DNA from: Rhodococcus pseudokoreensis
GTDB taxonomy: Bacteria; Actinomycetota; Actinomycetes; Mycobacteriales; Mycobacteriaceae
DNA length: 64,000 nucleotides
Assembly: GCF_017068395.1 (NCBI RefSeq)
Contig: NZ_CP070614.1
Location: forward strand, 404,865-468,864
Direction of reading: 5' to 3'
Shown here one piece after another: positions 1 through 64,000 of the stretch. The notes under the pieces are model-generated. The model saw only the letters and a program-made list of their open reading frames with translations, was not told where the DNA came from and did not search any database. The stretch's first letter is position 1. The number at the start of each line of letters is the position of its first letter. The translations under genes were made by a program, and so were the position numbers.

Positions 1-1
1 A

Positions 2-700
2 ACGCACGACATCATCGAAATTTGCCTGACACTCGATACTCCGCTGGAGTATTCGGCAGGACAGTACGCAGAACTACGACTGGCTGATGTCAACGGTCCA
101 CGTTCCTACTCCTTCGCCGACGCACCCTCGAACATCGATCGCCGGAGGGCTACTTTCTTCGTGCGCCACGTACCGGGCGGTGAGTTCACGGACTGGTTGT
201 TCTCCGCGGACAGGGTGGGAACAGACGTCAGCGTGGCTGGTCCCTTTGGCGACCTCTGGCTCCGTCCATCAGAATTGCCGATCTTGTGCGTCGCCGGCGG
301 AAGCGGACTGGCCCCGATCAAGGCACTGCTCGAAGAGGCCAATCGGCAAGGTTGCAGCCGCCAGGCGGTCTTCTTGTTCGGCGCGCGGGAACAGCAGGAT
401 CTGTACTGCTTGATGGAGGCAAATGCGATCAGCGAATCCTGGTCTGGTTCCTTCGCCTTTCATCCAGTGCTCTCGCAGGAGCCACCAAATTCTGCCTGGA
501 CTGGTGAACGAGGCTTGGTTACGAACGCCCTTTCGCGGTTGCCCGAAGAGTTCTTGCAATCGTGCGAGGTCTACGCGTGTGGCCCCCCCGTCATGGTCAA
601 CGCTTTGGAAGATGCTCTGCGAGAGGTGCGTACTGGCTCGCAGTACTTCCACGCAGATCGCTTCGTGACCCGCATTCCAGGTGCGGCACAGTCTGTCTGA
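2..700 (+). CDS. XylA/CymAb-like monooxygenase reductase, C-terminal part (partial at left edge)
   Basis: The open frame runs in from the window edge to a TGA at 698-700. It carries the FAD-binding part (RSYSFA), the signature VRHVPGGEFTDWLF, an intact NAD-binding GGSGLAP motif and the terminal CGPPVM motif of ferredoxin-NAD reductase-type electron-transfer proteins. It closely matches residues 129 onward of the complete protein at 28056-29231, so the missing part should hold a plant-type [2Fe-2S] domain. The family (XylA, CymAb) passes electrons from NADH to a membrane di-iron methyl hydroxylase such as the one at 19804-20937. Unlike the other copy, it keeps the glycine in the NAD motif and a normal short C-terminus (ADRFVTRIPGAAQSV). 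This may be the working copy. Family assignment is firm; the partner is inferred. Confidence 0.85.
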   Translation, partial: THDIIEICLTLDTPLEYSAGQYAELRLADVNGPRSYSFADAPSNIDRRRATFFVRHVPGGEFTDWLFSADRVGTDVSVAGPFGDLWLRPSELPILCVAGGSGLAPIKALLEEANRQGCSRQAVFLFGAREQQDLYCLMEANAISESWSGSFAFHPVLSQEPPNSAWTGERGLVTNALSRLPEEFLQSCEVYACGPPVMVNALEDALREVRTGSQYFHADRFVTRIPGAAQSV

Positions 701-1477
701 GGTCGGGGAGGACCGGCCCTGACAAAGGTTCGGTGTTGCCTCGGTAGTGCAGGCCGCTTCGGTTCTGGTCCAAACGGATTGATATTGGGATTTCGCCAGG
801 CACCAACCGGCTAGGGCGATGCCTATAGGGTGTTGGTCCGTTGCGGAAGTCGACCGCGTACCCCTGAGGTCGAATCGTCGCGCCCAGGCAGGCGATTGGG
901 CGGCAGCGACGGTGCACCGACCGGGCCGCGGTAATGAGCCGCTCGCCGATCGCCTGGAAGCCTCCGCGTCGCAGATGTCAGCTCTCATCGCCTCCGAGAA
1001 AGGTTCCCCAGTTGCAGCGACACGGATACGCAGCAACGTACGCGGCCGCCATGCTGCGATGGTTTACTACCCTGAGCAGCTCCCGGTGTGGCACTGATTC
1101 TCGTCGGCGGTGTCGGGATGTCCGCCCGATAGCCAACCTCCACAACCCGCCCCACCCTCGGGAGAGGATCCTGGCGCATGTTTGACGAAGCCCACACAGC
1201 TTCGGATAACGAAATTGTCCTACCCCTTAATTGTGATCTCGTTGTCATCGTCAACTGAACAGCGACACTTCAGCGAAATACACAGGGGCAAAGGTGATTG
1301 CACGTGTCGTGAAGGGTTCTGGTGGTGGCCGACACATCAACAAAAGTCTTGCCCGAAGTGATCGATCGGCGGGCTCCGGGCGAGTCGTGTCCATTGGAGA
1401 GGGCCGGATCACGATCCGCTAAGTACGAAAAGCACACATCCAAGCGCTGGTTCAAAAAGGAAATGGAGATCGAATAG
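701..1477. other. Intergenic stretch upstream of the SCP2/membrane operon
   Basis: No convincing gene is seen in either strand over about 780 bases; the short open frames have no family signature. The last 60 bases are less GC-rich and end in a ribosome-binding-like GGAGAT before the ATG at 1478, so the operon promoter probably lies between about 1200 and 1460. No clear operator palindrome was found. Confidence 0.4.
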
Positions 1478-1891
1478 ATGACCGACAAGTTGAAGTTGTT
1501 TTCGCAGGAGTGGTGTGACGCTGCACTCGAAGGGGTCAACGCGAACGTCGCGGTGTACGCGGGTTTCAAGGACCCTGCCACGTTCACCAACAAGATGGAG
1601 TTCGGAGTGATCGGCCGGGACGACGTGGCCTGCCATCTCGAATTCAAAGAGGGCAAGGTCGTCTCGTTTACGCCACGGACGTTCGACGAGAGTGAGCTGT
1701 GGCTGATCATCAACGGCAGCCTCGAGACCTGGCAGGCCGCCGCCGCGGGTAAGGAAGAAGGCGGAAAGCTACTGATGAAGGGGCAGATCAAGTTCGTCAA
1801 GGGGCCGATGTCCGCGGCGATCGAGAACGCGGGAGCACTCAACAACTTCCTGCTCACCTGGGGTCAGGTCCCCACCGACTGGGACGTCTGA
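1478..1891 (+). CDS. SCP2-like sterol/lipid carrier domain protein
   Basis: This 137-residue soluble protein has no signal peptide or membrane segment. Its pattern (amphipathic N-terminal helix, a central strand-rich part around residues 40-75, then GKLLMKGQIKFVKGP followed by a helix) fits the SCP2 sterol-carrier fold, which makes up most of the protein. SCP2 domains bind hydrophobic ligands such as acyl-CoAs, sterols or terpenoids in the cytosol. It opens a seven-gene same-strand operon with a second SCP2-like protein and five membrane-anchored helical proteins, next to a monooxygenase reductase gene. That suggests a role in holding or moving a hydrophobic growth substrate. The start is set by GGAGAT upstream of the ATG. 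Fold assignment is by pattern only; the ligand is unknown. Confidence 0.7.
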   Translation: MTDKLKLFSQEWCDAALEGVNANVAVYAGFKDPATFTNKMEFGVIGRDDVACHLEFKEGKVVSFTPRTFDESELWLIINGSLETWQAAAAGKEEGGKLLMKGQIKFVKGPMSAAIENAGALNNFLLTWGQVPTDWDV

Positions 1892-2000
1892 TCCCACGAA
1901 ACTCTCGCACGGGGCACGCGCCCGACCCCTCATCCGGGTGAGTCCTCCGTGCGAGACCGCACGAAACGCCGTCACCCCTGCTCTGAAAGGCCCACCCCCC

Positions 2001-2456
2001 ATGACCACTGTTGAATCCGGCACGTACCCCGTATCCGAGTACGACGGGCAGGAGGCGAATGGCGTCGCCAACATTGTCGGGATGCTGCTCGGGCAGAACC
2101 TCGAGAACTTTCCGTCGCGAATCAAGTTCGCACGCAAGATCGCTCGACCGGTCTCCATTATCAGCACGGACACCGATTCCGCGTGCACGATCGTGTTCGG
2201 CACCGACGAGGCGGTCGTCTACAACGATGTCGTCGGGAAACCAGCCGTGACCGTCATCGCCACCGTCGATCAGATCCTGGATGTATCACAGTTGCCGATG
2301 AAGGCCGGCGGGCTCATCCCGGTGGGCTTCTTCACCGGCCGGGGCATGACGGTCCTCGGTGCGATCCTCACACACAAGCTGGTCGTGAAGGGTCTGCTCA
2401 CCCACACCGTGACCGCGCTGCGCACCATCGCGTTGGTCTCGGTGATCGAATCATGA
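2001..2456 (+). CDS. Second SCP2-like small soluble protein
   Basis: A 151-residue protein without signal peptide. The middle (FARKIARPVSIISTDTDSACTI to VTVIATVDQILDVS) and the end (LVVKGLLTHTVTALRTI) match the layout of SCP2-type domains: strands, a hydrophobic helix, then a 'VKG' strand and a final helix. The ATG at 2001 is preceded by GAAAGG; an in-frame start at 1938 lies in a less protein-like stretch and was rejected. The stop overlaps the ATG of the next gene (ATGA at 2453), so it is translationally coupled to the first membrane-anchored protein. This coupling is the best hint that a cytosolic lipid carrier and an envelope component work together. Similarity to the first SCP2-like protein is weak, so this is not a recent duplication. 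Confidence 0.6.
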   Translation: MTTVESGTYPVSEYDGQEANGVANIVGMLLGQNLENFPSRIKFARKIARPVSIISTDTDSACTIVFGTDEAVVYNDVVGKPAVTVIATVDQILDVSQLPMKAGGLIPVGFFTGRGMTVLGAILTHKLVVKGLLTHTVTALRTIALVSVIES

Positions 2457-3106
2457 CCTCGCTCTCGGGCCGCAGCCGCCCGGCCAGCCACGCCTACGAT
2501 GACCAGGTGATGCAGGTCGAATTGCCCTATGCGGACGACGACGTCGTGCAGGGCGGGGAACCGCCTCGGGCGTCGAAGGCCACGAACATCGTCAGGGGGT
2601 TGCTCCTGCTCGCCCTGATCCCGGTCTCGGTGTTCTACCTGGGCCCGCGGATCTACAACCTGACCGCCACCCCCTACCGACTGGACCAGGCCGTGGTTTC
2701 CGCCGGCAACTACAACCCGGCGCTGGACAAGATCGTCGAGCACGAGAAGGTGACCCTGTCCGCGTTCGCGTCGCTGGAGAAGATGAAGACCGCGCTCGCG
2801 AGTGTTCTCGTCACCGATGCGACCGTCACCACCGAACTCCATACCTTGACCGGTCAGATCAGCGGCGATGTGCAGGCAACGCTCGATCAGGCCGGCGCGA
2901 ACGTGACCGATCTCATTGCCTCCCTTGACACTCTGACCACGCACATCAACTCGTTGCAGCCTCCCGTCGACGGCGCCACCGCGGCCCTCGCGGCCGACAG
3001 CGCCACGTTGGGGGCCATCCTCGACGACGCCCGTTCGACGGCGGCGAAGGTGCACAACGCCCGGGTCTCCGCGGAGGAGTCCGCGAACGACCTGTCAGGA
3101 AAATAG
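2453..3106 (+). CDS. Single-span membrane protein with long extracytoplasmic helical domain (1 of 5)
   Basis: A 217-residue protein with about 45 cytosolic residues, one transmembrane helix at roughly 46-64 (VRGLLLLALIPVSVFYLG), then about 150 residues rich in Ala, Leu, Thr, Asp and Gln with heptad-like spacing, expected to be a coiled coil or helical bundle outside the membrane. The first half of the longer open frame overlaps the previous gene and is not real; the ATGA overlap sets the start at 2453. I do not recognise a named family. The next four genes have the same design, which suggests paralogous subunits of one envelope complex. Unlike the other four it lacks the C-terminal Leu-Pro-x-Pro motif and ends in LSGK. 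Confidence 0.65.
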   Translation: MTSLSGRSRPASHAYDDQVMQVELPYADDDVVQGGEPPRASKATNIVRGLLLLALIPVSVFYLGPRIYNLTATPYRLDQAVVSAGNYNPALDKIVEHEKVTLSAFASLEKMKTALASVLVTDATVTTELHTLTGQISGDVQATLDQAGANVTDLIASLDTLTTHINSLQPPVDGATAALAADSATLGAILDDARSTAAKVHNARVSAEESANDLSGK

Positions 3107-3116
3107 GAGAAGTTCT

Positions 3117-3650
3117 GTGATTTTCTTCGGACGCCGCGGCGGTCCCGCCCGGATGGTTCTGGCGATCGTGGCGGTCGGTGTACTCGGTCTGCTCACGTTC
3201 GTGGTGTTCAACCTCAACACCCGCCTCGACAACCAGCAGCGCGCCAACGTGACGAGCATCGCCGCTTCCCAGGCCATCGTCGACGTCAACGACAAAGTGA
3301 CCGGCCAACTCCAGCAACTGACCGAGCTCACCCACACGGCACAAACCGCGCTCGATGCCACCTCCGCGCTCGGTCCACTGCTGACGAAGTTGGATGAGGC
3401 GATCGCCCCGGCGGCGGCGATGCTGGCCAGCAGCACCTCGGGTGCACAGATGACCAACGATCAGCTCACCAACATCCAGTCCATCCTCGGTGAGGTCCAG
3501 AACACCGTGCTCCCGTTGGTGTCCTCCGCGGAAGCGTTCGGGGAGCAAGGCAACCAGCTGCTGGTGATCGTGCAGGGGCTGGTGAGCGACCTGAAGGTCT
3601 CGGTCGAGGCGGCGAAGACGATCAACCAGATGCTTCCACTTCCCGGCTGA
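3117..3650 (+). CDS. Single-span membrane protein with helical domain (2 of 5)
   Basis: A 177-residue protein with a GTG start after AGGAGAAG. The cytosolic tail is short and positively charged (FFGRRGGPAR), a transmembrane helix spans about 12-32, and the extracytoplasmic part is Ala/Leu/Thr/Gln-rich with predicted long helices. It ends in NQMLPLPG. The Leu-Pro-x-Pro ending recurs in the following paralogues and could be a docking or assembly tag. The segment ALDATSALGPLLTKL resembles a 'LGPLL' segment in the fifth paralogue. No enzymatic motif is visible. Only 10 bases separate it from the previous gene, so it belongs to the same operon. Function unknown; a structural subunit of an uptake or envelope-spanning assembly is an inference. 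Confidence 0.65.
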   Translation: MIFFGRRGGPARMVLAIVAVGVLGLLTFVVFNLNTRLDNQQRANVTSIAASQAIVDVNDKVTGQLQQLTELTHTAQTALDATSALGPLLTKLDEAIAPAAAMLASSTSGAQMTNDQLTNIQSILGEVQNTVLPLVSSAEAFGEQGNQLLVIVQGLVSDLKVSVEAAKTINQMLPLPG

Positions 3651-3698
3651 GCACCCTTTCACCGTCGACGATCCGACACTACTTCCACTGGACGTGAT

Positions 3699-4406
3699 AT
3701 GCAGCAGCGCAACGATTTACCTCCCGACGCGTTCCCACCCCGAGGTGTGACCAAATATCAGCGATTCGATGTGCCGGCGGCGGCGCTGCCCTACCGAAAA
3801 GGCACCAAGCCGCATCGGCCGGATGTGCTGGTGCCCGCGATCCCCGACGCGACCGGATTTTCGGTAGCAACCGAGTGGCTGGGCCGCCTCGCCGCGGTCA
3901 TCGCCGTCGTCCTGTTCGCACTGGTGGTGGCCTCCATCCACAAGGGGCTGCAGGTACAACACAGCGCGCGCACCGTCGTGGACAACTTCCGCCTCACCAA
4001 CGACTTCTTCGCCCAACGCGCGGACCTGACCGCGCCCGCCACCGCCCGCAAACAACTCGACGAACTGACAGGAGTCTTGACCCAGCTCAACATTGCGACC
4101 GCGACCGACGTCGACCACCTCGACGCCCTCCTGCCGAACGCGCGCACGTTGCTCGCCGCCGGCCAAGGTGACACACAGATCGCCGGCCAGCTCGAGGGGG
4201 TCGCCACCACATTGCAGGGCTCGGCGGCATCCCTGCACCAGATATCGGCAGGCGCGAACACGACCGTGACCGGCGTCGACAACGAACTCACCCAGGCACT
4301 CGACCTGGTGAACCAGCTCAACGCGGAACTCACCCGCACGACGAACAAGCTCGCGCTCGTTCCCGCCACCGACGCCTTCATTCCTGCCCCCGGAGGGAAC
4401 CGATGA
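3699..4406 (+). CDS. Single-span membrane protein with helical domain (3 of 5)
   Basis: A 235-residue protein, the largest of the set. It has an unusual 60-residue Pro- and Arg-rich cytosolic tail (repeated 'FDVPAAALP'-like stretches), a transmembrane helix at about 62-80, and then a long helical extracytoplasmic region with many Leu at heptad-like spacing. It ends FIPAPGGNR, a variant of the Leu-Pro-x-Pro ending shared with its neighbours. The cytosolic tail could contact the SCP2-like proteins of the operon (speculative). Its stop overlaps the next ATG (ATGA at 4403). No known family recognised. Confidence 0.65.
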   Translation: MQQRNDLPPDAFPPRGVTKYQRFDVPAAALPYRKGTKPHRPDVLVPAIPDATGFSVATEWLGRLAAVIAVVLFALVVASIHKGLQVQHSARTVVDNFRLTNDFFAQRADLTAPATARKQLDELTGVLTQLNIATATDVDHLDALLPNARTLLAAGQGDTQIAGQLEGVATTLQGSAASLHQISAGANTTVTGVDNELTQALDLVNQLNAELTRTTNKLALVPATDAFIPAPGGNR

Positions 4407-5050
4407 TCACCAGAAAGTTGTGGACCGCGATCGTACTCGTGCTGGGTGCGGGGTCGGCGGTGGTTCTGTGCGCCCTCAACGGGTTCTTTCCCGCGCTGCG
4501 TGATGTGAGCGATCCGCTGGGGCGGCCGTCGAAACTCAGTCTCGAGCTGATCGATTCCGCAGGCCAATTCGACACCCTGACCGGGATTCTCGTCCCCAAG
4601 CACGCCCGGTTGGCCTCCGACATCCAGGCCCTGACGCCGCTCGCGAACGATCTCGAAGGACTCACCGACAAGGCCGGCGAACTCTCCGGTCAAGCCAAGA
4701 CACTGAACGCCTCCACCAGTACCGTCAGCGAGATCGCGGCGCCGCTGCCCGACCTTATCGTGAAGGTGACCGGTCGTTCCGACACCGCGAGCCCGACGGT
4801 GGCCGGATTGTCCACGGCGGTGGGATCGGTGACCACCCAGCTGGAGGCGATCAACCACGGACTGACCACCGTCCAGGGATCCCTCGGTGCGCTCGGCCCT
4901 AAAGCCTCCGCCATCTCTGCGACCCTCGCAATCGTTCGGGAAGAGGCCGCACACGTGCAGGAGTTCGGTCCCCTTCTCGCGGTAATCGGCCCCCCGGTCA
5001 ATGACCTGAACCTCCCCGCCCTCGGTGTCGCACCCGCACCGCCCTCATGA
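4403..5050 (+). CDS. Single-span membrane protein with helical domain (4 of 5)
   Basis: A 215-residue protein with an N-terminal transmembrane helix or uncleaved signal anchor at about 7-27, directly after a short basic tail (MITRK). The rest is a helical region rich in Ala, Leu, Ser and Thr. Near the C-terminus are FGPLLAVIGPPVNDL and the ending LPALGVAPAPPS, echoing the endings of the other paralogues. It starts inside the stop codon of the preceding gene, so the two are translationally coupled. No catalytic motif. The cysteine at about 23 is within the membrane helix and not in a convincing lipobox. Confidence 0.65.
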   Translation: MITRKLWTAIVLVLGAGSAVVLCALNGFFPALRDVSDPLGRPSKLSLELIDSAGQFDTLTGILVPKHARLASDIQALTPLANDLEGLTDKAGELSGQAKTLNASTSTVSEIAAPLPDLIVKVTGRSDTASPTVAGLSTAVGSVTTQLEAINHGLTTVQGSLGALGPKASAISATLAIVREEAAHVQEFGPLLAVIGPPVNDLNLPALGVAPAPPS

Positions 5051-5102
5051 CCGCCCGCACCGGCTTGTGGCCGACCACTGAGCGAGTGAAAGGCAGAACT
5101 TG

Positions 5103-5627
5103 ATGTTTCGGCTCTCCTGGGCGATCGCCCTGTCCTTTACCATTGCGGTTCTCGCTGGCATTCTGATCGTGACGCGCGATCTGAGTATCTCGAACGACAT
5201 CTTCAAAGACGGAGTGGCACAAGCGAAGATCGTCGATGGCACCACCGACCAGGCACTGGACGGTGCGCAGCAGTTGCCCCCCGCTGATCAGGCCCTCCAC
5301 GAGGGTTTACCCCAGGTGGTGGGGGTACTCGACTCCCTCGCTAGAGCCGACCAGACTCTGGGTTCGCTCGGTGGTCACTTGCAGTCTCTGGGGGACGCCT
5401 TGAAGTCCGCGGACGCCCCGCTCGGCGGGATCATCGATGCCGGCCAGTCAGCGACCGATCAGGCGAACGCGGCGGCCGCCCCGGCGGCGGAGATCGTGAA
5501 CACGCTGTCCGCGGCTGATACGAAGGTTCAAGCCTTGGGCCCGTTGCTCGACCAGTCCCTCGCCCTCAGCCAGACGATTGACTCGAAACTGCGCATCGCG
5601 CTCCCCCTGCCGAAAGTAGGAAACTGA
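5103..5627 (+). CDS. Single-span membrane protein with helical domain (5 of 5)
   Basis: A 174-residue protein with a transmembrane anchor at about 5-24 and then an Ala/Leu/Asp/Gln-rich helical region with LGGHLQSLGDALKSAD and ALGPLLDQSLALS. It ends LRIALPLPKVGN, the Leu-Pro-x-Pro ending of the set. ATG 5103 is preceded by AAAGG at a normal distance; a TTG three bases upstream is the alternative. It is the last gene of the operon; the following DNA holds no recognisable gene before an IS630 element. Same unknown function as its four relatives. Confidence 0.65.
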   Translation: MFRLSWAIALSFTIAVLAGILIVTRDLSISNDIFKDGVAQAKIVDGTTDQALDGAQQLPPADQALHEGLPQVVGVLDSLARADQTLGSLGGHLQSLGDALKSADAPLGGIIDAGQSATDQANAAAAPAAEIVNTLSAADTKVQALGPLLDQSLALSQTIDSKLRIALPLPKVGN

Positions 5628-6163
5628 GGTCCGACGACCCATACGCAGTCCGAGAGGCCGCCCACAGGCCTCTTAGCCTTAAGCCCGAATTCGTGGATCG
5701 GTGATCTCGGTGGTTCTCCCCGGTCGGATTATTGGTGATGTCGACGGGCGATGCTGTTGGTGGGCGTGGTTGATCTGCTGACCGGGTTGTCAGCTCATCC
5801 ACGTTGGGTGTTCTGAGCTGGGGACGTTGTGGCCGGGTTTGTCGGATCAGGCGACGCAGGTGACGTACCGACTGTTCAAGGCCGATTTCGATGTCATGGA
5901 TCAACTTGTCACGAATCTGGGCGCGAAATCCCGGTCGCATTTGATTACCGCGGCTTTGACCGGATAGTGCTTCGACGATGGCGATGTGGCAGCGGCGGGG
6001 GAGTAGCGCGGGTGGTGCTGAGCACCTATTCGCGACCACCCCACTTCACTGGCGCGACCGATCGGGAAACGGAGTACGTTGCACCGCGGTGTTTCATCGC
6101 CCTCGAGGGGCGCTTGCGGCTCGAGGATTCGGGCGCCGAGGAGATGGCAGATCTCGAGGGCTA
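5628..6163. other. Non-coding or decayed stretch between membrane operon and IS630
   Basis: About 535 bases with overlapping short frames on both strands, none with a recognisable domain. A terminator for the preceding operon may lie just after 5640 (AGAGGCCGCCCACAGGCCTCT forms a short hairpin). The remainder could be a decayed mobile element, but I cannot assign it. Confidence 0.35.
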
Positions 6164-7336
6164 AAGATGTTTCGGTAATTGAGTGAGTGGTGGTCATAGG
6201 GAAAGCCCGGTGTGGTTGAGGAAGCTGTGGCACAGGTCGTAGTTGGTGCCGACTCGGGTCAGCCCGGTCTCGGTCGCGATGCGGACCTCGTCGAGGATAT
6301 CGGGGCACAGGTTGGCCAGTTCGGTGGATTTCACGTTGCCCCAGACTTGTTCGATGGGATTGAGCTCGGGGCATACGCCGGGAGGCGTTCGACGTGGAGC
6401 CAGTCGCGTTGGGTGGCCAGCCATGCGGTCATCGCCCGGGACCGGTGGGCCATGAGCCCGTCCCAGATCAGGATGATCTTCTCACCGGCGAAGTGGGTGC
6501 GTAGCTCGGTGAGGAACTCGATGAGCTTGCCGGTGTTGTAGGCGCCGTCGGTCATGGAGAACACGAACGCGCTGCGGCTGCGGTCGGGGCGATAGGCCAG
6601 GACCCCGGCCATGGACATGCGTTTGAAAGGAGAATCGGTGATGCAGAATCGGTGTCACACCTTTGGGCGCCCAGGTTGCACGGACCACCGGGAGCAGCGA
6701 CACGCCGCTTTCGTCCTGGAAGCAGATCCATGCACCTCGGCGCCGCGCTTTTTTATCCGCGGCCAGTCGTTCTCGTGCCAGGCGACGATGGCATCCTCGT
6801 CGCGTTCGACGGCCCGCCTGCGGGACGCTGGCGGCTCCAGCCCAACCGGGTCCGCAGGATCGTCCATGTCTGGGTGGGTCCGTAGGTCACGCCGGTGAGC
6901 CTGTCGATCACTTTCGCGACCCGGCCCAGGGTCCATACCCCGGTCGCGAAACCGTGAGCTTGGGGTCCTTTGAGCAATTCCTCTCGGATCACCTCGATCT
7001 GGACGTCGTCGAGGCGGGCCGGCGTCCCGCACGACCGGCACCTTCCAACGCCTCACTGTCGCCCTCGGTCCACTGTCGATGCCAGCGTGAGGCGGTCTGC
7101 TGGGAGACCTCCAACTCGACCGCGACATCCACCTGTCGTCGTCCTGCGGCGAACATCTCCGCAGCCCGCATCCTGCGATCACGCAACGCCCCGAGATCAC
7201 GGCGACCACTGCGCTGCTTGATTTTTCCGACGCCAGACCTCTTGCCCGAACCGGTTCCCTTCCCTGCCATCCAGCAATGATCAAGCAGCACGCCACAAAT
7301 CACATGCAACGACACACCCTATTACCGAAATATCTT
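6164..7336 (-). mobile_element. IS630-family element with intact ends and broken transposase
   Basis: The ends are near-perfect inverted repeats: AAGATGTTTCGGTAAT at 6164-6179 and the complement of AAGATATTTCGGTAAT at 7321-7336. Both are flanked by TA (6162-6163, 7337-7338), the dinucleotide target duplicated by IS630/Tc1-mariner elements. The length of about 1.17 kb is typical. The transposase inside is broken by several frameshifts, so the copy is probably immobile unless supplied with transposase in trans. Confidence 0.85.
6194..7315 (-). pseudogene. IS630-family DDE transposase, several frameshifts
   Basis: Read on the minus strand, the fragments in order are a helix-turn-helix start (QVDVAVELEVSQQTASRWHRQW, 6989-7315), a middle part with GVWTLGRVAKVIDRLTGVTY (6753-6992), a 'PKGVTPIL' strand (6482-6703), the second catalytic aspartate region ILIWDGLMAHRSR (6331-6618) and the final glutamate motif ELNPIEQVWGNVKS with the normal C-terminus (6194-6424). 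They lie in three different frames, so at least four indels separate them. Together they cover essentially the whole protein, which indicates decay by point indels, not truncation. Confidence 0.85.
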
Positions 7337-7433
7337 TAATGCGACGTCGGTGCGGTCGTCCTCGAGTTGTCACTGATTTCTGGGGCAATTTTCCCGAGAC
7401 GGAACTTGTCAAGGTGTTTGAGTCCAACGGGTG

Positions 7434-7780
7434 TTACGCGGCGGGCTGATCCGCGTCGGGTTCGGCCTCCTCGGACTCGGCGACGGGCTGGTTGATCCAG
7501 ACGTCGGTCGGCAGGTCGAGGATCTTCGGGGTACCAGTTGTGCCGAACCGCTCGGGATGCGCGAGCCGGGCCGCAGCAAGCACCGCAGCGCGTTCGTCGG
7601 CCTTGTGCGCCGCCAGTCCGAAGTGCACGTCGGCGGGGGTGTGCAGGCCTATGCCGGTATGGCGATGTTCGTGGTTGTACCAATGGACGAACGAGTCCAT
7701 GAACTCTCGTGCGTCGCGGATGGACCCGAACCGCTCCGGGAACGCCGGGCCGTACTTGAGGGTCTTGAACAGTGACTCCG
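7434..7780 (-). pseudogene. IS3 transposase orfB, 3' fragment
   Basis: Minus-strand frame carrying the end of an IS3-type integrase domain: ESLFKTLKYGPA, then FVHWYNHEHRHTGIGLHTPADVHFG, the usual C-terminal signature, and a normal end in DQPAA. It joins in sense to the 5' fragment ending NPYS at 11151, since SNDNPYS-ESxFKTLKY is the normal continuation. It is separated from that piece by the RIT element. Confidence 0.85.
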
Positions 7781-7805
7781 AATTATCTCGAATTCGAGAT
7801 AATTC
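7780..7805. repeat. 26-bp perfect palindrome at left RIT junction
   Basis: The 26 bases read identically on both strands, centred on CTCGAATTCGAG. It lies between the interrupted IS3 sequence and the left terminal repeat of the RIT element, and has no counterpart at the right junction. It could be a recombination core or coupling sequence brought from an earlier insertion site. Confidence 0.8.
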
Positions 7806-7806
7806 A

Positions 7807-7835
7807 GATTATGCCGGGTGTGTGATTATGCCGAG
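7807..7835 (+). repeat. RIT terminal inverted repeat, left
   Basis: Starts GATTATGCCGGGTG and is an exact inverted copy of 11121-11149. It contains two direct copies of the subsequence GATTATGCCG, a likely recombinase-binding arrangement. Confidence 0.85.
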
Positions 7836-7956
7836 CAGGAACGTTCGGGAGCGGGTTCGTGCTGGTCGGAGGACTGCCGGGGGCGAATCGTTCGGCATAA
7901 TCACGTAGCCGATTGATGCTTACTCTGTACAGATTTTTCGTTCAGAGGAGGCCGAG

Positions 7957-9147
7957 ATGAAGAAGCGACAGTCGGTAATCGATTCTGGTCCACTTTCGTT
8001 GTATGCATTGGGGTTTGGGAAGAAGCTCGAAAGCAGGGGCTATGCACCGGACTCGGTTCGTTGGAGGTTGCGGCAGCTCGCAGCACTGGATCGGTGGTTG
8101 CGCGAGCATCGTCTGGCCGCCGGCGATCTCGATGCCGCGTGCGTGGATCGGTTGGTTGCGGACCGACGGGCGGCGGGGCGAACGACATTGGTGGCAGTGG
8201 CGAACTTTTCGGTTCCGATCGCATATCTGCGCGAGATCGGCGTTGTACCGGAGGTCTCATCGCAGTCGGATCCGGTCACACAGATTCTCGAGCGGTATCG
8301 CAGATATCTGGTCACCGAACGTGGTCTTGTCGCGAGTTCGATATCGGTCAACCTCCGTGTCGCCGAAGTCTTCTGCAGGAAACGAGATCTCCGGTTGGAG
8401 GAGCTGTCGGCAGCCGAGGTCACCGCCTATATTGTGGCGATCTCCACACGCTCGAGCATCGGGTGGTCGAAGAAGACGGTGAGTGCGTTGGCCTCGTTTC
8501 TGCGGTTCCTCCACGCCGTTGGCGTCACCGCCCAACCGCTTGCCGCGGCATTGCCGAAGCTCGCCGGACACCGTCGCACCGTGCCATGTGAACTCGACGA
8601 ATCAGATTTCGCACGCCTGCTCGGGGGCTGCGACTGCAGCCGCGACGTCGGGTTACGCGACTGTGCGATCTTGACGGTTCTCTGGCGGCTGGGACTGCGC
8701 CGTGCTGAAGTGGCCGGGTTGAGGGTCGATGACATCGACTGGCGGCGTGGTGAAATCACGATCCGAGGAAAAGGCAACCGCCACGAGCTTCTCCCGATCC
8801 CCATCGACGTCGGTGACGCAATCGTGCGGTACCTGCACGATGGTCATCGTCGGGTCCCGCCGGGCTGCCGTGCGTTGTTCGTTCAGGTGAGAGCACCGGA
8901 GGGCGCGATGAGCCCCGACGGTGTGGGTGACGTGGTGGCACGCGTGTCCCGCCGCGTGGGACTACCCGCGATGAGTGCGCATCGGCTCCGGCACGGCACC
9001 GCGACCCAGCTGGTGCGCAACGGCGCGTCCTGGCCCGAGATCGCCCAGGTCATGCGGCACCGCACCGTCGCGGTCACTGCGTCCTATGCCACCGTCGACC
9101 CTGCGCTCACGAGCGAGTTGGCGCGCCCCTGGCCGGGTGCGCTATGA
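7957..9147 (+). CDS. RIT tyrosine recombinase A
   Basis: A 396-residue site-specific recombinase. The N-terminal half is the SAM-like core-binding domain; the catalytic domain shows the first arginine in LWRLGLRRAEVAGLRVDDI, then SAHRLRHGTATQL with the His-x-x-Arg pair, MRHRTVAVTASYA with the third conserved basic position and the tyrosine nucleophile. A strong GAGGAGG precedes the ATG. Its stop overlaps the start of recombinase B (ATGA). In RIT elements all three recombinases are thought to be needed for movement; the exact role of each is not known. Confidence 0.9.
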   Translation: MKKRQSVIDSGPLSLYALGFGKKLESRGYAPDSVRWRLRQLAALDRWLREHRLAAGDLDAACVDRLVADRRAAGRTTLVAVANFSVPIAYLREIGVVPEVSSQSDPVTQILERYRRYLVTERGLVASSISVNLRVAEVFCRKRDLRLEELSAAEVTAYIVAISTRSSIGWSKKTVSALASFLRFLHAVGVTAQPLAAALPKLAGHRRTVPCELDESDFARLLGGCDCSRDVGLRDCAILTVLWRLGLRRAEVAGLRVDDIDWRRGEITIRGKGNRHELLPIPIDVGDAIVRYLHDGHRRVPPGCRALFVQVRAPEGAMSPDGVGDVVARVSRRVGLPAMSAHRLRHGTATQLVRNGASWPEIAQVMRHRTVAVTASYATVDPALTSELARPWPGAL

Positions 9148-10067
9148 CCGACGTTGCCGCCGCGGTCGACTCCTATCTCGCCATGCGTCGCGGTGTGGGC
9201 TTCGCGCTCGTCGATGCCGGATCGTTGTTGCCGGACTTCGTCGGCTACCTGCACCACAACGGCGCTGAACATGTCAGCACCGAACTGGCCGTCGCATGGG
9301 CAATCCAGCCCGTGAACGCCGGGCCGATCTGGTGGCGTCAACGGCTGGGGATCGTGCGCGGCTTCGCCGAGTACCTGCGCACCATCGATCCGGACACCGA
9401 GGTGCCGCCACGTGACCTGCTACCGGCACGGCAGCAGCGGGTTGCGCCGTACTTGTATTCCGCCGCCGACATCGCGGCGCTGATGGCGGCCGCCCGGGCC
9501 CTGAACCCGCCGCTGCGTGCCGCGACCTACGAGACGTTCATCGGGTTGCTTTCGGTCACCGGCCTACGACTGGGAGAAGCTCTCGCGCTCAACCGCGACG
9601 ACCTGGACAAGAAGCGATTACTGCTCATTGTCCGGCACGCCAAGCGAGGAGGCCGAAATATACCTTTGCACGAGACGACCTTTCGTGCCCTGCAACACTA
9701 TTTCGAGGGTGTCGACCGTTGCTTCCCGCAACCCGTGTCACCGTCGGTATTCGTTTCGATCCGAGGCACTCGGATGAACAAAGACTCGATACACGCGACG
9801 TTTCCCGCCCTGATCGACAGGGCCGGGCTGACCGGGCGCGGACAACGACCCCGGCCCCGGATTCACGACCTCCGTCATACCTTCGCGGTTCGCCAACTGG
9901 TCGACTGGCACCAACAGCACGCCGACGTCGATGCCCGAATACCACTGCTGTCGGCTGTTCTCGGGCACAGTGATCCCGCATCCACGTACTGGTATCTCGA
10001 AGCCGCACCCGAACTCTTCGCCATCGTCGGAAGGCGCCTCGAAGACTTCCTCGGAGAACTGCCATGA
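9144..10067 (+). CDS. RIT tyrosine recombinase B
   Basis: A 307-residue tyrosine recombinase. Catalytic landmarks are VTGLRLGEALALNRDDL (Arg I), RIHDLRHTFAVRQL (His-x-x-Arg), LLSAVLGHSDPASTYWYLEA (His/Trp position and the tyrosine). It starts within the stop codon of A and ends overlapping the start of C, a translational coupling typical of RIT trios. It is the shortest of the three. Confidence 0.9.
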   Translation: MTDVAAAVDSYLAMRRGVGFALVDAGSLLPDFVGYLHHNGAEHVSTELAVAWAIQPVNAGPIWWRQRLGIVRGFAEYLRTIDPDTEVPPRDLLPARQQRVAPYLYSAADIAALMAAARALNPPLRAATYETFIGLLSVTGLRLGEALALNRDDLDKKRLLLIVRHAKRGGRNIPLHETTFRALQHYFEGVDRCFPQPVSPSVFVSIRGTRMNKDSIHATFPALIDRAGLTGRGQRPRPRIHDLRHTFAVRQLVDWHQQHADVDARIPLLSAVLGHSDPASTYWYLEAAPELFAIVGRRLEDFLGELP

Positions 10068-11053
10068 GCCCCCTCGCACCCACCCTGCAGAAGTTCTTCA
10101 CTGACCGCCTTCTCACCCAACGGCAGGTCAGCCCGGCCACCGTCGCCGCCTACCGTGACACGTTCCGGCTGCTCCTCGGATTCATCGCCGACAGAAAGAA
10201 GCTCGCTCCGGCGAGCTTCGACTTCACCGACCTCGACGCCCCGACGATCGGCGCGTTCCTCACCCATCTGGAAAACGAGCGGGGAAACAGCATACGGACC
10301 CGCAACGCCCGCCTCGCCGCGATCCATTCGCTGTTCAGGTTCGCCGCGCTCGAGCACCCCGAAAATGCCGAACTGATCTCGCGTGTCCTATCGATCCCAC
10401 AAAAACGGTTTGATCGAGCAATCGTTGCGTTCCTCACCAAAGAAGAGGCCGAGGCGATCCTCGCCGTTCCCGACCGAGACACCTGGATCGGTCGCCGCGA
10501 CCACGCGCTCCTCACCGTCGCAGTCCAAACCGGTTTACGTGTCGCCGAACTCACCGGTCTACGCCGCGAGGACGTGGTGCTGACAACCGGGCCTCACGTT
10601 CGATGTCGCGGCAAGGGCCGAAAACAGCGATCCACGCCTTTGACCGCCGGCGCCGTCACCACGCTGCGAGAGTGGTTGAAAGCACATGACGCCCAACCCG
10701 ACTCCCCACTGTTCCCGAGCCGACATGGCACACCGCTGAGCACCGATGCCGTTGAATGGCTGGTGAACAAACACGCCACCGCCGCGGCATCTCACTGCCA
10801 ATCGTTGGCGACCAGACGAATCACCCCTCACGTCCTTCGCCACAGCGCCGCGATGTTCTTACGCGAAGCAGGCGTCGACATCTCGGTGATCGCGCTGTGG
10901 CTCGGGCACGAAAGCATCGCCTCCACACAGATCTATATGCACGCCGACCTCGCGGTCAAGCAACGCGCCCTGGACAGGTCCACACCTCCAGAAGTGACTC
11001 CGAACCGCTACAGACCTTCCGACTCACTGCTTGCCTACCTCGACACACTCTGA
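10064..11053 (+). CDS. RIT tyrosine recombinase C
   Basis: A 329-residue XerC/D-like recombinase: an N-terminal SAM-like domain (FLTHLENERGNS...), then QTGLRVAELTGLRREDV, TPHVLRHSAAMFLREAGVD and LGHESIASTQIYMHADLAVK with the active-site tyrosine. All catalytic residues are present. It is the most XerD-like of the trio. The gene ends about 70 bases before the right terminal repeat. Confidence 0.9.
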   Translation: MSPLAPTLQKFFTDRLLTQRQVSPATVAAYRDTFRLLLGFIADRKKLAPASFDFTDLDAPTIGAFLTHLENERGNSIRTRNARLAAIHSLFRFAALEHPENAELISRVLSIPQKRFDRAIVAFLTKEEAEAILAVPDRDTWIGRRDHALLTVAVQTGLRVAELTGLRREDVVLTTGPHVRCRGKGRKQRSTPLTAGAVTTLREWLKAHDAQPDSPLFPSRHGTPLSTDAVEWLVNKHATAAASHCQSLATRRITPHVLRHSAAMFLREAGVDISVIALWLGHESIASTQIYMHADLAVKQRALDRSTPPEVTPNRYRPSDSLLAYLDTL

Positions 11054-11120
11054 ATTATGCCGAACCGTTCAGCCCGCGGTAGTCCTCCGACCAGCACGAA
11101 CCCGCCCATTCGGGTTCGGG

Positions 11121-11149
11121 CTCGGCATAATCACACACCCGGCATAATC
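11121..11149 (-). repeat. RIT terminal inverted repeat, right
   Basis: Exact inverted copy of 7807-7835. Between recombinase C and this repeat, 11070-11120 is the inverted counterpart of the block inside the left repeat. Confidence 0.85.
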
Positions 11150-11150
11150 C

Positions 11151-11839
11151 GAATAGGGGTTGTCGTTGGATACTCGCGGCCGAGAATGCGAGCGGGTGAC
11201 CTCGAGATCGGCGAGCAGGGTGGCGACGGTCTTGCTGGTCATCGAGGTTCCCCGGTCGGCGTGCACGACGTTCGGTATTCCGTGCACAGCAAAGGTTTCG
11301 GTCATCATCTCGGCAGCGAGTAGCCCCGACTCGTGGGTCTGGACGTGGGCGCCGACGATGTAGCGGGAGAAGATGTCGATCATCACGTACGCGTCGAAAT
11401 ACGTGCCCTTGACTGGGCCCGGAAGTTTAGTGATGTCCCACGAGTACACCTCCCGCGGTGCGGTCGCCACCAGTTCCGGACAGGCCCGGGCGGGGTGGCG
11501 GGCCTGCCGTCGACGGTCGGTGACCTGCGCGTTTTCGCGCAGTATCCGATACATCGTCGAGACCGAGCAAAGGTAGATGCCCTCGTCGAGGAGTTGGGCA
11601 TAGACCTCGGCCGGGGCTCGGTCGACGAACCGGTCACTGTCGAGAACGTCGAGGACAGTCCGGCGTTCGGCGTCGGTGAGCTTGTTCTCCGGGGTGCGCG
11701 TGACTGCGGCGGCGGTCGAATCCGGTGCCGCGGGCCGGGCCTTGTCTCGTGCTGCGGTGGATCGAATGATCCCCGTCAGTCTGGTTGCATCCCTTGTTTT
11801 TACACCGGAATCGGTGAGTTCGTGGTGGGTGCGCATCAA
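11151..11839 (-). pseudogene. IS3 transposase orfB, 5' fragment
   Basis: Minus-strand frame with the helical N-terminal region (ERRTVLDVLDSDRFVDRAPAEVYAQLLDEG, a start typical of IS3 orfB), then the integrase core: YSWDITKLPGPVKGTYFDAYVMIDIFSRYIVGAHV with the first catalytic aspartate and VVHADRGTSMTSKT with the second. It stops making sense after SNDNPYS, where RIT sequence begins and continues the frame for 26 foreign residues. The 3' part is at 7434-7780. Confidence 0.85.
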
Positions 11840-11875
11840 CGTTTCTTGCGCTGCTCGTCCACATCCGCGCTCTCT

Positions 11876-12271
11876 TCAGAGTTGCTCCAAGAGCGAATGT
11901 GCTTTTCCCATGATTTCCAGCGCAGTCTCGGTGGTGGCCAGTCGCTTGTTCGCTCTCTCCAACTCGCGTTTGAGGCGTGCGATCTCGGCCTGCTCGGTGG
12001 TGAGTTTGCCGATCTTGTCGCCGGGCTTCTTTCCGTCGAGGACGCCGGCATCGCGTTGTTTGCGCCACTCGCTGATCAGGGACGAGTACAGGCCTTCGCG
12101 GCGCAGGTACGCGCCTCCGCCGTTGCTCTCGCAGGCCTGTTCATAGGCGGTCAGGTGGGCGAGCTTGTCAGCGGCGCTGAAGGCGCGTCGTCGCTGCGGG
12201 CCGTCGGCGCGTGGGTGCGAGGGGTCCATCCGGACATTGTCCTCGACCAGAACCGTGGGGGAAATCGTCAT
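11876..12271 (-). CDS. IS3 transposase orfA
   Basis: A 131-residue protein with a helix-turn-helix region (RRAFSAADKLAHLTAYEQACE...YSSLISEWRKQRDAG) and a leucine-zipper-like tail (EQAEIARLKRELERANKRLATTETALEIMGKAH). This is the usual DNA-binding orfA of IS3 elements, normally joined to orfB by -1 frameshifting. ATG 12229 is an alternative start. The downstream partner is broken by the RIT insertion. Confidence 0.75.
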   Translation of the reverse strand: MTISPTVLVEDNVRMDPSHPRADGPQRRRAFSAADKLAHLTAYEQACESNGGGAYLRREGLYSSLISEWRKQRDAGVLDGKKPGDKIGKLTTEQAEIARLKRELERANKRLATTETALEIMGKAHSLLEQL

Positions 12272-12309
12272 CGCGGGTTGATCCGTATCTCGCCCTGCAG
12301 GCGGGTTTG

Positions 12310-12740
12310 CTGTGAACCACTGGACTCAACTCACCCTGACACCCAGGGAGACGGTACTTCACCGTGTTTCGGCGGGCATTCAGTAGTGCTGCTGCGCGAA
12401 CGTAGTTTTCACCGGTTTGGAAGAACACGCGCCAGGACCCAGTCCTTGGTGATGTCGAGCTGAGTGACGACCAGTGAGACCGCGCGCATGCCGCGATCCC
12501 GATAGCAGGTGACGGTCCGTTGAGCCGAGGGCGCTGCCGCCGCGGCGACGTCGTGTGCGGCTTTGTGCCTACCGGTGAGAGCGCGCGAATCCAACCGCGT
12601 GTGGGGGGCCCGACAGCCATCCGGTATCGGCCTGAGTGCTCGCTGCGGGCCCGCAGCAGAGTCATGGCTCGTCCTGTGGCCGTGGATGCGACGGGCATCG
12701 AGATCCACATCGTGGAGCTGTCGGCCATCTGCAGCAGTGG
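12310..12740 (-). pseudogene. Decayed C-terminal part of a PucR-type regulator
   Basis: Minus-strand pieces in two frames resemble the end of PucR/CdaR regulators: a segment like 'RHKAAHDVAAAAAPSAQRTVTCYRD' with the 'AVSL' strand from the GGDEF-like domain, then the helix-turn-helix signature YVRAAALLNARRNTVKYRL. The order is right for the family but indels separate the pieces and the N-terminal sensor is missing. PucR regulators often control catabolic genes, so this may be the remnant of a pathway regulator cut by the neighbouring IS3 fragment. Confidence 0.5.
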
Positions 12741-12789
12741 TCGTCCCGTTGCACCGCACGCGGTCTCGATGGTCTGGACGAACCAGTGT

Positions 12790-13025
12790 TCTCCGGAGTT
12801 GCTTGACCTCGTAGCTCAACGCATCGTCCGCAACGGTCGACGGTGCCTGCCCCGGACGTCGTCCGCCTCAATCCAGTTCCGCAACGTCGCGGGCTTGATA
12901 TCGAGCAACTCGCCGACATGACGTCGAGCGCCAATCTTCGACCCACCGTGCTCACCGAGTCGGTCCCGATACATACGCACGGCCCGCTCACGGGTCTCGG
13001 CGTCGTACTTCTTGGGTGTAGACAT
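12790..13025 (-). pseudogene. IS3-type orfA fragment
   Basis: Minus-strand start MSTPKKYDAETRERAVRMYRD followed by HVGELLDIKPATLRNWIEAD is the typical N-terminus of an IS3 orfA. A few residues like SYEVKQLRR follow in another frame, after which the sequence becomes the PucR-like remnant. No orfB is linked to it. It differs from the orfA at 11876-12271, so it is a separate IS. Confidence 0.7.
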
Positions 13026-13108
13026 GGAAACATTCTCCTTGTTGAATCAGGAGTCTCCGGCTCGCCCAGTACGATTCAGTCGTGCGAGTGCGAGTGCGCG
13101 TTCATCGG

Positions 13109-13723
13109 TCAGGCATCCCCGATACTTGCGTCGATCATCGCGTGCGTGCCGCATTCGCCGAGACCGACAACTTGGGCCCGGGGAAAGGGGTATCCATTCC
13201 GCGGTTGCTCAGCCCTCGCTCGAAGACCTCGGCGTTGTCGGTGGCGTCGGGGACGTCGATCTGAACTCCGTCGATGGCCATCAACCGCAGTTCCCGGAGC
13301 CATGCGCGGGGGGTTCTGGGCCGGCGAGGGGTTCGGCGATGCGCGCATAGAGTTCGCGGAGTGGTGCCTCGCCGAGCCGGGCGCGCGCTTTGCACAATGC
13401 GGACGAGGTTGGCACGTGTCAGTCGTCGTCCCATGATCGCAGGAACCGCAGCCCGTCGACGAGCTTGCGCATCACTTCCTCGTACGCATCGCCCGTAGAA
13501 CAATGTCATGGCCAGCACGAAGTAGATGACCACTCGCGCCCGGTAGCAGCCAGCGGCGCGGCTCGACCCTCCCGGTCTCGGCCAGCACCTCGTCGACCAG
13601 ATCGCGGTGGACGATGCGGGTAAGGACACCGAGGCCGATACGGTCTGTCAACCGCCCACCATCGCCTGTTTCTCGAATGCCCGCCACGGATGCAGGGTAG
13701 TCGCGAATTATACTGCTGCACAA
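13109..13723 (-). pseudogene. IS4-family transposase remnant
   Basis: Minus-strand pieces in several frames give RLTDRIGLGVLTRIVHRDLVDEVLAETGRVE (start), RARVVIYFVLAMTLFYG, and AWLRELRLMAIDGVQIDVPDATDNAEVFERG with the first catalytic aspartate of IS4-type DDE transposases. The second and third catalytic motifs are missing: the element is both frameshifted and cut at about 13110. Confidence 0.7.
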
Positions 13724-13939
13724 TAATTATAGCGTCGACTCTGGGACACGAGCTCGGGGTGGGGGAGCGAATCATCCTCGCGGAATCGGGCGACTTTCCG
13801 TGATCATCGAGTGGGGATGGGACGACATGCTAACGGTACCGCCACGGCACGAGATGACACTTCCTCGTTATCTACCAGTCGATTCCGACCGCAGACTCGG
13901 TGTTGCACTCACGGAATCGAACTACCGACTTGCTGCCGA

Positions 13940-14035
13940 CGCGCTTTGCTGCAGCGAGCGTGCGGACTAAGGATCGGTGAACTGCTCGACCTCGAGCTGG
14001 ACTGCGTCCACGAAATGCCCGGGCAAGGATCATGA
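13940..14035 (+). pseudogene. Tyrosine recombinase fragment
   Basis: A short stretch reading ACGLRIGELLDLELDCVHEMPGQG matches the first catalytic arginine region of plasmid-type tyrosine recombinases. Nothing else of the gene is left. The preceding 200 bases (13724-13939) show no gene. Confidence 0.5.
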
Positions 14036-14262
14036 CTGAAAACCCCGGAAACTGACAACGATCGAGAGTGAGACAATTAACCGGGCTCCACGCGCCCTGA
14101 GCCACTCAAAGCCCCGACTCGACTGTGGGGGGCAGTCCTGTCGTTCGGGGCGATGGGTAGGTAGCTCGGGTTGATCGTCACCCCGCGAAACCCGCAGCGG
14201 TGCCATCGTAGTGCTGTCGATGGCACCCGGTGGGAACTGGTGCGTGAGGAAGTCGACGAACG

Positions 14263-14499
14263 TCATTCCTGCTCGGGGAACAGCTTCTCCGAGTACCCGA
14301 AGTAGCTCAGTCCGAGAAACAAGTAGTAGTCGGCCATCTGCAGAGCCCGGCCGACTGCCGGGGAAGACGCGGTTGCCCGTTCGCGCTGCAGCGCGCGTCG
14401 CACCTCGAGCAGTCGCTCGAGCTGATCAGCGTCCACCCCGGATGGCAGCGGGCTGGTATAGGTGTCGGATAGTGTCGTCATATCTGAGTTCCCGTTCAC
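14263..14499 (-). CDS. Small protein of unknown function at the end of the acyl-CoA operon
   Basis: A 78-residue protein starting with a GTG that overlaps the stop of the CoA-ligase gene (GTGA); an ATG at 14481 is an alternative. The middle has helix-forming LERLLEVRRALQRERATAS and the end YYLFLGLSYFGYSEKLFPEQE is rich in aromatic residues. No known family recognised. Tight coupling suggests it assists the ligase or belongs to the same pathway. Confidence 0.5.
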   Translation of the reverse strand: MNGNSDMTTLSDTYTSPLPSGVDADQLERLLEVRRALQRERATASSPAVGRALQMADYYLFLGLSYFGYSEKLFPEQE

Positions 14500-15875
14500 T
14501 TCTGGCCGAGGGTGATGGTCGGCCGCTCGGCGTCGGTCCGATGGTCGAAGATCCGCTTGGTCTTGAGCTCGTAGCGGGGCAGAGTTTCGGCGGGCAGGAC
14601 TTCGGTCTCGAGGCGCACCCCGAGGCAGTCTCGTAAGTGCGCGTTGAGGTGTCGCTCAAGTTCACCGTGTTCGATGTGCGTCTCCGGGTGGGCCTCGACC
14701 TTGACGAGCATCCGGTCGAAGCCGGATGCTCGTGAGATGTGCAGCTCGTAGTGGCTGGTCAGCCCGGCAACGTCTCCTAGGAGGTTCTCGACAGCGGTCG
14801 GGTAGACGTTCACGCCGCGGATGGTCACCATGTAGTCCGCGCGACCGAGTACCACGCCCGGCAGGTGCGCGAAGTTCCAGCCGCAGCGATGGTCCGGTCG
14901 TGATGTGCGGCGGACCAGGTCGTGTGTGCGGTACTTGATGAATGGTTGGCTGAAGTGGGTGTAGCTTGTGATGACGTGCTCGCCGACGGCGTCTTCTTGG
15001 AGTAGCGGCACTCCGGTCTGCGGGTCCGCGACGTAGGAGTGACAGACATCTTCAATGATATGAACGCCCCCGCCCCATTTCTTGCAGGACTGGCCGATCA
15101 TCAGCGCCTCGCCCACGCCGTAGGCGTCCATGACCATGTCACCGACCCCCCATATCTCGCCGATGTGCTCGCGGGTGGCCGGGATCGACAGTCCCGCCTC
15201 TCCACCCCCGGCGACCATGCGTACCCCTGAGTCGCGCAGATCGACTCCCATGCCGAGCGCGACCTCGGCCAGATGTAGGAGGTAGGTGGGTGTCGCGACG
15301 ACGATGGTCGGCTTGAGTTTGACGATCTGCTTGATGCGGTCCTCGGTGCTGAGCCCACCGCCGGAGATGATCTGCAGGCCGAAGTCGCGGGCACCCCAGT
15401 AGAAGCTCCACAGTCCGATCCAGTTGCCCCAGTTGAAGCAGAAGTACATCGAGTCGCCGGGGACCATGCCGTAGTCGTGCAGCGCATAGCAGTACTGGGA
15501 GCCTGCTTTCTGCATCTCGTACTGCGAGAACGTCTCGTTCATGAAGTGTCCGGTCGTGCCGGTCGTGTGGAAGTACTGCTGCCAGTGCTCCGGGCCCAAC
15601 GCGACCCCGCCGAACCCGTTCGGGCTCGCATCCTGATCGGCCAGGTAGTCCGGTTTGTCGGTGAACGGCAGCTTGTGATGGAAATCGTCCCAGGTCACGA
15701 TGTCGGACGGCTTCACCGCTGCTTGGTCGTACAGACGTCGGTGCAGCGGTGACGCCTCGTAGGCCCACGCCACCATGTTTCGGATCTTGGACAGGTGGAT
15801 CGCGTCGAGTTCTTCGCGGGACGCGGTCTGCGTCTGGCTGTTCCAGAAGGTCTTGTCCTCCAGCGGCGTGGTCAT
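14496..15875 (-). CDS. PaaK-like AMP-forming acyl/aryl-CoA ligase
   Basis: A 459-residue protein of the phenylacetate-CoA ligase branch of adenylate-forming enzymes. Visible landmarks are the P-loop-like FHTTGTTGHFMNE (about 105-117), the adenine-site region MDAYGVGEALMIGQS, the hinge-proximal KYRTHDLVRR and GRADYMVTIRGVNVYPTAVEN, and a C-terminal domain with the late lysine in YELKTKRIFDHR. It activates a carboxylic acid to its CoA thioester with ATP. The start at 15875 follows AGGAGAG; a longer frame reaching 15950 overlaps the upstream gene. It sits in an operon with a crotonase and two MaoC-like hydratases, pointing to a CoA-dependent side-chain or ring-derived acid pathway. Substrate unknown. 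Confidence 0.85.
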   Translation of the reverse strand: MTTPLEDKTFWNSQTQTASREELDAIHLSKIRNMVAWAYEASPLHRRLYDQAAVKPSDIVTWDDFHHKLPFTDKPDYLADQDASPNGFGGVALGPEHWQQYFHTTGTTGHFMNETFSQYEMQKAGSQYCYALHDYGMVPGDSMYFCFNWGNWIGLWSFYWGARDFGLQIISGGGLSTEDRIKQIVKLKPTIVVATPTYLLHLAEVALGMGVDLRDSGVRMVAGGGEAGLSIPATREHIGEIWGVGDMVMDAYGVGEALMIGQSCKKWGGGVHIIEDVCHSYVADPQTGVPLLQEDAVGEHVITSYTHFSQPFIKYRTHDLVRRTSRPDHRCGWNFAHLPGVVLGRADYMVTIRGVNVYPTAVENLLGDVAGLTSHYELHISRASGFDRMLVKVEAHPETHIEHGELERHLNAHLRDCLGVRLETEVLPAETLPRYELKTKRIFDHRTDAERPTITLGQK

Positions 15876-15885
15876 GTCGTCTCTC

Positions 15886-16677
15886 CTAACTTCCGGTCCA
15901 GTGCGGTGCGCGTTTGTCGAGAAAGGCGGCGGCGCCCTCCCGATGGTCATGGGTGCTCTTCAGCACGCTCTGGCCCAGCCGTTCGAGGCGGCGCCCGGTC
16001 TCGCTGTCGACGTCCGTGCAGGTGTTGAGCACGAGCTTGGCCATGCCGAGGGCGAGGGGTGCATGCTTGGACAGCTCACCCGCCAAGGTGAACGCGGCCG
16101 CCAAGGACTCGCCTTTGGGTACCACCCGGGTGGCTAAACCGGCGGCCTGCGCGGCTGCGGTGTCGAGCGAGCCTCCGAGCATGACGAGTTCTTTGGCGCG
16201 CCCGAGGCCGACGTGGCGCACCATCCGCGAGCAGCCGCCGGAGCCTGGGATGAGACCGACTCGGCCCTCTGGCATGACGAGGCGGGAGCTCTCCCCGAGG
16301 ACACGAAAGTCACAGGAGAGGGCGAGTTCGAAGCCCCCGCCGGCAGCGACACCGTCGATGGCGGCGATGACGGGCACCTCGATCGCCTCGATGGTGTCGA
16401 AGACGTCGTGGATGCCGCGTGCGACTGCACGAAAGCCGCGGGTGCCCAGGGAGGTTAGGTCCCCCATGTCGCTGACGTCCTCGCCTGCGGAGAACCCTCG
16501 GCCGGAGCCGGTCAAGATCAGGACGCGCAGGTTCGGATCGGTCGTCGCCCGGTCAACGGCGTCGCGCATCTCCGCACGCATCTGGGCGTTCCAGGCGTTG
16601 AGCCGTTCCGGGCGGTTGAGCGTGAGTACCCTAATTCCTCCATCGAGGTCCTCCTCGAGCAGGAAGTCGTAGTTCAT
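15886..16677 (-). CDS. Enoyl-CoA hydratase/isomerase (crotonase family)
   Basis: A 263-residue crotonase. It has the N-terminal strand pattern IRVLTLNRPERLNAWN, the oxyanion-hole region SGRGFSAGEDVSDMG and the second one AAIDGVAAGGGFELALSCDF, followed by PEGRVGLIPGSGG. The glutamate-like catalytic positions are present (PEGRVGL). Full length for the family. The start overlaps the MaoC gene upstream (ATGA). It probably hydrates or isomerises an enoyl-CoA made after the ligase step. Confidence 0.9.
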   Translation of the reverse strand: MNYDFLLEEDLDGGIRVLTLNRPERLNAWNAQMRAEMRDAVDRATTDPNLRVLILTGSGRGFSAGEDVSDMGDLTSLGTRGFRAVARGIHDVFDTIEAIEVPVIAAIDGVAAGGGFELALSCDFRVLGESSRLVMPEGRVGLIPGSGGCSRMVRHVGLGRAKELVMLGGSLDTAAAQAAGLATRVVPKGESLAAAFTLAGELSKHAPLALGMAKLVLNTCTDVDSETGRRLERLGQSVLKSTHDHREGAAAFLDKRAPHWTGS

Positions 16678-17018
16678 ATGTCTCTCATTTTCAGGGTTAG
16701 CGTGGCGGCCACGGTCCCGTCGGCTTTGACGACCTCGGCGCCGCCCTCGGTGGGGGTCACCATCAGGGTGTCACCTGGAAAGACCGGCGTGCGGAAGCGG
16801 ACGTCGGCCGACTCGAGGGCCTCGGCGCCGACCTGGGCGACAAGGGTGTCGATGATCAGTGCCGCGGTGAGAGGACCGTGCGCGATGACGGACGGCATGC
16901 CCGAAGCCTTCGCGAATTCCTCGTCGACGTGGATTGGGTTGAAGTCACCGACGGCGCCGGCGTAGCGAGCGATCTGCACGCGTCCGATAGCCGCGGTCGT
17001 GGTCTCGATGAGCGCCAT
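16674..17018 (-). CDS. MaoC-like dehydratase (C-terminal type hot-dog)
   Basis: A 114-residue single hot-dog protein. The motif YAGAVGDFNPIHVDEEFAKASG with the Asp/His pair and IAHGPLTAALI is the hydratase-2 signature. With the neighbouring hot-dog protein it probably forms a heteromeric enoyl-CoA hydratase of the kind used in actinobacterial steroid side-chain degradation (ChsH1/ChsH2-like pairing). It overlaps both neighbours by a few bases. Confidence 0.85.
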   Translation of the reverse strand: MALIETTTAAIGRVQIARYAGAVGDFNPIHVDEEFAKASGMPSVIAHGPLTAALIIDTLVAQVGAEALESADVRFRTPVFPGDTLMVTPTEGGAEVVKADGTVAATLTLKMRDI

Positions 17019-17407
17019 CAGGCAGCCTTCCGTTCGATGAACGTCGACGATTGGCGCTGTATCAGGTCGCCGTCGCTGTCGTGGAATTCAGCGACGACGA
17101 CGCCGAAGCGGCTGCTGCCCTTGTCGAAGACCTTGTCAATGAAGACCGTGATGTTGACGGTCTCGTCGCGGTGAAAGGGACGCGTCCACTCGTAGGTGAG
17201 CCCGCCCAGCAACGCACGGCTGAGGTCGAGCCCCAGGACCTCGACGAATTGCGTCTCACCGGCCACTGTGGGCCCGAAGAACGGTGCGAGCCGGGCGGTC
17301 CCGGCAGCGCTGGTAGAGCCGAGCGCGCGGGCCAGGTTGTCGATCCGCGCCGCCGACACGACCTCCTGCCCGGCGAACACACTCTTGCCCTCGGCATCGA
17401 GTTTCAT
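17018..17407 (-). CDS. MaoC-like protein (N-terminal, FAS1-type hot-dog)
   Basis: A 129-residue hot-dog protein without the catalytic Asp/His motif, resembling the non-catalytic half of two-domain MaoC enzymes: EVVSAARIDNLARALG, FFGPTVAGETQFVEV and YEWTRPFHRDETVNI. It starts the operon, with AGGAGGTAG before the ATG. Expected to pair with the catalytic hot-dog encoded next. A candidate operator lies about 20 bases upstream. Confidence 0.8.
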   Translation of the reverse strand: MKLDAEGKSVFAGQEVVSAARIDNLARALGSTSAAGTARLAPFFGPTVAGETQFVEVLGLDLSRALLGGLTYEWTRPFHRDETVNITVFIDKVFDKGSSRFGVVVAEFHDSDGDLIQRQSSTFIERKAA

Positions 17408-17428
17408 GAACTACCTCCTATTTATTCG

Positions 17429-17450
17429 ACTAGTCAGTAGAATGACTTGT
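17429..17450. promoter_or_regulatory. Candidate TetR-type operator upstream of the acyl-CoA operon
   Basis: ACTAGTCA, six bases, TGACTTGT: an inverted repeat matching at seven of eight positions, lying 22-43 bases before the first start codon. Sites of this shape (ACTNGTCA-like arms) are common for actinobacterial TetR-family regulators of acyl-CoA genes. No TetR gene is in the window, so the regulator would be elsewhere. Confidence 0.45.
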
Positions 17451-17475
17451 AGGGAGTTGTGAGTCAAGACGTCGG

Positions 17476-17712
17476 TCAGCCTGTCGAGACTCGTCGGATC
17501 TCCACTTTTGAGCTATCGCATATTCGGGAATAGCCCGTGGCGGCAGCGGTGTACGCGCCGGAATGTCCTCGCAGTGGAGGACGAGGACGTGCCGGAACAC
17601 GGAGGCCCAGTCGTGTTATCGGGCGATAGCCGGGTCCTGCCTTGTGATAGTGCGTCGTGATGCCGTCTACGTCGATCGTGTGGCTGGAACTCCCTATCGT
17701 CGTGACAGTCAT
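17476..17712 (-). pseudogene. Alpha/beta-hydrolase N-terminal remnant
   Basis: The minus-strand start MTVTTIGSSSHTIDVDGITTHYHKAGPG resembles the N-terminus of meta-cleavage-product hydrolases (compare VGGITTNYLDAGDG in the hydrolase at 27150-28004). The frame then reads into unrelated sequence and none of the catalytic residues are present. It is the start of a second hydrolase gene, lost by deletion. Confidence 0.5.
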
Positions 17713-17771
17713 GCGCGGTGTCTTCCGTAGAAGATTGCAGTCTGGGGAAGTAAGGGGTCAGGAGTCGACGG

Positions 17772-18401
17772 TCATGCCCTGTGGGCAAGGCGTTCGGCGG
17801 TACCTCGCAGCGACGCCAGCGGGACCACTTCGTGAACCAGGCCCGCATGGTGCGCTTGTAATGCCGTCACAGGGTTGTGCACGGTCGGGTTTGTGGCGCA
17901 GATCGTGCGAAGTCCTGCTGGCAATCCACCCTCCCTGTTGCTCACATCATCTGCAGGGGTGAAACGAGGCGGCTCGAAGAAGGAGGCGTTGCTGGACGCG
18001 ACGACGACATCGGCATCACGCAAGAATCGGAATGATTCTCGACAGGCGATGCCGTTCACGGTCACGATCAGGTGTTTGTCGACGCCGCATTCCTTCGGGC
18101 TGATGGCAAAAGCTTCCCATCCCAGGGCGTTGCCGCCGCAGGAAAGTGGCTGGGGCGGGTCTTCTGCGTCGAACCCCATGCAGAATGCTTCGACACCAGC
18201 CGCGGACACGATGATCGAGTGGATGCTCGCGTCGTCCCGAACCAGCGACCACAGCTGCTGTAGCCGCTTGGCCATGGTCGCATTGATGGCATTGAGCGCA
18301 GTGGTCCGATTCAACGTCACGCGCAACACTCCGTCGTGCTGATCGCACAGCACGCGGCTGTAGGTGTCCTCTTCTGCCGCAACGAGGTTTGGCAGCACCA
18401 T
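17772..18401 (-). pseudogene. Truncated, degenerate crotonase
   Basis: A 209-residue frame, starting at an ATG after GGAGGT, with crotonase features: GVLRVTLNRTTALNAINATMAKRLQQL, SAAGVEAFCMGFDAEDPP and a poorly kept second oxyanion-hole region (VNGIACRESFRFLRDADVVVAS). It ends at LAHRA, about 50 residues short of the family's usual length, and the middle is compressed. Probably non-functional. A frame extension upstream of the ATG is unlikely. Confidence 0.55.
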
Positions 18402-18597
18402 CACAACCTCCGGTTCCTGTCGATCCACTGTTCGACACGGCTTCGTGTGCGTGCTCAACAGTGCGGCGACAGATCGTGTTCCACCATTCAACGATCCACG
18501 GCCGCCCACGAACATCCGGGAAAACTACGGAAGTTAACTCGGCTGCCGCTCGATACCGTGTGGTGTGGCCACGCGGTGTGGCAGTGACGGAACGCTG

Positions 18598-19372
18598 ACG
18601 ACGTCGAGTTCGCGACCAAAACTGCTCTGGCGCAGCACGTGATCGAACGCGCACTCGCGGCGCGGGTGCCGTTTTCGTGGTGACCGCCGATGGATCCTAC
18701 GGTCAGGTCAAATACCTACGGTCTGGCACGAACAACACGATGTGTCGTACGTGCTGGCCGCCCGGCGCAACGACGACGTGTTCACCACCACCGGTCGCAC
18801 CGGCCGGGCAGGCGAGATCATCGCCGCGGTCCCGGCGAAGCAGTGGCGCCGCATCTCCGCCGGCGACGGCGCCCGGTGCGGGTGCCGATCGGGATCGCCT
18901 GGGCACCGGGGCGTGGGCACTGGCTGCTCGCCCGCCGATCCCTCTCGGACCCCACCGAGATCGCCTACTACATCTGCTCCGGGCCAGGCCGCACCGCTCT
19001 CACCGAACTCGCCACCGTCGCCGAGTCGCGGCGGATCGAGGAATGCTTCCAGCAGACCGAGAACGAGGCCGGCCTCGTTCTCGGCCACTACCAGGTGCGG
19101 ACCTACCGCGCCTGGTACACGCACACCACCTTGCCGATGCTCGCCCTCGCCTGGCTCGCCGGTACGAAAACCGAAGCTATTAAAGGGGAATCGGTGTCAC
19201 CGAACAGGGTATGATCGGATACACGCTACCCGAGATCCGGCGGCTACTCGTGCATCTGATCCTCCGCCACGCCCACCCCGACGATCACGTCTTGCTCTGG
19301 TCACGCTGGCGTAGACGCCGACAACATCAGGCCCGCGTCTGCCATTACCGAACCCGAGGGCGCTCGGCATAA
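18598..19372 (+). pseudogene. IS701-like transposase remnant
   Basis: Plus-strand pieces in different frames read VEFATKTALAQHVIERALAARVPFSWVTADGSYGQ (first part of the DDE domain), GRGHWLLARRSLSDPTEIAYYICSGPG, RIEECFQQTENEAGL (the final glutamate region) and the C-terminus YTLPEIRRLLVHLILRH. N-terminus and frame continuity are lost. Confidence 0.75.
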
Positions 19373-19390
19373 GTGCCGTTGCAGTATTTT

Positions 19391-19784
19391 AGAGCGTGTT
19401 TTCTCATGTGGATGAAGTGGCGTGTGAGACATAATCTGGTCCGTGGCAGATGAGTTGTCACTGCGATCGGGGTGCCGGATGCGTTGTGGGAGACGGCCGA
19501 ACTGCCGATTCCGCGATTCGCCGCACGCCCGCAGGGAGGTGGCAGTGCGCCGGTGGGTGATCGTGCCGTGTTGACCGCGATCGTGTACGTGCTCACCGGT
19601 GCGGACGCGCCTGGCGTCATCTGCCGCCCTCGTTCGGGGTTACCTGCCGACCACCATCGCCTGGCGCACCGGCTACCGTCGGATGACCATCCGGTACGAG
19701 CGCTGCGACGCACATTTCGCCCATTCCTCCACCTCGCCGCCGCACTAAGCTGCTTCAAGAAACTTCCCACATGAGACGAGCTCT
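19391..19784 (+). mobile_element. Internally deleted IS5-family remnant with terminal repeats
   Basis: Ends AGAGCGTG...CTCATGTGG (19391-19411) and its inverted relative at 19767-19784. Inside is the N-terminus VPDALWE..LPIPRFAARPQGGGSAPV..DRAVLTAIVYVL of an IS5-type transposase joined to its C-terminus (RYERCDAHFAHSS...). The centre with the catalytic residues is deleted, leaving about 390 bases that could be moved only by an enzyme in trans. Confidence 0.7.
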
Positions 19785-19803
19785 TTAGTCGGTGGGTGCA
19801 GGT

Positions 19804-20937
19804 TTACCGGGCTGATTCGTGCGTAGCGGTGCCAGTTGCATCGACGGAAACCCATTCCGGCCAGCCGGCCCGCCGATTAGCGGCCATGGCCAACTCCTGT
19901 TCGGCGGGCGATGCGAACGTCTGATCCCAATGACGCAGTCGCGGCTTGGCGATGGTGGCGAACCACACTGGCGGCACCAATGCGCAGGCGAAGCATAGGA
20001 ATGCGCTGGGCATCTGTGCTCCGTCCGTGCGCGGCGCAAGTTCGTAGAAGCGGTGCTTGCTGTCGAAATGGTGATCAATGTGAGTGGTGATCTCCATACC
20101 GAGGGGGCGAATAACTGCGCCGAGGTGGTTCCATGCGTGGTGCAGCTGGATGGGTGAACCGGGCACCCGGACCATGCCGTAATGCTGCAAGTAGTTGAAG
20201 CCCTCGGCCAGTAGTTTGGACAGCACCATCGCAGAGAACGCGACTGCTAGCCCGGTCCACCCAGCGAACACAACGACGGTTGTGCACAGTGCAATGATGA
20301 GACCGAGTTCGACGTACACGGCGTTGCGCGGGTGAAAGATCGACATGTCCCGCTTGCGGAGCGAACGCAAGCTGGTGAGCACACCGTCCTTCCATGCGCC
20401 GTATGACGCTGTCCAGAGGAAGGAGTAGATCACCTGCCCGCGAGGGGGTGTGTCACTGTCGGCAGCGGTGCACAGATCGAGGTGGTGAGTCAATTTGTGT
20501 CCGACGTCGCGGTTGGGATCGAGGTAGACCGTCCCGTACACCTTGGACAGGGCGACCGGAAACCAATGGCGCCTGTGCATGAGCTCGTGGGCGATGGGCA
20601 GGTTGGGCACCGCTCCGATCCAGCCGACGGAGAGCGCCATACCGAGGACTTGCAACCCATTCATGGCGCCGGATGCGCCACCGGTCCACTCTCCCAGCCG
20701 GTCGATGAACAAGGCCCATAGTGCGATCATCAGCGGCAGGTGGAGGAACAGAGGAATTTCGGCAAGAACTGGAACAGTGACACGACGGGACTTGTGATCG
20801 GGCGGCAGGAGTATGTCCAGTGTCATCAGGATCGGGAACGTCCCGATCCCGATCCAGGCCCACGATCCGCCGAGCGCCAGCCCCGCGATCGCGGCGGCGA
20901 CCGTCCCTGACGTTATGTAGTACCGAAGTGCAAACAT
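19804..20937 (-). CDS. XylM/CymAa-like membrane di-iron methyl hydroxylase
   Basis: A 377-residue integral membrane protein of the AlkB family. From memory of the family it is closest to the xylene (XylM) and p-cymene (CymAa) methyl hydroxylases, including length and start (MFALRYYIT). Histidine boxes: HELMHRRH at 117-124, HKLTHH at 147-152, LQHYG around 252 and THIDHH at 286-291. Several transmembrane helices surround them. The reaction is O2-dependent hydroxylation of an aromatic methyl group to the benzylic alcohol, with electrons from a XylA-like reductase (28056-29231 or 2-700). The start after GGGAG is preferred over an upstream in-frame ATG at 20982. It is convergent to the IS5 remnant and lies beside the FadR-type regulator gene. 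Confidence 0.9.
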   Translation of the reverse strand: MFALRYYITSGTVAAAIAGLALGGSWAWIGIGTFPILMTLDILLPPDHKSRRVTVPVLAEIPLFLHLPLMIALWALFIDRLGEWTGGASGAMNGLQVLGMALSVGWIGAVPNLPIAHELMHRRHWFPVALSKVYGTVYLDPNRDVGHKLTHHLDLCTAADSDTPPRGQVIYSFLWTASYGAWKDGVLTSLRSLRKRDMSIFHPRNAVYVELGLIIALCTTVVVFAGWTGLAVAFSAMVLSKLLAEGFNYLQHYGMVRVPGSPIQLHHAWNHLGAVIRPLGMEITTHIDHHFDSKHRFYELAPRTDGAQMPSAFLCFACALVPPVWFATIAKPRLRHWDQTFASPAEQELAMAANRRAGWPEWVSVDATGTATHESAR

Positions 20938-21043
20938 CGAATCTCCCGTTCGTTCCGTTTCTGATCGTTTTTGTTGTGACAAGCATTGTGCTACACGATG
21001 ATTCGACCATTTACAAGCCTGATGTTCGGGAGGGCCTCACCTT

Positions 21044-21751
21044 CTACTCGCAGGCACGCTTGCCCTCCCGCACGAGATCCGCACTGTGCAGAACGATCGC
21101 CTTGTCGAATGCCTCCCGATTGCGCTCGGCAATTGCATCGACCATCGCGACGTGGACGAACACGCTGTGTCGCAGTACCTCTTCGTAACCGGGAACGAAC
21201 ACTGCGCGGGTGAGCCGGGCCGTGAGCAAAGCAACGATTGCCTGATGCATGCTGTCCAACACCGGAACGCGCGCGGCGGTCACCATCGTGCGATGCACTT
21301 GCATGACAGCGACGAAAAAATCGCACGGATCCACGGCGCGTTCCATACGAGACAGCTCCGTGCGCATCGAGGTGACGTCCTCGGTTGTCGCCCGATCGAA
21401 TGCGATTGGCGTGAGTACGGTTTCCAGATGTACGCGTGCCTCGAACAAGTCACCTGGTGCGGGACCACCTTCGGTGAACCAGAAGTCGGTCGCACCCAGC
21501 CTTATCTGTGGTGGTTGGCTGGCAACGAAAATGCCGCCGCGGTTACCGGGCCGGACGCTCACGAGTCCGGAATCCCGCAGAATCCTCAAGGCTTCGTTGG
21601 CGATCGTCGGACTGATACCAAACCTGTCCATTAATTCGGCTCGGCGGCCCAGGTGCGTGCCTACCGCAAGATGGCCACCAAGTATCTCATCTTCCAGTTG
21701 ACCTGCGACGACCTCCGCTCGTGAGCGGCGGGGACTCGAATCCGGGCTCAC
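21044..21751 (-). CDS. FadR-type GntR-family regulator (FCD domain)
   Basis: About 235 residues: an N-terminal winged helix-turn-helix (RAEVVAGQLEDEILGG...LGRRAELMDRFGISPTIANEALRILRDSGLVSVRPGNRGGIFV) and an all-helical FCD domain with conserved metal-ligand-type residues (HRTMV...HVAMVDAI). Such regulators bind aromatic or organic acids and usually repress catabolic operons. It is divergent from the ring-cleavage operon starting at 21860 and a palindromic operator lies between. The start is uncertain: GTG 21751 is chosen because GTG 21775 falls inside the palindrome. Confidence 0.85.
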   Translation of the reverse strand: MSPDSSPRRSRAEVVAGQLEDEILGGHLAVGTHLGRRAELMDRFGISPTIANEALRILRDSGLVSVRPGNRGGIFVASQPPQIRLGATDFWFTEGGPAPGDLFEARVHLETVLTPIAFDRATTEDVTSMRTELSRMERAVDPCDFFVAVMQVHRTMVTAARVPVLDSMHQAIVALLTARLTRAVFVPGYEEVLRHSVFVHVAMVDAIAERNREAFDKAIVLHSADLVREGKRACE

Positions 21752-21763
21752 GGTGGTCTTGCT

Positions 21764-21777
21764 TTGTGCATGCACAA
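21764..21777. promoter_or_regulatory. Candidate FadR/GntR operator
   Basis: TTGTGCATGCACAA is a perfect 14-base palindrome that fits the GntR/FadR-type pattern T-x-G-T ... A-C-x-A. It lies just upstream of the regulator's chosen start and about 85 bases before the divergent operon, where it could control both. Confidence 0.6.
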
Positions 21778-21859
21778 TGGATAACTTAGAGCATGAAAGT
21801 GAGCTACGCCACTGTTTCCTCGGCCTGGGATCTAGGGTCGCAATACGCAAGGGGTTCTG

Positions 21860-22924
21860 ATGCCAGGGTCTGCATGGACTGAGCGGCTGGCTGGCCTTCG
21901 TCCTGGTCGGTTCGATGTGCATACTCATGCCATCGATCCGGATCTACCCGACGTCGGTTCGGTGTACGGCGGCTCCTTCCCGTCCATCGAGCGCACGGGA
22001 ACTCGAACGGCGCGGATGATCGTCGACGGTCGGGCCTATCGCGAGATCGACGAGCGGTGTTGGTCACCGTCCGCGCGTCTACGTGACATGGACGCCGAAG
22101 GTGTTGCCGTGCAAGTCCTGTCGCCGATTCCGGTGACACTGTGTCATGAGCAGCCGGCCGATGGCGCAGCCGAGCTCGCGAGGGTTCAGAACGACTTCCT
22201 GGCCGGCATGGTCGCCGAGGCGCCGCATCGGTTCCTGGCGCTCGGTGCGGTCCCCATGCAGGACCCGGCACGGGCCGTCGCGGAACTGACTCGATGCGTG
22301 CACGAATTGGGTTTTCTCGGCGTCGAAATCGGCACTCGTGTCGGAGATCTGGAGCTGGCGAACCCCGTTTTCCTGCCGTTCTTCGAGGCTGCATCCCAGC
22401 TCTCGGCGGTCATCCTGGTTCACCCCGTCGATCGCGCACTCGATGCGCGGCTCGGGCGGCTCGGGTTCGGTTTCGGGCTCGGTATGCCGTTCGAGACCTC
22501 GGTTGCCGCCGCTGCGCTCCTCGCGGCACGAACACTCGATGCCGCGCCGGGGGCACGCATCGTGCTCGCCCATGGCGCGGGTTCGTTCCCGGCTATCCTG
22601 CCCCGTCTGGACCGCGGGCAGCTTCTTGTCGACGCAGACATGGACGCAAGTCAGCTGGCCAGCGCCCGCGCCCGCCGCCTGTGGTGTGACTCGTTGACCT
22701 ATGACGTCGCGAGTCTCGAGTTGGCGGTTGGCCGCTTCGGCACCGGTCACGTAGTGCTGGGCACGGATTATCCGTTCGCGGCGCGCGAGTGCCCGGCTGG
22801 AGCTGTATTCGACGGACTCGACACCGAGCTGCGGAGCCGCCTCGAGGGGATCAACGCCCAGGCATTATGCGCCGACGTCGGCGCAAAGCCACCCCACCTA
22901 CAGCAAGAGAGGTTCCCCGCATGA
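21860..22924 (+). CDS. Amidohydrolase-family (ACMSD-like) probable decarboxylase
   Basis: A 354-residue metal-dependent hydrolase-fold protein (amidohydrolase 2). It shows the HxH-type metal motif FDVHTHAID near residue 20, the strand-end histidines ILVHPVD and LAHGAGSFP, and the last metal-site aspartate in VLGTDYPFA. Relatives such as ACMSD and gamma-resorcylate decarboxylase remove CO2 from carboxylated ring or ring-cleavage products. As first gene of the operon, followed by a ring-cleavage dioxygenase, it may decarboxylate the meta-cleavage product of a 2,3-dihydroxy-carboxylate, the step done by CmtD in the known p-cumate route (inference). Its stop overlaps the next start. Confidence 0.8.
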   Translation: MPGSAWTERLAGLRPGRFDVHTHAIDPDLPDVGSVYGGSFPSIERTGTRTARMIVDGRAYREIDERCWSPSARLRDMDAEGVAVQVLSPIPVTLCHEQPADGAAELARVQNDFLAGMVAEAPHRFLALGAVPMQDPARAVAELTRCVHELGFLGVEIGTRVGDLELANPVFLPFFEAASQLSAVILVHPVDRALDARLGRLGFGFGLGMPFETSVAAAALLAARTLDAAPGARIVLAHGAGSFPAILPRLDRGQLLVDADMDASQLASARARRLWCDSLTYDVASLELAVGRFGTGHVVLGTDYPFAARECPAGAVFDGLDTELRSRLEGINAQALCADVGAKPPHLQQERFPA

Positions 22925-23991
22925 GCGCATTCCTGGGTCTCGGGATTACCCACTACCCCATGATCATCGGCGCCGACAAACACATGGCCGGGATACTCCG
23001 ATGGACGCTGCAAGATCCGGACATCCCCGCATCGGCGAAGGATCCCGGGAACTGGCCCGAGTCCATGGTCGCCGAGTGGTCCGACGACGACGGGACAGCC
23101 GCAGCCGCACACCATCGAAAAGCGTTGCGGGAGAATCTCGCGAAGTGCCGCGACGCACTGGACGAGTTCCAACCCGATCTGGTGATCGTGTGGGGCGACG
23201 ACCAGTACGAGAACTTTCGCGAGGAGGTCGTCCCACCGTTCTGCGTGCTGGCGTACAGCGACCTCGATGTCCATCCGTTCGCCATGGTGAACGAACGGGG
23301 CAACCCCAACTTCTGGGGGTTGCCCGACGACACGACGTTCGTGCTCCACGGCGACGTCGATGCGTCCCGCTCACTGACCGACACGCTGATCAACGACGGC
23401 TTCGATATTGCCTACTCCTACCGAAAGCGCGAGGGTGCGCACTTCCCGCACGCCATCTTGAACACCCAACTCTTTCTCGACTACGACCACGTCGGCCAGG
23501 AATTCCCTTATCCGATCGTCCCGATCACGGTGAACTGCTACGGCGAGCACGCGATAGCGCGACGTGGCGGTTTCGCCCGATTCGCGGACATCGCCGAGGA
23601 GCAACTCGATCCTGTCGGGCCGTCCCCCAAGCGCTGCTTCGACCTTGGTCGTGCCATTGCCCGCGCGTACCGAGATACCGACAAACGCATCGCTTTGGTT
23701 GCCTCGTCGAGCTGGTCACACGCATTCCTGCACGACAAGGGCTGGCACATACGTCCCGACACCGACGCCGACCAGCGCCTCTACGACGCCCTGGTTGCCG
23801 GCGACTTCGACACCTGGCAGCAGATCACCGGCCGCGAGGTCGTCGACGCCGGCCAGCACGAGATGCTCAATTGGTTCTGCCTTCTGGGAGCAGTCGCCGA
23901 GCTGGGGCTGACACTGAGTTGGTCGACGCTGGTCCCCTCCGACATCTTCAACTCCAACAAATGTTTCGCAGTATACGAGGAGAAAGAATGA
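22921..23991 (+). CDS. LigB-type (class III) extradiol ring-cleavage dioxygenase
   Basis: A 356-residue protein of the LigB/MhpB superfamily: N-terminal GLGITHYPMI with the first iron-ligand histidine, PDLVIVWGDDQYENF, the PIVPITVNCYG strand and VASSSWSHAFL with the catalytic His region. The family cleaves catechol-like rings next to a hydroxyl with O2 and Fe(II). ATGA overlaps at both ends place it in one translational unit with the amidohydrolase and the Rieske alpha subunit. The likely substrate is the dihydroxy acid formed by the Rieske oxygenase and diol dehydrogenase. The ORF extension upstream overlaps the previous gene and is rejected. Confidence 0.85.
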   Translation: MSAFLGLGITHYPMIIGADKHMAGILRWTLQDPDIPASAKDPGNWPESMVAEWSDDDGTAAAAHHRKALRENLAKCRDALDEFQPDLVIVWGDDQYENFREEVVPPFCVLAYSDLDVHPFAMVNERGNPNFWGLPDDTTFVLHGDVDASRSLTDTLINDGFDIAYSYRKREGAHFPHAILNTQLFLDYDHVGQEFPYPIVPITVNCYGEHAIARRGGFARFADIAEEQLDPVGPSPKRCFDLGRAIARAYRDTDKRIALVASSSWSHAFLHDKGWHIRPDTDADQRLYDALVAGDFDTWQQITGREVVDAGQHEMLNWFCLLGAVAELGLTLSWSTLVPSDIFNSNKCFAVYEEKE

Positions 23992-25319
23992 CCGCGATCG
24001 AAACACCGCTCATCGAAGCTGCACAGCTCAACGGATCGAATTTGGTCCTGGACGAATCGGCCGAACGACGATTCCTGGTCGATCGCACAGCGATGACATC
24101 GCCCGAAATCTACGCAGCGGAGTTGAAGAAAGTGTTCGACCACTCCTGGCTCTACGTCGGCCACGAGTCGGAGATCCGCAATCGTGGTGACTACGTCCGG
24201 CGCCCGGTCGGGGGTCGGCCGGTCTTCATGGTGCGGGGAGCCAAGACCGGAGCGGTCAATGTCTTTCACAACAGCTGCACACACCGTGGCGCGGTCGTAT
24301 GTCGCCAGGACAGTGGAAACAGCAAGAGTTTCCAGTGCTTCTACCACGCCTGGACCTTCAGCAGCGAAGGCAACCTCGTCGGCGTCCCGGGCCGTGATGC
24401 CTACCCGGACGATCTCGACTACGAGCAGCTGGGCCTCGCGCGGGTGGCCCGGGTGGAAAGCTACCGAGGGTTCGTATTCGCCAGCTTCGACCCCGACATC
24501 ATCGACTTGGTCGAGTATCTGGCAGGTGCACGAGAGTACCTCGACTATGTGATCGACGCCCAGGGAGATCTGCAGATACTGGCCGGGACCCACGAATACG
24601 GCATGCAGGCAAACTGGAAACTCCTCGTGGAGAACAGCATCGACGGGTATCACGCCGTCCCTACCCACGACACGTATTTCAAATATCTCGCCGACCTCGG
24701 CACAGATCTGGCAGGGGGCGTGAATGGGGTGGCCCGTGACCTCGGTAACGGACACGCAGTCATGGAGTATTTGGCACCGTGGGGCCGGCCCATCGCCAAG
24801 TGGGAATCGATCTTCGGTGAAGCGGCCAATACCGAGATGGCGGCCATCCGCGCCGACCTGACCGCGAAGTTCGGCGAGGACCGAGCCGCGGTGATGTGCG
24901 ACCACAACCGCAATCTGTTGATCTACCCCAACTTGATCATCAACGACATCATGGCCGTGACGGTGCGCACGTTCATGCCGACGTCGGCAACGAGCACCGA
25001 CATCACCGGGTGGCAGGCGGCACCCCATGACGAGCTCCCCGAGGTTCGCCAGCGCCGCCTCGACAGCTTCCTCACATTCCTGGGCCCAGGAGGATTCGCC
25101 ACCCCGGACGACATCGAGGCCCTCGAATCCTGTCAGCAGGGTTTCGCCAGTGGCGGTGTCGAATTCAGTGACATCTCGCGCGGAATGGGGCGGGATCCTC
25201 TCGCGACCGACGAGGAACAGATGCGTGCCTTCTGGAGACGGTGGCGCGACCAGATGGACGGCCAGAGACTCGACCAGATGGACGGCAAGAGACTCGACCA
25301 GAAGGACGGTCAGAGATGA
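23988..25319 (+). CDS. Rieske aromatic-ring hydroxylating dioxygenase, alpha subunit
   Basis: A 443-residue oxygenase subunit. The Rieske [2Fe-2S] cluster ligands are C97, H99, C117 and H120 (SCTHRG, CFYHAW); the mononuclear iron ligands are H222 and H227, with the bridging D219, in SIDGYHAVPTH. The protein fits the group acting on aromatic acids, such as p-cumate or phthalate-type dioxygenases; p-cumate 2,3-dioxygenase is the favoured guess given the XylM/CymAa-like gene nearby. It is coupled to the beta subunit gene by ATGA. The start follows GAGGAG and lies inside the stop of the dioxygenase gene. The C-terminus ends in a recent-looking threefold repeat of eight residues. A dedicated Rieske-type ferredoxin is not encoded nearby. 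Confidence 0.9.
   Translation: MTAIETPLIEAAQLNGSNLVLDESAERRFLVDRTAMTSPEIYAAELKKVFDHSWLYVGHESEIRNRGDYVRRPVGGRPVFMVRGAKTGAVNVFHNSCTHRGAVVCRQDSGNSKSFQCFYHAWTFSSEGNLVGVPGRDAYPDDLDYEQLGLARVARVESYRGFVFASFDPDIIDLVEYLAGAREYLDYVIDAQGDLQILAGTHEYGMQANWKLLVENSIDGYHAVPTHDTYFKYLADLGTDLAGGVNGVARDLGNGHAVMEYLAPWGRPIAKWESIFGEAANTEMAAIRADLTAKFGEDRAAVMCDHNRNLLIYPNLIINDIMAVTVRTFMPTSATSTDITGWQAAPHDELPEVRQRRLDSFLTFLGPGGFATPDDIEALESCQQGFASGGVEFSDISRGMGRDPLATDEEQMRAFWRRWRDQMDGQRLDQMDGKRLDQKDGQR
25248..25319 (+). repeat. Three 24-base tandem repeats at the end of the Rieske alpha gene
   Basis: Units start at 25248, 25272 and 25296 and encode DQMDGQRL, DQMDGKRL and DQKDGQR-stop. The near-identical units point to recent slippage or unequal exchange that lengthened the C-terminus by 16 residues. 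Confidence 0.85.
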
Positions 25320-25822
25320 GCACCGTAGTTACCACGCCACTGGCGCAGCTGACCCGCTCCGACGTCGAGGAGCTGCTCTTCCAGGAAGCAGAGTTGCTCG
25401 ACGACTGGCAACTGAACACGTGGCTAACCCTGTATACCGATGATGCGCGGTACGTGATCCCGTGCACCGATGACCGGGACGCCAACCCGGCGTCGGCATT
25501 GGTGCTGATAGACGACAACCGGATGCGCATGCAGGCGCGTGTGGACCGGCTCAACAGCCGCAAGGCGCACCGCGAATACCCGCACTCCAATCTGCGGCAT
25601 CTCGTCACCAACATTCGGCTCGACGCACCAGTCGGCGACGAGCTGCCGGTGCGAGCGTCGTTCGCCGTGTGGCGTTTTCGAGCAGGACGCGAAACGGTCT
25701 ACGTCGGCCGCTACCACTACCGCCTCGTCCTGTCCGACGGTCAGCTTCTCATTCGCTCCAAGAGGGTCGAACTCGACATGACCGCGCTGCGCCCGGCCAG
25801 TGACGTCGCCGTGATCCTATGA
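25316..25822 (+). CDS. Rieske aromatic-ring hydroxylating dioxygenase, beta subunit
   Basis: A 168-residue small subunit of the SnoaL-like alpha+beta barrel type: VEELLFQEAELLDDWQLNTWLTLYTDDARYVIP, SNLRHLVTNIRL and YHYRLVLSDGQLLIRSKRVELD are usual for the family. It forms the alpha3beta3 scaffold with the upstream product and has no catalytic metal site. Overlaps by 4 bases with both neighbours. Confidence 0.9.
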   Translation: MSTVVTTPLAQLTRSDVEELLFQEAELLDDWQLNTWLTLYTDDARYVIPCTDDRDANPASALVLIDDNRMRMQARVDRLNSRKAHREYPHSNLRHLVTNIRLDAPVGDELPVRASFAVWRFRAGRETVYVGRYHYRLVLSDGQLLIRSKRVELDMTALRPASDVAVIL

Positions 25823-26595
25823 CCACAACCACGGAGCGGCGACAGGTCGCGGTAGTCACGGGTGCGGCAACCGGCATCGGATTCGGCATTACCCAGCGCC
25901 TGCTCGACGACGGCATCACGGTCGTCATGGCAGGACTGGATGTGGAGCTTCTGGAAAAGGCGCGTGCCCGGTTGGGTGTTCTGAACCGCACGGATACGTT
26001 CGCCGGTGATCTGTCGGCACCGGGGGTTTCCGAGGCGATGATCGAATCGGCCAGAACCCACTTCGGGCGGATCGATATCCTCGTCAACAATGCCGGCGGT
26101 GGTCTGATCGCGCCGACCCTGGAGCACACCGAGGAAACTCTGCAGGCCACCATCGACCGGAACCTGTGGACGACGCTGCGCTCGACATTGGCCGTGCTCC
26201 CGTCCATGGTGAACCAGGGTTACGGCCGGATTGTCAATATCGGTGCCGAGTCCGTCCGAAACGGACTCACCGACCACGCGGTATACAACGCCGCCAAGGG
26301 CGGGGTGCACGCCCTGGCCACCGGATTGGCCCGCGAATTCGCCCGTCACGGCATCACGGTCAACGTGGTCGCGCCGTCGTACACGCGAACCGACGAGATC
26401 GACGCGGCTATTGCTGGCGGACGGATCGGGCCGCGGTTTCGTAAAGTGCTCGACGACGCAACGTGTCTCATCCCGATGGGCCGGGGGGCAGAGGTGGACG
26501 AGATTGCGGCGGCGGTGGCGTTTCTCGCGCGGGAGGATTCGCGATTCATCACTGGTCAGATCATCAGCGTCAACGGCGGAAGCAGCATGAGTTGA
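25819..26595 (+). CDS. Short-chain dehydrogenase, probable cis-dihydrodiol dehydrogenase
   Basis: A 258-residue classical SDR: cofactor motif TGAATGIG (14-21), NNAGG (90-94), active-site Y156 and K160 (YNAAKGG) and the usual GQIISVNGG end. Directly after the Rieske subunits it most likely oxidises the cis-diol acid to the catechol-type acid with NAD+, as CmtB does in p-cumate degradation. The remnant of a hydratase gene starts within a few bases of its stop. Confidence 0.85.
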   Translation: MTTTTERRQVAVVTGAATGIGFGITQRLLDDGITVVMAGLDVELLEKARARLGVLNRTDTFAGDLSAPGVSEAMIESARTHFGRIDILVNNAGGGLIAPTLEHTEETLQATIDRNLWTTLRSTLAVLPSMVNQGYGRIVNIGAESVRNGLTDHAVYNAAKGGVHALATGLAREFARHGITVNVVAPSYTRTDEIDAAIAGGRIGPRFRKVLDDATCLIPMGRGAEVDEIAAAVAFLAREDSRFITGQIISVNGGSSMS

Positions 26596-26596
26596 C

Positions 26597-27148
26597 CACC
26601 GTAGACAACGTCGACTCGGCGGCCCGCCGCCTCGTACCGCGTCGAACTCCCGGGTGCCGTGCAAGCTGGTGCGGGACTTGTTCGCAGTGGGCGATATTCG
26701 CAGGTGCCTATGCCGCGCAGAGCGCAGTGATCAACGCTCGCTTGGTGGCTGGTCCGCGGATTGTGGGGACGCAAGATTGGGCTGACCAATCCAAATGTGC
26801 AGTCCCAGCTCGGCGTCGATCGTGGCAAACATTTCCGGGTGACAGCACAACTGCGACCTTTTTGCGTTGCAGGATGCCGCCGACGACCTCGTCCGCCCGC
26901 TACAGAACCGCGCCGTCCAGGTCGACCGGGAAACCCCTCACGTTCAGGTACGAGCGTGTACTCAAGCTTTCTGCGGCACGCCGAGAAAGCTGCATCTACG
27001 TACCGTCTCGACACCCGAGACATCCTCTTTGGAGGTCCGGCGGCGCTGACTTGTCGGTGGCCAGGAAGACATGATCGTCGACGCCGCGCTAGATCTCGCC
27101 AAAGCAGCAGCAGCAGCAACAGCAGCAGTAGCAGTAGGAGCATCCTGA
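26597..27148 (+). pseudogene. Fused relic of 2-hydroxypentadienoate hydratase and 4-hydroxy-2-oxovalerate aldolase
   Basis: Recognisable pieces, in changing frames, are a hydratase N-terminus (LFAVGDI, AYAAQSAVINARLVAG, GRKIGLTNPNVQSQLGVD), directly followed by aldolase C-terminal residues ([36 protein letters not shown]) and an aldolase tail EDMIVDAALDLAKAAAAAT. The same motifs occur intact at 47529-48359 and 49345-50373. The middle of the hydratase, the whole acetaldehyde dehydrogenase and the start of the aldolase are deleted, and small indels follow. Thus the operon once carried its own lower pathway between the dehydrogenase and hydrolase genes. Confidence 0.85.
27103..27136 (+). repeat. 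AGC/GCA trinucleotide repeat
   Basis: An imperfect run of AGC units encodes the polyalanine tail of the aldolase relic, ending just before the ribosome-binding site of the hydrolase gene. Confidence 0.8.
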
Positions 27149-27149
27149 G

Positions 27150-28004
27150 ATGACACATACCGACCTCCACACGTCTGATCCAGCCATCGGCGCGCACATC
27201 GTCGTCGGTGGAATCACCACGAACTACCTCGACGCCGGCGACGGTGGCGGCACGCCGGTGGTCCTGTTACACGGCTCGGGACCCGGTGTGTCCGGGTACG
27301 CGAACTGGCGGCTGACCATACCGACCCTTTCAGCCACGCGCCGGGTCTTGGCTCCGGACCTTGTCGGGTTCGGCTACACCGAGCGACCGGACGGGCACCA
27401 CTATGTGATGGATACCTGGGTCGGGCAGGTCGAGGATTTCGTGGATGCAATGGGCCTTGACAGCTATTCATTGGTCGGTAACAGCTTCGGGGGTGCCCTC
27501 GCCCTGAGAATAGCGACTAAACATCGAGACCGGGTCCAACGTTTGGTCTTGATGGGCAGTGTGGGTGTGCCGTTCGAGATCACGGCCGGCCTTGAGGAGG
27601 TGTGGGGTTATGAGCCGTCGGTGGAAGGGATGCGCCGCGTGTTGGACTATTTCACGTATAACCGTGCTTTGATCGATGACGACCTCGCCGCCGCGAGATA
27701 CCGGGCCAGTATCCAGCCAGGGTTCCACGAGTCGTACGCCGCAATGTTTCCTGCTCCCCGTCAACGCTGCCTCGACGCGATGGTGACAGACGACGACGCC
27801 ATCCGCGCCATTGCATGCCCCACGTTGATCGTGCATGGACGCGAGGACGAAGTTATCCCTGCAGCGACGTCTCATCGTCTTTTCGAGCTGATACCCGATG
27901 CACGGCTGCACATGTTGGGACGATGCGGTCACTGGTCCCAGATCGAGCATTCGGCAGAGTTCAACCAGCTCGTGGCTGGGTTCCTTGCCGCGGGTGACCG
28001 TTGA
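27150..28004 (+). CDS. Alpha/beta hydrolase, meta-cleavage-product (C-C bond) hydrolase
   Basis: A 284-residue hydrolase with HGSGPG oxyanion motif (41-46), nucleophile S112 in GNSFGG, acid D233 in HGREDEV and base H261 in GRCGHWSQ. This set is typical of 2-hydroxymuconic-semialdehyde-type hydrolases that split the meta-cleavage product into a hydroxydienoate and a carboxylic acid. In a p-cumate-like pathway it would release isobutyrate (CmtE role, inferred). AGGAG precedes the ATG. Confidence 0.85.
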   Translation: MTHTDLHTSDPAIGAHIVVGGITTNYLDAGDGGGTPVVLLHGSGPGVSGYANWRLTIPTLSATRRVLAPDLVGFGYTERPDGHHYVMDTWVGQVEDFVDAMGLDSYSLVGNSFGGALALRIATKHRDRVQRLVLMGSVGVPFEITAGLEEVWGYEPSVEGMRRVLDYFTYNRALIDDDLAAARYRASIQPGFHESYAAMFPAPRQRCLDAMVTDDDAIRAIACPTLIVHGREDEVIPAATSHRLFELIPDARLHMLGRCGHWSQIEHSAEFNQLVAGFLAAGDR

Positions 28005-28055
28005 CCGAAATCTCAGCCCGTTGCGCACAACCCATTCACCGGACGAGAAGGGAAG

Positions 28056-29231
28056 ATGAACATGGCACGCTTCTTCGGCCGTGGCCGTGGCCGCGGGCCG
28101 TCGGAACCGCGCACCGTCACGATATCCCCGACAGGAAGAGTGTTCGAAGCGCCGGGTACGGAGTCGATCCTGAACGAGGCTCTGGCCGCCGGTATCCCCT
28201 TCCCCTACAGTTGCACTGTGGGTACGTGCGGGACCTGCAAATCCAAACTCATCCGTGGCAGAGTTCGCGAAATCGTCTATCCCGAAATTGCTCTCACCGC
28301 TGAAGAGCTGAGTGACGGCTATATCCTCTGCTGCCAGAGTGTCGCACGCACGTCCCTCGACTTGGATGTCGCCGGCCTCAGTGAGATGCCGGACCATCAG
28401 TTGGTCACCGCGCAAGGCACTATCTCGGCTCAGCGATCGTTGATGCACGACGTCACGGAAATCGTTGTCACATTCGACAGTGACTTGGAATATTCGGCGA
28501 GTCAATATGCCGAACTGCGACTCGCCGACGTTACGGGTCCACGATCGTACTCCTTCGCCGAGGCCCAGTCCGACGTCGACCACCGAAGGGTGACGTTCTA
28601 TGTGCGCCACGTTCCCGGTGGAGAGTTCACGGATTGGTTGTTCTCCGCGGATAGGGTGGGAACAGAGCTCAGCGTGGCGGGTCCCTTTGGCGACTTGTGG
28701 CTTCGTCCATCGGAATCGCCGATACTGTGCGTAGCAGGCGGCAGTGAGTTGGCTCCGATCAAGGCGCTGCTGGAGGAAGCCAGTCGACACGGTTGCGATC
28801 GCGAAGCTGTATTGGTGTTCGGTGCGAGAGCACAGCAGGATCTCTACTGCCTGAACGAGATAGACGATCTCAGTACGTCGTGGACGGGATCGTTCGCATT
28901 TCAGCCGGTCCTATCGCAGGAGTCACCGGACTCGGACTGGACGGGTGCTCGTGGGCTGGTTACCAGTGTGCTTTCGGGTCTGTCTCGCGAGTTCTTGAAT
29001 TCGTGTCACGTGTACACCTGCGGTCCTCCGGTCATGATCGATGCATTGGAAGACGCATTCCGTGAGGTGCGCAGCGGGTCGAAGTACTTCTATGTGGATC
29101 GATTCGTGACCCGTATTTGCCGTTGCCGCCCAGTCGGTCTGAGCCGAACCGAGCTGCAGGTCGTTTCTTGTGATGAAAGAAACGATTTCGGTTATACCGG
29201 GGGCCCGCGTTGCAAAGCCAGCGGACTGTGA
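28056..29231 (+). CDS. XylA/CymAb-like reductase of the methyl hydroxylase, probably impaired
   Basis: A 391-residue electron-transfer protein: [2Fe-2S] ferredoxin domain with C53, C58, C61 (CTVGTCGTC) and C92/C93, an FAD domain (RSYSFA near 163-168), an NAD domain and CGPPVM. Order and length agree with XylA. Two oddities: the NAD-binding motif reads GGSELAP, with Glu replacing the invariant third-position Gly (GGSGLAP in the copy at 2-700), and a one-base insertion after FVTRI shifts the frame so the protein has about 35 unrelated residues at the C-terminus. NADH oxidation may therefore be lost. It would serve the hydroxylase at 19804-20937. Confidence 0.85.
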   Translation: MNMARFFGRGRGRGPSEPRTVTISPTGRVFEAPGTESILNEALAAGIPFPYSCTVGTCGTCKSKLIRGRVREIVYPEIALTAEELSDGYILCCQSVARTSLDLDVAGLSEMPDHQLVTAQGTISAQRSLMHDVTEIVVTFDSDLEYSASQYAELRLADVTGPRSYSFAEAQSDVDHRRVTFYVRHVPGGEFTDWLFSADRVGTELSVAGPFGDLWLRPSESPILCVAGGSELAPIKALLEEASRHGCDREAVLVFGARAQQDLYCLNEIDDLSTSWTGSFAFQPVLSQESPDSDWTGARGLVTSVLSGLSREFLNSCHVYTCGPPVMIDALEDAFREVRSGSKYFYVDRFVTRICRCRPVGLSRTELQVVSCDERNDFGYTGGPRCKASGL

Positions 29232-29371
29232 CGCGAATTCGGCCCGGAAGGCCTCGCCAACTACCAACAACTGCAATCGATCTACTACCCCCGCCTAAAC
29301 GCATCCGCAACCTGCGACAGCACAGAGCCTCTCATCTGTTGAGCCCAATCAGAATCTAGGAGAAATCTGCT

Positions 29372-30481
29372 ATGAAGACTCGCGCCGCCGTCCTGTGGGA
29401 TCGTGAAAAGGAATGGACCGTCGAGGAGATCGAGCTGGACCCGCCGAAGGCCGGTGAAGTGCTGGTGAAGATGGGTGGCAGTGGCCTCTGCCATTCCGAC
29501 GAGCACGTCCGATCCGGAGATCTGCCGTGGCCATTGCCGATGATCGGCGGCCACGAGGGTGCAGGAACGGTCGAGGAGGTCGGCCCCGGCGTCGAAGGGC
29601 TGAGAGCTGGGGATCGGATCATTTTCGGATTCATCCCGGCGTGCGGGCGGTGTGCCGCGTGCTCGGCCGGAATGCAGAATCTCTGCGAGCTGGGAGCATA
29701 TCTCGGCACCGGGACCCAGATTTTCGATCACACAGCACGTCATCACGGACGTGGTCAGGACTTGGGGTTGATGTGCTTGCTGGGAACTTTCGCCGAGCAT
29801 ACGGTCGCGAGCGAAGCCAACTGCATCAAGATCGATGACGACGTCCCGCTCGACACCGCCTGCCTCCTTGGGTGTGGCGTGATCACCGGGTGGGGTGCTG
29901 CCGTCAATACCGGCGAGGTCGGCGCGGGCGACACAGTGGTGGTGGTCGGTGCGGGTGGCATCGGGATCAACGCCGTACAGGGCGCGGCCCTTGCCGGTGC
30001 GGAGCACCTCGTGGTCGTCGATCCGGTCGAGTTCAAACGAACAAAAGCAATCGAACTCGGCGCAACTCATGCTGTCGCTACCAGCGAGGAGGCCACGGCC
30101 CTGGTCAGCGAACTGACACGCGGGAAGATGGCCGATGTCATCGTCAACGCCATGGGCGTGGGGTCCGGTGACCAGATCGGCATGAGTTTGGCGATGGCCG
30201 GCAAACGTGGACGTGTCGTGGTGACCAACCTTCATCCCGTCACGGAGACTCAGGTGAATATGAGTGCGCTCGACCTTGTTCTGTACGAAAAGCAGCTTCG
30301 CGGTTCGCTGTTCGGTTCAGCGAATCCCCGAGCTGACATTCCTCGGTTCTTGGATCTGTATCGCAATGGCAAGCTCAAGCTCGATGAGCTCGTCACCACG
30401 AGGTACTCCTTGGACGAGGTGAACGTCGGCTATGAAGACATGCTCGCAGGTCGCACCATGCGGGGTGTCATCTCCTTCTAG
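29372..30481 (+). CDS. NDMA-type zinc alcohol dehydrogenase
   Basis: A 369-residue medium-chain dehydrogenase. Catalytic zinc ligands C40 and H61 (GLCHSDEH, GGHEGAG), structural zinc cysteines C91, C94, C97 and C105, and a Rossmann motif VVVVGAGGIGINAV. Sequence style (MKTRAAVLWDREKEWTVEEIELDPP start, long loop after the zinc cysteines) fits the actinobacterial NDMA-dependent alcohol dehydrogenases, which use tightly bound NAD. In this cluster it probably oxidises the benzylic (cumic-type) alcohol made by the methyl hydroxylase to the aldehyde, the role of CymB. The start follows AGGAG. Confidence 0.85.
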   Translation: MKTRAAVLWDREKEWTVEEIELDPPKAGEVLVKMGGSGLCHSDEHVRSGDLPWPLPMIGGHEGAGTVEEVGPGVEGLRAGDRIIFGFIPACGRCAACSAGMQNLCELGAYLGTGTQIFDHTARHHGRGQDLGLMCLLGTFAEHTVASEANCIKIDDDVPLDTACLLGCGVITGWGAAVNTGEVGAGDTVVVVGAGGIGINAVQGAALAGAEHLVVVDPVEFKRTKAIELGATHAVATSEEATALVSELTRGKMADVIVNAMGVGSGDQIGMSLAMAGKRGRVVVTNLHPVTETQVNMSALDLVLYEKQLRGSLFGSANPRADIPRFLDLYRNGKLKLDELVTTRYSLDEVNVGYEDMLAGRTMRGVISF

Positions 30482-30751
30482 TCCGAATTTGGTCGGAGAC
30501 AGACGAATCAAAGTCGTGGACAGTAGGACAATGCCAAACATGGTTGAGGTGGGTCCCCATTATCGTCCTCGTGCTGGGCGGACAGCGGGCGGGGTCGGGC
30601 ATCGCTGTGTGTCCCGTATTGCTGGCGCTTGAGGTGTTCCCTCCTCACGATCCGAAGAAATGGACGGTACGAAACGGGGCGATCATCGAAACCGGTGGCC
30701 AAGTCATCCCCCGAGTCTGTCAGCGTCCGATCGCAACAGAGTGAGCAGGAA

Positions 30752-32434
30752 ATGACTTATGTAATCACGCAGGCCTGCTGCAACGATGCGTCATGCGTCG
30801 CTGTCTGCCCGGTCGACTGCATTCATCCGACGCCCGATGAGGCGCCGTTCATGACTACGGAAATGCTGTACATCGATCCCGCGTCGTGCATCGATTGTGC
30901 AGCGTGTGTCTTCGAATGCCCGGTGGACGCCATCGTCTCCAGCGACGATCTCGAGGACGACGCCAGGCCGTACCTGGATATCAACGCGTCGTTCTACACC
31001 AAGTACCCGATCGGTTCTGGCGGTGCTGCGCAGCCGAATTCGCCGAAGAAGGAGTTTGACTTCTCATCCTTGCGCGTCGCCATCGTCGGTTCGGGCCCTG
31101 CTGGCAGCTACGCGGCGGGAGAGCTGCTTAGGCGCCGTGGCGTGGAGGTGAACATGTTCGACCGCCTTCTCACGCCTTATGGACTGATCCGATCCGGAGT
31201 TGCCCCGGATCACCCGGGGACAAAAGCCATTACCGATGTCTTCCGATCCATGGGTACTATGCAGGGCTACCAGCTGCACCTGGGAGTCGAGGCAGGCAAG
31301 CATCTCAGCCATGACGAACTTCTTCGCCACCATCATGCGGTGATCTACGCTGTCGGTGCATTGAGTGACCGGCATCTGGGCGTGCCCGGTGAGGATCTGC
31401 CCGGCTCGTATGCGGCAACAGAGTTTGTTGCGTGGTATAACGGCCACCCTGACTACGCCAATCGCCAGTTCGATCTGTCGAGCGAGCGTGCGGTAGTCAT
31501 CGGCAACGGAAACGTGGCTCTGGACGTCGCCCGCATCCTTGTTTCGGACGTTGATCAGCTCGACCTGACCGATGTCGCGGATCACGCGATTGCGGCATTG
31601 CGTAACAGCAACATCCGAGAGGTCGTGATTGTTGGACGACGAGGGCCCGCGCAGGCCGCCTACACGACCCCGGAGTTCCTTGCTCTGAGATCACTTCCCG
31701 ACGTCGATATCGTCATTGACTCTGCACACGCCGACCTCGATCCACACAGCCAGCGGTGGATCGATTCGGGCGAGGCCGAGCCCTCGGTCCGAATCAAGGC
31801 TGAGCTTGCCCATGAGATGTCGAGCGCCCGCCTGAAAGATGCGAAAAGAAGAATCGTGTTCCGCTACCTCGAGTCCCCTGTCGAAATACTAGGCGAGGAG
31901 CGTGTGGCCGGTGTCCGGGTCGTACGCAACGTACTCACGGAGGATAGTGATGGATCACTGCGCCCCGAGGCATCTGATCAGTTCGAGACCATCGAGGGGG
32001 GATTGGTCTTGCGATCGATCGGTTACCGCGGCACCGCAATCGCGGGCGTGCCCTTCGACGAAGCACGCGGTACATTCCCAAACACCGGCGGCCGCGTCAT
32101 AGACCCTGAAACAGGCGATGTCGTCACGGGAGTGTATGCAACAGGGTGGATAAAGCGAGGTCCTTCGGGTGTGATCGGAACAAACAAGAAGTGCGCAGCG
32201 GACACAGTCGAGGCACTGCTTGCAGACTTCGAGAAGGCGCAACTTGTCACACCTGTGCAGGATCAGGCTGCTCTCGTTTCACTAGTACGTGAACGGCAGC
32301 CAAACGTCGTCGATTTCGATGGCTGGACTCGGATAGACAAGGCGGAGAAGGCAGCTGCCGGTACTCGTCAACGATCCAGAGTTAAGTTCGTCGATGTTGA
32401 CAGCATGCTCGCCGCCGCTCGCGGGAACAGATGA
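30752..32434 (+). CDS. Ferredoxin fused to FprA/FprB-type ferredoxin-NADP reductase
   Basis: A 560-residue fusion. Residues 1-60 form a two-cluster ferredoxin (cysteine sets near 9-20 and CIDCAACVFECP at 46-56). The rest is an adrenodoxin-reductase-like flavoprotein: VAIVGSGPAGSYAAGELLRR for FAD, VVIGNGNVALDVARIL for NADP, TGWIKRGPSGVIGTNK near the end. The layout matches mycobacterial FprB. As last gene of the catabolic operon it may feed electrons to the Rieske oxygenase, whose usual ferredoxin and reductase are missing here. The ATG at 30752 follows GAGCAGGA; a longer frame is not supported. Confidence 0.85.
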   Translation: MTYVITQACCNDASCVAVCPVDCIHPTPDEAPFMTTEMLYIDPASCIDCAACVFECPVDAIVSSDDLEDDARPYLDINASFYTKYPIGSGGAAQPNSPKKEFDFSSLRVAIVGSGPAGSYAAGELLRRRGVEVNMFDRLLTPYGLIRSGVAPDHPGTKAITDVFRSMGTMQGYQLHLGVEAGKHLSHDELLRHHHAVIYAVGALSDRHLGVPGEDLPGSYAATEFVAWYNGHPDYANRQFDLSSERAVVIGNGNVALDVARILVSDVDQLDLTDVADHAIAALRNSNIREVVIVGRRGPAQAAYTTPEFLALRSLPDVDIVIDSAHADLDPHSQRWIDSGEAEPSVRIKAELAHEMSSARLKDAKRRIVFRYLESPVEILGEERVAGVRVVRNVLTEDSDGSLRPEASDQFETIEGGLVLRSIGYRGTAIAGVPFDEARGTFPNTGGRVIDPETGDVVTGVYATGWIKRGPSGVIGTNKKCAADTVEALLADFEKAQLVTPVQDQAALVSLVRERQPNVVDFDGWTRIDKAEKAAAGTRQRSRVKFVDVDSMLAAARGNR

Positions 32435-32542
32435 TGAAAGAGGGATATTCCGAGTAACCGAAACGGCTATATATCGAATGATGAGTCCGTGTTTGACGGA
32501 CTTCCTGGAGTTCTCGGACGACTGTGATCCGTTGGTGCTGCC

Positions 32543-33456
32543 ATGGTGATGGCCAGCCGGTACCGAATCGTGTTGGGCGAGCCGGACCGTGCCGAACTTG
32601 AGCGGCGGGTGCGGGCCGGCAACACCCCGCAGAAGGACGTGTTGCGCGCATTGATCGTGTTGCTGGCCGCCGACGGCGCGGCGAACGCGCCCATCGCCGA
32701 CGAGCTCGGTATCTGTGTCGACACCACCCGCAAATGGCGGTCCGGTTCTGCGCGAAGGGCATCGGAGCACTCGCGGATGCGCCCGGTTCGGGGCGTTCGC
32801 CGAGGTACACGCCCACCGAGGCGGCCCGAGTGAATCGGTGGGCGCGCGAATTGCCCGCCGCGCATGGGCTGCCGCTCTTGAGGTGGAGCGTGTCGGAGCT
32901 GGCCCGCCAGTTGCTCGCCGATGGAATCGGCGTCCTCGGTGTCGACGGTGCGACGCTGGCTCACCCAGGACGCACTCACGCCCTGGTAACACCAGACGTG
33001 GATCTTCATGCGCGATCCCGACTTCGAGGTCAAAGCCACCCGCGTGCTCGACCTGTATGCCCACACTTGTGACGGCGCACCGTTAACATTCGCCACGCGG
33101 CACCGGACACGGGGTGCGGACGAGTACGTGATCTCCGCCGATGAGAAGCCCTCCATCCAGGCCCGTGACCGCTGCCATGCCACCGCTCCGGCTGGTCCGC
33201 GGCGGCCGATGCGGGTCAATCACGACTACCGTCGTCGCGGCGCGCTGGCGTATCTGGCCGCCTACGACGTGCACCACGCCTGGGTATTCGGGCGCTGCGA
33301 GCAGTCCACCGGCATCGACCCCTTCACCCGCCTGGTCGACCAAGTCATGACCGCCGAACCGTACGCGTCGGCCAAGCGGGTGTTCTTCATCGTCGACAAC
33401 GGGTCCTCGCAGCGTGGCCAGGCCGCGAGCCGCGCCCACGCCATGTTGAGGGCCCG
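32543..33456 (+). pseudogene. IS630-like transposase remnant (second type)
   Basis: Plus-strand pieces: helix-turn-helix LEFT part (ASRYRIVLGEPDRAELERRVRAG...GICVDTTRKW), the second HTH-like part (ADAPGSGRSPRYT...RWSVSELARQLLADGIG) and the DDE start DEYVISADEKPSIQARDR with VFFIVDNGSSQRG. Frame changes occur near 32740 and 33000 and the C-terminal third is missing. Unrelated in sequence to the IS630 at 6164-7336. Confidence 0.75.
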
Positions 33457-33757
33457 ATCGTATGGGCGGGGATCTGGTGGGACTGTCTCATCGCTGGGAA
33501 TGAAATCTGGCAAGTCGCCGATCGTCATGCGCTACTCGACACTCCTCTGCTATAGGTTGCACTCGTGGTAGACACAGCATCGCATCAGGTCCAGACCATA
33601 TGGTCGGAGTGTGCTGAACACGCGATAGTCGAGCATTGCGACAATCCTCAGATGAGTGGCCCATGGAGTTTGACATGGACTGCCTATAGGCGAACCCGAC
33701 AAAATCTATGTAGGTGGTGAACACTCCGTTCGGATTCCTGTTGCACAGGCGGAAAGG

Positions 33758-34459
33758 TTGCGGTCAGCTGGCCTGAGCTGGGCGATGCTGGAACCCCGAC
33801 TGGACGCGGAGGAACTATTCGAGGGCTTACTTATCGACGCAGCCCGAGCAGCCACCAATCCGCGCTTCGGCGAGAACCCGCTTTTTAGCCCGAATGGCAC
33901 GTACTCCATCGTTACCGGACCTATCGGAGGGATGTACTTGGCCAAGGGGCCGTTGATTCTCGGAACCAACTGCGTAATCGGGCATGCAGAGGTGGCGACC
34001 GAAGATGCAATCGCCGAAATGGGGCGAGCCGCAACCAGACTCCTCGGAGGCTTCAGGTTCCCCAGCGATACGGTCTGGTCGGAACCTCTATCCAGGCCAC
34101 CGCCGGGACAGGGTGATGGGCTGGCGATCCAGCACCACCGCGCTCGGCGGAGAGCTTGGCCCCTGATCGGCGGGGCTCTGGGTGGCCGGTACCTGCGTCA
34201 ACTGGGCTCCATCGAGGACCTGATGAACTTGTCCTTCGACACCGTGATGGAGATCGTGGCGCCGCTGCACCGCCACGTCGATGTCCGGGCCGCGAGTCGG
34301 CCGCGCCTCGACACCGATCTGCTCTACTCGGTCTCGTTTCGGCGACTCATCACGGTGTTCCGTTCGTCTTCACAACGGTGCATCTGCCGGCGAGGATCGC
34401 TGCGCCGCTGCTCGATGCTCCGGAGTTGGCAGCCGGGGCAGCGAGCCCGTCTACTCTGA
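33758..34459 (+). CDS. Hypothetical protein, possibly truncated or frameshifted
   Basis: An open frame of about 230 residues whose first two thirds look protein-like (RSAGLSWAMLEPRLDAEELFEGLLIDAARAAT, YSIVTGPIGGMYLAKGPLILGTN, EDAIAEMGRAATRLLGG). The frame is open from a stop at 33671 and the start is uncertain (TTG 33758 or a CTG near 33680). After about 34090 composition becomes Arg/Pro-rich, suggesting a frameshift or fusion to other DNA. No family recognised. The upstream 33457-33679 holds nothing recognisable. Confidence 0.35.
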   Translation: MRSAGLSWAMLEPRLDAEELFEGLLIDAARAATNPRFGENPLFSPNGTYSIVTGPIGGMYLAKGPLILGTNCVIGHAEVATEDAIAEMGRAATRLLGGFRFPSDTVWSEPLSRPPPGQGDGLAIQHHRARRRAWPLIGGALGGRYLRQLGSIEDLMNLSFDTVMEIVAPLHRHVDVRAASRPRLDTDLLYSVSFRRLITVFRSSSQRCICRRGSLRRCSMLRSWQPGQRARLL

Positions 34460-35388
34460 TCGGCTACCGACAGGTCGTAGCGGTAGCCGGCGTCCTGGTC
34501 GGCGGCGGTGAACGGGTCGGGCAGCATCGCCAGCCACTTCCGGTGGGGGGCCGTGGCGTTACGCGACGGCGAAACACCTTCGGGAGTGCTCCCGGTCGGT
34601 GCGCCGGGCGGCGCTGACACGGCGGCTGGCCGATCCGGCCCGCGTCGGTAACCGACCGGGCGTAGTACCGCTCGAAGTCCGCGACCGCACGGCGCCGGGT
34701 GCACTCAGTCGATGCGCGTGAAGCATTCGGTCGCCGGGGTGAAACCGGGGCGGGTGAGCATGTCGATGTCCGAGCAGCCGTCGGGCCCGTAGACCACGGA
34801 GTCGGTGTGCCAGATGAGGTGGACGTGTTCGCAGCCGTGATCCCGGATCAGGTATTCGTAGTGCTTCAGTGCGACAAGTGTTTCATCATTCATTGCCTCG
34901 ACTCCCTGCTCGGGTTCGGGACACCCTGACGATCCTCGTGTTGCGGTTGCATTACACCACCCAGATATGTAGTAAATGCTATAGGAAAGCTAGTGCCACC
35001 GACCAATCCCGCCTCCGCGGTATGCACAGCCGCCGACGTCCATCCCCATGCCGACGCGATACCCGGCCGGTCATCCAGGCACACTCGCACCGACTCGGCG
35101 GGCTGCCAACCCCGTCGGGAACGGAAGGAGCAGCCCCGGCTGGTGTCGTGATGGAGGGCGATGCCGCGCCGGGGTAGACCAGGCAATGCTGACGACCAGT
35201 CATCGGGACGTGGAATAGGCGCCCTGTGCTGCTCGCTGCGTCCGCAGCGGTTTGCTTGGCCGCCAGCATCATTGGATTCGTTGCTGCCGTTACGAAGGGC
35301 AAGAAGGATTGGGGACGCGCTCTGCGTGGTATCGGACCTCGGTGCACTGGCGTCGCGACCGACTACTGGCCGGCAGCCGGGGGCCAGG
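34460..35388. other. Stretch without a convincing gene
   Basis: Overlapping short frames on both strands. The best is a 62-residue minus-strand frame at 34705-34893 (start MNDETLVALKHYEYLIRDHG, end TPATECFTRID), possibly a fragment. An AT-richer patch lies at 34950-35000. I cannot assign a function to any of it. Confidence 0.3.
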
Positions 35389-35580
35389 TCAGTGGGGGAG
35401 GACCTCGTAGCCGTCGTCGAGCGGCACTTCGATGGCTTGTTCGATGCGGTCGGTGTAGGGGGTGTCCCAACTGCCCGGTTCGATGGACGAGAAGTCGTCG
35501 ATGTCATCACTGTCGACCACGAGTCGGGTCTGTTCAAGGCGGTCAGCATCAGGCACGTCTTCGAAGGGGTGGGGTGTCAT
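35389..35580 (-). CDS. Small acidic protein downstream of the MerR-type gene
   Basis: A 63-residue acidic frame (MTPHPFEDVPDADRLEQTRLVVDSDD...) overlapping the end of the MerR-type gene. It could be a small separate gene or the true C-terminal part of that regulator after a frameshift: the regulator's last residues become His/Arg/Pro-rich, as expected when out of frame. Unknown function. Confidence 0.35.
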   Translation of the reverse strand: MTPHPFEDVPDADRLEQTRLVVDSDDIDDFSSIEPGSWDTPYTDRIEQAIEVPLDDGYEVLPH

Positions 35581-35986
35581 CGGCGGTGTCCGTTCTTCGC
35601 TCGGAGTTGGTCGTTGTCTGTGCTGAGCCGGGGTGTTGTCTGCGGTGAGGCGGTCGTTGTCGGTGCTCAGGCGGGTGTTGTCTCGGGAGAGTTTGCCCGG
35701 TGCGGTGTTCGAGGTCGAGGATTTGTCCGATGCCGACCGGGTTGACGCCGTCGTCGATCAGTTCGGGGATCCGGCGCAGCCGGGCGATGTCGTAGTCGCT
35801 GTAGCGGCGGGTGCCGCCATTGGTGCGAGTGGGGGTGACAAGACCGTACTGCTCGTACAGGCGCAGGGCGGAGATTCCGAACCCGGAGAGTTCGGCGGCG
35901 ACGGAGATCCCGTATAGCGTCCGCCGGGACGGAGCATTCGAATCCCCGTGCGCTAGCGCCATGCTGGGCGATTCGGCACTCATCAC
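35549..35986 (-). CDS. MerR-family regulator (HspR-like)
   Basis: A 145-residue frame with an N-terminal MerR helix-turn-helix: YGISVAAELSGFGISALRLYEQYGLVTPTRTNGGTRRYSDYDIARLRRI, with the wing motif GGTRRYSDYD. After about residue 95 the sequence turns into an Arg/His/Pro-rich tail, which suggests a frameshift in the C-terminal helix. It is divergent from the Hsp20 gene 120 bases away and likely controls it, as HspR-type regulators do for heat-shock genes. Confidence 0.75.
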   Translation of the reverse strand: MMSAESPSMALAHGDSNAPSRRTLYGISVAAELSGFGISALRLYEQYGLVTPTRTNGGTRRYSDYDIARLRRIPELIDDGVNPVGIGQILDLEHRTGQTLPRQHPPEHRQRPPHRRQHPGSAQTTTNSERRTDTADDTPPLRRRA

Positions 35987-36109
35987 GGGCCTCCAATCGG
36001 GAATTTTCTCGTCTTCCTTCTTGTCATGTTCTACGACGGCTGTTGTACTAAATCTGCAGTATCTGCCGCAGGTTAGCTGTCACAGTTTGAGATTCTTCTG
36101 GAGGTGGTC

Positions 36110-36532
36110 ATGATGTTGATGCGCACCGATCCGTTCCGCGATCTGGAACGACTCGCCCAGCAGGTTCTCGGCACCGCGGCCCGGCCGGCGGTGATGCCGC
36201 TCGACGCCTGGCGCGACGGCGACCGGTTCGTCGTCGAGTTCGACCTCCCCGGGGTCGAGGTGGACTCCCTCGATCTCGACGTCGAACGCAATGTGGTGAC
36301 CGTGCGCGCCGAACGTCCCGTCCTGGACGAGAACAAGGGGATGGTGGCCTCGGAGCGGCCGCGGGGTGTGTTCAGCCGGCAGTTGTTTCTGGGGGAGAAC
36401 CTCGACACCGACAAGATCGAGGCGAACTACGACGCCGGCGTGCTGCGGTTGACGATTCCGGTTGCGGAGGAGGCGAAGCCGCGCAAGATCGAAATCAGTG
36501 GAAACGGGCACCAGCAGGCAATCAACGCCTGA
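36110..36532 (+). CDS. Small heat-shock protein, Hsp20 family
   Basis: A 140-residue alpha-crystallin-type chaperone: short N-terminus ([17 protein letters not shown]), crystallin domain from [32 protein letters not shown] to [20 protein letters not shown], with the usual A-x-x-x-x-G-V-L-R-L-T signature. GGAGG precedes the two adjacent ATG codons. It holds unfolding proteins for refolding by ATP-dependent chaperones. Divergent from a MerR-type regulator. Confidence 0.92.
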
Positions 36533-36558
36533 TGCCACCCAGCTGTGGGAAGGGGGTG

Positions 36559-36870
36559 ATGACGATGGCATGGGTGGAATTTGCTCCCACGGATCTCGAG
36601 CCGACCGAGTGTGAGGTGTGGCCGTGGCACGAGCTTGAGTATGCGATGTTCGTGGCCGATTCGGATCGCATTCTCGCCGATGCGCTCACGCCGCGGCCCG
36701 TTGTCCTGCTCGAACAGGTGGGCTGCAGGTGCACCGATGCGGCGCACCCCCACCCCGACTGGGACGCATCGTGGGGTCCTGCCCCTGCACCGGTGGGGGA
36801 GATCCGGGCCAAGCAACGTTCGCCTCCAAGCGCGGGCGGAGCAGAGCTCGCCTGCTTTCCGCGGTGGTGA
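36559..36870 (+). CDS. Hypothetical protein after Hsp20
   Basis: A 103-residue frame with a purine-rich leader (GGGAAGGGGG) before the ATG. The N-terminal 60 residues look genuine (MAWVEFAPTDLEPTECEVWPWHELEYAMFVA..., with acidic and aromatic residues); the end is less convincing and could be out of frame. No family recognised. The following 36871-37224 shows no gene. Confidence 0.4.
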   Translation: MTMAWVEFAPTDLEPTECEVWPWHELEYAMFVADSDRILADALTPRPVVLLEQVGCRCTDAAHPHPDWDASWGPAPAPVGEIRAKQRSPPSAGGAELACFPRW

Positions 36871-37224
36871 CCACAAGGATCTTAAGAACGAAGCCGGTGA
36901 TTTCACACTGACAGTCGAATACCATGTCTCATGCCGTCGGCGGGCATCGATCGATGCCGTCACTTGTCTCAAAAAATGCGCACTCCCAGCGCTCTCGTCG
37001 ACGCGACCGTTGCCCGTCCACGGCTCATTCGAGGATGGGGAACACCTGTGTCGAGCCTTCCGTGAGCCGTATCCGGCACTGGCACCGACCGACCGGCAGC
37101 AACGGTCCGGTGCACGGCCGAGCCGGCGAAAACCAGGCTCACCCGTGAACCCGCTCGACACGGTTCCTCCCAACACAGGAGCGCGCTCCGGCGCCACGGC
37201 GGACCGTCCGGAGCGCGCTTATTC

Positions 37225-37617
37225 ATGGACACGCCGACGATGGTTGCCGGGAAAACCTACTACCAGGTCCTGGGTCTGCGCCCGTCCGCGCCGCAGGCCG
37301 AGATCACCCGCGCTTATCGCCGCAATCTGCACGGGCTGTATCCCGACACTCGTAACGGCGCCGCCCGGTGCCGGTGAGCAACTCCAGAAGGTGCTGGCCG
37401 CCTACGCGGTACTGCGTGACGAGCACCGGCGTGCCCAGTGCGACCGCACCACCTGTCTCTGGACGAACCGCGGCACACCACCACGGTGGCATAGGACTAC
37501 GGCGGCCCAGGACCTGTACCCATCCCGGTTCGGCGGGTACGACATCCCGCAGAGGTCCCGCCGATATGGGCGGGGCAGCCCGTTATTGACCACCGCGACT
37601 ACGGACAGGCACAGCTG
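37225..37617 (+). pseudogene. J-domain (DnaJ-like) protein, frameshifted
   Basis: From ATG 37225 the frame reads MDTPTMVAGKTYYQVLGL, then APQAEITRAYRRNLHGLYPDT, a J-domain start with helix I and helix II; it hits a stop at 37375. The next frame continues with GAGEQLQKVLAAYAVLRDEHRRAQCD, which is J-domain helix III and IV. A one-base shift near 37350-37370 separates the halves. The Hsp70-activating HPD motif reads YPD. Probably inactive, though a sequencing error would restore a full J-domain. It lies near Hsp20 and a CIRCE-like site. Confidence 0.7.
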
Positions 37618-37623
37618 AGGCTC

Positions 37624-37833
37624 TCAACTGGCAACGGGATCCCTTCGCAGGGCTGCCGCGGCCGACGTGGCACATCCCGGACAGAGAACGGTCTCGCCGG
37701 TGACCCACCCGTTCAGCCGGGCCACAGCGGCGGCAATGGATCGATGGCCCTCGCGCGATCGAAACGGTCGATCACATCGGTTGCACCGAAACACACACTC
37801 TGGTCCGCTCACTGGGCGCCGCCCGGGCGTCAT
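37624..37833 (-). CDS. Small zinc-ribbon-like protein
   Basis: A 69-residue protein with two Cys pairs, CVFRCNRCDRPF and LCPGC, arranged as a treble-clef or zinc ribbon. Its ATG overlaps the stop of the upstream small gene (ATGA). Function unknown; could bind nucleic acid or a partner protein. Confidence 0.5.
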   Translation of the reverse strand: MTPGRRPVSGPECVFRCNRCDRPFRSREGHRSIAAAVARLNGWVTGETVLCPGCATSAAAALRRDPVAS

Positions 37834-37982
37834 GTCGTCGCGGTCCGATCGCCGAAGAGCACCTGGCGCCACCAATCCGTCAACGGACTCGGCTCCGGCC
37901 AGCGAACCGGCTCGTCGATCGGGAGCGGAGCTTCGGTGCCTCGCTCGTCGACATCGGGAATATCTCGATTATTTTCGCGCAC
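37830..37982 (-). CDS. Small hypothetical protein coupled to the zinc-ribbon gene
   Basis: A 50-residue frame with a GTG start after GGGGAGGTG. It is acidic with a C-terminal PLTDWWRQVLFGDR. A longer frame from 38033 is possible. Coupled by ATGA to the zinc-ribbon gene. No family recognised. Confidence 0.45.
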   Translation of the reverse strand: MRENNRDIPDVDERGTEAPLPIDEPVRWPEPSPLTDWWRQVLFGDRTATT

Positions 37983-38131
37983 AGCAGTACACCTCCCCTC
38001 GAGCCACGCGCCCCACGACGCGGGCGCGGCCACTGTGCACTGACCAAATTAGCATTCACCTTTTGATGAGTGCCAGCATTTCTGCGGGCTCGGCGATGAT
38101 TCGCCGACTGATTACGTGAGGACATCTCTCG

Positions 38132-38158
38132 ACTAGCACTCTCATGGCCGCAGTGCTA
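38132..38158. promoter_or_regulatory. CIRCE-like element (HrcA operator)
   Basis: CTAGCACTC, nine bases, CAGTGCTAA. The consensus is TTAGCACTC-N9-GAGTGCTAA, so 16 of 18 arm positions match and the spacing is exact. It lies about 225 bases upstream of the membrane protein gene at 38383. HrcA represses heat-shock genes through this site. Confidence 0.7.
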
Positions 38159-38382
38159 AATTATGTGGTGCCGAAGTGACAGGCACGCCGAGTTATGCTG
38201 GGCGCGAGCATCAATCGATCATGCCTCCGCTGTCGACGGTCGCCACCATGAGTGTCGTCGATGTGGTGACTGAGCTGTTGCCGTCGGGGCCCGGAGTCCG
38301 CGCCGCGGGTCCCTCGGTATGTGACCGCGGCTCGGTGCCCCACCGACGCCTGCCGCCCTGGTCGAGTGAGTGAAGGAGGATC

Positions 38383-38712
38383 ATGCCCCATACCGTGCAT
38401 CCGCATATATCCGACGCTGCGCGTGATCTGCGCGAGAAGCTGTGGGTACGCAAAGCCCCGAAGCTGTTGGGCCCGTATCTGTCCGATACGGCGATCATGC
38501 TCGGTGCGCTGTCCATCGTCACGTTCTGGGCGTTCGGAGTCGGTGTCGCCCTCGGTGTGGGCGCAGTCGTCGCAGGCATCGTCGCTGCCCGGCAGCCGGA
38601 CGTCCAGGACAACGAGTCCGCATCACTGAAGGCGTTGCTGGGAATGCTCGCCGGGGTCTTCGGCATCGTCGCGGGCGTGATCTTCCTGGCATCGGCGCTC
38701 CCGAACCTCTAG
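38383..38712 (+). CDS. Small two-helix membrane protein
   Basis: A 109-residue protein with two hydrophobic segments, about 36-66 (DTAIMLGALSIVTFWAFGVG and following residues) and 83-106 (LLGMLAGVFGIVAGVIFLASAL), and a basic N-terminal part. A strong GAAGGAGG precedes the ATG. No known family. The upstream CIRCE-like site suggests heat or stress induction. Confidence 0.7.
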   Translation: MPHTVHPHISDAARDLREKLWVRKAPKLLGPYLSDTAIMLGALSIVTFWAFGVGVALGVGAVVAGIVAARQPDVQDNESASLKALLGMLAGVFGIVAGVIFLASALPNL

Positions 38713-38789
38713 CCCGCACCGCACACGGCGTCCGCACGAGCCGTACCTCGAGCGGACGCCCGTGCCGCACAATCGAAGGAACTCTTCCA

Positions 38790-38979
38790 GTGACCGACTC
38801 CCTCAGCACTGTTCGTGATTCGCAACCACGCACAGCTATCGCCGACCCCGCCGTACCGCCAGGTTGGGACGGCCACCGCCAGGCAGGTGGCCCAGCTCGA
38901 CGGCATCACCGCGGTCGTGGAGGCCGCGTATGTGCGGGGGTTGCTGCGCTCGGACGAGTACAGACCGTCGATGGGATGA
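38790..38979 (+). pseudogene. Small gene remnant with frameshift
   Basis: GTG 38790 begins MTDSLSTVRDSQPRTAIADP; a shift near 38860 leads into RTATARQVAQLDGITAVVEAAYVRG and LLRSDEYRPSMG ending in a stop. The two pieces look like one small helical protein. The region 38980-39415 holds nothing recognisable. Confidence 0.35.
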
Positions 38980-39415
38980 CGCTCCGTGACACTGTCCACG
39001 GGTCAGTGCCGATCGGGGGTTTCTCTCCCACGTGTGGGAGTTCGTTGGCGGTGACGGCGGCAGTGGCAGGGTTGGCCGCCGTGCCAGGTCGCGCATCCGC
39101 GCGTGTTCAGAGGTAGTCGACGTGGGCGCTACGGGCTATGGGACAAGCGCTCTGAACTTGAGAGCTGACGCGTGTGCGGCCTCCGACGGCCGGCTGACAG
39201 AAATTCGTCTTGTCCTACCACACAGGAATCGGCGGGAAGAACGGCCACGTTGTCGACCACAAAGGTCTGACTCTGCCGCACAGACGGCCTTGTCGGCGTT
39301 CTTCCCGCCCCACTCCAGGCGTTGTTCAGTGGCCTCCTGGCTGAGATCAGCGGCTGGATTCTTCTATTTGAACCGCCTCGGAGTCTTCTACGTTCTCCGG
39401 TGTGGACTCTAACTC

Positions 39416-39568
39416 TTAGTTCGAGTCCCGTCGGCCGCCCTCTCTGACGAAGTAGAGAATGATGGCGCCCAGTAGTGGCCCGGCGGACAGCGCGGCGAAG
39501 GCGGCGAAGAACGAATGCGTCGAGGCGAACACCGCGCCGATCGCCAGGGGCACCAAGGTGCTTGGCAC
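39416..39568 (-). pseudogene. C-terminal remnant of an MFS-type transporter
   Basis: About 50 residues reading LVPLAIGAVFASTHSFFAAF, then AALSAGPLLGAIILYFVREG and a stop resemble the last two transmembrane helices of a major-facilitator transporter. A stop codon lies directly upstream in frame, so it is a fragment. Confidence 0.5.
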
Positions 39569-39894
39569 TTACTCGTCTGCACCGATCGTCGATCCGCTTG
39601 CGGGTCCAGCCAGCGATCGCCGAGGGGCTCTCCCACCGTTCTGTTTCGATCATTGGTGGTTCGAAGACATGAACCCTCCGGCCGGTCGGGCGGCAGGAAG
39701 ATCCCGAGCCATCCCCGCGTTCTCCTACGGCGCGCCAGCCCTGCAAGAAGCCTCGGGTCGGGCCTGTCGGGTCACGAGATCGCCGTGGTCGCGAGGGCGG
39801 CCGGGGGACCGCGCGGGTTCTCCTTACGTGGGCGGCTGGGGTACGGCTGTTCCTTGTCCGTGCTCGGCCGCGCCCGTGCTGCTCATGGTGCCGG

Positions 39895-40194
39895 TTAGTT
39901 CGGGTCGGTGACGCGGTCGCGGCCGACGAGTTCGTTTTCGATGTCGGCGAGTCGGTCGAGGGCGAGGTCGCGGTCGGGTGCGCCGCTGGGGGTTTCGCCG
40001 GTGACGATCGAGGTGAACCAGTCGCCGTCGAGGGTGAGTGTGTAGACGGGCCGGTGTGCGGCGGCGCACTCGATGACGGATGCCCTGGCGGCGTCGATCA
40101 GTTCGGTGGCTGCGGTGCGGAGGTCGAGGGCGGCACCGGTCTGGGTGGTCATGTCGTCTTCGGCGGTGGTGGTGGTGAGGGTCCAACTGATCAT
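39895..40194 (-). CDS. Hypothetical protein of plasmid-type small gene group
   Basis: A 99-residue protein starting at ATG 40194 after GAGAAGG. Thr-rich N-terminus, then a compact helix-strand pattern (ELIDAARASVIECAAAHRPVYTLTLDGDWFTSIV) and a helical end (RDLALDRLADIENELVG). No function known. The longer upstream extension is low-complexity Pro/Thr repeat and not real. Confidence 0.5.
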   Translation of the reverse strand: MISWTLTTTTAEDDMTTQTGAALDLRTAATELIDAARASVIECAAAHRPVYTLTLDGDWFTSIVTGETPSGAPDRDLALDRLADIENELVGRDRVTDPN

Positions 40195-40393
40195 GGCGGC
40201 GCCTTCTCTCGGTGTGTGGTTGCGGGTGGTTGAGGTGTGAGTATGCCGGGGAGCTCGGACGTGTCGCCGGGGCCGGCTGGTCCGGGTCCGGTGGAGGATC
40301 CGGGCCTGTGGATTGTCAGCGGCAGGGCACAAGCCGTCGCCCGGCGGTTCATGCGGGCGTTGCCCCGCCGTCGGTTCTCGCGACTGCGAGTTT

Positions 40394-40417
40394 GTGGGCG
40401 TGGGCGTGGGCGTGGGC
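40394..40417 (+). repeat. GTGGGC hexamer repeat, four units
   Basis: Four perfect copies in a non-coding spacer between two small genes. Confidence 0.85.
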
Positions 40418-40532
40418 GTTGCGAGCGGTGTGATGGAGCTGTTCATCCCTTCGGTGTCGAGGATTCGGAAAGTGCTCGATCGCTGGCCGGTCCACACCCG
40501 GGAAGGCCCCGACGTCGGTACCGTCGATCCCC

Positions 40533-40838
40533 GTGAGCACCAAGGCGCAGCGGCGAGCCGATCGGGCGCTGGTCGCCGCCTACCACGAGGCTCGACTGGG
40601 TGAACTGATCGAGCATGTCGCCGCCGAGGTCGACCGCTACCGGGCCGGCGACGCCGACGCCGACACCGTCGATGAGGCCCTGCACCACTACCACCGCGCG
40701 GCCCAGAATTTGTGGAAGTTCTGCTGGTCCGGGTCCGGCGTCCAGATCGAGTTCACCGCGCGGGCCCTGGAAAGGCTCGCGGCCGACGGCGAGACGATCG
40801 ACTGGTGGGAACGGGCCACACCTCGCCGCCAGCAGTAG
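40533..40838 (+). CDS. Conserved small helical protein of actinobacterial plasmids
   Basis: A 101-residue protein with GTG start: STKAQRRADRALVAAYHEARLGELIEHVA, then DAVDEALHHYHRAAQNLWKFCWS-like helices. I recognise this type as a recurrent actinobacterial hypothetical protein but know no function. The following 300 bases (40839-41139) hold no gene. Confidence 0.6.
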   Translation: MSTKAQRRADRALVAAYHEARLGELIEHVAAEVDRYRAGDADADTVDEALHHYHRAAQNLWKFCWSGSGVQIEFTARALERLAADGETIDWWERATPRRQQ

Positions 40839-41139
40839 AGGCCTGCGGCGGGGGCATACTCGGATCGAGGGTGACCCCGACCGGATCCACATCCGCGATC
40901 GCGACACTTTTCGTCGGCGTTGAGATGATCGATGTCATGGTTGTGAGCGGACTACCCGATCTGGATGTCGCACGAGTGCTGCGATACTGCGCGACGGTCC
41001 GAGCGGGGGCCAGGCTCGCCTGACACCACGGCAGTGTGAACCCTGGGTAAACGCTCCGCACAGGAAGCCCGCGGCGGTCGATACGTCCGGGAGGCGTCTG
41101 CGAGGCTGGACGGACCGCCGCAAAGACATTCGGAGTCCC

Positions 41140-42907
41140 ATGAGCACTCACCGAACACACAGCGAGCCCCGTACCGCCGGTTCCCGGATCGGCACGTCTC
41201 TCCTTTGGCTGGGCGGCGGCCACCCGAACGAGATCACCGAACCCACCGAGCGCACCACGTACCAGGTCACCGGGCTGGTCGTGCTGGTCAACGGACTGCT
41301 CGCCGGGCTGGTCGCGACCATGGCCGCCGCCACGACGTCGTGGCCGGTCCTCGCACTGCTGCCGTTCACCCTGATCTGCGGTCAGCTGGTGGGCGCTTTG
41401 GCCCGCACCCTTGCCGGCGGGCGTCAGGTTCGGTGGTACGGGTTGGTGGGCCGCGCGGCGGTTGCGTTGTTCGTCGGGGCGGTGCTCGGTGAGCTGGCCT
41501 TCCTCGGCATCGCCGCCGGATCGATCGAACCGGGTGCTCGATGACCGGGCCGCCGCGCAGGTCGCCGCGGTCCCGGCGGTCGTGCGGTCGGCGCAGACCC
41601 TGGACCAACTGCGGGCCCAGCGGGCCGGTCTCGACGAGTCGGTGCGAGACGCCCGCGCGCGGCGCGACGAAGCGCTCGTCGTCGCCCGCTGCGAATTCAA
41701 CCGTCCCCGGCCTGCCCGCCGGAGAAGATCACCGGTGTGCCCGGCGCCGGACCCGAGACCCGTACGGCCAACGAACTACTCGCCGACGCCCAGCAGGTAC
41801 TCGCGACCGCCCTCGCGACCCGCGACCGCGACGCACCTGGCCTCGACGCCGAAATTGTGCAGGCCGCCGACGGTCTCACCGCCGCACAGACCGCGGCGCC
41901 GTCGGACGTCGACCGCGGCCTCGGCGCGCGGTGGACGGCGATGCACGACTACACGGTCGGCCACACCGGCGCGTTGATCCTCCGGCTGGCCACCATTGCC
42001 TTCTTTGCGGTGCTGAGCCTGCTGCCGCTGGTGCTGAAGCTGTGGCGCGGTGAAACCGAGCAGGATCGCCGCGACGTCGCCCGCGCCGAGCGGGAGCGGG
42101 CCGAACGCGAGGCCGACATCGCGATCGCCGTCACACGGGCGCAGGTGAGGACCGCCACCGAGACCCTTCGGGCAGAGCAGCAATTGGCCGCGACCCGTCT
42201 CGCCGCCGAGCCGAGACCGCGATCGCGCGGGAACAGCAACGGCGACGGGTCGTGGCGGCGCACGGCGGAGACCTGACGGCACTATCGCACGCATTGCGTT
42301 CGCCGGGAGATTTCACCGAACCCACGCCACTGGCGGAGCTGACCGCGGCGGCGCTCGCTGTGCCCTCCGCCGCCGACGAGCCCACGGCCCAATCGCAGAC
42401 CGACGACACCGAAACCGAGAACCTGCCTTGCCGGTCGACTCGGCGCCAGTCGAGCAGCGCCGAAGCGGGCCAATCGGCGTGCTGCCCGCCGCTCTGCCGC
42501 TGGGCAATCCGATACCGGACATCACCAAGGCGGTCACTGGAATGATCCGCCCGTTCGTGCCACCGATCCTCGCCCGGGCGGTCGGCCATCCACGGCGGAC
42601 CCTCGTCGAGGAAGTTGAGGAGGTGAACGTCAGCTACACCCGGCGCCGCACGGTGACCGTGGACGAGCAGCAGAGCACGTCGACGCCGGTCGGCGAGCCG
42701 ACCGAGGCGGGTGCCGAACAGTCGCCACCCACTCGGGTGAGCGCGACCCGGATGGCCGAGCCCTCGCAGACCGGGTCGGGGTCCGCATGGCTGCCGGACT
42801 CGCTGGATGCGGCATCGGACAACCTCTCGCACACCCTCGGCGGGGCGGCCCGCTGTGACGCCTTGACCGCACGGAAGGGGCCGCGGGAACTGCCGCCGGG
42901 CGAGTGA
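41140..42907 (+). pseudogene. DUF4407-type membrane protein, several frameshifts
   Basis: Consecutive pieces in three frames give one DUF4407-like protein: N-terminal membrane part (SLLWLGGGHPNEITEPTERT, VTGLVVLVNGLLAGLVATMA, 41140-41530), the helical loop (VLDDRAAAQVAAVPAVVRSAQTLDQLRAQRAG), a third part with a C-terminal membrane helix (LILRLATIAFFAVLSLLPLVLKLWRGETEQD), a charged coiled coil, and a tail to 42907. Shifts fall near 41530, 41720, 42200 and 42425. Either the gene is decayed or this stretch has sequencing indels, since all pieces are otherwise well preserved. Confidence 0.65.
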
Positions 42908-43192
42908 GGCGGGCGCGGGAAGTTCGGCCGACACTGGGCCGCTGACGTCTACGAAACACGTCCGGTGCGAGGTCGCGCAGCGGCGCGATGGCCTCGAGAT
43001 CTTGGGATAGGCCGCCGGGGTGTCGAGCGGCCGGCGGAGCGCGACACGCACGAGTGCGGCGCTCAGGCCCTCGCCGTACCGCCCTGCGAGTGTTCCGATC
43101 TTCTGCTTGGTCGAGATGCCTGAGCTTCCCCCGCTTTACCGGAGACTTCCGAACCAGGTTTGATCCTGGGTAGATGGAGGAAGGACGTCACT

Positions 43193-43501
43193 GTGGGAAC
43201 GAGGAAGTATCCGCCGGAGCTGCGGGATCGTGCGGTGCGGTTGTATCGGGAGTCCGAGCCCAGGCCGGTGATCCGGCGGCTGGCCGAGCAGCTGAACGTG
43301 CACCCGGAGGCGCTGCGGAACTGGATCCGCCAGGCTCAGGCCGATCACGGCGAGCGTGACGAACGTCCGTCGACGGCGATGCTCGAGGAGAACCGGCGGC
43401 TGGCCCGGGAGAACGCGGAGCTGCGCCGTGTCAACGACGTATTGCGCGCGGCGAGTGCGTTTTTCGCGTCCGAGATTGACCCGACCCGGAGGCGGTCATG
43501 A
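43193..43501 (+). CDS. IS3 transposase orfA
   Basis: A 102-residue helix-turn-helix protein: TRKYPPELRDRAVRLYRE, VIRRLAEQLNVHPEALRNWIRQA and a leucine-zipper-like ENRRLARENAELRRVNDVLRAAS. GTG start chosen after GGAGGAAGGA. Overlaps orfB by 4 bases. Confidence 0.85.
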   Translation: MGTRKYPPELRDRAVRLYRESEPRPVIRRLAEQLNVHPEALRNWIRQAQADHGERDERPSTAMLEENRRLARENAELRRVNDVLRAASAFFASEIDPTRRRS

Positions 43502-44428
43502 GGTTCATCGATGCCCATGACTTCCCGGTCGGTCTCGTACTACGGGTCCTGCAGATCGCCTCGTCGACGTACTACGAGTGGCGGGCACGGGCGGCCCTGC
43601 CCGCTCGGCGGCGGCGTGAGGACGCCGAGCTGCTGGCGTTGATCGACGAGGTCCGCGCCTCACACGAGTTCGCCGGCACCTACGGGTCGCCGCGGGTGTG
43701 GCTGGAGCTGCGCCGCCGCGGGGTGCGGGTCGGCCGCAAACGGGTCGAGCGGATCATGCGCGAGAACGGACGCCGAGGCGCCTACCTGCGCAAGGGGTGG
43801 AAGGGTGGCTCGACGAAGCAGAATCCGCGGCACACCGCCGCCCCGGATCTGCTGGACCGGGACTTCACCGCGACCGCGCCGAACCGCAAGTGGGTGGCCG
43901 ATCTGACGCGGATCCCGACCGGTGAGGGGGTGTTGTGGTTGGCGAGTGTGCGCGACGCGTTCTCGAATAAGGTGGTCGGCTGGCGTACCGGTCCGCGGGC
44001 GGACACCGACCTGGTGCTCTCCGCGCTCGATTACGCCCTGTTCTCCCGCGACGTCCGTGGCGGGGAGTTAATTTTCCACAGCGACAAGGGCTGCCCAATA
44101 TACGGCGGTGCGGTTCACGCAGCGGCTCGTGGACGCCGGCATCGCCCCGTCCACCGGCAGTGTCGGGGACAGCTTCGATAATGCGCTCGCGGAGAATCTG
44201 TGGTCGACGCTGAAGATCGAGTTGATCTATTGGCCCGCAATCGCATTCGCTACCAGAGCGGAGGCGGAGTCGGCGTTGTTCCGGTATATCGACACCTGGT
44301 ACAACCCGCGCAGGATCCAGGCCGGTCTCGCGGGACTCTCACCGGACGAGTACGAACGCGCCTACCATGTCCGGCCGGAACTACCGGAGGCAGATATCAT
44401 CCAACCTGAGCTCACCGGAGCCATGTAG
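43498..44428 (+). pseudogene. IS3 transposase orfB, one frameshift
   Basis: N-terminal part YYEWRARAALPARRRREDAELLALIDEVRASHEFAGTYG-type region (split here for brevity: positions 43560-43680), integrase core with KWVADLTRIPTGEGVLWLASVRDAFS and LIFHSDKGC. At about 44090 the frame is lost by one base, then VRFTQRLVDAGIAPSTGSVGD resumes with the catalytic end FDNALAENLWSTLKIE and YIDTWYNPRRI. All three catalytic acids are present; only the shift breaks it. Confidence 0.85.
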
Positions 44429-44492
44429 AAAGGTCTCCGGAGAAGCGGGGGAACCTCAGTTGCGTCCATGACGATGGATGCTCCTATTGCTG

Positions 44493-44705
44493 TCAAGCAG
44501 TGTCGGCCAGGGTTAGGGAGCTGGACTGCTGCTCGCGGTCGGTGAGCCACCGCGAGTAGGTGGCGGCGAGATCGGGGTCGAGGCGTTGCCCGATCTCCAG
44601 ACGTCGTACGCGCTGGTAGGGAACCGCGAGTGCGGTTGCCACCGTGGTGATCGGGATGGCCAGTGTTCGGCGACGTTGGCGAAGTCGGCCTGTGGCGCTA
44701 TTCAC
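44493..44705 (-). CDS. Small helix-turn-helix protein attached to IS110 element
   Basis: A 70-residue protein whose GTG start overlaps the stop of the IS110 transposase. It reads GRLRQRRRTLAIPITTVATALAVPYQRVRRLEIGQRLDP, which looks like an XRE-type helix-turn-helix, then a helix YSRWLTDREQQ. Such a second gene is not a standard part of IS110 elements. It could regulate the recombinase or be a passenger. Function inferred from motif only. Confidence 0.55.
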   Translation of the reverse strand: MNSATGRLRQRRRTLAIPITTVATALAVPYQRVRRLEIGQRLDPDLAATYSRWLTDREQQSSSLTLADTA

Positions 44706-45786
44706 TGGCAGCGGATTCTTCGATGATCTTGAAGACCTCGCGCGCGACGAAGCGTTTGAGGCAGCGGATGATCTCGCGGTCGGACTTGCCTTCCGCTGTG
44801 CGTCGCGCAATGTAGTCGACGGTGCGTGTGTCACCGGCGGACATCCGCACGAGCACGATCCGGTGGATCGCGGAGTTGGCGGTGCGGTCACCGCCCCGGG
44901 AGAGCCGGTGCCGCTGATGCTTACCCGACGAGGCGGGGATGGGTGCAGTTCCGCACAGTGCGGCGAACTGCTGCTCGCTGCTCAGTCGTTCGGGGTTGTC
45001 ACCGCAGGCGACCAGAAGCTGGCTGGCGACGAGAGGGCCGACGCCGGGCAGCTGCAATAGGGCCGGGTTGACCTGGGCGGCCAGCTCACCGAGCCGGGTG
45101 TCGATGCCATCGATGTCGGACGTGTGCTGCTGATGGCGCACGGCCAGTCGCTTCAAAGTGCCGCGGAGGGTTTGCTCCGGGCCGTGACCGGGAGTCGGCC
45201 GTGATCGAGCGAGTGCGGCAACGAGTTTCACGTTGCCGAGATTTCGGTAGGTAGCGCGGATCTGCTCCGGTGCGGTCACCAGCAGAGCATGGATCTGGTT
45301 CATCGCCGCGCCTCGCGCCTTGCGAGCCGAGGACCGTTCGGTGAGCAGGATCCGCATCGATTCGACCAGCCCGTCGCGGTCTTTCGGGGTCGCCAGCCCG
45401 CGCCCGGACAGTGCAGTGACGGCCGCCTGGAGCGCGTCGAGCGGGTCGGACTTACTGTGCAGACGGCGTGCACGGCGGTCGGGCCGGGCGACCTCGAGAA
45501 CGGTCATCCCGGCACGGCGCAGTATGCGCGCCAGTTCGGCGCCGTAGCTGCCGGTGCCCTCCACCGCGACCGCGACGACGACGCCGAATCCGCGAAGATA
45601 ATCGATGCCCTTCCGGTAGCCGGCGCCGGTGGCCCCGAACTCGCGGTCACCGAGTGGCCGTCCGTGTTCGTCGATGACCGCGACGTGATGGGTGTCCTTG
45701 TGGGTGTCGATTCCCCCGTACACGCTGATCTTGCTCTCGTAGTCGGTGCCCACAGATGATGCCCTTCCCTCGATCGGTGTGGACAC
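44698..45786 (-). CDS. IS110-family transposase (DEDD recombinase)
   Basis: A 362-residue intact recombinase: N-terminal RuvC-like domain with GGIDTHKDTHHVAVID, AVEGTGSYG and SKSDPLDALQA; C-terminal transposase-20 domain with LLQLPGVGPLVASQLLVACGD, AALCGTAPIPASSG and the serine-containing HRLSRGGDRTANSAIHRI. IS110 enzymes are guided by a bridge RNA from the element's own non-coding end; the candidate region is just upstream (45787-46020). Ends of the element are not clear. Confidence 0.9.
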   Translation of the reverse strand: MSTPIEGRASSVGTDYESKISVYGGIDTHKDTHHVAVIDEHGRPLGDREFGATGAGYRKGIDYLRGFGVVVAVAVEGTGSYGAELARILRRAGMTVLEVARPDRRARRLHSKSDPLDALQAAVTALSGRGLATPKDRDGLVESMRILLTERSSARKARGAAMNQIHALLVTAPEQIRATYRNLGNVKLVAALARSRPTPGHGPEQTLRGTLKRLAVRHQQHTSDIDGIDTRLGELAAQVNPALLQLPGVGPLVASQLLVACGDNPERLSSEQQFAALCGTAPIPASSGKHQRHRLSRGGDRTANSAIHRIVLVRMSAGDTRTVDYIARRTAEGKSDREIIRCLKRFVAREVFKIIEESAASE

Positions 45787-46020
45787 GCACCAACCGGGCG
45801 GGCAGACAGCACATAGACGAGACTGCCGAAGTCAAGCTCCTATCAAGTCATGCCTGCCCGGTCGGTGCGCGCAGCCACGAGGTGACGGACAGATCCATCG
45901 GAAGACAGTCCCCACATCGGGGCGTCGGTGTACGACCGGGTCACGTCACCCCGCGGCCGTATCCATCATCTATGTGTACGAGCCGGATCAGGACGTCACC
46001 GGCGTGTCGTAGCCGGAAAG
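45787..46020 (-). other. Candidate IS110 left-end region with bridge RNA
   Basis: Non-coding DNA directly upstream of the IS110 transposase start, where the bridge RNA gene lies in IS110-group elements. It contains self-complementary stretches (for example GGGCGGGCAGAC versus GCCTGCCCGG). I cannot fold it here, so assignment is by position and known element layout only. Confidence 0.3.
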
Positions 46021-46082
46021 TAGGCGGTCATCGCGTGACTCTTCGAGAGACCGACCAAAGTCACTCGATGAAGGACCACGCG

Positions 46083-46525
46083 ATGACCACTACCCACGAT
46101 ATCGACCTGCACCAGTTCTTGACCGATCGCCTCACCGACGCCAGCCCTGACCTGCTGCGGAGTTTGCTGTCCACGTTCATCGACGCGCTGATGGGCGCCG
46201 AGGCCGACACCCTGTGCGGCGCCGGCTACGGCGAACGCTCTTCAGGACCGCACCAACAGCCGAAACGGCTACCGACACCGCGACTTCGACACCGGCACTC
46301 TGGACATCGCGATCCCCAAGCTGCGTCAGGGTTCGTATTTCCCAGACTGGTTACTGCAGCGCCGCAAGCGCGCCGAACGTGCCCTGACCTCGGTGGTGGC
46401 CACCTGCTACCTGCTCGGCGTCTCGACCCGCCGGATGGAGAAACTCGTCGATTCCCTCGGCATCACCAGTCTGTCGAAGTCGCAGGTGTCCGTCATGGCC
46501 AAGGACCTCGACGCCCAGGTTGGCA
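46083..46525 (+). pseudogene. IS256-family transposase, N-terminal fragment
   Basis: Begins MTTTHDIDLHQFLTDRLTDASPDLLRSLLS with the normal start, then after a shift at about 46240 reads RNGYRHRDFDTGTLDIAIPKLRQG, DWLLQRRKRAERALTSVVATCYLLGVSTRRMEKLV and SKSQVSVMAKDLDAQV. Cut off at about 46525, before the catalytic core is complete. Confidence 0.75.
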
Positions 46526-46612
46526 AGAACACAAGTCCAGTGTTGCTTCGCCGCCGAAGGTTTGAGGTGGTGCAATAGCAACGAACGCTGGATGTTTTCT
46601 CGATCCTGGCTC

Positions 46613-47383
46613 TCACGCACCGGCACGTAGCCGGGACCGGTGGGTCAGGGTAATTCCGATCCCTTCCGCCGCGGTTCGCACGGAGCTCGTGTGGTTGTCG
46701 GGCCGGAAGCGATGAGAGGGACCCGTCACGCTGATCGCGGCGACGACGTCCTCACCTTCGCGGACGGGGGCGGCTACGCACACGATTCCGGTTGCGGATT
46801 CCTCGTATTCGTAGGCCATACCCTCGGCGGCGATGCGGTCGAGCTGGGTGCGCAGCGGTCCGGGCAGGATGATGGTCCGCGGGGTGTAGTGGGCCAGTGG
46901 AGCGGAGAGCACCTGTTCTCGGAGGGCATTGTCGGCGTGGGCGAGCAGTACCTTGCCGATTGCGGTGCAGTGCACCGGCATCCGGCCCCCGATCCGCGAT
47001 GGTGCGCTTGCTTGTCGATGGCCGCCGATCTTCGACAGGTACACGACGTCCGTCCCGTCGAGGACCCCCAGGTGCACCGTCTCGTGGGTGCGCACATACA
47101 GGTCCTCCATGAACGGGATCGCCACCTCGAGCAGGCTGCGCTCGACCGACGCCCGCATGCCCAGCTCGAACAGGGAGCCCCCGAGCCGGTAGCCGGTGCC
47201 GGTGCGGTCCAGCATCCGCACCGCCACCATGTCGGAGAGCACCCGGTGCAGCGTGCCCTTCGGGATGGATGTCCGCCGGACCAGTTCGGCCAGCGACAGG
47301 GTCGAGTCGTCGATGGTGAACCCATGCAGCACCATCATGACCTTTCCCAGCACCGTCGTGCGGTCGAACTCCTGATCGGACAC
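46613..47383 (-). CDS. IclR-family regulator
   Basis: A 256-residue regulator: winged HTH (VLGKVMMVLHGFTIDDSTLSLAELVRRTSIPKGTLHRVLSDMV) and an effector-binding domain (ETVHLGVLDGTDVVYLSKIGG, PVHCTAIGKVLLAH, GIVCVAAPVREGEDVVAAISVTGP). The GTG start at 47383 follows GGAGGTG; an upstream extension would run into the divergent promoter. It is divergent from the hydratase-dehydrogenase-aldolase operon, which it probably controls in response to a pathway intermediate. Confidence 0.88.
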   Translation of the reverse strand: MSDQEFDRTTVLGKVMMVLHGFTIDDSTLSLAELVRRTSIPKGTLHRVLSDMVAVRMLDRTGTGYRLGGSLFELGMRASVERSLLEVAIPFMEDLYVRTHETVHLGVLDGTDVVYLSKIGGHRQASAPSRIGGRMPVHCTAIGKVLLAHADNALREQVLSAPLAHYTPRTIILPGPLRTQLDRIAAEGMAYEYEESATGIVCVAAPVREGEDVVAAISVTGPSHRFRPDNHTSSVRTAAEGIGITLTHRSRLRAGA

Positions 47384-47528
47384 TGCCGATTCACCTCCGC
47401 TGCCACCGGCGACGCCGTCCACGATACCGGCAGTGTTCGGCTCAGTGGAACGCAATGCTTGGCGGACGATCACCCCGCGGCGACAGTGGAACCACAGTCC
47501 ATTCCCCACGATCACATCGGGACGTCAG
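47384..47528. promoter_or_regulatory. Divergent promoter region between IclR gene and lower-pathway operon
   Basis: Contains the repeated element CAGTGGAAC at about 47441 and 47481; the second is part of a near-palindrome (GTGGAACCAC). These are candidate IclR sites. Exact promoter boxes could not be fixed. Confidence 0.4.
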
Positions 47529-48359
47529 ATGAGCACACCTCCGGGCACCAGCCTGCCCCCCACGGCGCGAGCCTCCGCCGAGGCGGTCGTCGCCGCCGCC
47601 GAGCGGTTGAGCACCGCCGCCGCGACTTTCACGCCGTGCACCCCGGTCCGCGACCTGATCGGCTCCGACGACGCCGCTGCCGCGTACGCCGTCCAGGAAC
47701 GGATCGTCGCCGACCGAATCGCCGCCGGAGCGAGCGTCGTCGGCCGCAAGATCGGCCTGACCTCCCCGGCGGTCCAGCAGCAGCTCGGCGTCGACCAACC
47801 GGACTTCGGGGTGCTGTTCGACGACATGCGCTGCCAGGAGGCCGGCCCGATTCCGCTGTCGCGTCTGCTGCAGCCGAAGGTGGAGGCGGAGATCGCGTTC
47901 GTCCTCGACCGCGATCTGGTGGACGGGCCGCTCGACGACGCCCAGATCCGCGCCGCCGTCGACTACGCGGTGGCCGCCCTCGAGATCGTCGACAGCCGAA
48001 TCGCCGGGTGGGACATCACCTTCGGAGACACCGTCGCCGACAACGGGTCGAGCGGGCTGTTCGTCCTCGGTGCCGACCGGCGCACCCTCGACTCCTTCGA
48101 CCCGGTCGCCGCGCAGATGCAGATGTCCGTCGGCGACACCGCGGTGTCGACCGGAACCGGCGCCGCCTGCCTCGGTGACCCGCTACGGGCGCTGGCCTGG
48201 CTTGCGCGCACCGCACGCGAGTTCGGCCAACCATTGCTGGCCGGCCAGGTGATCTTGTCCGGGGCCCTCGGACCGATGGCCGTCATCGACACCGCCGGCA
48301 CCGTCCGCGCCGACATCACCGGTCTCGGATCGGTCACCGCAACCTTCACCCAGGAGTGA
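47529..48359 (+). CDS. 2-hydroxypenta-2,4-dienoate hydratase family
   Basis: A 276-residue hydratase of the MhpD/BphE type: [56 protein letters not shown] with the metal-binding glutamates, and [23 protein letters not shown]. It adds water to the dienol acid released by the meta-cleavage hydrolase, giving 4-hydroxy-2-oxovalerate-type acids. First gene of the lower operon; the stop overlaps GTG 48356 and lies six bases before ATG 48365. Confidence 0.92.
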
Positions 48360-48364
48360 GCATC

Positions 48365-49348
48365 ATGAGCGAGAACACCCGTAAGGTCACCGTCGCGGTG
48401 ATCGGATCCGGCAACATCGGCACCGACCTGATGATCAAGGTGATCCGCCACTCCGACGTCCTGCGGATGGGCGCGATGGTGGGCATCGACCCCGACTCCG
48501 ACGGGCTCGCCCGCGCCCGCCGACTCGGCGTCCCCACCACCTCGGACGGCGTCCAAGGCCTCCTTCAGCTGCCGAACTTCGACGACATCGACGTGATCTT
48601 CGACGCCACCTCCGCCAAGGCACACGCCGCCAACGCCGCCCTGCTCGAACCGCTCGGCAAACGGCTGATCGACCTCACCCCGGCCGCCCTCGGCCCCTTC
48701 GTGGTGCCGGCGGTCAACCTCGACGAACACCGGGACGCCGCCAACGTCAACATGGTCACCTGCGGCGGTCAGGCCACCATCCCGATCGTCGCCGCCGTCT
48801 CCCGCGTGACACCGGTCGCCTACGCCGAAATCGTCGCCTCCATCGCCTCGAAGTCCGCCGGACCGGGCACCCGCGCGAACATCGACGAGTTCACCGAAAC
48901 CACCTCCCACGCCATCGAAACCGTCGGCGGCGCCCGCCGCGGCAAGGCCATCATCATCCTCAACCCGGCCGAGCCGCCGCTGATCATGCGCGATACCGTC
49001 CTGTGCCTGATCTCCGCCCCCGACCCGGCCACCCACGACAAGGTGCGCGACTCGATCCAGACCATGGTCGACCACGTCGCGACCTACGTGCCCGGCTACC
49101 GACTCAAGCAACAGGTCCAGATCACCCCGGTCCCGGACGGCCAACCCGTCCACACCCTGCTCGCCTCCGGGGACACGGCAGCCCCCACCCACCAGGTGAC
49201 GGTGTTCCTCGAAGTCGAAGGCGCCGCCCACTACCTGCCCGCCTACGCCGGAAACCTCGACATCATGACCTCGGCCGCAGTGCGCTACGCCGAGTCCGTC
49301 GCCGACACGATCGCCGCCCCGACGGCAACACAGGGAGCCACCCGATGA
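48365..49348 (+). CDS. Acetaldehyde dehydrogenase (CoA-acylating)
   Basis: A 327-residue enzyme of the MhpF/BphJ family: [20 protein letters not shown] for [21 protein letters not shown], and the catalytic cysteine in [14 protein letters not shown]. It turns the aldehyde released by the aldolase into the acyl-CoA with NAD+ and CoA, and forms a channelling complex with that aldolase. ATG 48365 is spaced well from AGGAG; GTG 48356 is an alternative. Overlaps the aldolase start by 4 bases. Confidence 0.93.
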
Positions 49349-50373
49349 CCACCAGGCTGTTCATCCAAGACGTCACCCTCCGCGACGGCATGCACGCCGT
49401 CCGCCACCGCATCACCCCCGACGACGTCGGCACGATCGTGGCCGCGCTCGACGCCGCCGGTGTCGACGGCATCGAAGTCGCCCACGGCGACGGACTCGCC
49501 GGCGGATCGCTGAACTACGGCCCCGGCAGCAACACCGACTGGGAATGGATCGAAGCCGCCGCCGCCAACCTCACCCACGCCCGGCTGACCACCCTGCTGC
49601 TGCCCGGCATCGGCACCATCGCCGAACTCGAACACGCCTACCAACTGGGCGTGCGGTCGGTGCGGGTGGCCACCCACTGCACCGAAGCCGACGTCGCCGC
49701 CCAGCACATCGGCAAAGCCCGGGAACTCGGCATGGACGTCTCCGGTTTCCTGATGATGAGCCACATGACCACCGCACCCGAGCTCGCCGCCCAGGCCAAG
49801 CTCATGGAGTCCTACGGCGCGCACTGCGTCTACGTCACCGACTCCGGTGGCCGGTTGACCATGGACGGCGTCCGCGACCGGGTCCGCGCCTACCGGGACG
49901 TGCTCGACGAGGCCACCGAGATCGGCATCCACGCCCACGAGAACCTGTCGCTGTCGGTCGCCAATTCCGTCGTCGCCGTCGAAGAGGGCGTCACCCGCGT
50001 CGACGCCTCCTTGGCCGGGCACGGCGCCGGCGCCGGCAACTGCCCGATCGAACCGTTCATCGCCGTCGCGGACCTGCAGGGCTGGAAGCACAACAGCGAC
50101 CTGTTCGCCCTCCAGGACGCCGCCGACGACCTCGTCCGGCCGCTGCAGGACCGGCCCGTCCGCGTCGACCGGGAAACCCTCACCCTCGGCTACGCCGGCG
50201 TGTACTCGTCCTTCCTCCGACACGCCGAAGCCGCATCCCAGCGGTACGGCATCGACGTGCGCACCATCCTCCTCGAGGTCGGCCGCCGCGGCCTCGTCGG
50301 CGGACAGGAAGACCTCATCGTCGACATCACACTCGACCTGATCGCCACGAACTCTGAGGTCGCCGTGAGCTAA
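49345..50373 (+). CDS. 4-hydroxy-2-oxovalerate aldolase
   Basis: A 342-residue DmpG/BphI-type aldolase: metal-binding and catalytic start [21 protein letters not shown], the HxH metal site [21 protein letters not shown], and the C-terminal communication domain ([16 protein letters not shown]). It yields pyruvate and an aldehyde that passes to the dehydrogenase encoded upstream. The gene ends VS-stop; the TAA is also the left target copy of an inserted ISAzo13 element, so the coding region is not changed. Confidence 0.93.
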
Positions 50374-52091
50374 GGGCGTGCAGATAAATAACACGCAATA
50401 CTGGCTAGATTGCGGCGTGTCGGCTTGCTCTGGCCGCGAATTCTCTTATGTCGGTTGCGGTGTCGAGTTTGATGCCTGTGGGTTCGGTTGTGTGGTCGAC
50501 CAGGTCGAGTAGGGGGCGGGTCTGGTTGACGGCGTTGCGGATGGTTGTAGCGCTGAGTCCGGTCAGCTCGGCGAGGACGGTGGCGGGTGTGGAGAATCGC
50601 TGTTGTTGCAGGGTGAGGGCGGTGCGGTCGGCGAGGGTGAGCGCGGGTTTGCGTCCGTTGGTTCGGGTGGGGTTGGGGTGTTGTGCCCGATGGACAGGGG
50701 TGAGTTCGTCGATGAGTTGGGTCCATCGGGTCGGTGTCAGTCCGGTCAGTTCGGCGGCGTGTAGCCACTGCAGGTCGGGTCGCTGGGGTGGTGTGGCGGG
50801 TTCGCTGTGGGTGGTGGGCTCGGCGGGGAGGGAGTCGATGGGAGTGGGATGCAGTGTGTAGTTCCAGTCGCCGTGCCATTCGTGGCGAGCGATCGGGATG
50901 GCGGCCAGTTGCTGGTCGCTGATTTTGATGCCGATCGGATAGGTCCCGGTGTCGAGCTGCGCGTGTACGCGTAGTCCGGTGCGGGTGGTGGTCGCCGCGA
51001 TCGTGTTGATGATGACGTCATGGCTGGTCAGGGGTCTGCCACGCCAGTTCATGGAGATGTGGGAGAACAGGCGGTGCTCGATGGCGTTCCATTTGGAGGT
51101 GCCGGGCGGAAAGTGGCAGACCGTGATGGCCAGGCCGGTTTCGGCGGCGAGTGCGGAGAGTTCGGTTTTCCACGCCCTGGTGCGGGAACTGTTGGAGCCG
51201 CCGGAGTCCGCGGTGACCAACAGTCTCGTGGCGTCGGGGTAGTTCACGGCACCGACACCGCGCCACCAGCGGCGCAGCGATTCCACGGCGAAGGCGGCGG
51301 TGTCGTGGTCGGTGCCGACGTTGACCCAACCCGCGTTTTCGGACAAGTCGTAGATCCCGTAGGGCGCGACCTTGCCCAGCTCGCCGGGGAAGTCGTGGGT
51401 GTCGACGCCCTCCGGTTCACCCTTCGGCTGATATTCGGCACCGTTGTTCTTGTACGGTCCGACCAATTCCTTCTTCTTCGTATCGACGCTGACCACCGGC
51501 TGCCCACCACCCTGATGGTCTTTGACCTGCTCGTTGATGTAATTGAACTGGGCGTCGCGGTCGGGGCTCTGCTTGCCCTCCAGGGTTTTGGCGTTGGATT
51601 GCAAGCTGAAACCCTCCTGCCGCAGCAGGTCCCCGACGACATCCGCGCCGACTTTGTGTCCTTGACCGGTCAACGTGTCCGCGAGGTTGTACGTCGACTT
51701 CGCGGTCCACCGCAGCGGCGACATCGGATCGCCCCGCTGGTCCGGTTTCACCAACGCCAACAACGCCGGAACCAGGCCGGGGTCGACCTCGGCCGCTCGT
51801 TTGCGGCCACCACCAGCCCGGCGCACCCGCCCCAGCGGAGCCTGCCCGGACTCCAACTCCGTCACCCCCGCCGACACCGTCGCTTCCCGCCGCCCGTGCC
51901 ACGGCCCGACCCCCGCCGCGCCCCAACATCCGAGCCTCCGCGCCCAACACCAGCCGACGCTGCCGCTCATCCAAATGCGGCAACACCACCGCGAACTTCG
52001 CCGCCAGATCCTCCACAGTCACAACGAAATCGCCCATACCACAATATAGTCCGAAAACACTGAATGTTACGACTTGATTCTCTGCACGCCC
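50374..52091 (-). mobile_element. ISAzo13-family element inserted at the aldolase stop codon
   Basis: Inverted ends GGGCGTGCAGA (50374-50384) and its complement (52081-52091), flanked by TAA on both sides (50371-50373, 52092-52094), a 3-base duplication. The left TAA doubles as the aldolase stop codon. Confidence 0.85.
50405..52037 (-). pseudogene. ISAzo13-family transposase, one frameshift near the start
   Basis: Start MGDFVVTVEDLAAKFAVVLP and HLDERQRRLVLGAEARMLG lie in one frame (from 52037). After about 51920 the other frame carries RWTAKSTYNLADTLTGQGH, GFSLQSNAKTLEGKQSPDRD, VVSVDTKKKELVGPYKNNG, LLVTADSGGSNSSRTR and TVCHFPPGTSKWNAIEHRLF, the family's DDE core. A longer C-terminus than usual holds Thr/Pro-rich residues. 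Only one base shift prevents a normal product. Confidence 0.82.
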
Positions 52092-52095
52092 TAAG

Positions 52096-53695
52096 CTTGT
52101 CGTTTAACCTCGGCCATCGCGTGGGGCAGTTGGTGCTGGTGTTGTTCGGCGTGTCGCCGCGGCATGAGGCGACCACCGCCTGATCATCTTGAGGTTCCTT
52201 CCAGAGAACTTTCGAGACGAAAACAGGCGGTGGCCGTGAGTATCAGTGTGCCCGATCGGTGGGCGGTCGGGGAAGAATCGGTCCCCGATCCGCGTGTCGA
52301 CCTGGTGTCGTTCCGCGAAGAGTTCTACCGGTGTCTTCCGTCCCGAGGTGATGCATTGTTCGAGTTGACCGATGCGCTGCTGTGTTCCGGCACCGCGGTT
52401 CGCACCCTGGTCGAGTTGTCACTGGCCGCAGAGCATCGGCGCGGTCACGGCGCCTTGTACGACGCAATCAACTGCGGCAGAGTAGATTTCACTCGGCTGC
52501 GTCGCGCACTCGGCGGGCTGACGATCCCGTGTGATCGTGGCGGCCGGATCGTTCTGGCCGTCGATGTCAGTGCCTGGTTGCGCCCGGATGCACCGACGAG
52601 TCCGCAGCGCGGGTTCTGCCACGTCTACGGCCGCGGGAAGAATCAGGCGCAGCTGATCCCGGGGTGGCCGTACTCGTTCGTCGCCGCACTCGAGACCGGG
52701 CGTACCTCGTGGACGTCGGTGCTCGACGCGGTCCGCTTGCGCCCCGACGATGACGAAACCGCTGTGACGGCGACCCAGGTGCGTGAAGTGATCACGCGGT
52801 TGCGCGAGGCCGGGCACCACTGCGACGGCGACCCGGACATTCTGCTGGTGTTCGACGCCGGATACGAGTTGGCGCGGTTGGCGTTCGTGCTCGCCGATCT
52901 CCCGGTGCAGGTGTTGGGTCGGATGCGTTCGGACCGGGTGCTGTGCTTCCCGGCGCCGCCACCGGGCCGTACTGGGCGCCCACCCCGGCACGGCCCCGAG
53001 TTTCGATTCGCCGACCCGATTACGTGGCCTACACCCGAGACCATCTCGAGCACCGAGACGGACCGATACGGCACAGCCTCCGCTTCGGCGTGGAATCGGT
53101 TGCACCCTCGACTCGTTCATCGTGGCTCGTGGGCTCAGCACCCGGGGCCGCCACCGATCGTGGAAGGCACGGTGATCCGGTTGACCGTCGACCACCTTCC
53201 TGGGGACCGGCATCCCACCCCGGTGTGGCTGTGGTGCTCGGACCCGGGCGTCAGTGCTGACGATCTCGACCGGTTGTGGCAGCTGTTTCTGCGGCGCTTC
53301 GATCTCGAGCACACCTTCCGTTTCTTCAAGCAGACGTTGGGGTGGACCGCACCTCGGCTCCGCCGTCCCGAGGCGGCCGACCGCTGGACCTGGATCGTGC
53401 TGGTGGCCTACGCCCAACTCCGGCTCGCCCGTCCTCTGGCCGAGGACCTACGCCGCCCGTGGGAACGGCCTGTCCCACCAACACGATTGACGCCGGCACG
53501 GGTTCGTCGAGGGTTTTCGCGCACCCGTGCGACGATGCCTGTTCCGGCCAGTGCACCGAAACCCAGTCGACCCGGACCCGGACGCCCACCCGGATCGAAA
53601 AACACCCACCGCGCACCGCATCACCACGTGGGCAAACGCGCCGAAACCAAAGCTAGAAAACCCGTCGGGGCCGCCTGCCCAGGTTAAAAATCAAG
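52096..53695 (+). mobile_element. IS element with 15-base inverted ends and 5-base target copies
   Basis: Ends CTTGTCGTTTAACCT (52096-52110) and the inverted AGGTTAAAAATCAAG (53681-53695). CTAAG precedes the left end (52091-52095) and follows the right end (53696-53700), consistent with a 5-base target duplication. Removing this element and the ISAzo13 restores a continuous sequence GTGAGCTAAGCCGG across the aldolase end. Confidence 0.8.
52236..53687 (+). CDS. DDE transposase (NF041680/IS701-like type)
   Basis: A 483-residue intact transposase. Catalytic regions: IVLAVDVSAWLRPDA (first Asp), ILLVFDAGYELARLAF (second Asp) and RRFDLEHTFRFFKQTLGWT (final Glu). An Arg/Pro-rich C-terminal tail follows. 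GTG 52236 is preferred; the upstream extension is unlikely. The stop codon lies within the right inverted repeat. Family name is from memory of similar actinobacterial transposases. Confidence 0.85.
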   Translation: MSISVPDRWAVGEESVPDPRVDLVSFREEFYRCLPSRGDALFELTDALLCSGTAVRTLVELSLAAEHRRGHGALYDAINCGRVDFTRLRRALGGLTIPCDRGGRIVLAVDVSAWLRPDAPTSPQRGFCHVYGRGKNQAQLIPGWPYSFVAALETGRTSWTSVLDAVRLRPDDDETAVTATQVREVITRLREAGHHCDGDPDILLVFDAGYELARLAFVLADLPVQVLGRMRSDRVLCFPAPPPGRTGRPPRHGPEFRFADPITWPTPETISSTETDRYGTASASAWNRLHPRLVHRGSWAQHPGPPPIVEGTVIRLTVDHLPGDRHPTPVWLWCSDPGVSADDLDRLWQLFLRRFDLEHTFRFFKQTLGWTAPRLRRPEAADRWTWIVLVAYAQLRLARPLAEDLRRPWERPVPPTRLTPARVRRGFSRTRATMPVPASAPKPSRPGPGRPPGSKNTHRAPHHHVGKRAETKARKPVGAACPG

Positions 53696-53970
53696 CTAAG
53701 CCGGGCCGCGCGTGGGTGGGGCCGAGTCCGTCGTCAGCGTTGTGTCGTGCTCGGCCGGCGCCCGGTGCCTGCACCTTCGCGGTCGCAGTGTCGAAGCGGA
53801 CACAGGGGTCCCCGGAGCGGGTATCGAAGGGCGGATCGGCGTGTTCGTAAACGAACGCGAAGTGGGGCGCACCTCGTGATAGGCGACCCCCCACTTCCGG
53901 TGTTCGGGGCGAGCGAGCAGGTCACGCGGCACCGCGTGACTGCTCGACTGTCACCACCCGGCGGCTGGTT

Positions 53971-54156
53971 CTAGCTCGCGGCCTTCCACCGGTTGCGTCC
54001 GTCGGAGCCGGGTGCGCAGACCATGGCTGTTCCGGTGCTGGTGTGTTGGCCGTCGCTGAGAATGCAGACCATGGCGTCACGGAATTTGCAGACGCAGGTG
54101 TCCCCGTTCGTCGGCAGGCTGACGGGCTCGTCGGCACGGTGACTGCTGTGCGTCAT
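53971..54156 (-). CDS. Small cysteine-containing hypothetical protein
   Basis: A 61-residue frame (ATG 54156) reading THSSHRADEPVSLPTNGDTCVCKFRDAMVCIL and ending GRNRWKAAS. Three cysteines, no signal peptide. Could be a real small gene; no family recognised. Confidence 0.35.
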   Translation of the reverse strand: MTHSSHRADEPVSLPTNGDTCVCKFRDAMVCILSDGQHTSTGTAMVCAPGSDGRNRWKAAS

Positions 54157-54225
54157 TGTGAACGCCGACGATCGGCACGATGACGGACGCACCCGGGCAC
54201 GGCAAGACCGGACGGGACGGTTCTG

Positions 54226-54804
54226 TCAGCCGCTGCGGGGTGGGGACAGCAGACGTCCCTGTGTGTAGATCCCGATCAGGTCCCACGGCGGATCGGGGAA
54301 CCCGAAGCGGCGACGATCCTCGACCGCGGCCGCCGATAGGACGCACAGTGCGTCCCCGAGCGGATTCCCGACGTACCGGATGGTGCCGAACGCCTCGCGG
54401 GCGACGAGGACCAGCCGCTCGGTACCCCGGCGATGGAGCCACTGCACATGCTCACCGGTGGTGCGGCGTAGCCAGCGCCGCACGGTCGATTCCGGGCGTC
54501 CCATCTGCTCGGCGATCCTCCGGAACCCCAGGCCTTTCGCCTTGTGGGCCAACGCATTCCCGATCACCTCGGTGGTGTCGGCCCGGCGTACCTGCAGGGC
54601 GGTGGGCAGCAGGATGTGCGTGGCGCCGCAGTCGCGGCAGCGCACCCGTTGTGGGCGCACGGTCAGGGTCGTCTCGCCCACCGAGCGGACGGTGCGGGCA
54701 CGCCCGTGTCCCCATCTGGCCACCGCGCCCCGGCACTGCGGGCATCGCATGGTGCCGGCGTCGAGGAGGGCGTCGGCCTCCTCGGGCCGGCGTAGGACGA
54801 TCAC
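54226..54804 (-). CDS. DUF6431-like zinc-ribbon and helix-turn-helix protein
   Basis: A 192-residue protein with two Cys pairs (MRCPQC, VRCRDCGATH) making a zinc ribbon, followed by a helix-turn-helix (GLGFRRIAEQMGRPESTVRRWLRRT) and a C-terminal helical part. This architecture recurs in actinobacterial mobile DNA, and resembles the N-terminal DNA-binding part of some transposases. It probably binds DNA; role unknown. Confidence 0.65.
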   Translation of the reverse strand: MIVLRRPEEADALLDAGTMRCPQCRGAVARWGHGRARTVRSVGETTLTVRPQRVRCRDCGATHILLPTALQVRRADTTEVIGNALAHKAKGLGFRRIAEQMGRPESTVRRWLRRTTGEHVQWLHRRGTERLVLVAREAFGTIRYVGNPLGDALCVLSAAAVEDRRRFGFPDPPWDLIGIYTQGRLLSPPRSG

Positions 54805-55075
54805 AGCCGATGACTCCGCTCATGGTGGGACCAGTGTCGACGACTACATCCCATCGCACCAGGGGCCGGTTCGTGTTGGTAGCAGCGCTTCTCACGGCAC
54901 GCCGTCACGCCCGATGCCGACGACGTCGCAGCCGTCGCCGCGCGGTCGTGTCCGCCCGATCCGGCAGTGCTCTCACGGGCTGTTCTCGTTCGTCGGCACG
55001 GTGACGATGCAGACGATCGGCCCTCTGCCCGGAACCCATCTGCATCACGGATGACGGTTGGTCGCCCCGTGGTCG

Positions 55076-55765
55076 TCATACGCAGAGACGCTCAACACTG
55101 GTGACGCCGGTGCCGCCGCTGCAGAAGGCGCCGGGTTTGACGACGTTCCCCGAGGGTGCCGGATTCGGTGCGGGGGTGGGCGGTGTGGGTGCGGGGCGAG
55201 ATTGCGGTGCCGGCGCGGGACTCGGTGCCGGGGTTCCGCCGTCGCAGGTCCACAGTCCGCGGTCGGCGGCGCGGGCGGCGGTTTCGGCTTCGATCAACCG
55301 GTCTGCGGTGCGCAGGTAGTCGACGGTGTAGGCGCGCGCGGCGTCTTCGCGGGCGGCCTTGATCGCGTAGTCGCCGTCCATGTCGTTGTCGAGCGCGACG
55401 TAGCGGTTGGCCTGACCCGTGCTGTCGGTGTCGGGTTGCGCCGGTTCGGGGTTGAGTTGGATTGCCCGGCCGAGGAGGTGATCCTTCGCGAACTGGGTCG
55501 ATTGTGCTGCCCAGCAGTCCTGGCCTTCGGGGGCGTCGATGCCGAGGACGGATACGGTGAGCGTCTCGCCGCTGGTGGGGTGTCGGGTGATGATGGTGTC
55601 TCCATCGATGACCTCGACGACCTGGGTGACGCCCTCGGTCGTGTATGGGTTTGCCGGTCCGGCCACCGCCGGGGATGCCGCTGCGCCGAGGGCGGCGAGG
55701 GTGGCGGCACCGACGAGGACCGCTCGCGCGGCCCGGGCGGGCGTCGTTGTCGATTTGCTGTGCAC
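55076..55765 (-). CDS. Secreted thermonuclease-like (SNase) protein
   Basis: A 229-residue protein with GTG start after AGGAGAG. Sec signal peptide about 1-36 (RAARAVLVGAATLAALGAAASPAVA, cleavage after AVA). SNase core: VVEVIDGDTIITRH, VSVLGIDAPEGQDCWA, AKDHLLGRAIQLNPEP and YVALDN, with the catalytic Asp/Glu/Arg pattern. A Pro/Ala-rich linker leads to a short Cys-containing tail (KPGAFCSGGTGVTSVERLC). It probably degrades extracellular nucleic acid. The upstream extension to 56377 is non-coding. Confidence 0.82.
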   Translation of the reverse strand: MHSKSTTTPARAARAVLVGAATLAALGAAASPAVAGPANPYTTEGVTQVVEVIDGDTIITRHPTSGETLTVSVLGIDAPEGQDCWAAQSTQFAKDHLLGRAIQLNPEPAQPDTDSTGQANRYVALDNDMDGDYAIKAAREDAARAYTVDYLRTADRLIEAETAARAADRGLWTCDGGTPAPSPAPAPQSRPAPTPPTPAPNPAPSGNVVKPGAFCSGGTGVTSVERLCV

Positions 55766-56654
55766 GTGAACTCTCCTGATGTGAATGGACGACGTCCGGA
55801 CCGTGGCTCGATCGCGGCCATGTGGCGACGGTGTGGCTGTGTAGCAGTGCTGGGACCTACGCGTCATCCACGGTGGACGCGAACATCGGTGTGGTGATGA
55901 GAGGTTCGGGGGTGGCCGACCGGGCCTGCCGCTGTGGTGGCCTCGGTCCAGCTGCCCGTCCCGCCTCCGAAGCCGTGGCCGCCCACCGGAAGGGGCGGTG
56001 TGCCAGTCAGCTGGGTTGGCTGCTGATGCGCGCCCGGGGGTTGCTGGCCGCCGGGGGTGGTGTGACCGCCATCGATATGTCCTTCGAATCCAAGTGATGC
56101 GGGATGGCGGACGTGAGGAGCTGATCGTTTGCTCGGAATCCCCCGGAAGATAGATACCAGACGAACCGGACCTCACAGATACCGTGGGTCGGTTCTCCTG
56201 CAATATGGGATGCCGAAGGGTTTCCCGTGAGCTTTCACAGCAGTACTTTCCTCGAGGTATCCGAGCCTGCCGGACCCGACCCAATGGGGGAGCCGACATC
56301 CCGAGGGTCGAGCTTCGTCTGACTGCCAGGTCAGGCGTCGGGTGGGTGTATGTGCGGGTCACGAAATCCCGGCACACGCGGTACCTGCAGCACGGTGCAT
56401 AGTCGGCGACGCCAGCCGATCACACGGCTTCCTGAATCATCGAAATATGCGACGGCACGACATATCACACGAATGCAGCGGGGTGTCATTCACGTGATCT
56501 ACACCTACATTGCGAATCGGGAGCGCCGCGTGAACCAGGTCGGCGCGGTCTGCTTTGATACGCAGGAGGGTGCGAGTGACGCCGGCACGTAGACGCGGCA
56601 TCGCTGTACCACGCCGTGCGTTCACAAGAAGGGCGTGTCTGAGGCAGGAGGCAT
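55766..56654. other. Long intergenic region
   Basis: About 890 bases between divergent genes for two secreted proteins. Overlapping short frames but no recognisable domain. Promoters for both genes are expected here. Confidence 0.35.
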
Positions 56655-57134
56655 ATGAGGACAGCGACGCAGCGCCGTCGGACCGGTTGGGGAATCATGC
56701 TGGCGGCGGCGATTGCCGGGGTGATGGGTGTGACCGCAAGTCCCGCGTCGGCCGAACCTGCACCGACGACGATCACCATCTCCAGTGAAGACCTCTATGT
56801 CAACGAAACCTACACGGTCACGGTGCATTGCCAGGAGCGCAGCACCGTGGGCGTTGCGGTGGATGTCGATCCCGCCGTTGCTGAGCAGAGCGACTTGCTC
56901 GGGGGTATTCCAGTTGCGCCAAATGAGGACTTGTTGGCGACCGTGCAGTGGAGGCCCACCAGCATCGGAACGCACACCCTGTATGCGTATGGCTGCGCCA
57001 GTGGTGTGGGATGGCCGGACTATCGACCGCCGACCGCATCGCTGACTGTGGACGTGATGCCAGCACCGACAGGCACGGGGAGCGCTGACGGCATCCCCGT
57101 CATCGGGCCGATCTTGAGGGAGCTGTTCGGCTGA
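56655..57134 (+). CDS. Small secreted protein
   Basis: A 159-residue protein with Arg-rich N-terminus (MRTATQRRR) and a Sec signal peptide ending ASA before residue 34. The mature part is strand-rich with two cysteines (VTVHCQERS, YAYGCASG), suggesting an immunoglobulin-like fold with a disulphide. It ends with a hydrophobic VIGPILRELFG. No known family. AGGAGG lies upstream of the ATG. Confidence 0.65.
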   Translation: MRTATQRRRTGWGIMLAAAIAGVMGVTASPASAEPAPTTITISSEDLYVNETYTVTVHCQERSTVGVAVDVDPAVAEQSDLLGGIPVAPNEDLLATVQWRPTSIGTHTLYAYGCASGVGWPDYRPPTASLTVDVMPAPTGTGSADGIPVIGPILRELFG

Positions 57135-57663
57135 TCCAGCCGTGTTGCCTCCTTCACGACCGGCCAGTGAGGGGGAGGACCTTCATGCGCGATACGAAGT
57201 TCCCTCCCTGCTCATCGGTTCCTCGCAGCGGAAAACGCGAGCTGGGGTTCGGCGGCGGGCGGGCTACTGTTGGGTCCTGATTCGATCTAAAGCGAAACCG
57301 CTCCGACGAACCCTTCCTGCGCGCCGTGGTACGGAATCGCCCGGACCTTCCTCCTGGCTGCAGGCTTGGAACTTTGGCCGAGGTCATGCGATCGACGACG
57401 TCGTGGATGACCCGGATACCGCGGATCATTCTGCAGCCGCTGACTGCACCTTCGGTGGTGGTCTGAGCCGCGATGTGTCGTTGGCCACGGGGTTTTCGCG
57501 ATCTCGTGGTCGTCGCCGACTACGCTTGGTCGAATGGCTACTCGACTTCTGAGTCATTCCTGCGCTGGAGGGCAGTGAACGCTGTCGGGCGAGCCGACTA
57601 GGATCAGCACAATTGATGTGGTCGGCTCGTAGCGTGCCGCCAGGGGAATGGAGCGAGCGCCGG
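57135..57663. other. Intergenic region upstream of the STAND gene
   Basis: About 530 bases without a recognisable gene. Promoter of the large nuclease-NACHT gene should lie in the last 150 bases. Confidence 0.35.
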
Positions 57664-60600
57664 ATGGCACGTGATGTCGGGCAGTCAGGTAGATATCTGT
57701 ACAACCGGCTCAGTGAGAAGCAGTTCCAGCAGTTGTGCAATGCCCTTCTCGCGCATAGTTTCCCGGATACAATCTGTTATCCCGTAGGGCACAGTGACGG
57801 CGGGCGAGACGCGGTCCGTCGCACTGGTGGTCGATCCGTTATCTACCAGGTCAAGTGGACGAGCAAGCCACAGCAGAATCCCGTGTCATGGCTGACCGCG
57901 GCTATCAAAGGGGAAGCGGACGACATCCGGCGCCTTGTCGCAGAAGGTGCTGAAGAGTACTACCTCATGACCTCGGTAGCAGGGACCGCGGTCCCCGGGC
58001 GCGGCACAATGGACAAACTCGACGAACGCCTGGAGGAGTACTCCGCGGAATTCGGGATACCTGTGCACTGTTGGTGGCAATCCAACATCGACGCCAGAGT
58101 TGACGCGGCACCCGCGGAACTCAAATGGGCATACCAAGAGATGCTGGCTGGCGTCGACGCGGTGCGCTATCTTATCGAGGCCGACAATCTTGCGGCAAAG
58201 GACCAGGACCTCCGAACCCTCCTACGAGCAGTTCTCGCCACTCAATGGCAAGAAGACGTCAAGGTGAAGTTCAAGCAGGCCGAACTGGAGGCACACCACC
58301 TCATCGACTTGTTCATCGACGTCGAAGCAGTACAGGTGGCACTGCCCCGTCGAGCGATGCAGCTCTCGCACCTCAAGCACCGGCAGAACCTCGGGGGTGC
58401 CGCCGCGTACCTGCTGGCGACAGACAAGCCGCTTACCTTGGTGCGAGGCGAGCCGGGACAGGGCAAGTCGACACTTGGTCAGTATCTCTGCCAGGTGCAT
58501 CGTTCGGCCTTCCTGGCTGACGACGGGTACAGGTTGGGAGACTCACGCCTGAAAGAGCCTGACGTTCCCCGGCTGCCGCTGCGCCTGGACCTCCGTGACT
58601 ACGCCACGTGGCTTGGTGGTGAGGACCCGTTCGCCGACGAAGACGACAACAACAACACCCGCAAGAAAAAACGTCGAGAGCGCAAGCCGGGCTCTCTCGA
58701 ACTGTTCTTGGCGGAGTTTCTACTGGCCCGCGGCGGGGGCTTGCCGGCCACGGTCGAAACGGTACGCGACGTCTTGCACCGATTTCCGATGCTCGTAGTG
58801 CTCGACGGTCTCGACGAGGTTGCACGGGTCCAAACGCGCACGCGTGTGGTCAAAGAGATCGACGAATTCACAGCCCGGCTGGGTACGAACAGCTTGAGCG
58901 CCCCACAAGTTGTGGTGACCACGCGTCCCAATGCCTCAGGAATGGCCGAACCGTCGCCGGACACCTTCGAAACGATCGCCCTGTCCCGGCTGAGTGCCTC
59001 GCTGCGAACCGAGTACCTGCGCAAGTGGGCTGATACGCACGCCATTCACGGCCGAGACCGCCGCGACCTAGAACGCACATTCCGGCAGCGGTCATCGGAG
59101 CCGCACATCCTCCAGCTCGCTGATAACCCCATGCAGCTGACAATCCTGCTGTACCTCATGCGCAAACGCGGCAACTCGGTGCCCGCCGCCCGGACCGATC
59201 TATACACGTCTTACATGGAAACCTTTCTCGACCGGGAGACAGCGAAGACACCATCGGTCGACGAGTACCGAGACGATCTCGAGGAGGTGACTGCCTACCT
59301 GGGGTGGCATCTTCAGTCCCTCGCGGAATCGGCCGGCGGGAACGGGCAACTGGCGACCAAGGCCCTGCGGAGGGCGATCCTCGTTTACCTCGACGCCGTA
59401 GAGAAAGAAACGAAGCTGGTCGACGCACTCTTCACGGCCGTCACCGATCGTGTCTGGGCGCTGACCAGCAAAATCCAAGGAACATTCGAGTTTGACGTGC
59501 AACCGCTACGCGAGTATTTCGCCGCGCGGTTCCTCAACGATTTCGCTGGTGCCGATGTCCGCGGCTTCGACAAATCGACCGTTCTCCGCGCACTGGTTCG
59601 CCGTCCGTACTGGCTGAACACCAGTCGCTTCTATGCAGGCTTCGCCAAGCCCAATGAGCTCGCAGGGCTTGTGGAAGCCCTCGAGGAGGAATTCGAGGAG
59701 GGAGTGAGGCCGCTCCAGGTGAGACTCGCAGCCTGGACTTTGCTGGCGGACGGCGTTTTTAGTGCCCGCCCGCGGACACAGCGGAACGTCGTGGAGTTGG
59801 TCACCGACGATTTGAGTATCCGACTGCTGGCCCACACCATGGCATCCAGTCCGGAAACACCGATGCTTGCCTACGATCGCGGTGGCCGGGAACTGGCTGA
59901 ACAGCTGCAGAAACACTTGGCGGCGGACCCCGAGTCGGCGCTCACACCCGAGCGCACCGCGATCGTGAAGCGGTTTCAGGACCGGGAAGCATTCAATGAC
60001 TGGTGGCAAACCGAGCTAATGGCCGCCAGCGGACGACGGCAAATCGCCTGGCTACAACTCGGCGCCCCCGTTCAGGCCGGGATGCACGTCAAACCCGAGA
60101 AGGTTTCGGAACTTGATCTTCGTGAGGACAGCGCTGTAGAGGCTGCCGTCGAAGCTGGCATCATGCCGGATCCTGAATCCCCGCTTGAGGAGCGGATGAT
60201 TCAAGCCGTTCTCACCGGACAATGCTCCGACTCTGAGGGAGGAGGTTGGAGCGTCGCTAGCGATCTCATCAAGCTCTGCGCCCCTCGCCACCACCTGCGT
60301 AAGGCGCTTGAACTGTGTAAGAGGGACGAGGATGACGACGAACAACCGTTCTACCGCGCAGTCGTAGGGCATTGCGACACCGGAATCTCCGATAGTGCTC
60401 GGCAGGCAGCCATGAGGCGCCTCAGAGCACGCGATGCGCGGTTCGCGCAATTGCAGCGGGCGCTTCGTTTCAATAGGGGGCAGGCGGGAACGACCTCGCC
60501 GTGGGGCAACACCGCTCGAGCGTTGAGCACGATCTACGGTCCATGCTGGCTCGCGGCGGAAATTGCGGTTATCGGGGCAGTCCTACCAACCGCGAAGTTC

Positions 60601-61323
60601 AGGACCGGAGTAGACATCACAAGGAACTCCAACGCGCTTGGGAACGCGGCCGACTACGGCCGTCTACTCCAGGACATTCGGTTCAACCGCGCGAAGTCGG
60701 AGTGGTGGTCCGAGCAGTTCGCGGAGTACGACGATCCACTGTCGAGGGCCACCTGGGCGTTGGCGCTCCTGGCGGGAGGGTCAGGCGAGGTTGTTCTCGC
60801 CAACATCGCCAACCTCGCTGCTGCGGCCAAAACTCTACCGTCACCCATGCTCAGCGCGATGGTCGCAGGCTCGAGTCGCTTGGGGGCCTCCGGGCTGGCA
60901 CGGAAACTTGGAGATGGGGTGGTGGCCGCAGCAGTGGACATCTCGTCGGTCGTGGGCCTGTTGGTGGCGCATCACGCGACCCATCTTGACTTTGCTGTTG
61001 ACCTGCCGGAGTTCACAAATCAGCAGCTCAGTGAGCTGAGCAAGTTCGGGACGAGCGGATGGCCGGCGTTGCGTGCCTTGTCGGTGAGAATGCTCAAGTC
61101 CCCTTCCGAGGAAGTGTTGGCAGGTCTTCGAGCACACGGCCCTGCCGCGGTTCTGCCGCCAGTGTTCATCGAGCTGGGTTCAAAGTACGAGGAAAGAATC
61201 CTCAACAGCCCTGCGAACTTCCCACTGGAATGGGTCCTCGCCGCCGAACAACGAGTGTCTCGGGATGCCGGAAACGAACCCCTGGAGAAGGTGGCTGCGG
61301 ACCACAACTGGTTTTCGCTGTAG
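57664..61323 (+). CDS. STAND NTPase with N-terminal Mrr-like nuclease and NACHT domain
   Basis: A 1219-residue protein. Residues about 10-110 look like a PD-(D/E)xK nuclease: LSEKQFQQLCNALL, HSDGGRDAVR (Asp near 49) and IYQVKW (Gln 62, Lys 64). A NACHT-type NTPase follows: P-loop GEPGQGKST at about 262-270, Walker B MLVVLDGLDEV at about 376-386, VVVTTRP, DNPMQL and LREYFAARF near 614. The C-terminal 550 residues are helical, expected as sensor. This layout fits bacterial antiviral STAND proteins (Avs/bNACHT type), which sense phage protein and activate the nuclease. Acidic and poly-charged insertion (DEDDNNN...KKKRRER) lies in the NACHT domain. ATG 57664 is chosen; 57616 is possible. Confidence 0.8.
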   Translation: MARDVGQSGRYLYNRLSEKQFQQLCNALLAHSFPDTICYPVGHSDGGRDAVRRTGGRSVIYQVKWTSKPQQNPVSWLTAAIKGEADDIRRLVAEGAEEYYLMTSVAGTAVPGRGTMDKLDERLEEYSAEFGIPVHCWWQSNIDARVDAAPAELKWAYQEMLAGVDAVRYLIEADNLAAKDQDLRTLLRAVLATQWQEDVKVKFKQAELEAHHLIDLFIDVEAVQVALPRRAMQLSHLKHRQNLGGAAAYLLATDKPLTLVRGEPGQGKSTLGQYLCQVHRSAFLADDGYRLGDSRLKEPDVPRLPLRLDLRDYATWLGGEDPFADEDDNNNTRKKKRRERKPGSLELFLAEFLLARGGGLPATVETVRDVLHRFPMLVVLDGLDEVARVQTRTRVVKEIDEFTARLGTNSLSAPQVVVTTRPNASGMAEPSPDTFETIALSRLSASLRTEYLRKWADTHAIHGRDRRDLERTFRQRSSEPHILQLADNPMQLTILLYLMRKRGNSVPAARTDLYTSYMETFLDRETAKTPSVDEYRDDLEEVTAYLGWHLQSLAESAGGNGQLATKALRRAILVYLDAVEKETKLVDALFTAVTDRVWALTSKIQGTFEFDVQPLREYFAARFLNDFAGADVRGFDKSTVLRALVRRPYWLNTSRFYAGFAKPNELAGLVEALEEEFEEGVRPLQVRLAAWTLLADGVFSARPRTQRNVVELVTDDLSIRLLAHTMASSPETPMLAYDRGGRELAEQLQKHLAADPESALTPERTAIVKRFQDREAFNDWWQTELMAASGRRQIAWLQLGAPVQAGMHVKPEKVSELDLREDSAVEAAVEAGIMPDPESPLEERMIQAVLTGQCSDSEGGGWSVASDLIKLCAPRHHLRKALELCKRDEDDDEQPFYRAVVGHCDTGISDSARQAAMRRLRARDARFAQLQRALRFNRGQAGTTSPWGNTARALSTIYGPCWLAAEIAVIGAVLPTAKFRTGVDITRNSNALGNAADYGRLLQDIRFNRAKSEWWSEQFAEYDDPLSRATWALALLAGGSGEVVLANIANLAAAAKTLPSPMLSAMVAGSSRLGASGLARKLGDGVVAAAVDISSVVGLLVAHHATHLDFAVDLPEFTNQQLSELSKFGTSGWPALRALSVRMLKSPSEEVLAGLRAHGPAAVLPPVFIELGSKYEERILNSPANFPLEWVLAAEQRVSRDAGNEPLEKVAADHNWFSL

Positions 61324-61362
61324 AACGGCCATCTAACGCCAGGAGTGTCCCTGTAACTTCTG

Positions 61363-61575
61363 TCAAGCAGCGACGGCTAAGATGGGTTGGTAGAGCTTCG
61401 CGTTCTCGCGTGTGGCGTCGAGGACGCGGCACCGGCATCGGGCGAGGCAAATGAGTGCGGCGCCCACGTTCTTGCCCTGGGCGCATCTGCGGTCGTCGTA
61501 GGCGCGGCGGGGTTGATTTTCTCGGGTAGCGGCATGGTCGCATGCGCGAGCGCTGAGTGCGAGGCTACGAATCAT
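61363..61575 (-). pseudogene. IS110-type transposase C-terminal remnant
   Basis: Minus-strand frame ending CAQGKNVGAALICLARCRCRVLDA then a YQP motif and AVAA-stop, like the C-terminus of IS116/IS110/IS902 transposases. The rest is gone. The bases following the stop (CTGTCAAGCAG) also occur at the end of the IS110 unit near 44490. Confidence 0.45.
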
Positions 61576-61956
61576 GGCCGCCCGGTCTCACTTCTGCTGG
61601 TTTGCAGTGTCATTCATATAGACGACATCGCCCGGCTTTGCGCACCGCCTGCGCTGCTGCTTTGTGGACCGTCTGTGATGCGTTGTTTGCCGGGTGACTT
61701 CCGTGGGTGGAACGAGCAGAACTACTCGCGCCCAGGCTGATGCTGCGGGTGTAAGTCAGGGTCGGGCGACGGCCCGCTTCGTCAGAAGTAGAGACGAGAC
61801 GAGGGTGATGACTGCGAAGCTGTTCAAGGACATCGGCGGCACGTTTCGGTTACCGGATGGTTGCGAAGAGCGTGTCGTTGCGGCCGGAGCCGGGCTGCAC
61901 CGCGAAACCCTCGGACCTCTAGACCGACCGCCTCCTGCCTTGTGTAACCTTTCGTC
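61576..61956. other. Intergenic region upstream of the nucleotidyltransferase gene
   Basis: No confident gene. A short frame from about 61805 (MTAKLFKDIGGTFRLPDGCEE...) ends just after the next gene's start and could be a leader peptide or chance. Confidence 0.3.
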
Positions 61957-62766
61957 ATGACCGAGTCACTGGACGGACGCATGTTGGCGGAAGCCCTGCG
62001 CCGCTTGGCGCTTCGGCAGACCGAGATTGATGGTGTCATGGACAGAATTGTCGATGACACCATAGGACTGCTGCTCTACGGCAGCAGAGCTCGCGGGGAC
62101 TTCGTTCCATCGTCGGACTTCGATCTTCTGAGGTTTACCACTGCTTGGGACTCGCCCACGTTCAAGTCCGGTAGGGTCTCTGTTAGTTCGTACACGCCCG
62201 AGCAACTGCTGAGTGCGAATGGCACTCTCTTCGGCACCCATATACAGCGCGACGGTAGGGTGCTGATCGAGCGCAACGATGAACTGACGTCACTAGTTGC
62301 CGCATTTTCCCCGGCTGAACCAGACAAACTCCTCGAGCGGGTCCGGCGCTATTCGATGATTTTGAATCAGCCTGAAGCAGAGATGCGATCTCACTGTTTA
62401 GGTTTGGTGCGCCTTGCGCGTTACCTTCTGCGAACGGCGATATATGCGATTGCTATGGCTCAGGGAAAGCCGTGTTTCTCAGTTCGTGAATTGGCAGCTC
62501 AGTACGGCGAGCCGCGATTGGCCACGCTTCTTGCCTCGGATCCGGAAATTACCGGGCCAGGCTCAGACGCTTTACTCGAGGAGCTGGTCAGTCGCTTGGT
62601 CGTTGCGATTGGTCCCCTCCCATCACATGACCATGGATCACTTCATGCTCTTGCAGTTCGCTACTGGGACGTAGATCGGAGCCTTGCGGCGCTAGCCATT
62701 AGAGCAGCGGACGAGGATGACGCGGACTCCCTGGATTATTCCGACCTCCCGAAGGTTTTGCTGTGA
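61957..62766 (+). CDS. MNT-type nucleotidyltransferase protein
   Basis: A 269-residue protein. The polymerase-beta-like motif LLYGSRARGDFVPSSDFDLL (GSx...DxD) is at about 39-58; a later acidic residue completes the site. The C-terminal half is helical (LERVRRYSMILNQPEAEMRSHCLGLVRLARYLLRTAIYAI), like kanamycin-nucleotidyltransferase or HEPN-type tails. It probably transfers a nucleotide to a small molecule, protein or tRNA. The stop overlaps the next gene's GTG (GTGA at 62763), so the pair is coupled. A role in toxin-antitoxin or defence is possible. Confidence 0.75.
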   Translation: MTESLDGRMLAEALRRLALRQTEIDGVMDRIVDDTIGLLLYGSRARGDFVPSSDFDLLRFTTAWDSPTFKSGRVSVSSYTPEQLLSANGTLFGTHIQRDGRVLIERNDELTSLVAAFSPAEPDKLLERVRRYSMILNQPEAEMRSHCLGLVRLARYLLRTAIYAIAMAQGKPCFSVRELAAQYGEPRLATLLASDPEITGPGSDALLEELVSRLVVAIGPLPSHDHGSLHALAVRYWDVDRSLAALAIRAADEDDADSLDYSDLPKVLL

Positions 62767-63395
62767 ACACTCAAGTCGCCATAATCGGCGACATTCACGG
62801 TAACAGTGCAGCTCTCGCTGGCATTCTTCGCGAATTGGATGGGCGCGTCGAGCGGTACATCTTCACGGGCGATTTCGTCAATCGTGGTGAGCACAGCGCG
62901 GCAGTTGTTCAGGGACTGGTGGAGTTGGCGCTGCGACATCGGGACACAGTGTTTGTTAGTGGTAACCACGACCGTGCATTCTTGACTGCGCTCGAGACGG
63001 GCGACCTGTCTCGGCTTCTCAAGATGGGGGGAGCCCCCACTGTCAGCTCGTACGTCGGGTACCCGTGCGGTGACATTGCTAAGCATCTGCAAGCGTCCGT
63101 TCCCGCCACCCATCTTGCCTTCTTTCGAAACTTAGTCCCCTACTTCAGGAGCGCCAGCGGTCTCTTGGTTACCCACGGCCCACGTGACCGTCCATCGACT
63201 GCACTCGTGTCCGACTACCACGTCTATGGACATGTTCCCCAACACGATCGAAGGCCCAGCATCGCGGAAAGAGAAGCTGCGATCGACACGGGGTGTGGCT
63301 CTGTTCCCGACGGGCGGCTGACGGCGCTGCTATATCCGGCTCTGACCATCATCCAGGTCGATGGGGAGGGCAGACTAGTTAGCGGCAACCTGTGA
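62763..63395 (+). CDS. Calcineurin-like metallophosphoesterase
   Basis: A 210-residue phosphoesterase with all metal motifs: VAIIGDIHGN (residues 5-14), FTGDFVNRG, VSGNHDR, VTHGPRD and VYGHVPQ, as in PP2A-type or ApaH/PrpE-like enzymes. GTG start overlapping the stop of the nucleotidyltransferase gene. It may reverse the modification made by that enzyme or hydrolyse a nucleotide signal (inference). Convergent with the TPR gene, overlapping its end by about 20 bases. Confidence 0.8.
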   Translation: MNTQVAIIGDIHGNSAALAGILRELDGRVERYIFTGDFVNRGEHSAAVVQGLVELALRHRDTVFVSGNHDRAFLTALETGDLSRLLKMGGAPTVSSYVGYPCGDIAKHLQASVPATHLAFFRNLVPYFRSASGLLVTHGPRDRPSTALVSDYHVYGHVPQHDRRPSIAEREAAIDTGCGSVPDGRLTALLYPALTIIQVDGEGRLVSGNL

Positions 63396-64000
63396 GTCGA
63401 AGCCTTGTGTAATTGCCGACCTCAGTGCGGTGTTGTCAGTCCTCTCTGCGATTACAGCTGCCCGTTGTAGCACCTCGGAGGACTCAAGGTCTTGCCCCAG
63501 GCCTCGAAGGGCCTCGGCCAAGTGCACCCGCGCCCACCCCTCACCGGTTGGGTTGCCGATCTCCGTGTATTCCGAAACGGAGTCAACGAGCAGTCCGGCT
63601 GCCTGACTGTGTCGGCCAGAGGCGCACGCAATTCGGCCCAATAGATGCTGCGCGGCGACGGTGCCTTCTCGGTTCGAAGCTTGCGTGTTCTCCTGGTTCG
63701 CTCGTTCAGCCAATCGCTCCGCCTCGCTTAGTTCCCCCTTGGTGAAGAGGAGCCTCGCGCGATCTGGAGCAGCGAAAGCGCGATGTTGCGGGTTGCCCTA
63801 CAGCCTCGTTCTGGCGAAGCCGCCTCGCGGAGAGCTGCCTCGGCACCTGCGGTATCGCCACTGGCTTGCCGTATCTCCCCGAGCAGCGAGTTGGCAGCGG
63901 CAAGTGGCGCACTGGCCTCGACTGAAATGAGTAGTGAGAGTGCCTCTTCGCAATCCGCCGCCGCGCCTTCAAGATCGCCAGCGCGTCGTTTCAAGCGTGC
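63375..64000 (-). CDS. TPR-repeat protein, partial at right edge, apparent frameshift
   Basis: Minus-strand tetratricopeptide repeats: GDLEGAAADCEEALSLLISVEA, LGEIRQASGDTAGAEAALREA, LFTKGELSEAERLAERAN, LLGRIACASGRHSQAAGLLVDS and VHLAEALRGLGQDLESSEVLQRA. A one-base shift near 63760 separates the two halves (IALSLLQIARG versus ARLLFTKGEL). The N-terminal part lies outside the window and could be a regulator or STAND-type domain. Ends QVAAN. Confidence 0.65.

Follow-up and report, generated by a model that had tools for sequence, protein, structure and literature searches.

The DNA analysed here, termed the window, comprises the last 64,000 nucleotides of a 468,864-base contig of Rhodococcus pseudokoreensis (genome size 9.87 Mb), and its close relatives at the DNA level are Rhodococcus plasmids. 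Seven genes, A–G, are packed on the plus strand between positions 1478 and 5627, as the initial annotation had described and as the ORF calls and the intergenic gaps of 109, -4, 10, 48, -4 and 52 bp confirm. Gene A is separated by 777 bp from a reductase gene at the start of the window. The features are as follows.

1..700, plus strand: oxygenase reductase, 3' part; 5' end 386 bases upstream of the window (NAD_binding_1, E 8.1e-18)
1478..1891, plus strand: A, SCP2 protein, 137 aa (PF02036 above cut-off)
2001..2456, plus strand: B, protein with a predicted SCP2 fold (AlphaFold model), 151 aa; most likely start 2001
2453..3106, plus strand: C, single-span coiled-coil membrane protein, 217 aa; hydrophobic segment 46-64
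3117..3650, plus strand: D, single-span coiled-coil membrane protein, 177 aa; hydrophobic segment 13-31
3699..4406, plus strand: E, single-span coiled-coil membrane protein, 235 aa; hydrophobic segment 62-80, longer N-terminal tail
4403..5050, plus strand: F, single-span coiled-coil membrane protein, 215 aa; hydrophobic segment 6-24
5103..5627, plus strand: G, single-span coiled-coil membrane protein, 174 aa; hydrophobic segment 6-24, most likely ATG start 5103

The top NCBIfam match of the reductase is BenC, under the cut-off of that family. Further upstream, outside the window, genes for an ALDH, an ADH and a XylM/CymAa-like membrane hydroxylase were assigned by eye from their translations. 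The neighbour that had been read as a methyl-hydroxylase reductase is an oxygenase reductase. Distant homologues keep the same gene order in every case in which they have the genes. Compared with seven relatives, dN/dS is 0.10-0.39 per gene where computable (one G comparison was saturated, C of Gordonia CWB2 was omitted and A is missing in P23), and genes A–G are under purifying selection. Because of this conserved order and the low dN/dS, the gene set is more than a chance assembly.

Both proteins expected to be SCP2-like were found to be so, on different grounds. A scores 22.1 bits with the Pfam family PF02036 (cut-off 21.3), and its profile matches the SCP2 chains 1wfr, 2cx7 and 4jgx. For B, only one of 35 members touches PF02036 by sequence (E 0.036) and the B protein of the window has no match above cut-off, but its AlphaFold model matches SCP2 structures. 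Hence, B has an SCP2 fold according to the model rather than by sequence. A comparable SCP2 protein is UbiJ of ubiquinone synthesis, which probably presents substrate to the ubiquinone hydroxylases. Identity to UbiJ amounts to 16-18%, and by inspection no UbiK- or UbiB-like partner was seen in the A–G operon.

Proteins C–G each contain one hydrophobic segment towards the N-terminus. Behind this segment, hydrophobicity recurs with a period of 3.52 in C, 3.46 in E and 3.48 in each of D, F and G; the periodicity peak was reached in 9 of 500 shuffles for E and in 0 of 500 for each of the other four. Periods of 3.46-3.52 therefore indicate a coiled-coil (heptad) repeat in C–G. The AlphaFold model of F contains helices at residues 4-26, 42-112 and 115-201 with a pLDDT of 71.9. 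Since its pTM is 0.25, only the secondary structure was taken from it, and a Foldseek search with this low-confidence model found no PDB chain. Segments, heptad period and model helices agree with the earlier description of five proteins with one N-terminal membrane helix and a long helical domain. In D, F and G the helical domain should lie outside, as judged from the sequence, because a single N-terminal span follows a short cytosolic tail.

That C–G might belong to unrelated known families, which would have spoken against the initial annotation, is not what we found: no family in Pfam or NCBIfam fits, the best matches (E 0.003-0.019) all falling far short of the cut-offs and protein E giving none. 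Sequence matches in the PDB to F (designed coiled-coil barrels, tropomyosin), E (designed barrels), C (viral coiled coils, E 0.037) and G (one, E 0.15) were read as a shared heptad pattern and not as kinship; D had no PDB sequence match. The five proteins had also been called paralogous. When all ten profile pairs were compared by hhalign with reversed-sequence controls, only E-F (61% vs 22%; second run 30% vs 15%) and, weakly, F-G (8 vs 1 and 9 vs 1) exceeded the reversed control; C-D and C-F were below it. The comparison thus gives no clear support for one paralogous family comprising C–G.

The C-terminal ends of C and D are strikingly conserved. A Leu-Pro-x-Pro end, ascribed originally to four of the five proteins, is general in D and E (11/11 and 10/11 with [LI]PxP in the last 30 residues) but not in F (6/43) or G (1/11), and C has it in 0/11. 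D terminates in LPLPG, or LPLPD in genome G991. A sortase substrate (LPXTG) was considered and rejected: D ends at LPLPG and its sole hydrophobic segment is N-terminal, so a trailing hydrophobic segment and a basic tail are missing.

To characterize the surroundings, 24 loci with C–G were opened (L028 is cut inside D), five further plasmid records being left out. Two loci stand outside the count, namely L026, whose contig ends before styA although styC-like and ABC genes are present, and L028 (3.9 kb). An initial oxygenase is found near 16 of the 22 assessable loci, in five types and a weaker sixth. These are the XylM-like hydroxylase at the window locus (by eye); a P450 at 6.7 kb from a second copy in the same genome; a Rieske dioxygenase in S2-17, B4 and WAY2 (twice), representing one cluster type; styAB in R. 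opacus 1CP and R. jostii NBRC 16295 and likewise in Gordonia CWB2; a P450 in TG-1, P23, VOC-14 and JCM 9791; a diiron monooxygenase with Rieske ferredoxin and reductase immediately upstream of A in R. opacus ATCC 51881 (L023); an iso-type cluster in G991, so named from its IsoF-like reductase, its gene order and PMC7355492; and, as the weakest case, a luciferase-like monooxygenase with flavin reductase in JS3073. A recognised oxygenase is lacking at RHA1 pRHL2, RHA1 pRHL1, L021, L022, L024 and G419, where, except for pRHL2, a subset of ORFs was scanned. RHA1 pRHL2 carries lower-pathway genes only. A PhyH-type gene in L022 and L024 (in the latter by eye) was left out of the oxygenase count.

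Three 50 kb control stretches from plasmids of this kind have an oxygenase within 10 kb at 29%, 0% and 75% of their positions, on average 35%. A naive binomial for 16/22 gives 0.0003, but the loci are related, their flanks vary and the sampling is non-random; for these reasons we grade the excess of oxygenases near C–G loci as moderate. The variety of the oxygenases weighs more than the excess itself. The suggested co-occurrence with hydrocarbon catabolism thus holds in a broader form: it is not specific to XylM/CymAa, and six of the 22 loci do without a recognised oxygenase.

The orthologues of A–G in R. opacus 1CP and Gordonia rubripertincta CWB2 are already in print. According to the accessible part of PMC13101518, styrene induces styABCD of strain 1CP, two transporters and a number of hypothetical membrane proteins; seven hypothetical proteins of 1CP are very similar to a set in the CWB2 styrene cluster and are induced in both strains, five of the seven likely have a transmembrane section, and further research is called for. 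The statement that no described system has this make-up has to be withdrawn to that extent. The accessible part of the same paper places the set in no family, does not link it to SCP2, proposes no mechanism and reports neither a replacement by MCE genes nor a broader occurrence, and the available part of PMC8552685 contains no mention that we could find of the seven-gene set. Our literature search, which did not reach most subscription journals, found nothing nearer. The gene set is hence known in print as hypothetical genes. Its five membrane proteins fit no family, and no system so composed was described in the literature found.

The published induction also bears on whether the cassette is simply a passenger on catabolic plasmids, unlinked to hydrocarbon use. 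Oxygenases are dense on such plasmids, as the control positions illustrate, and the six loci lacking a recognised one would fit such a passenger. We nevertheless regard it as highly improbable, since the genes are co-induced with sty genes (accessible part of PMC13101518), are maintained by selection as judged from dN/dS, and stand beside the iso-type cluster on a 5.17 Mb contig in G991.

A weak match of the F profile in genome G464 (E 7.6e-4) falls inside an MCE gene and pointed to an MCE importer. MCE systems are importers in Actinobacteria, and their cargo is hydrophobic. All 12 genomes found with B outside the order were opened. In three related genomes, G464, G967 and G969, A and B lie near styAB, accompanied by two genes with relatives in CWB2, for an oxidoreductase and a glutamate-cysteine ligase; the cluster of G464 also contains a CoA transferase, an SDR and two GSTs. 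On the same strand, 31-40 bp past the matched end of styB, a complete MCE importer follows, which consists of two MlaE permeases, an ABC ATPase, six MCE proteins and an MMPL protein (tblastn; Pfam for G464). The styrene cluster of CWB2 has C–G where these three clusters have MCE genes. In G991, all of A–G follow the oxidoreductase of the iso-type cluster, and the 39 kb around them contain no MCE gene; in G913, the distance between B and another MCE set is at most about 13 kb. For the iso cluster of Mycobacterium AT1, the accessible part of PMC12917321 lists MCE family proteins. The stretches of 15-33 kb read from G471, G501, G1071 and G1055 contain A and B but neither C–G nor an MCE gene; in G432, G454 and G486, B occurs without A or C–G nearby.

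Conversely, YrbE, Mce and MMPL queries found nothing in the flanks of the 24 C–G loci (26 stretches and the window searched; positive control 6/7 loci), and the ATPase query retrieved only other ABC ATPases, in L008, L014, L025 and L026. Like the MCE importers of Actinobacteria, with their YrbE/MlaE permeases, ABC ATPase and six MlaD/Mce proteins, the C–G operon encodes several dissimilar single-span proteins with helical ectodomains and occupies the same slot of styrene clusters. It differs in having five subunits instead of six, no MlaD/MCE domain (PF02470 is absent from C–G at E up to 1 and present in 6/6 MCE proteins of G464) and no YrbE/MlaE permease or ABC ATPase within the operon, although a permease elsewhere in the genome is possible. 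Since domain, permease and ATPase are all lacking, C–G are not an MCE system.

C–G could still be strongly diverged MCE proteins that have lost the MCE domain, i.e. a reduced MCE variant. Apart from that domain the layout is the same (N-terminal span, helical ectodomain, dissimilar subunits in one operon), and faint matches exist: G to an NCBIfam MCE family (E 0.0033, 16.7 bits vs a cut-off of 140.5), and to Mce4_CUP1 both C (E 0.11) and 9 of the 41 F members (best E 0.0038). Other coiled-coil families fit the 41 F members better (best E 0.00018), and in a comparison of C–G with own-genome and styrene-linked MCE proteins, using shallow profiles, the best real pair reached 30.4% and the best reversed one 37.4%. 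Similarity to MCE proteins thus did not exceed the reversed controls, and such a descent appears very unlikely.

On balance it is probable, if only just, that the operon moves horizontally and serves hydrocarbon catabolism as an accessory, supplying a small, poorly soluble substrate to an oxygenase. The substrate would be an arene, an alkene or a terpene. C–G may assemble into a coiled-coil structure anchored in the membrane, which would carry or conduct it through the cell envelope and fill the role that the MCE importer has in the sister clusters. By analogy with UbiJ, A and B might receive the substrate on the inner face and deliver it to the oxygenase. Movement by way of C–G may run downhill towards the oxygenase, or C–G may draw on a partner whose gene lies elsewhere. 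Since A and B are paired with either a complete importer or C–G, the simplest account is that C–G do the importer's job. The envelope apparatus that the initial annotation had imagined, delivering a hydrophobic substrate to cytosolic carriers, remains the best-supported reading, to which the MCE interchange adds an argument; import as opposed to export or scaffolding, assembly of C–G into one complex and hand-over to the oxygenase are what we infer from it. Against this account stand the A and B pairs with neither partner (G471, G501, G1071, G1055 and RHA1 pRHL3), C–G without A and B in G419, the loci without a recognised oxygenase, the uneven control rate, the absence of an MCE domain from C–G and of a permease or ATPase from the operon, the similarity to MCE proteins not exceeding reversed controls, and the restriction of the interchange to three related genomes.

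Styrene and styrene oxide are toxic, and an ABC exporter-like pair lies just upstream in 1CP, L025 and L026. C–G might accordingly stabilise the envelope or help to expel toxic hydrocarbons and epoxides, while A and B would act as cytosolic buffers for free hydrophobic compounds, and substrate induction would fit this as well. As the ABC pair is present at only three of the scanned loci and the MCE systems in the same slot are known importers, tolerance or export is unlikely. Quite unlikely, too, is a scaffold in which C–G anchor oxygenase, reductase and SCP2 carriers in a membrane metabolon and nothing crosses the envelope. Coiled coils frequently serve as scaffolds, and SCP2 genes adjoin oxygenases without C–G in L116 and L006, but the helical domains of D, F and G should lie outside and the replacement by MCE genes suggests the envelope.

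Within the preferred account of substrate supply, a more specific version is tentative: C–G would be a new ATPase-less coiled-coil conduit or shuttle for small volatile hydrocarbons, arisen independently of MCE and exchangeable with it, and joined horizontally, together with two SCP2 carriers, to many oxygenase pathways. StyE-type styrene transporters, which occur in Pseudomonas and are cited in PMC13101518, resemble the operon as a transport gene tied to styrene catabolism. They appear to differ from it, in that the A–G operon contains no StyE-like membrane protein and C–G are single-span. To our knowledge, little has been learned about the uptake of styrene, p-cymene or isoprene by actinobacteria. 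If the proposal is true, a small cassette that accompanies several oxygenase types and swaps with an MCE importer makes the uptake step of hydrocarbons genetically testable, may help towards better biocatalysts and offers an independent view on the role of the long MCE helices.

The integrity of the cassette varies. A is truncated in RHA1 pRHL2 (L004), fragmented in L010 and absent in P23 (L014), and frame-shifts occur in the cassette of L027. In the second copy of R. pseudokoreensis (L018), which lies near the P450, a ferredoxin reductase, an aldehyde dehydrogenase and a PorA-family gene, A is replaced by a different SCP2 gene. RHA1 pRHL3 (L016) has A and B beside a P450. PorA was rejected as a general partner, since it is present next to this second copy and was not seen beside the others. 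The same applies to a four-span repeat protein upstream of A, found in L004, L009 (part), L012 and L016 and as fragments in L024 but not in the own genome. C–G as an add-on to the mycolic envelope was rejected because G991 has the full A–G set and no Emb; Emb (PF04602) is present in 6/6 C–G genomes of the genus tested and in 0/6 B-bearing genomes outside the order. In a tree of B with an unresolved backbone, the MCE-linked proteins form one clade and the C–G-linked ones need two changes.

At the DNA level, 12 of 72,556 plasmid records contain the operon; at the protein level, 17 records carry F and 18 carry B. Within the genus, 8 of 28 genomes encode F, the own genome included. Among 397 genomes across the order, with few candidates scored per genome, F is credible only in the own genome, besides two weak matches. 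A weak F-profile match in G108 looks by eye like a Pip/YhgE-type helical-repeat protein and was rejected, and a further weak match is located in G338. A database search with F retrieved at least 57 proteins among the 8000 candidates scored, and those that bear a name are from Rhodococcus, Nocardia, Gordonia and Hoyosella.

Five copies of F, the fourth of the five single-span coiled-coil membrane proteins, were found in G406, a genome of the genus. A single strain can thus come to hold several copies of the cassette. The second copy in the own genome adjoins a PorA-family (PF11271) gene (L018:16957-17988, minus strand), one of four such genes in this genome.

In some clusters the gene just 5' of A, the first SCP2-type carrier gene, encodes a membrane protein that has four spans and is built of two tandem repeats:

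L004:10656-11660, four-span repeat protein
L012:10042-10950, four-span repeat protein
L016:10261-11274, four-span repeat protein
L009:9253-9738, four-span repeat protein (part)

It matched no Pfam family over the cut-off and is possibly an optional eighth cassette component.

On the 3' side of the operon, broken transposase-like ORFs (window:6194-7296, minus strand) resemble, by eye, two identical copies upstream of the window (L017:11802-12548 and L017:12982-13728). A run of three ORFs (396, 307 and 329 aa) occupies window:7957-11053 (plus strand), and a similar-looking group is present in L017. The first of these ORFs (396 aa) reads like a tyrosine recombinase.

Further small SCP2 genes adjoin a P450 or Rieske dioxygenases, which would fit a picture in which Rhodococcus oxygenases are commonly partnered by SCP2 carriers:

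L116:6575-6964, small SCP2 gene
L116:9209-9543, small SCP2 gene
L006:6603-6998, small SCP2 gene
L015:8506-8916, small SCP2 gene

Outside the order, homologues of B, the second carrier, are adjoined by a LeuA-type (2-isopropylmalate synthase-like) gene, with similar matches in L091 and L092:

L088:7136-8803, LeuA-type gene
L090:6480-8135, LeuA-type gene

In the Nocardioides-WS12-family genomes G464 (L094:6356-18972 with L087), G967 and G969, a complete MCE importer and an MMPL gene form one run with the styrene monooxygenase genes styAB; their MCE system is apparently styrene-linked.
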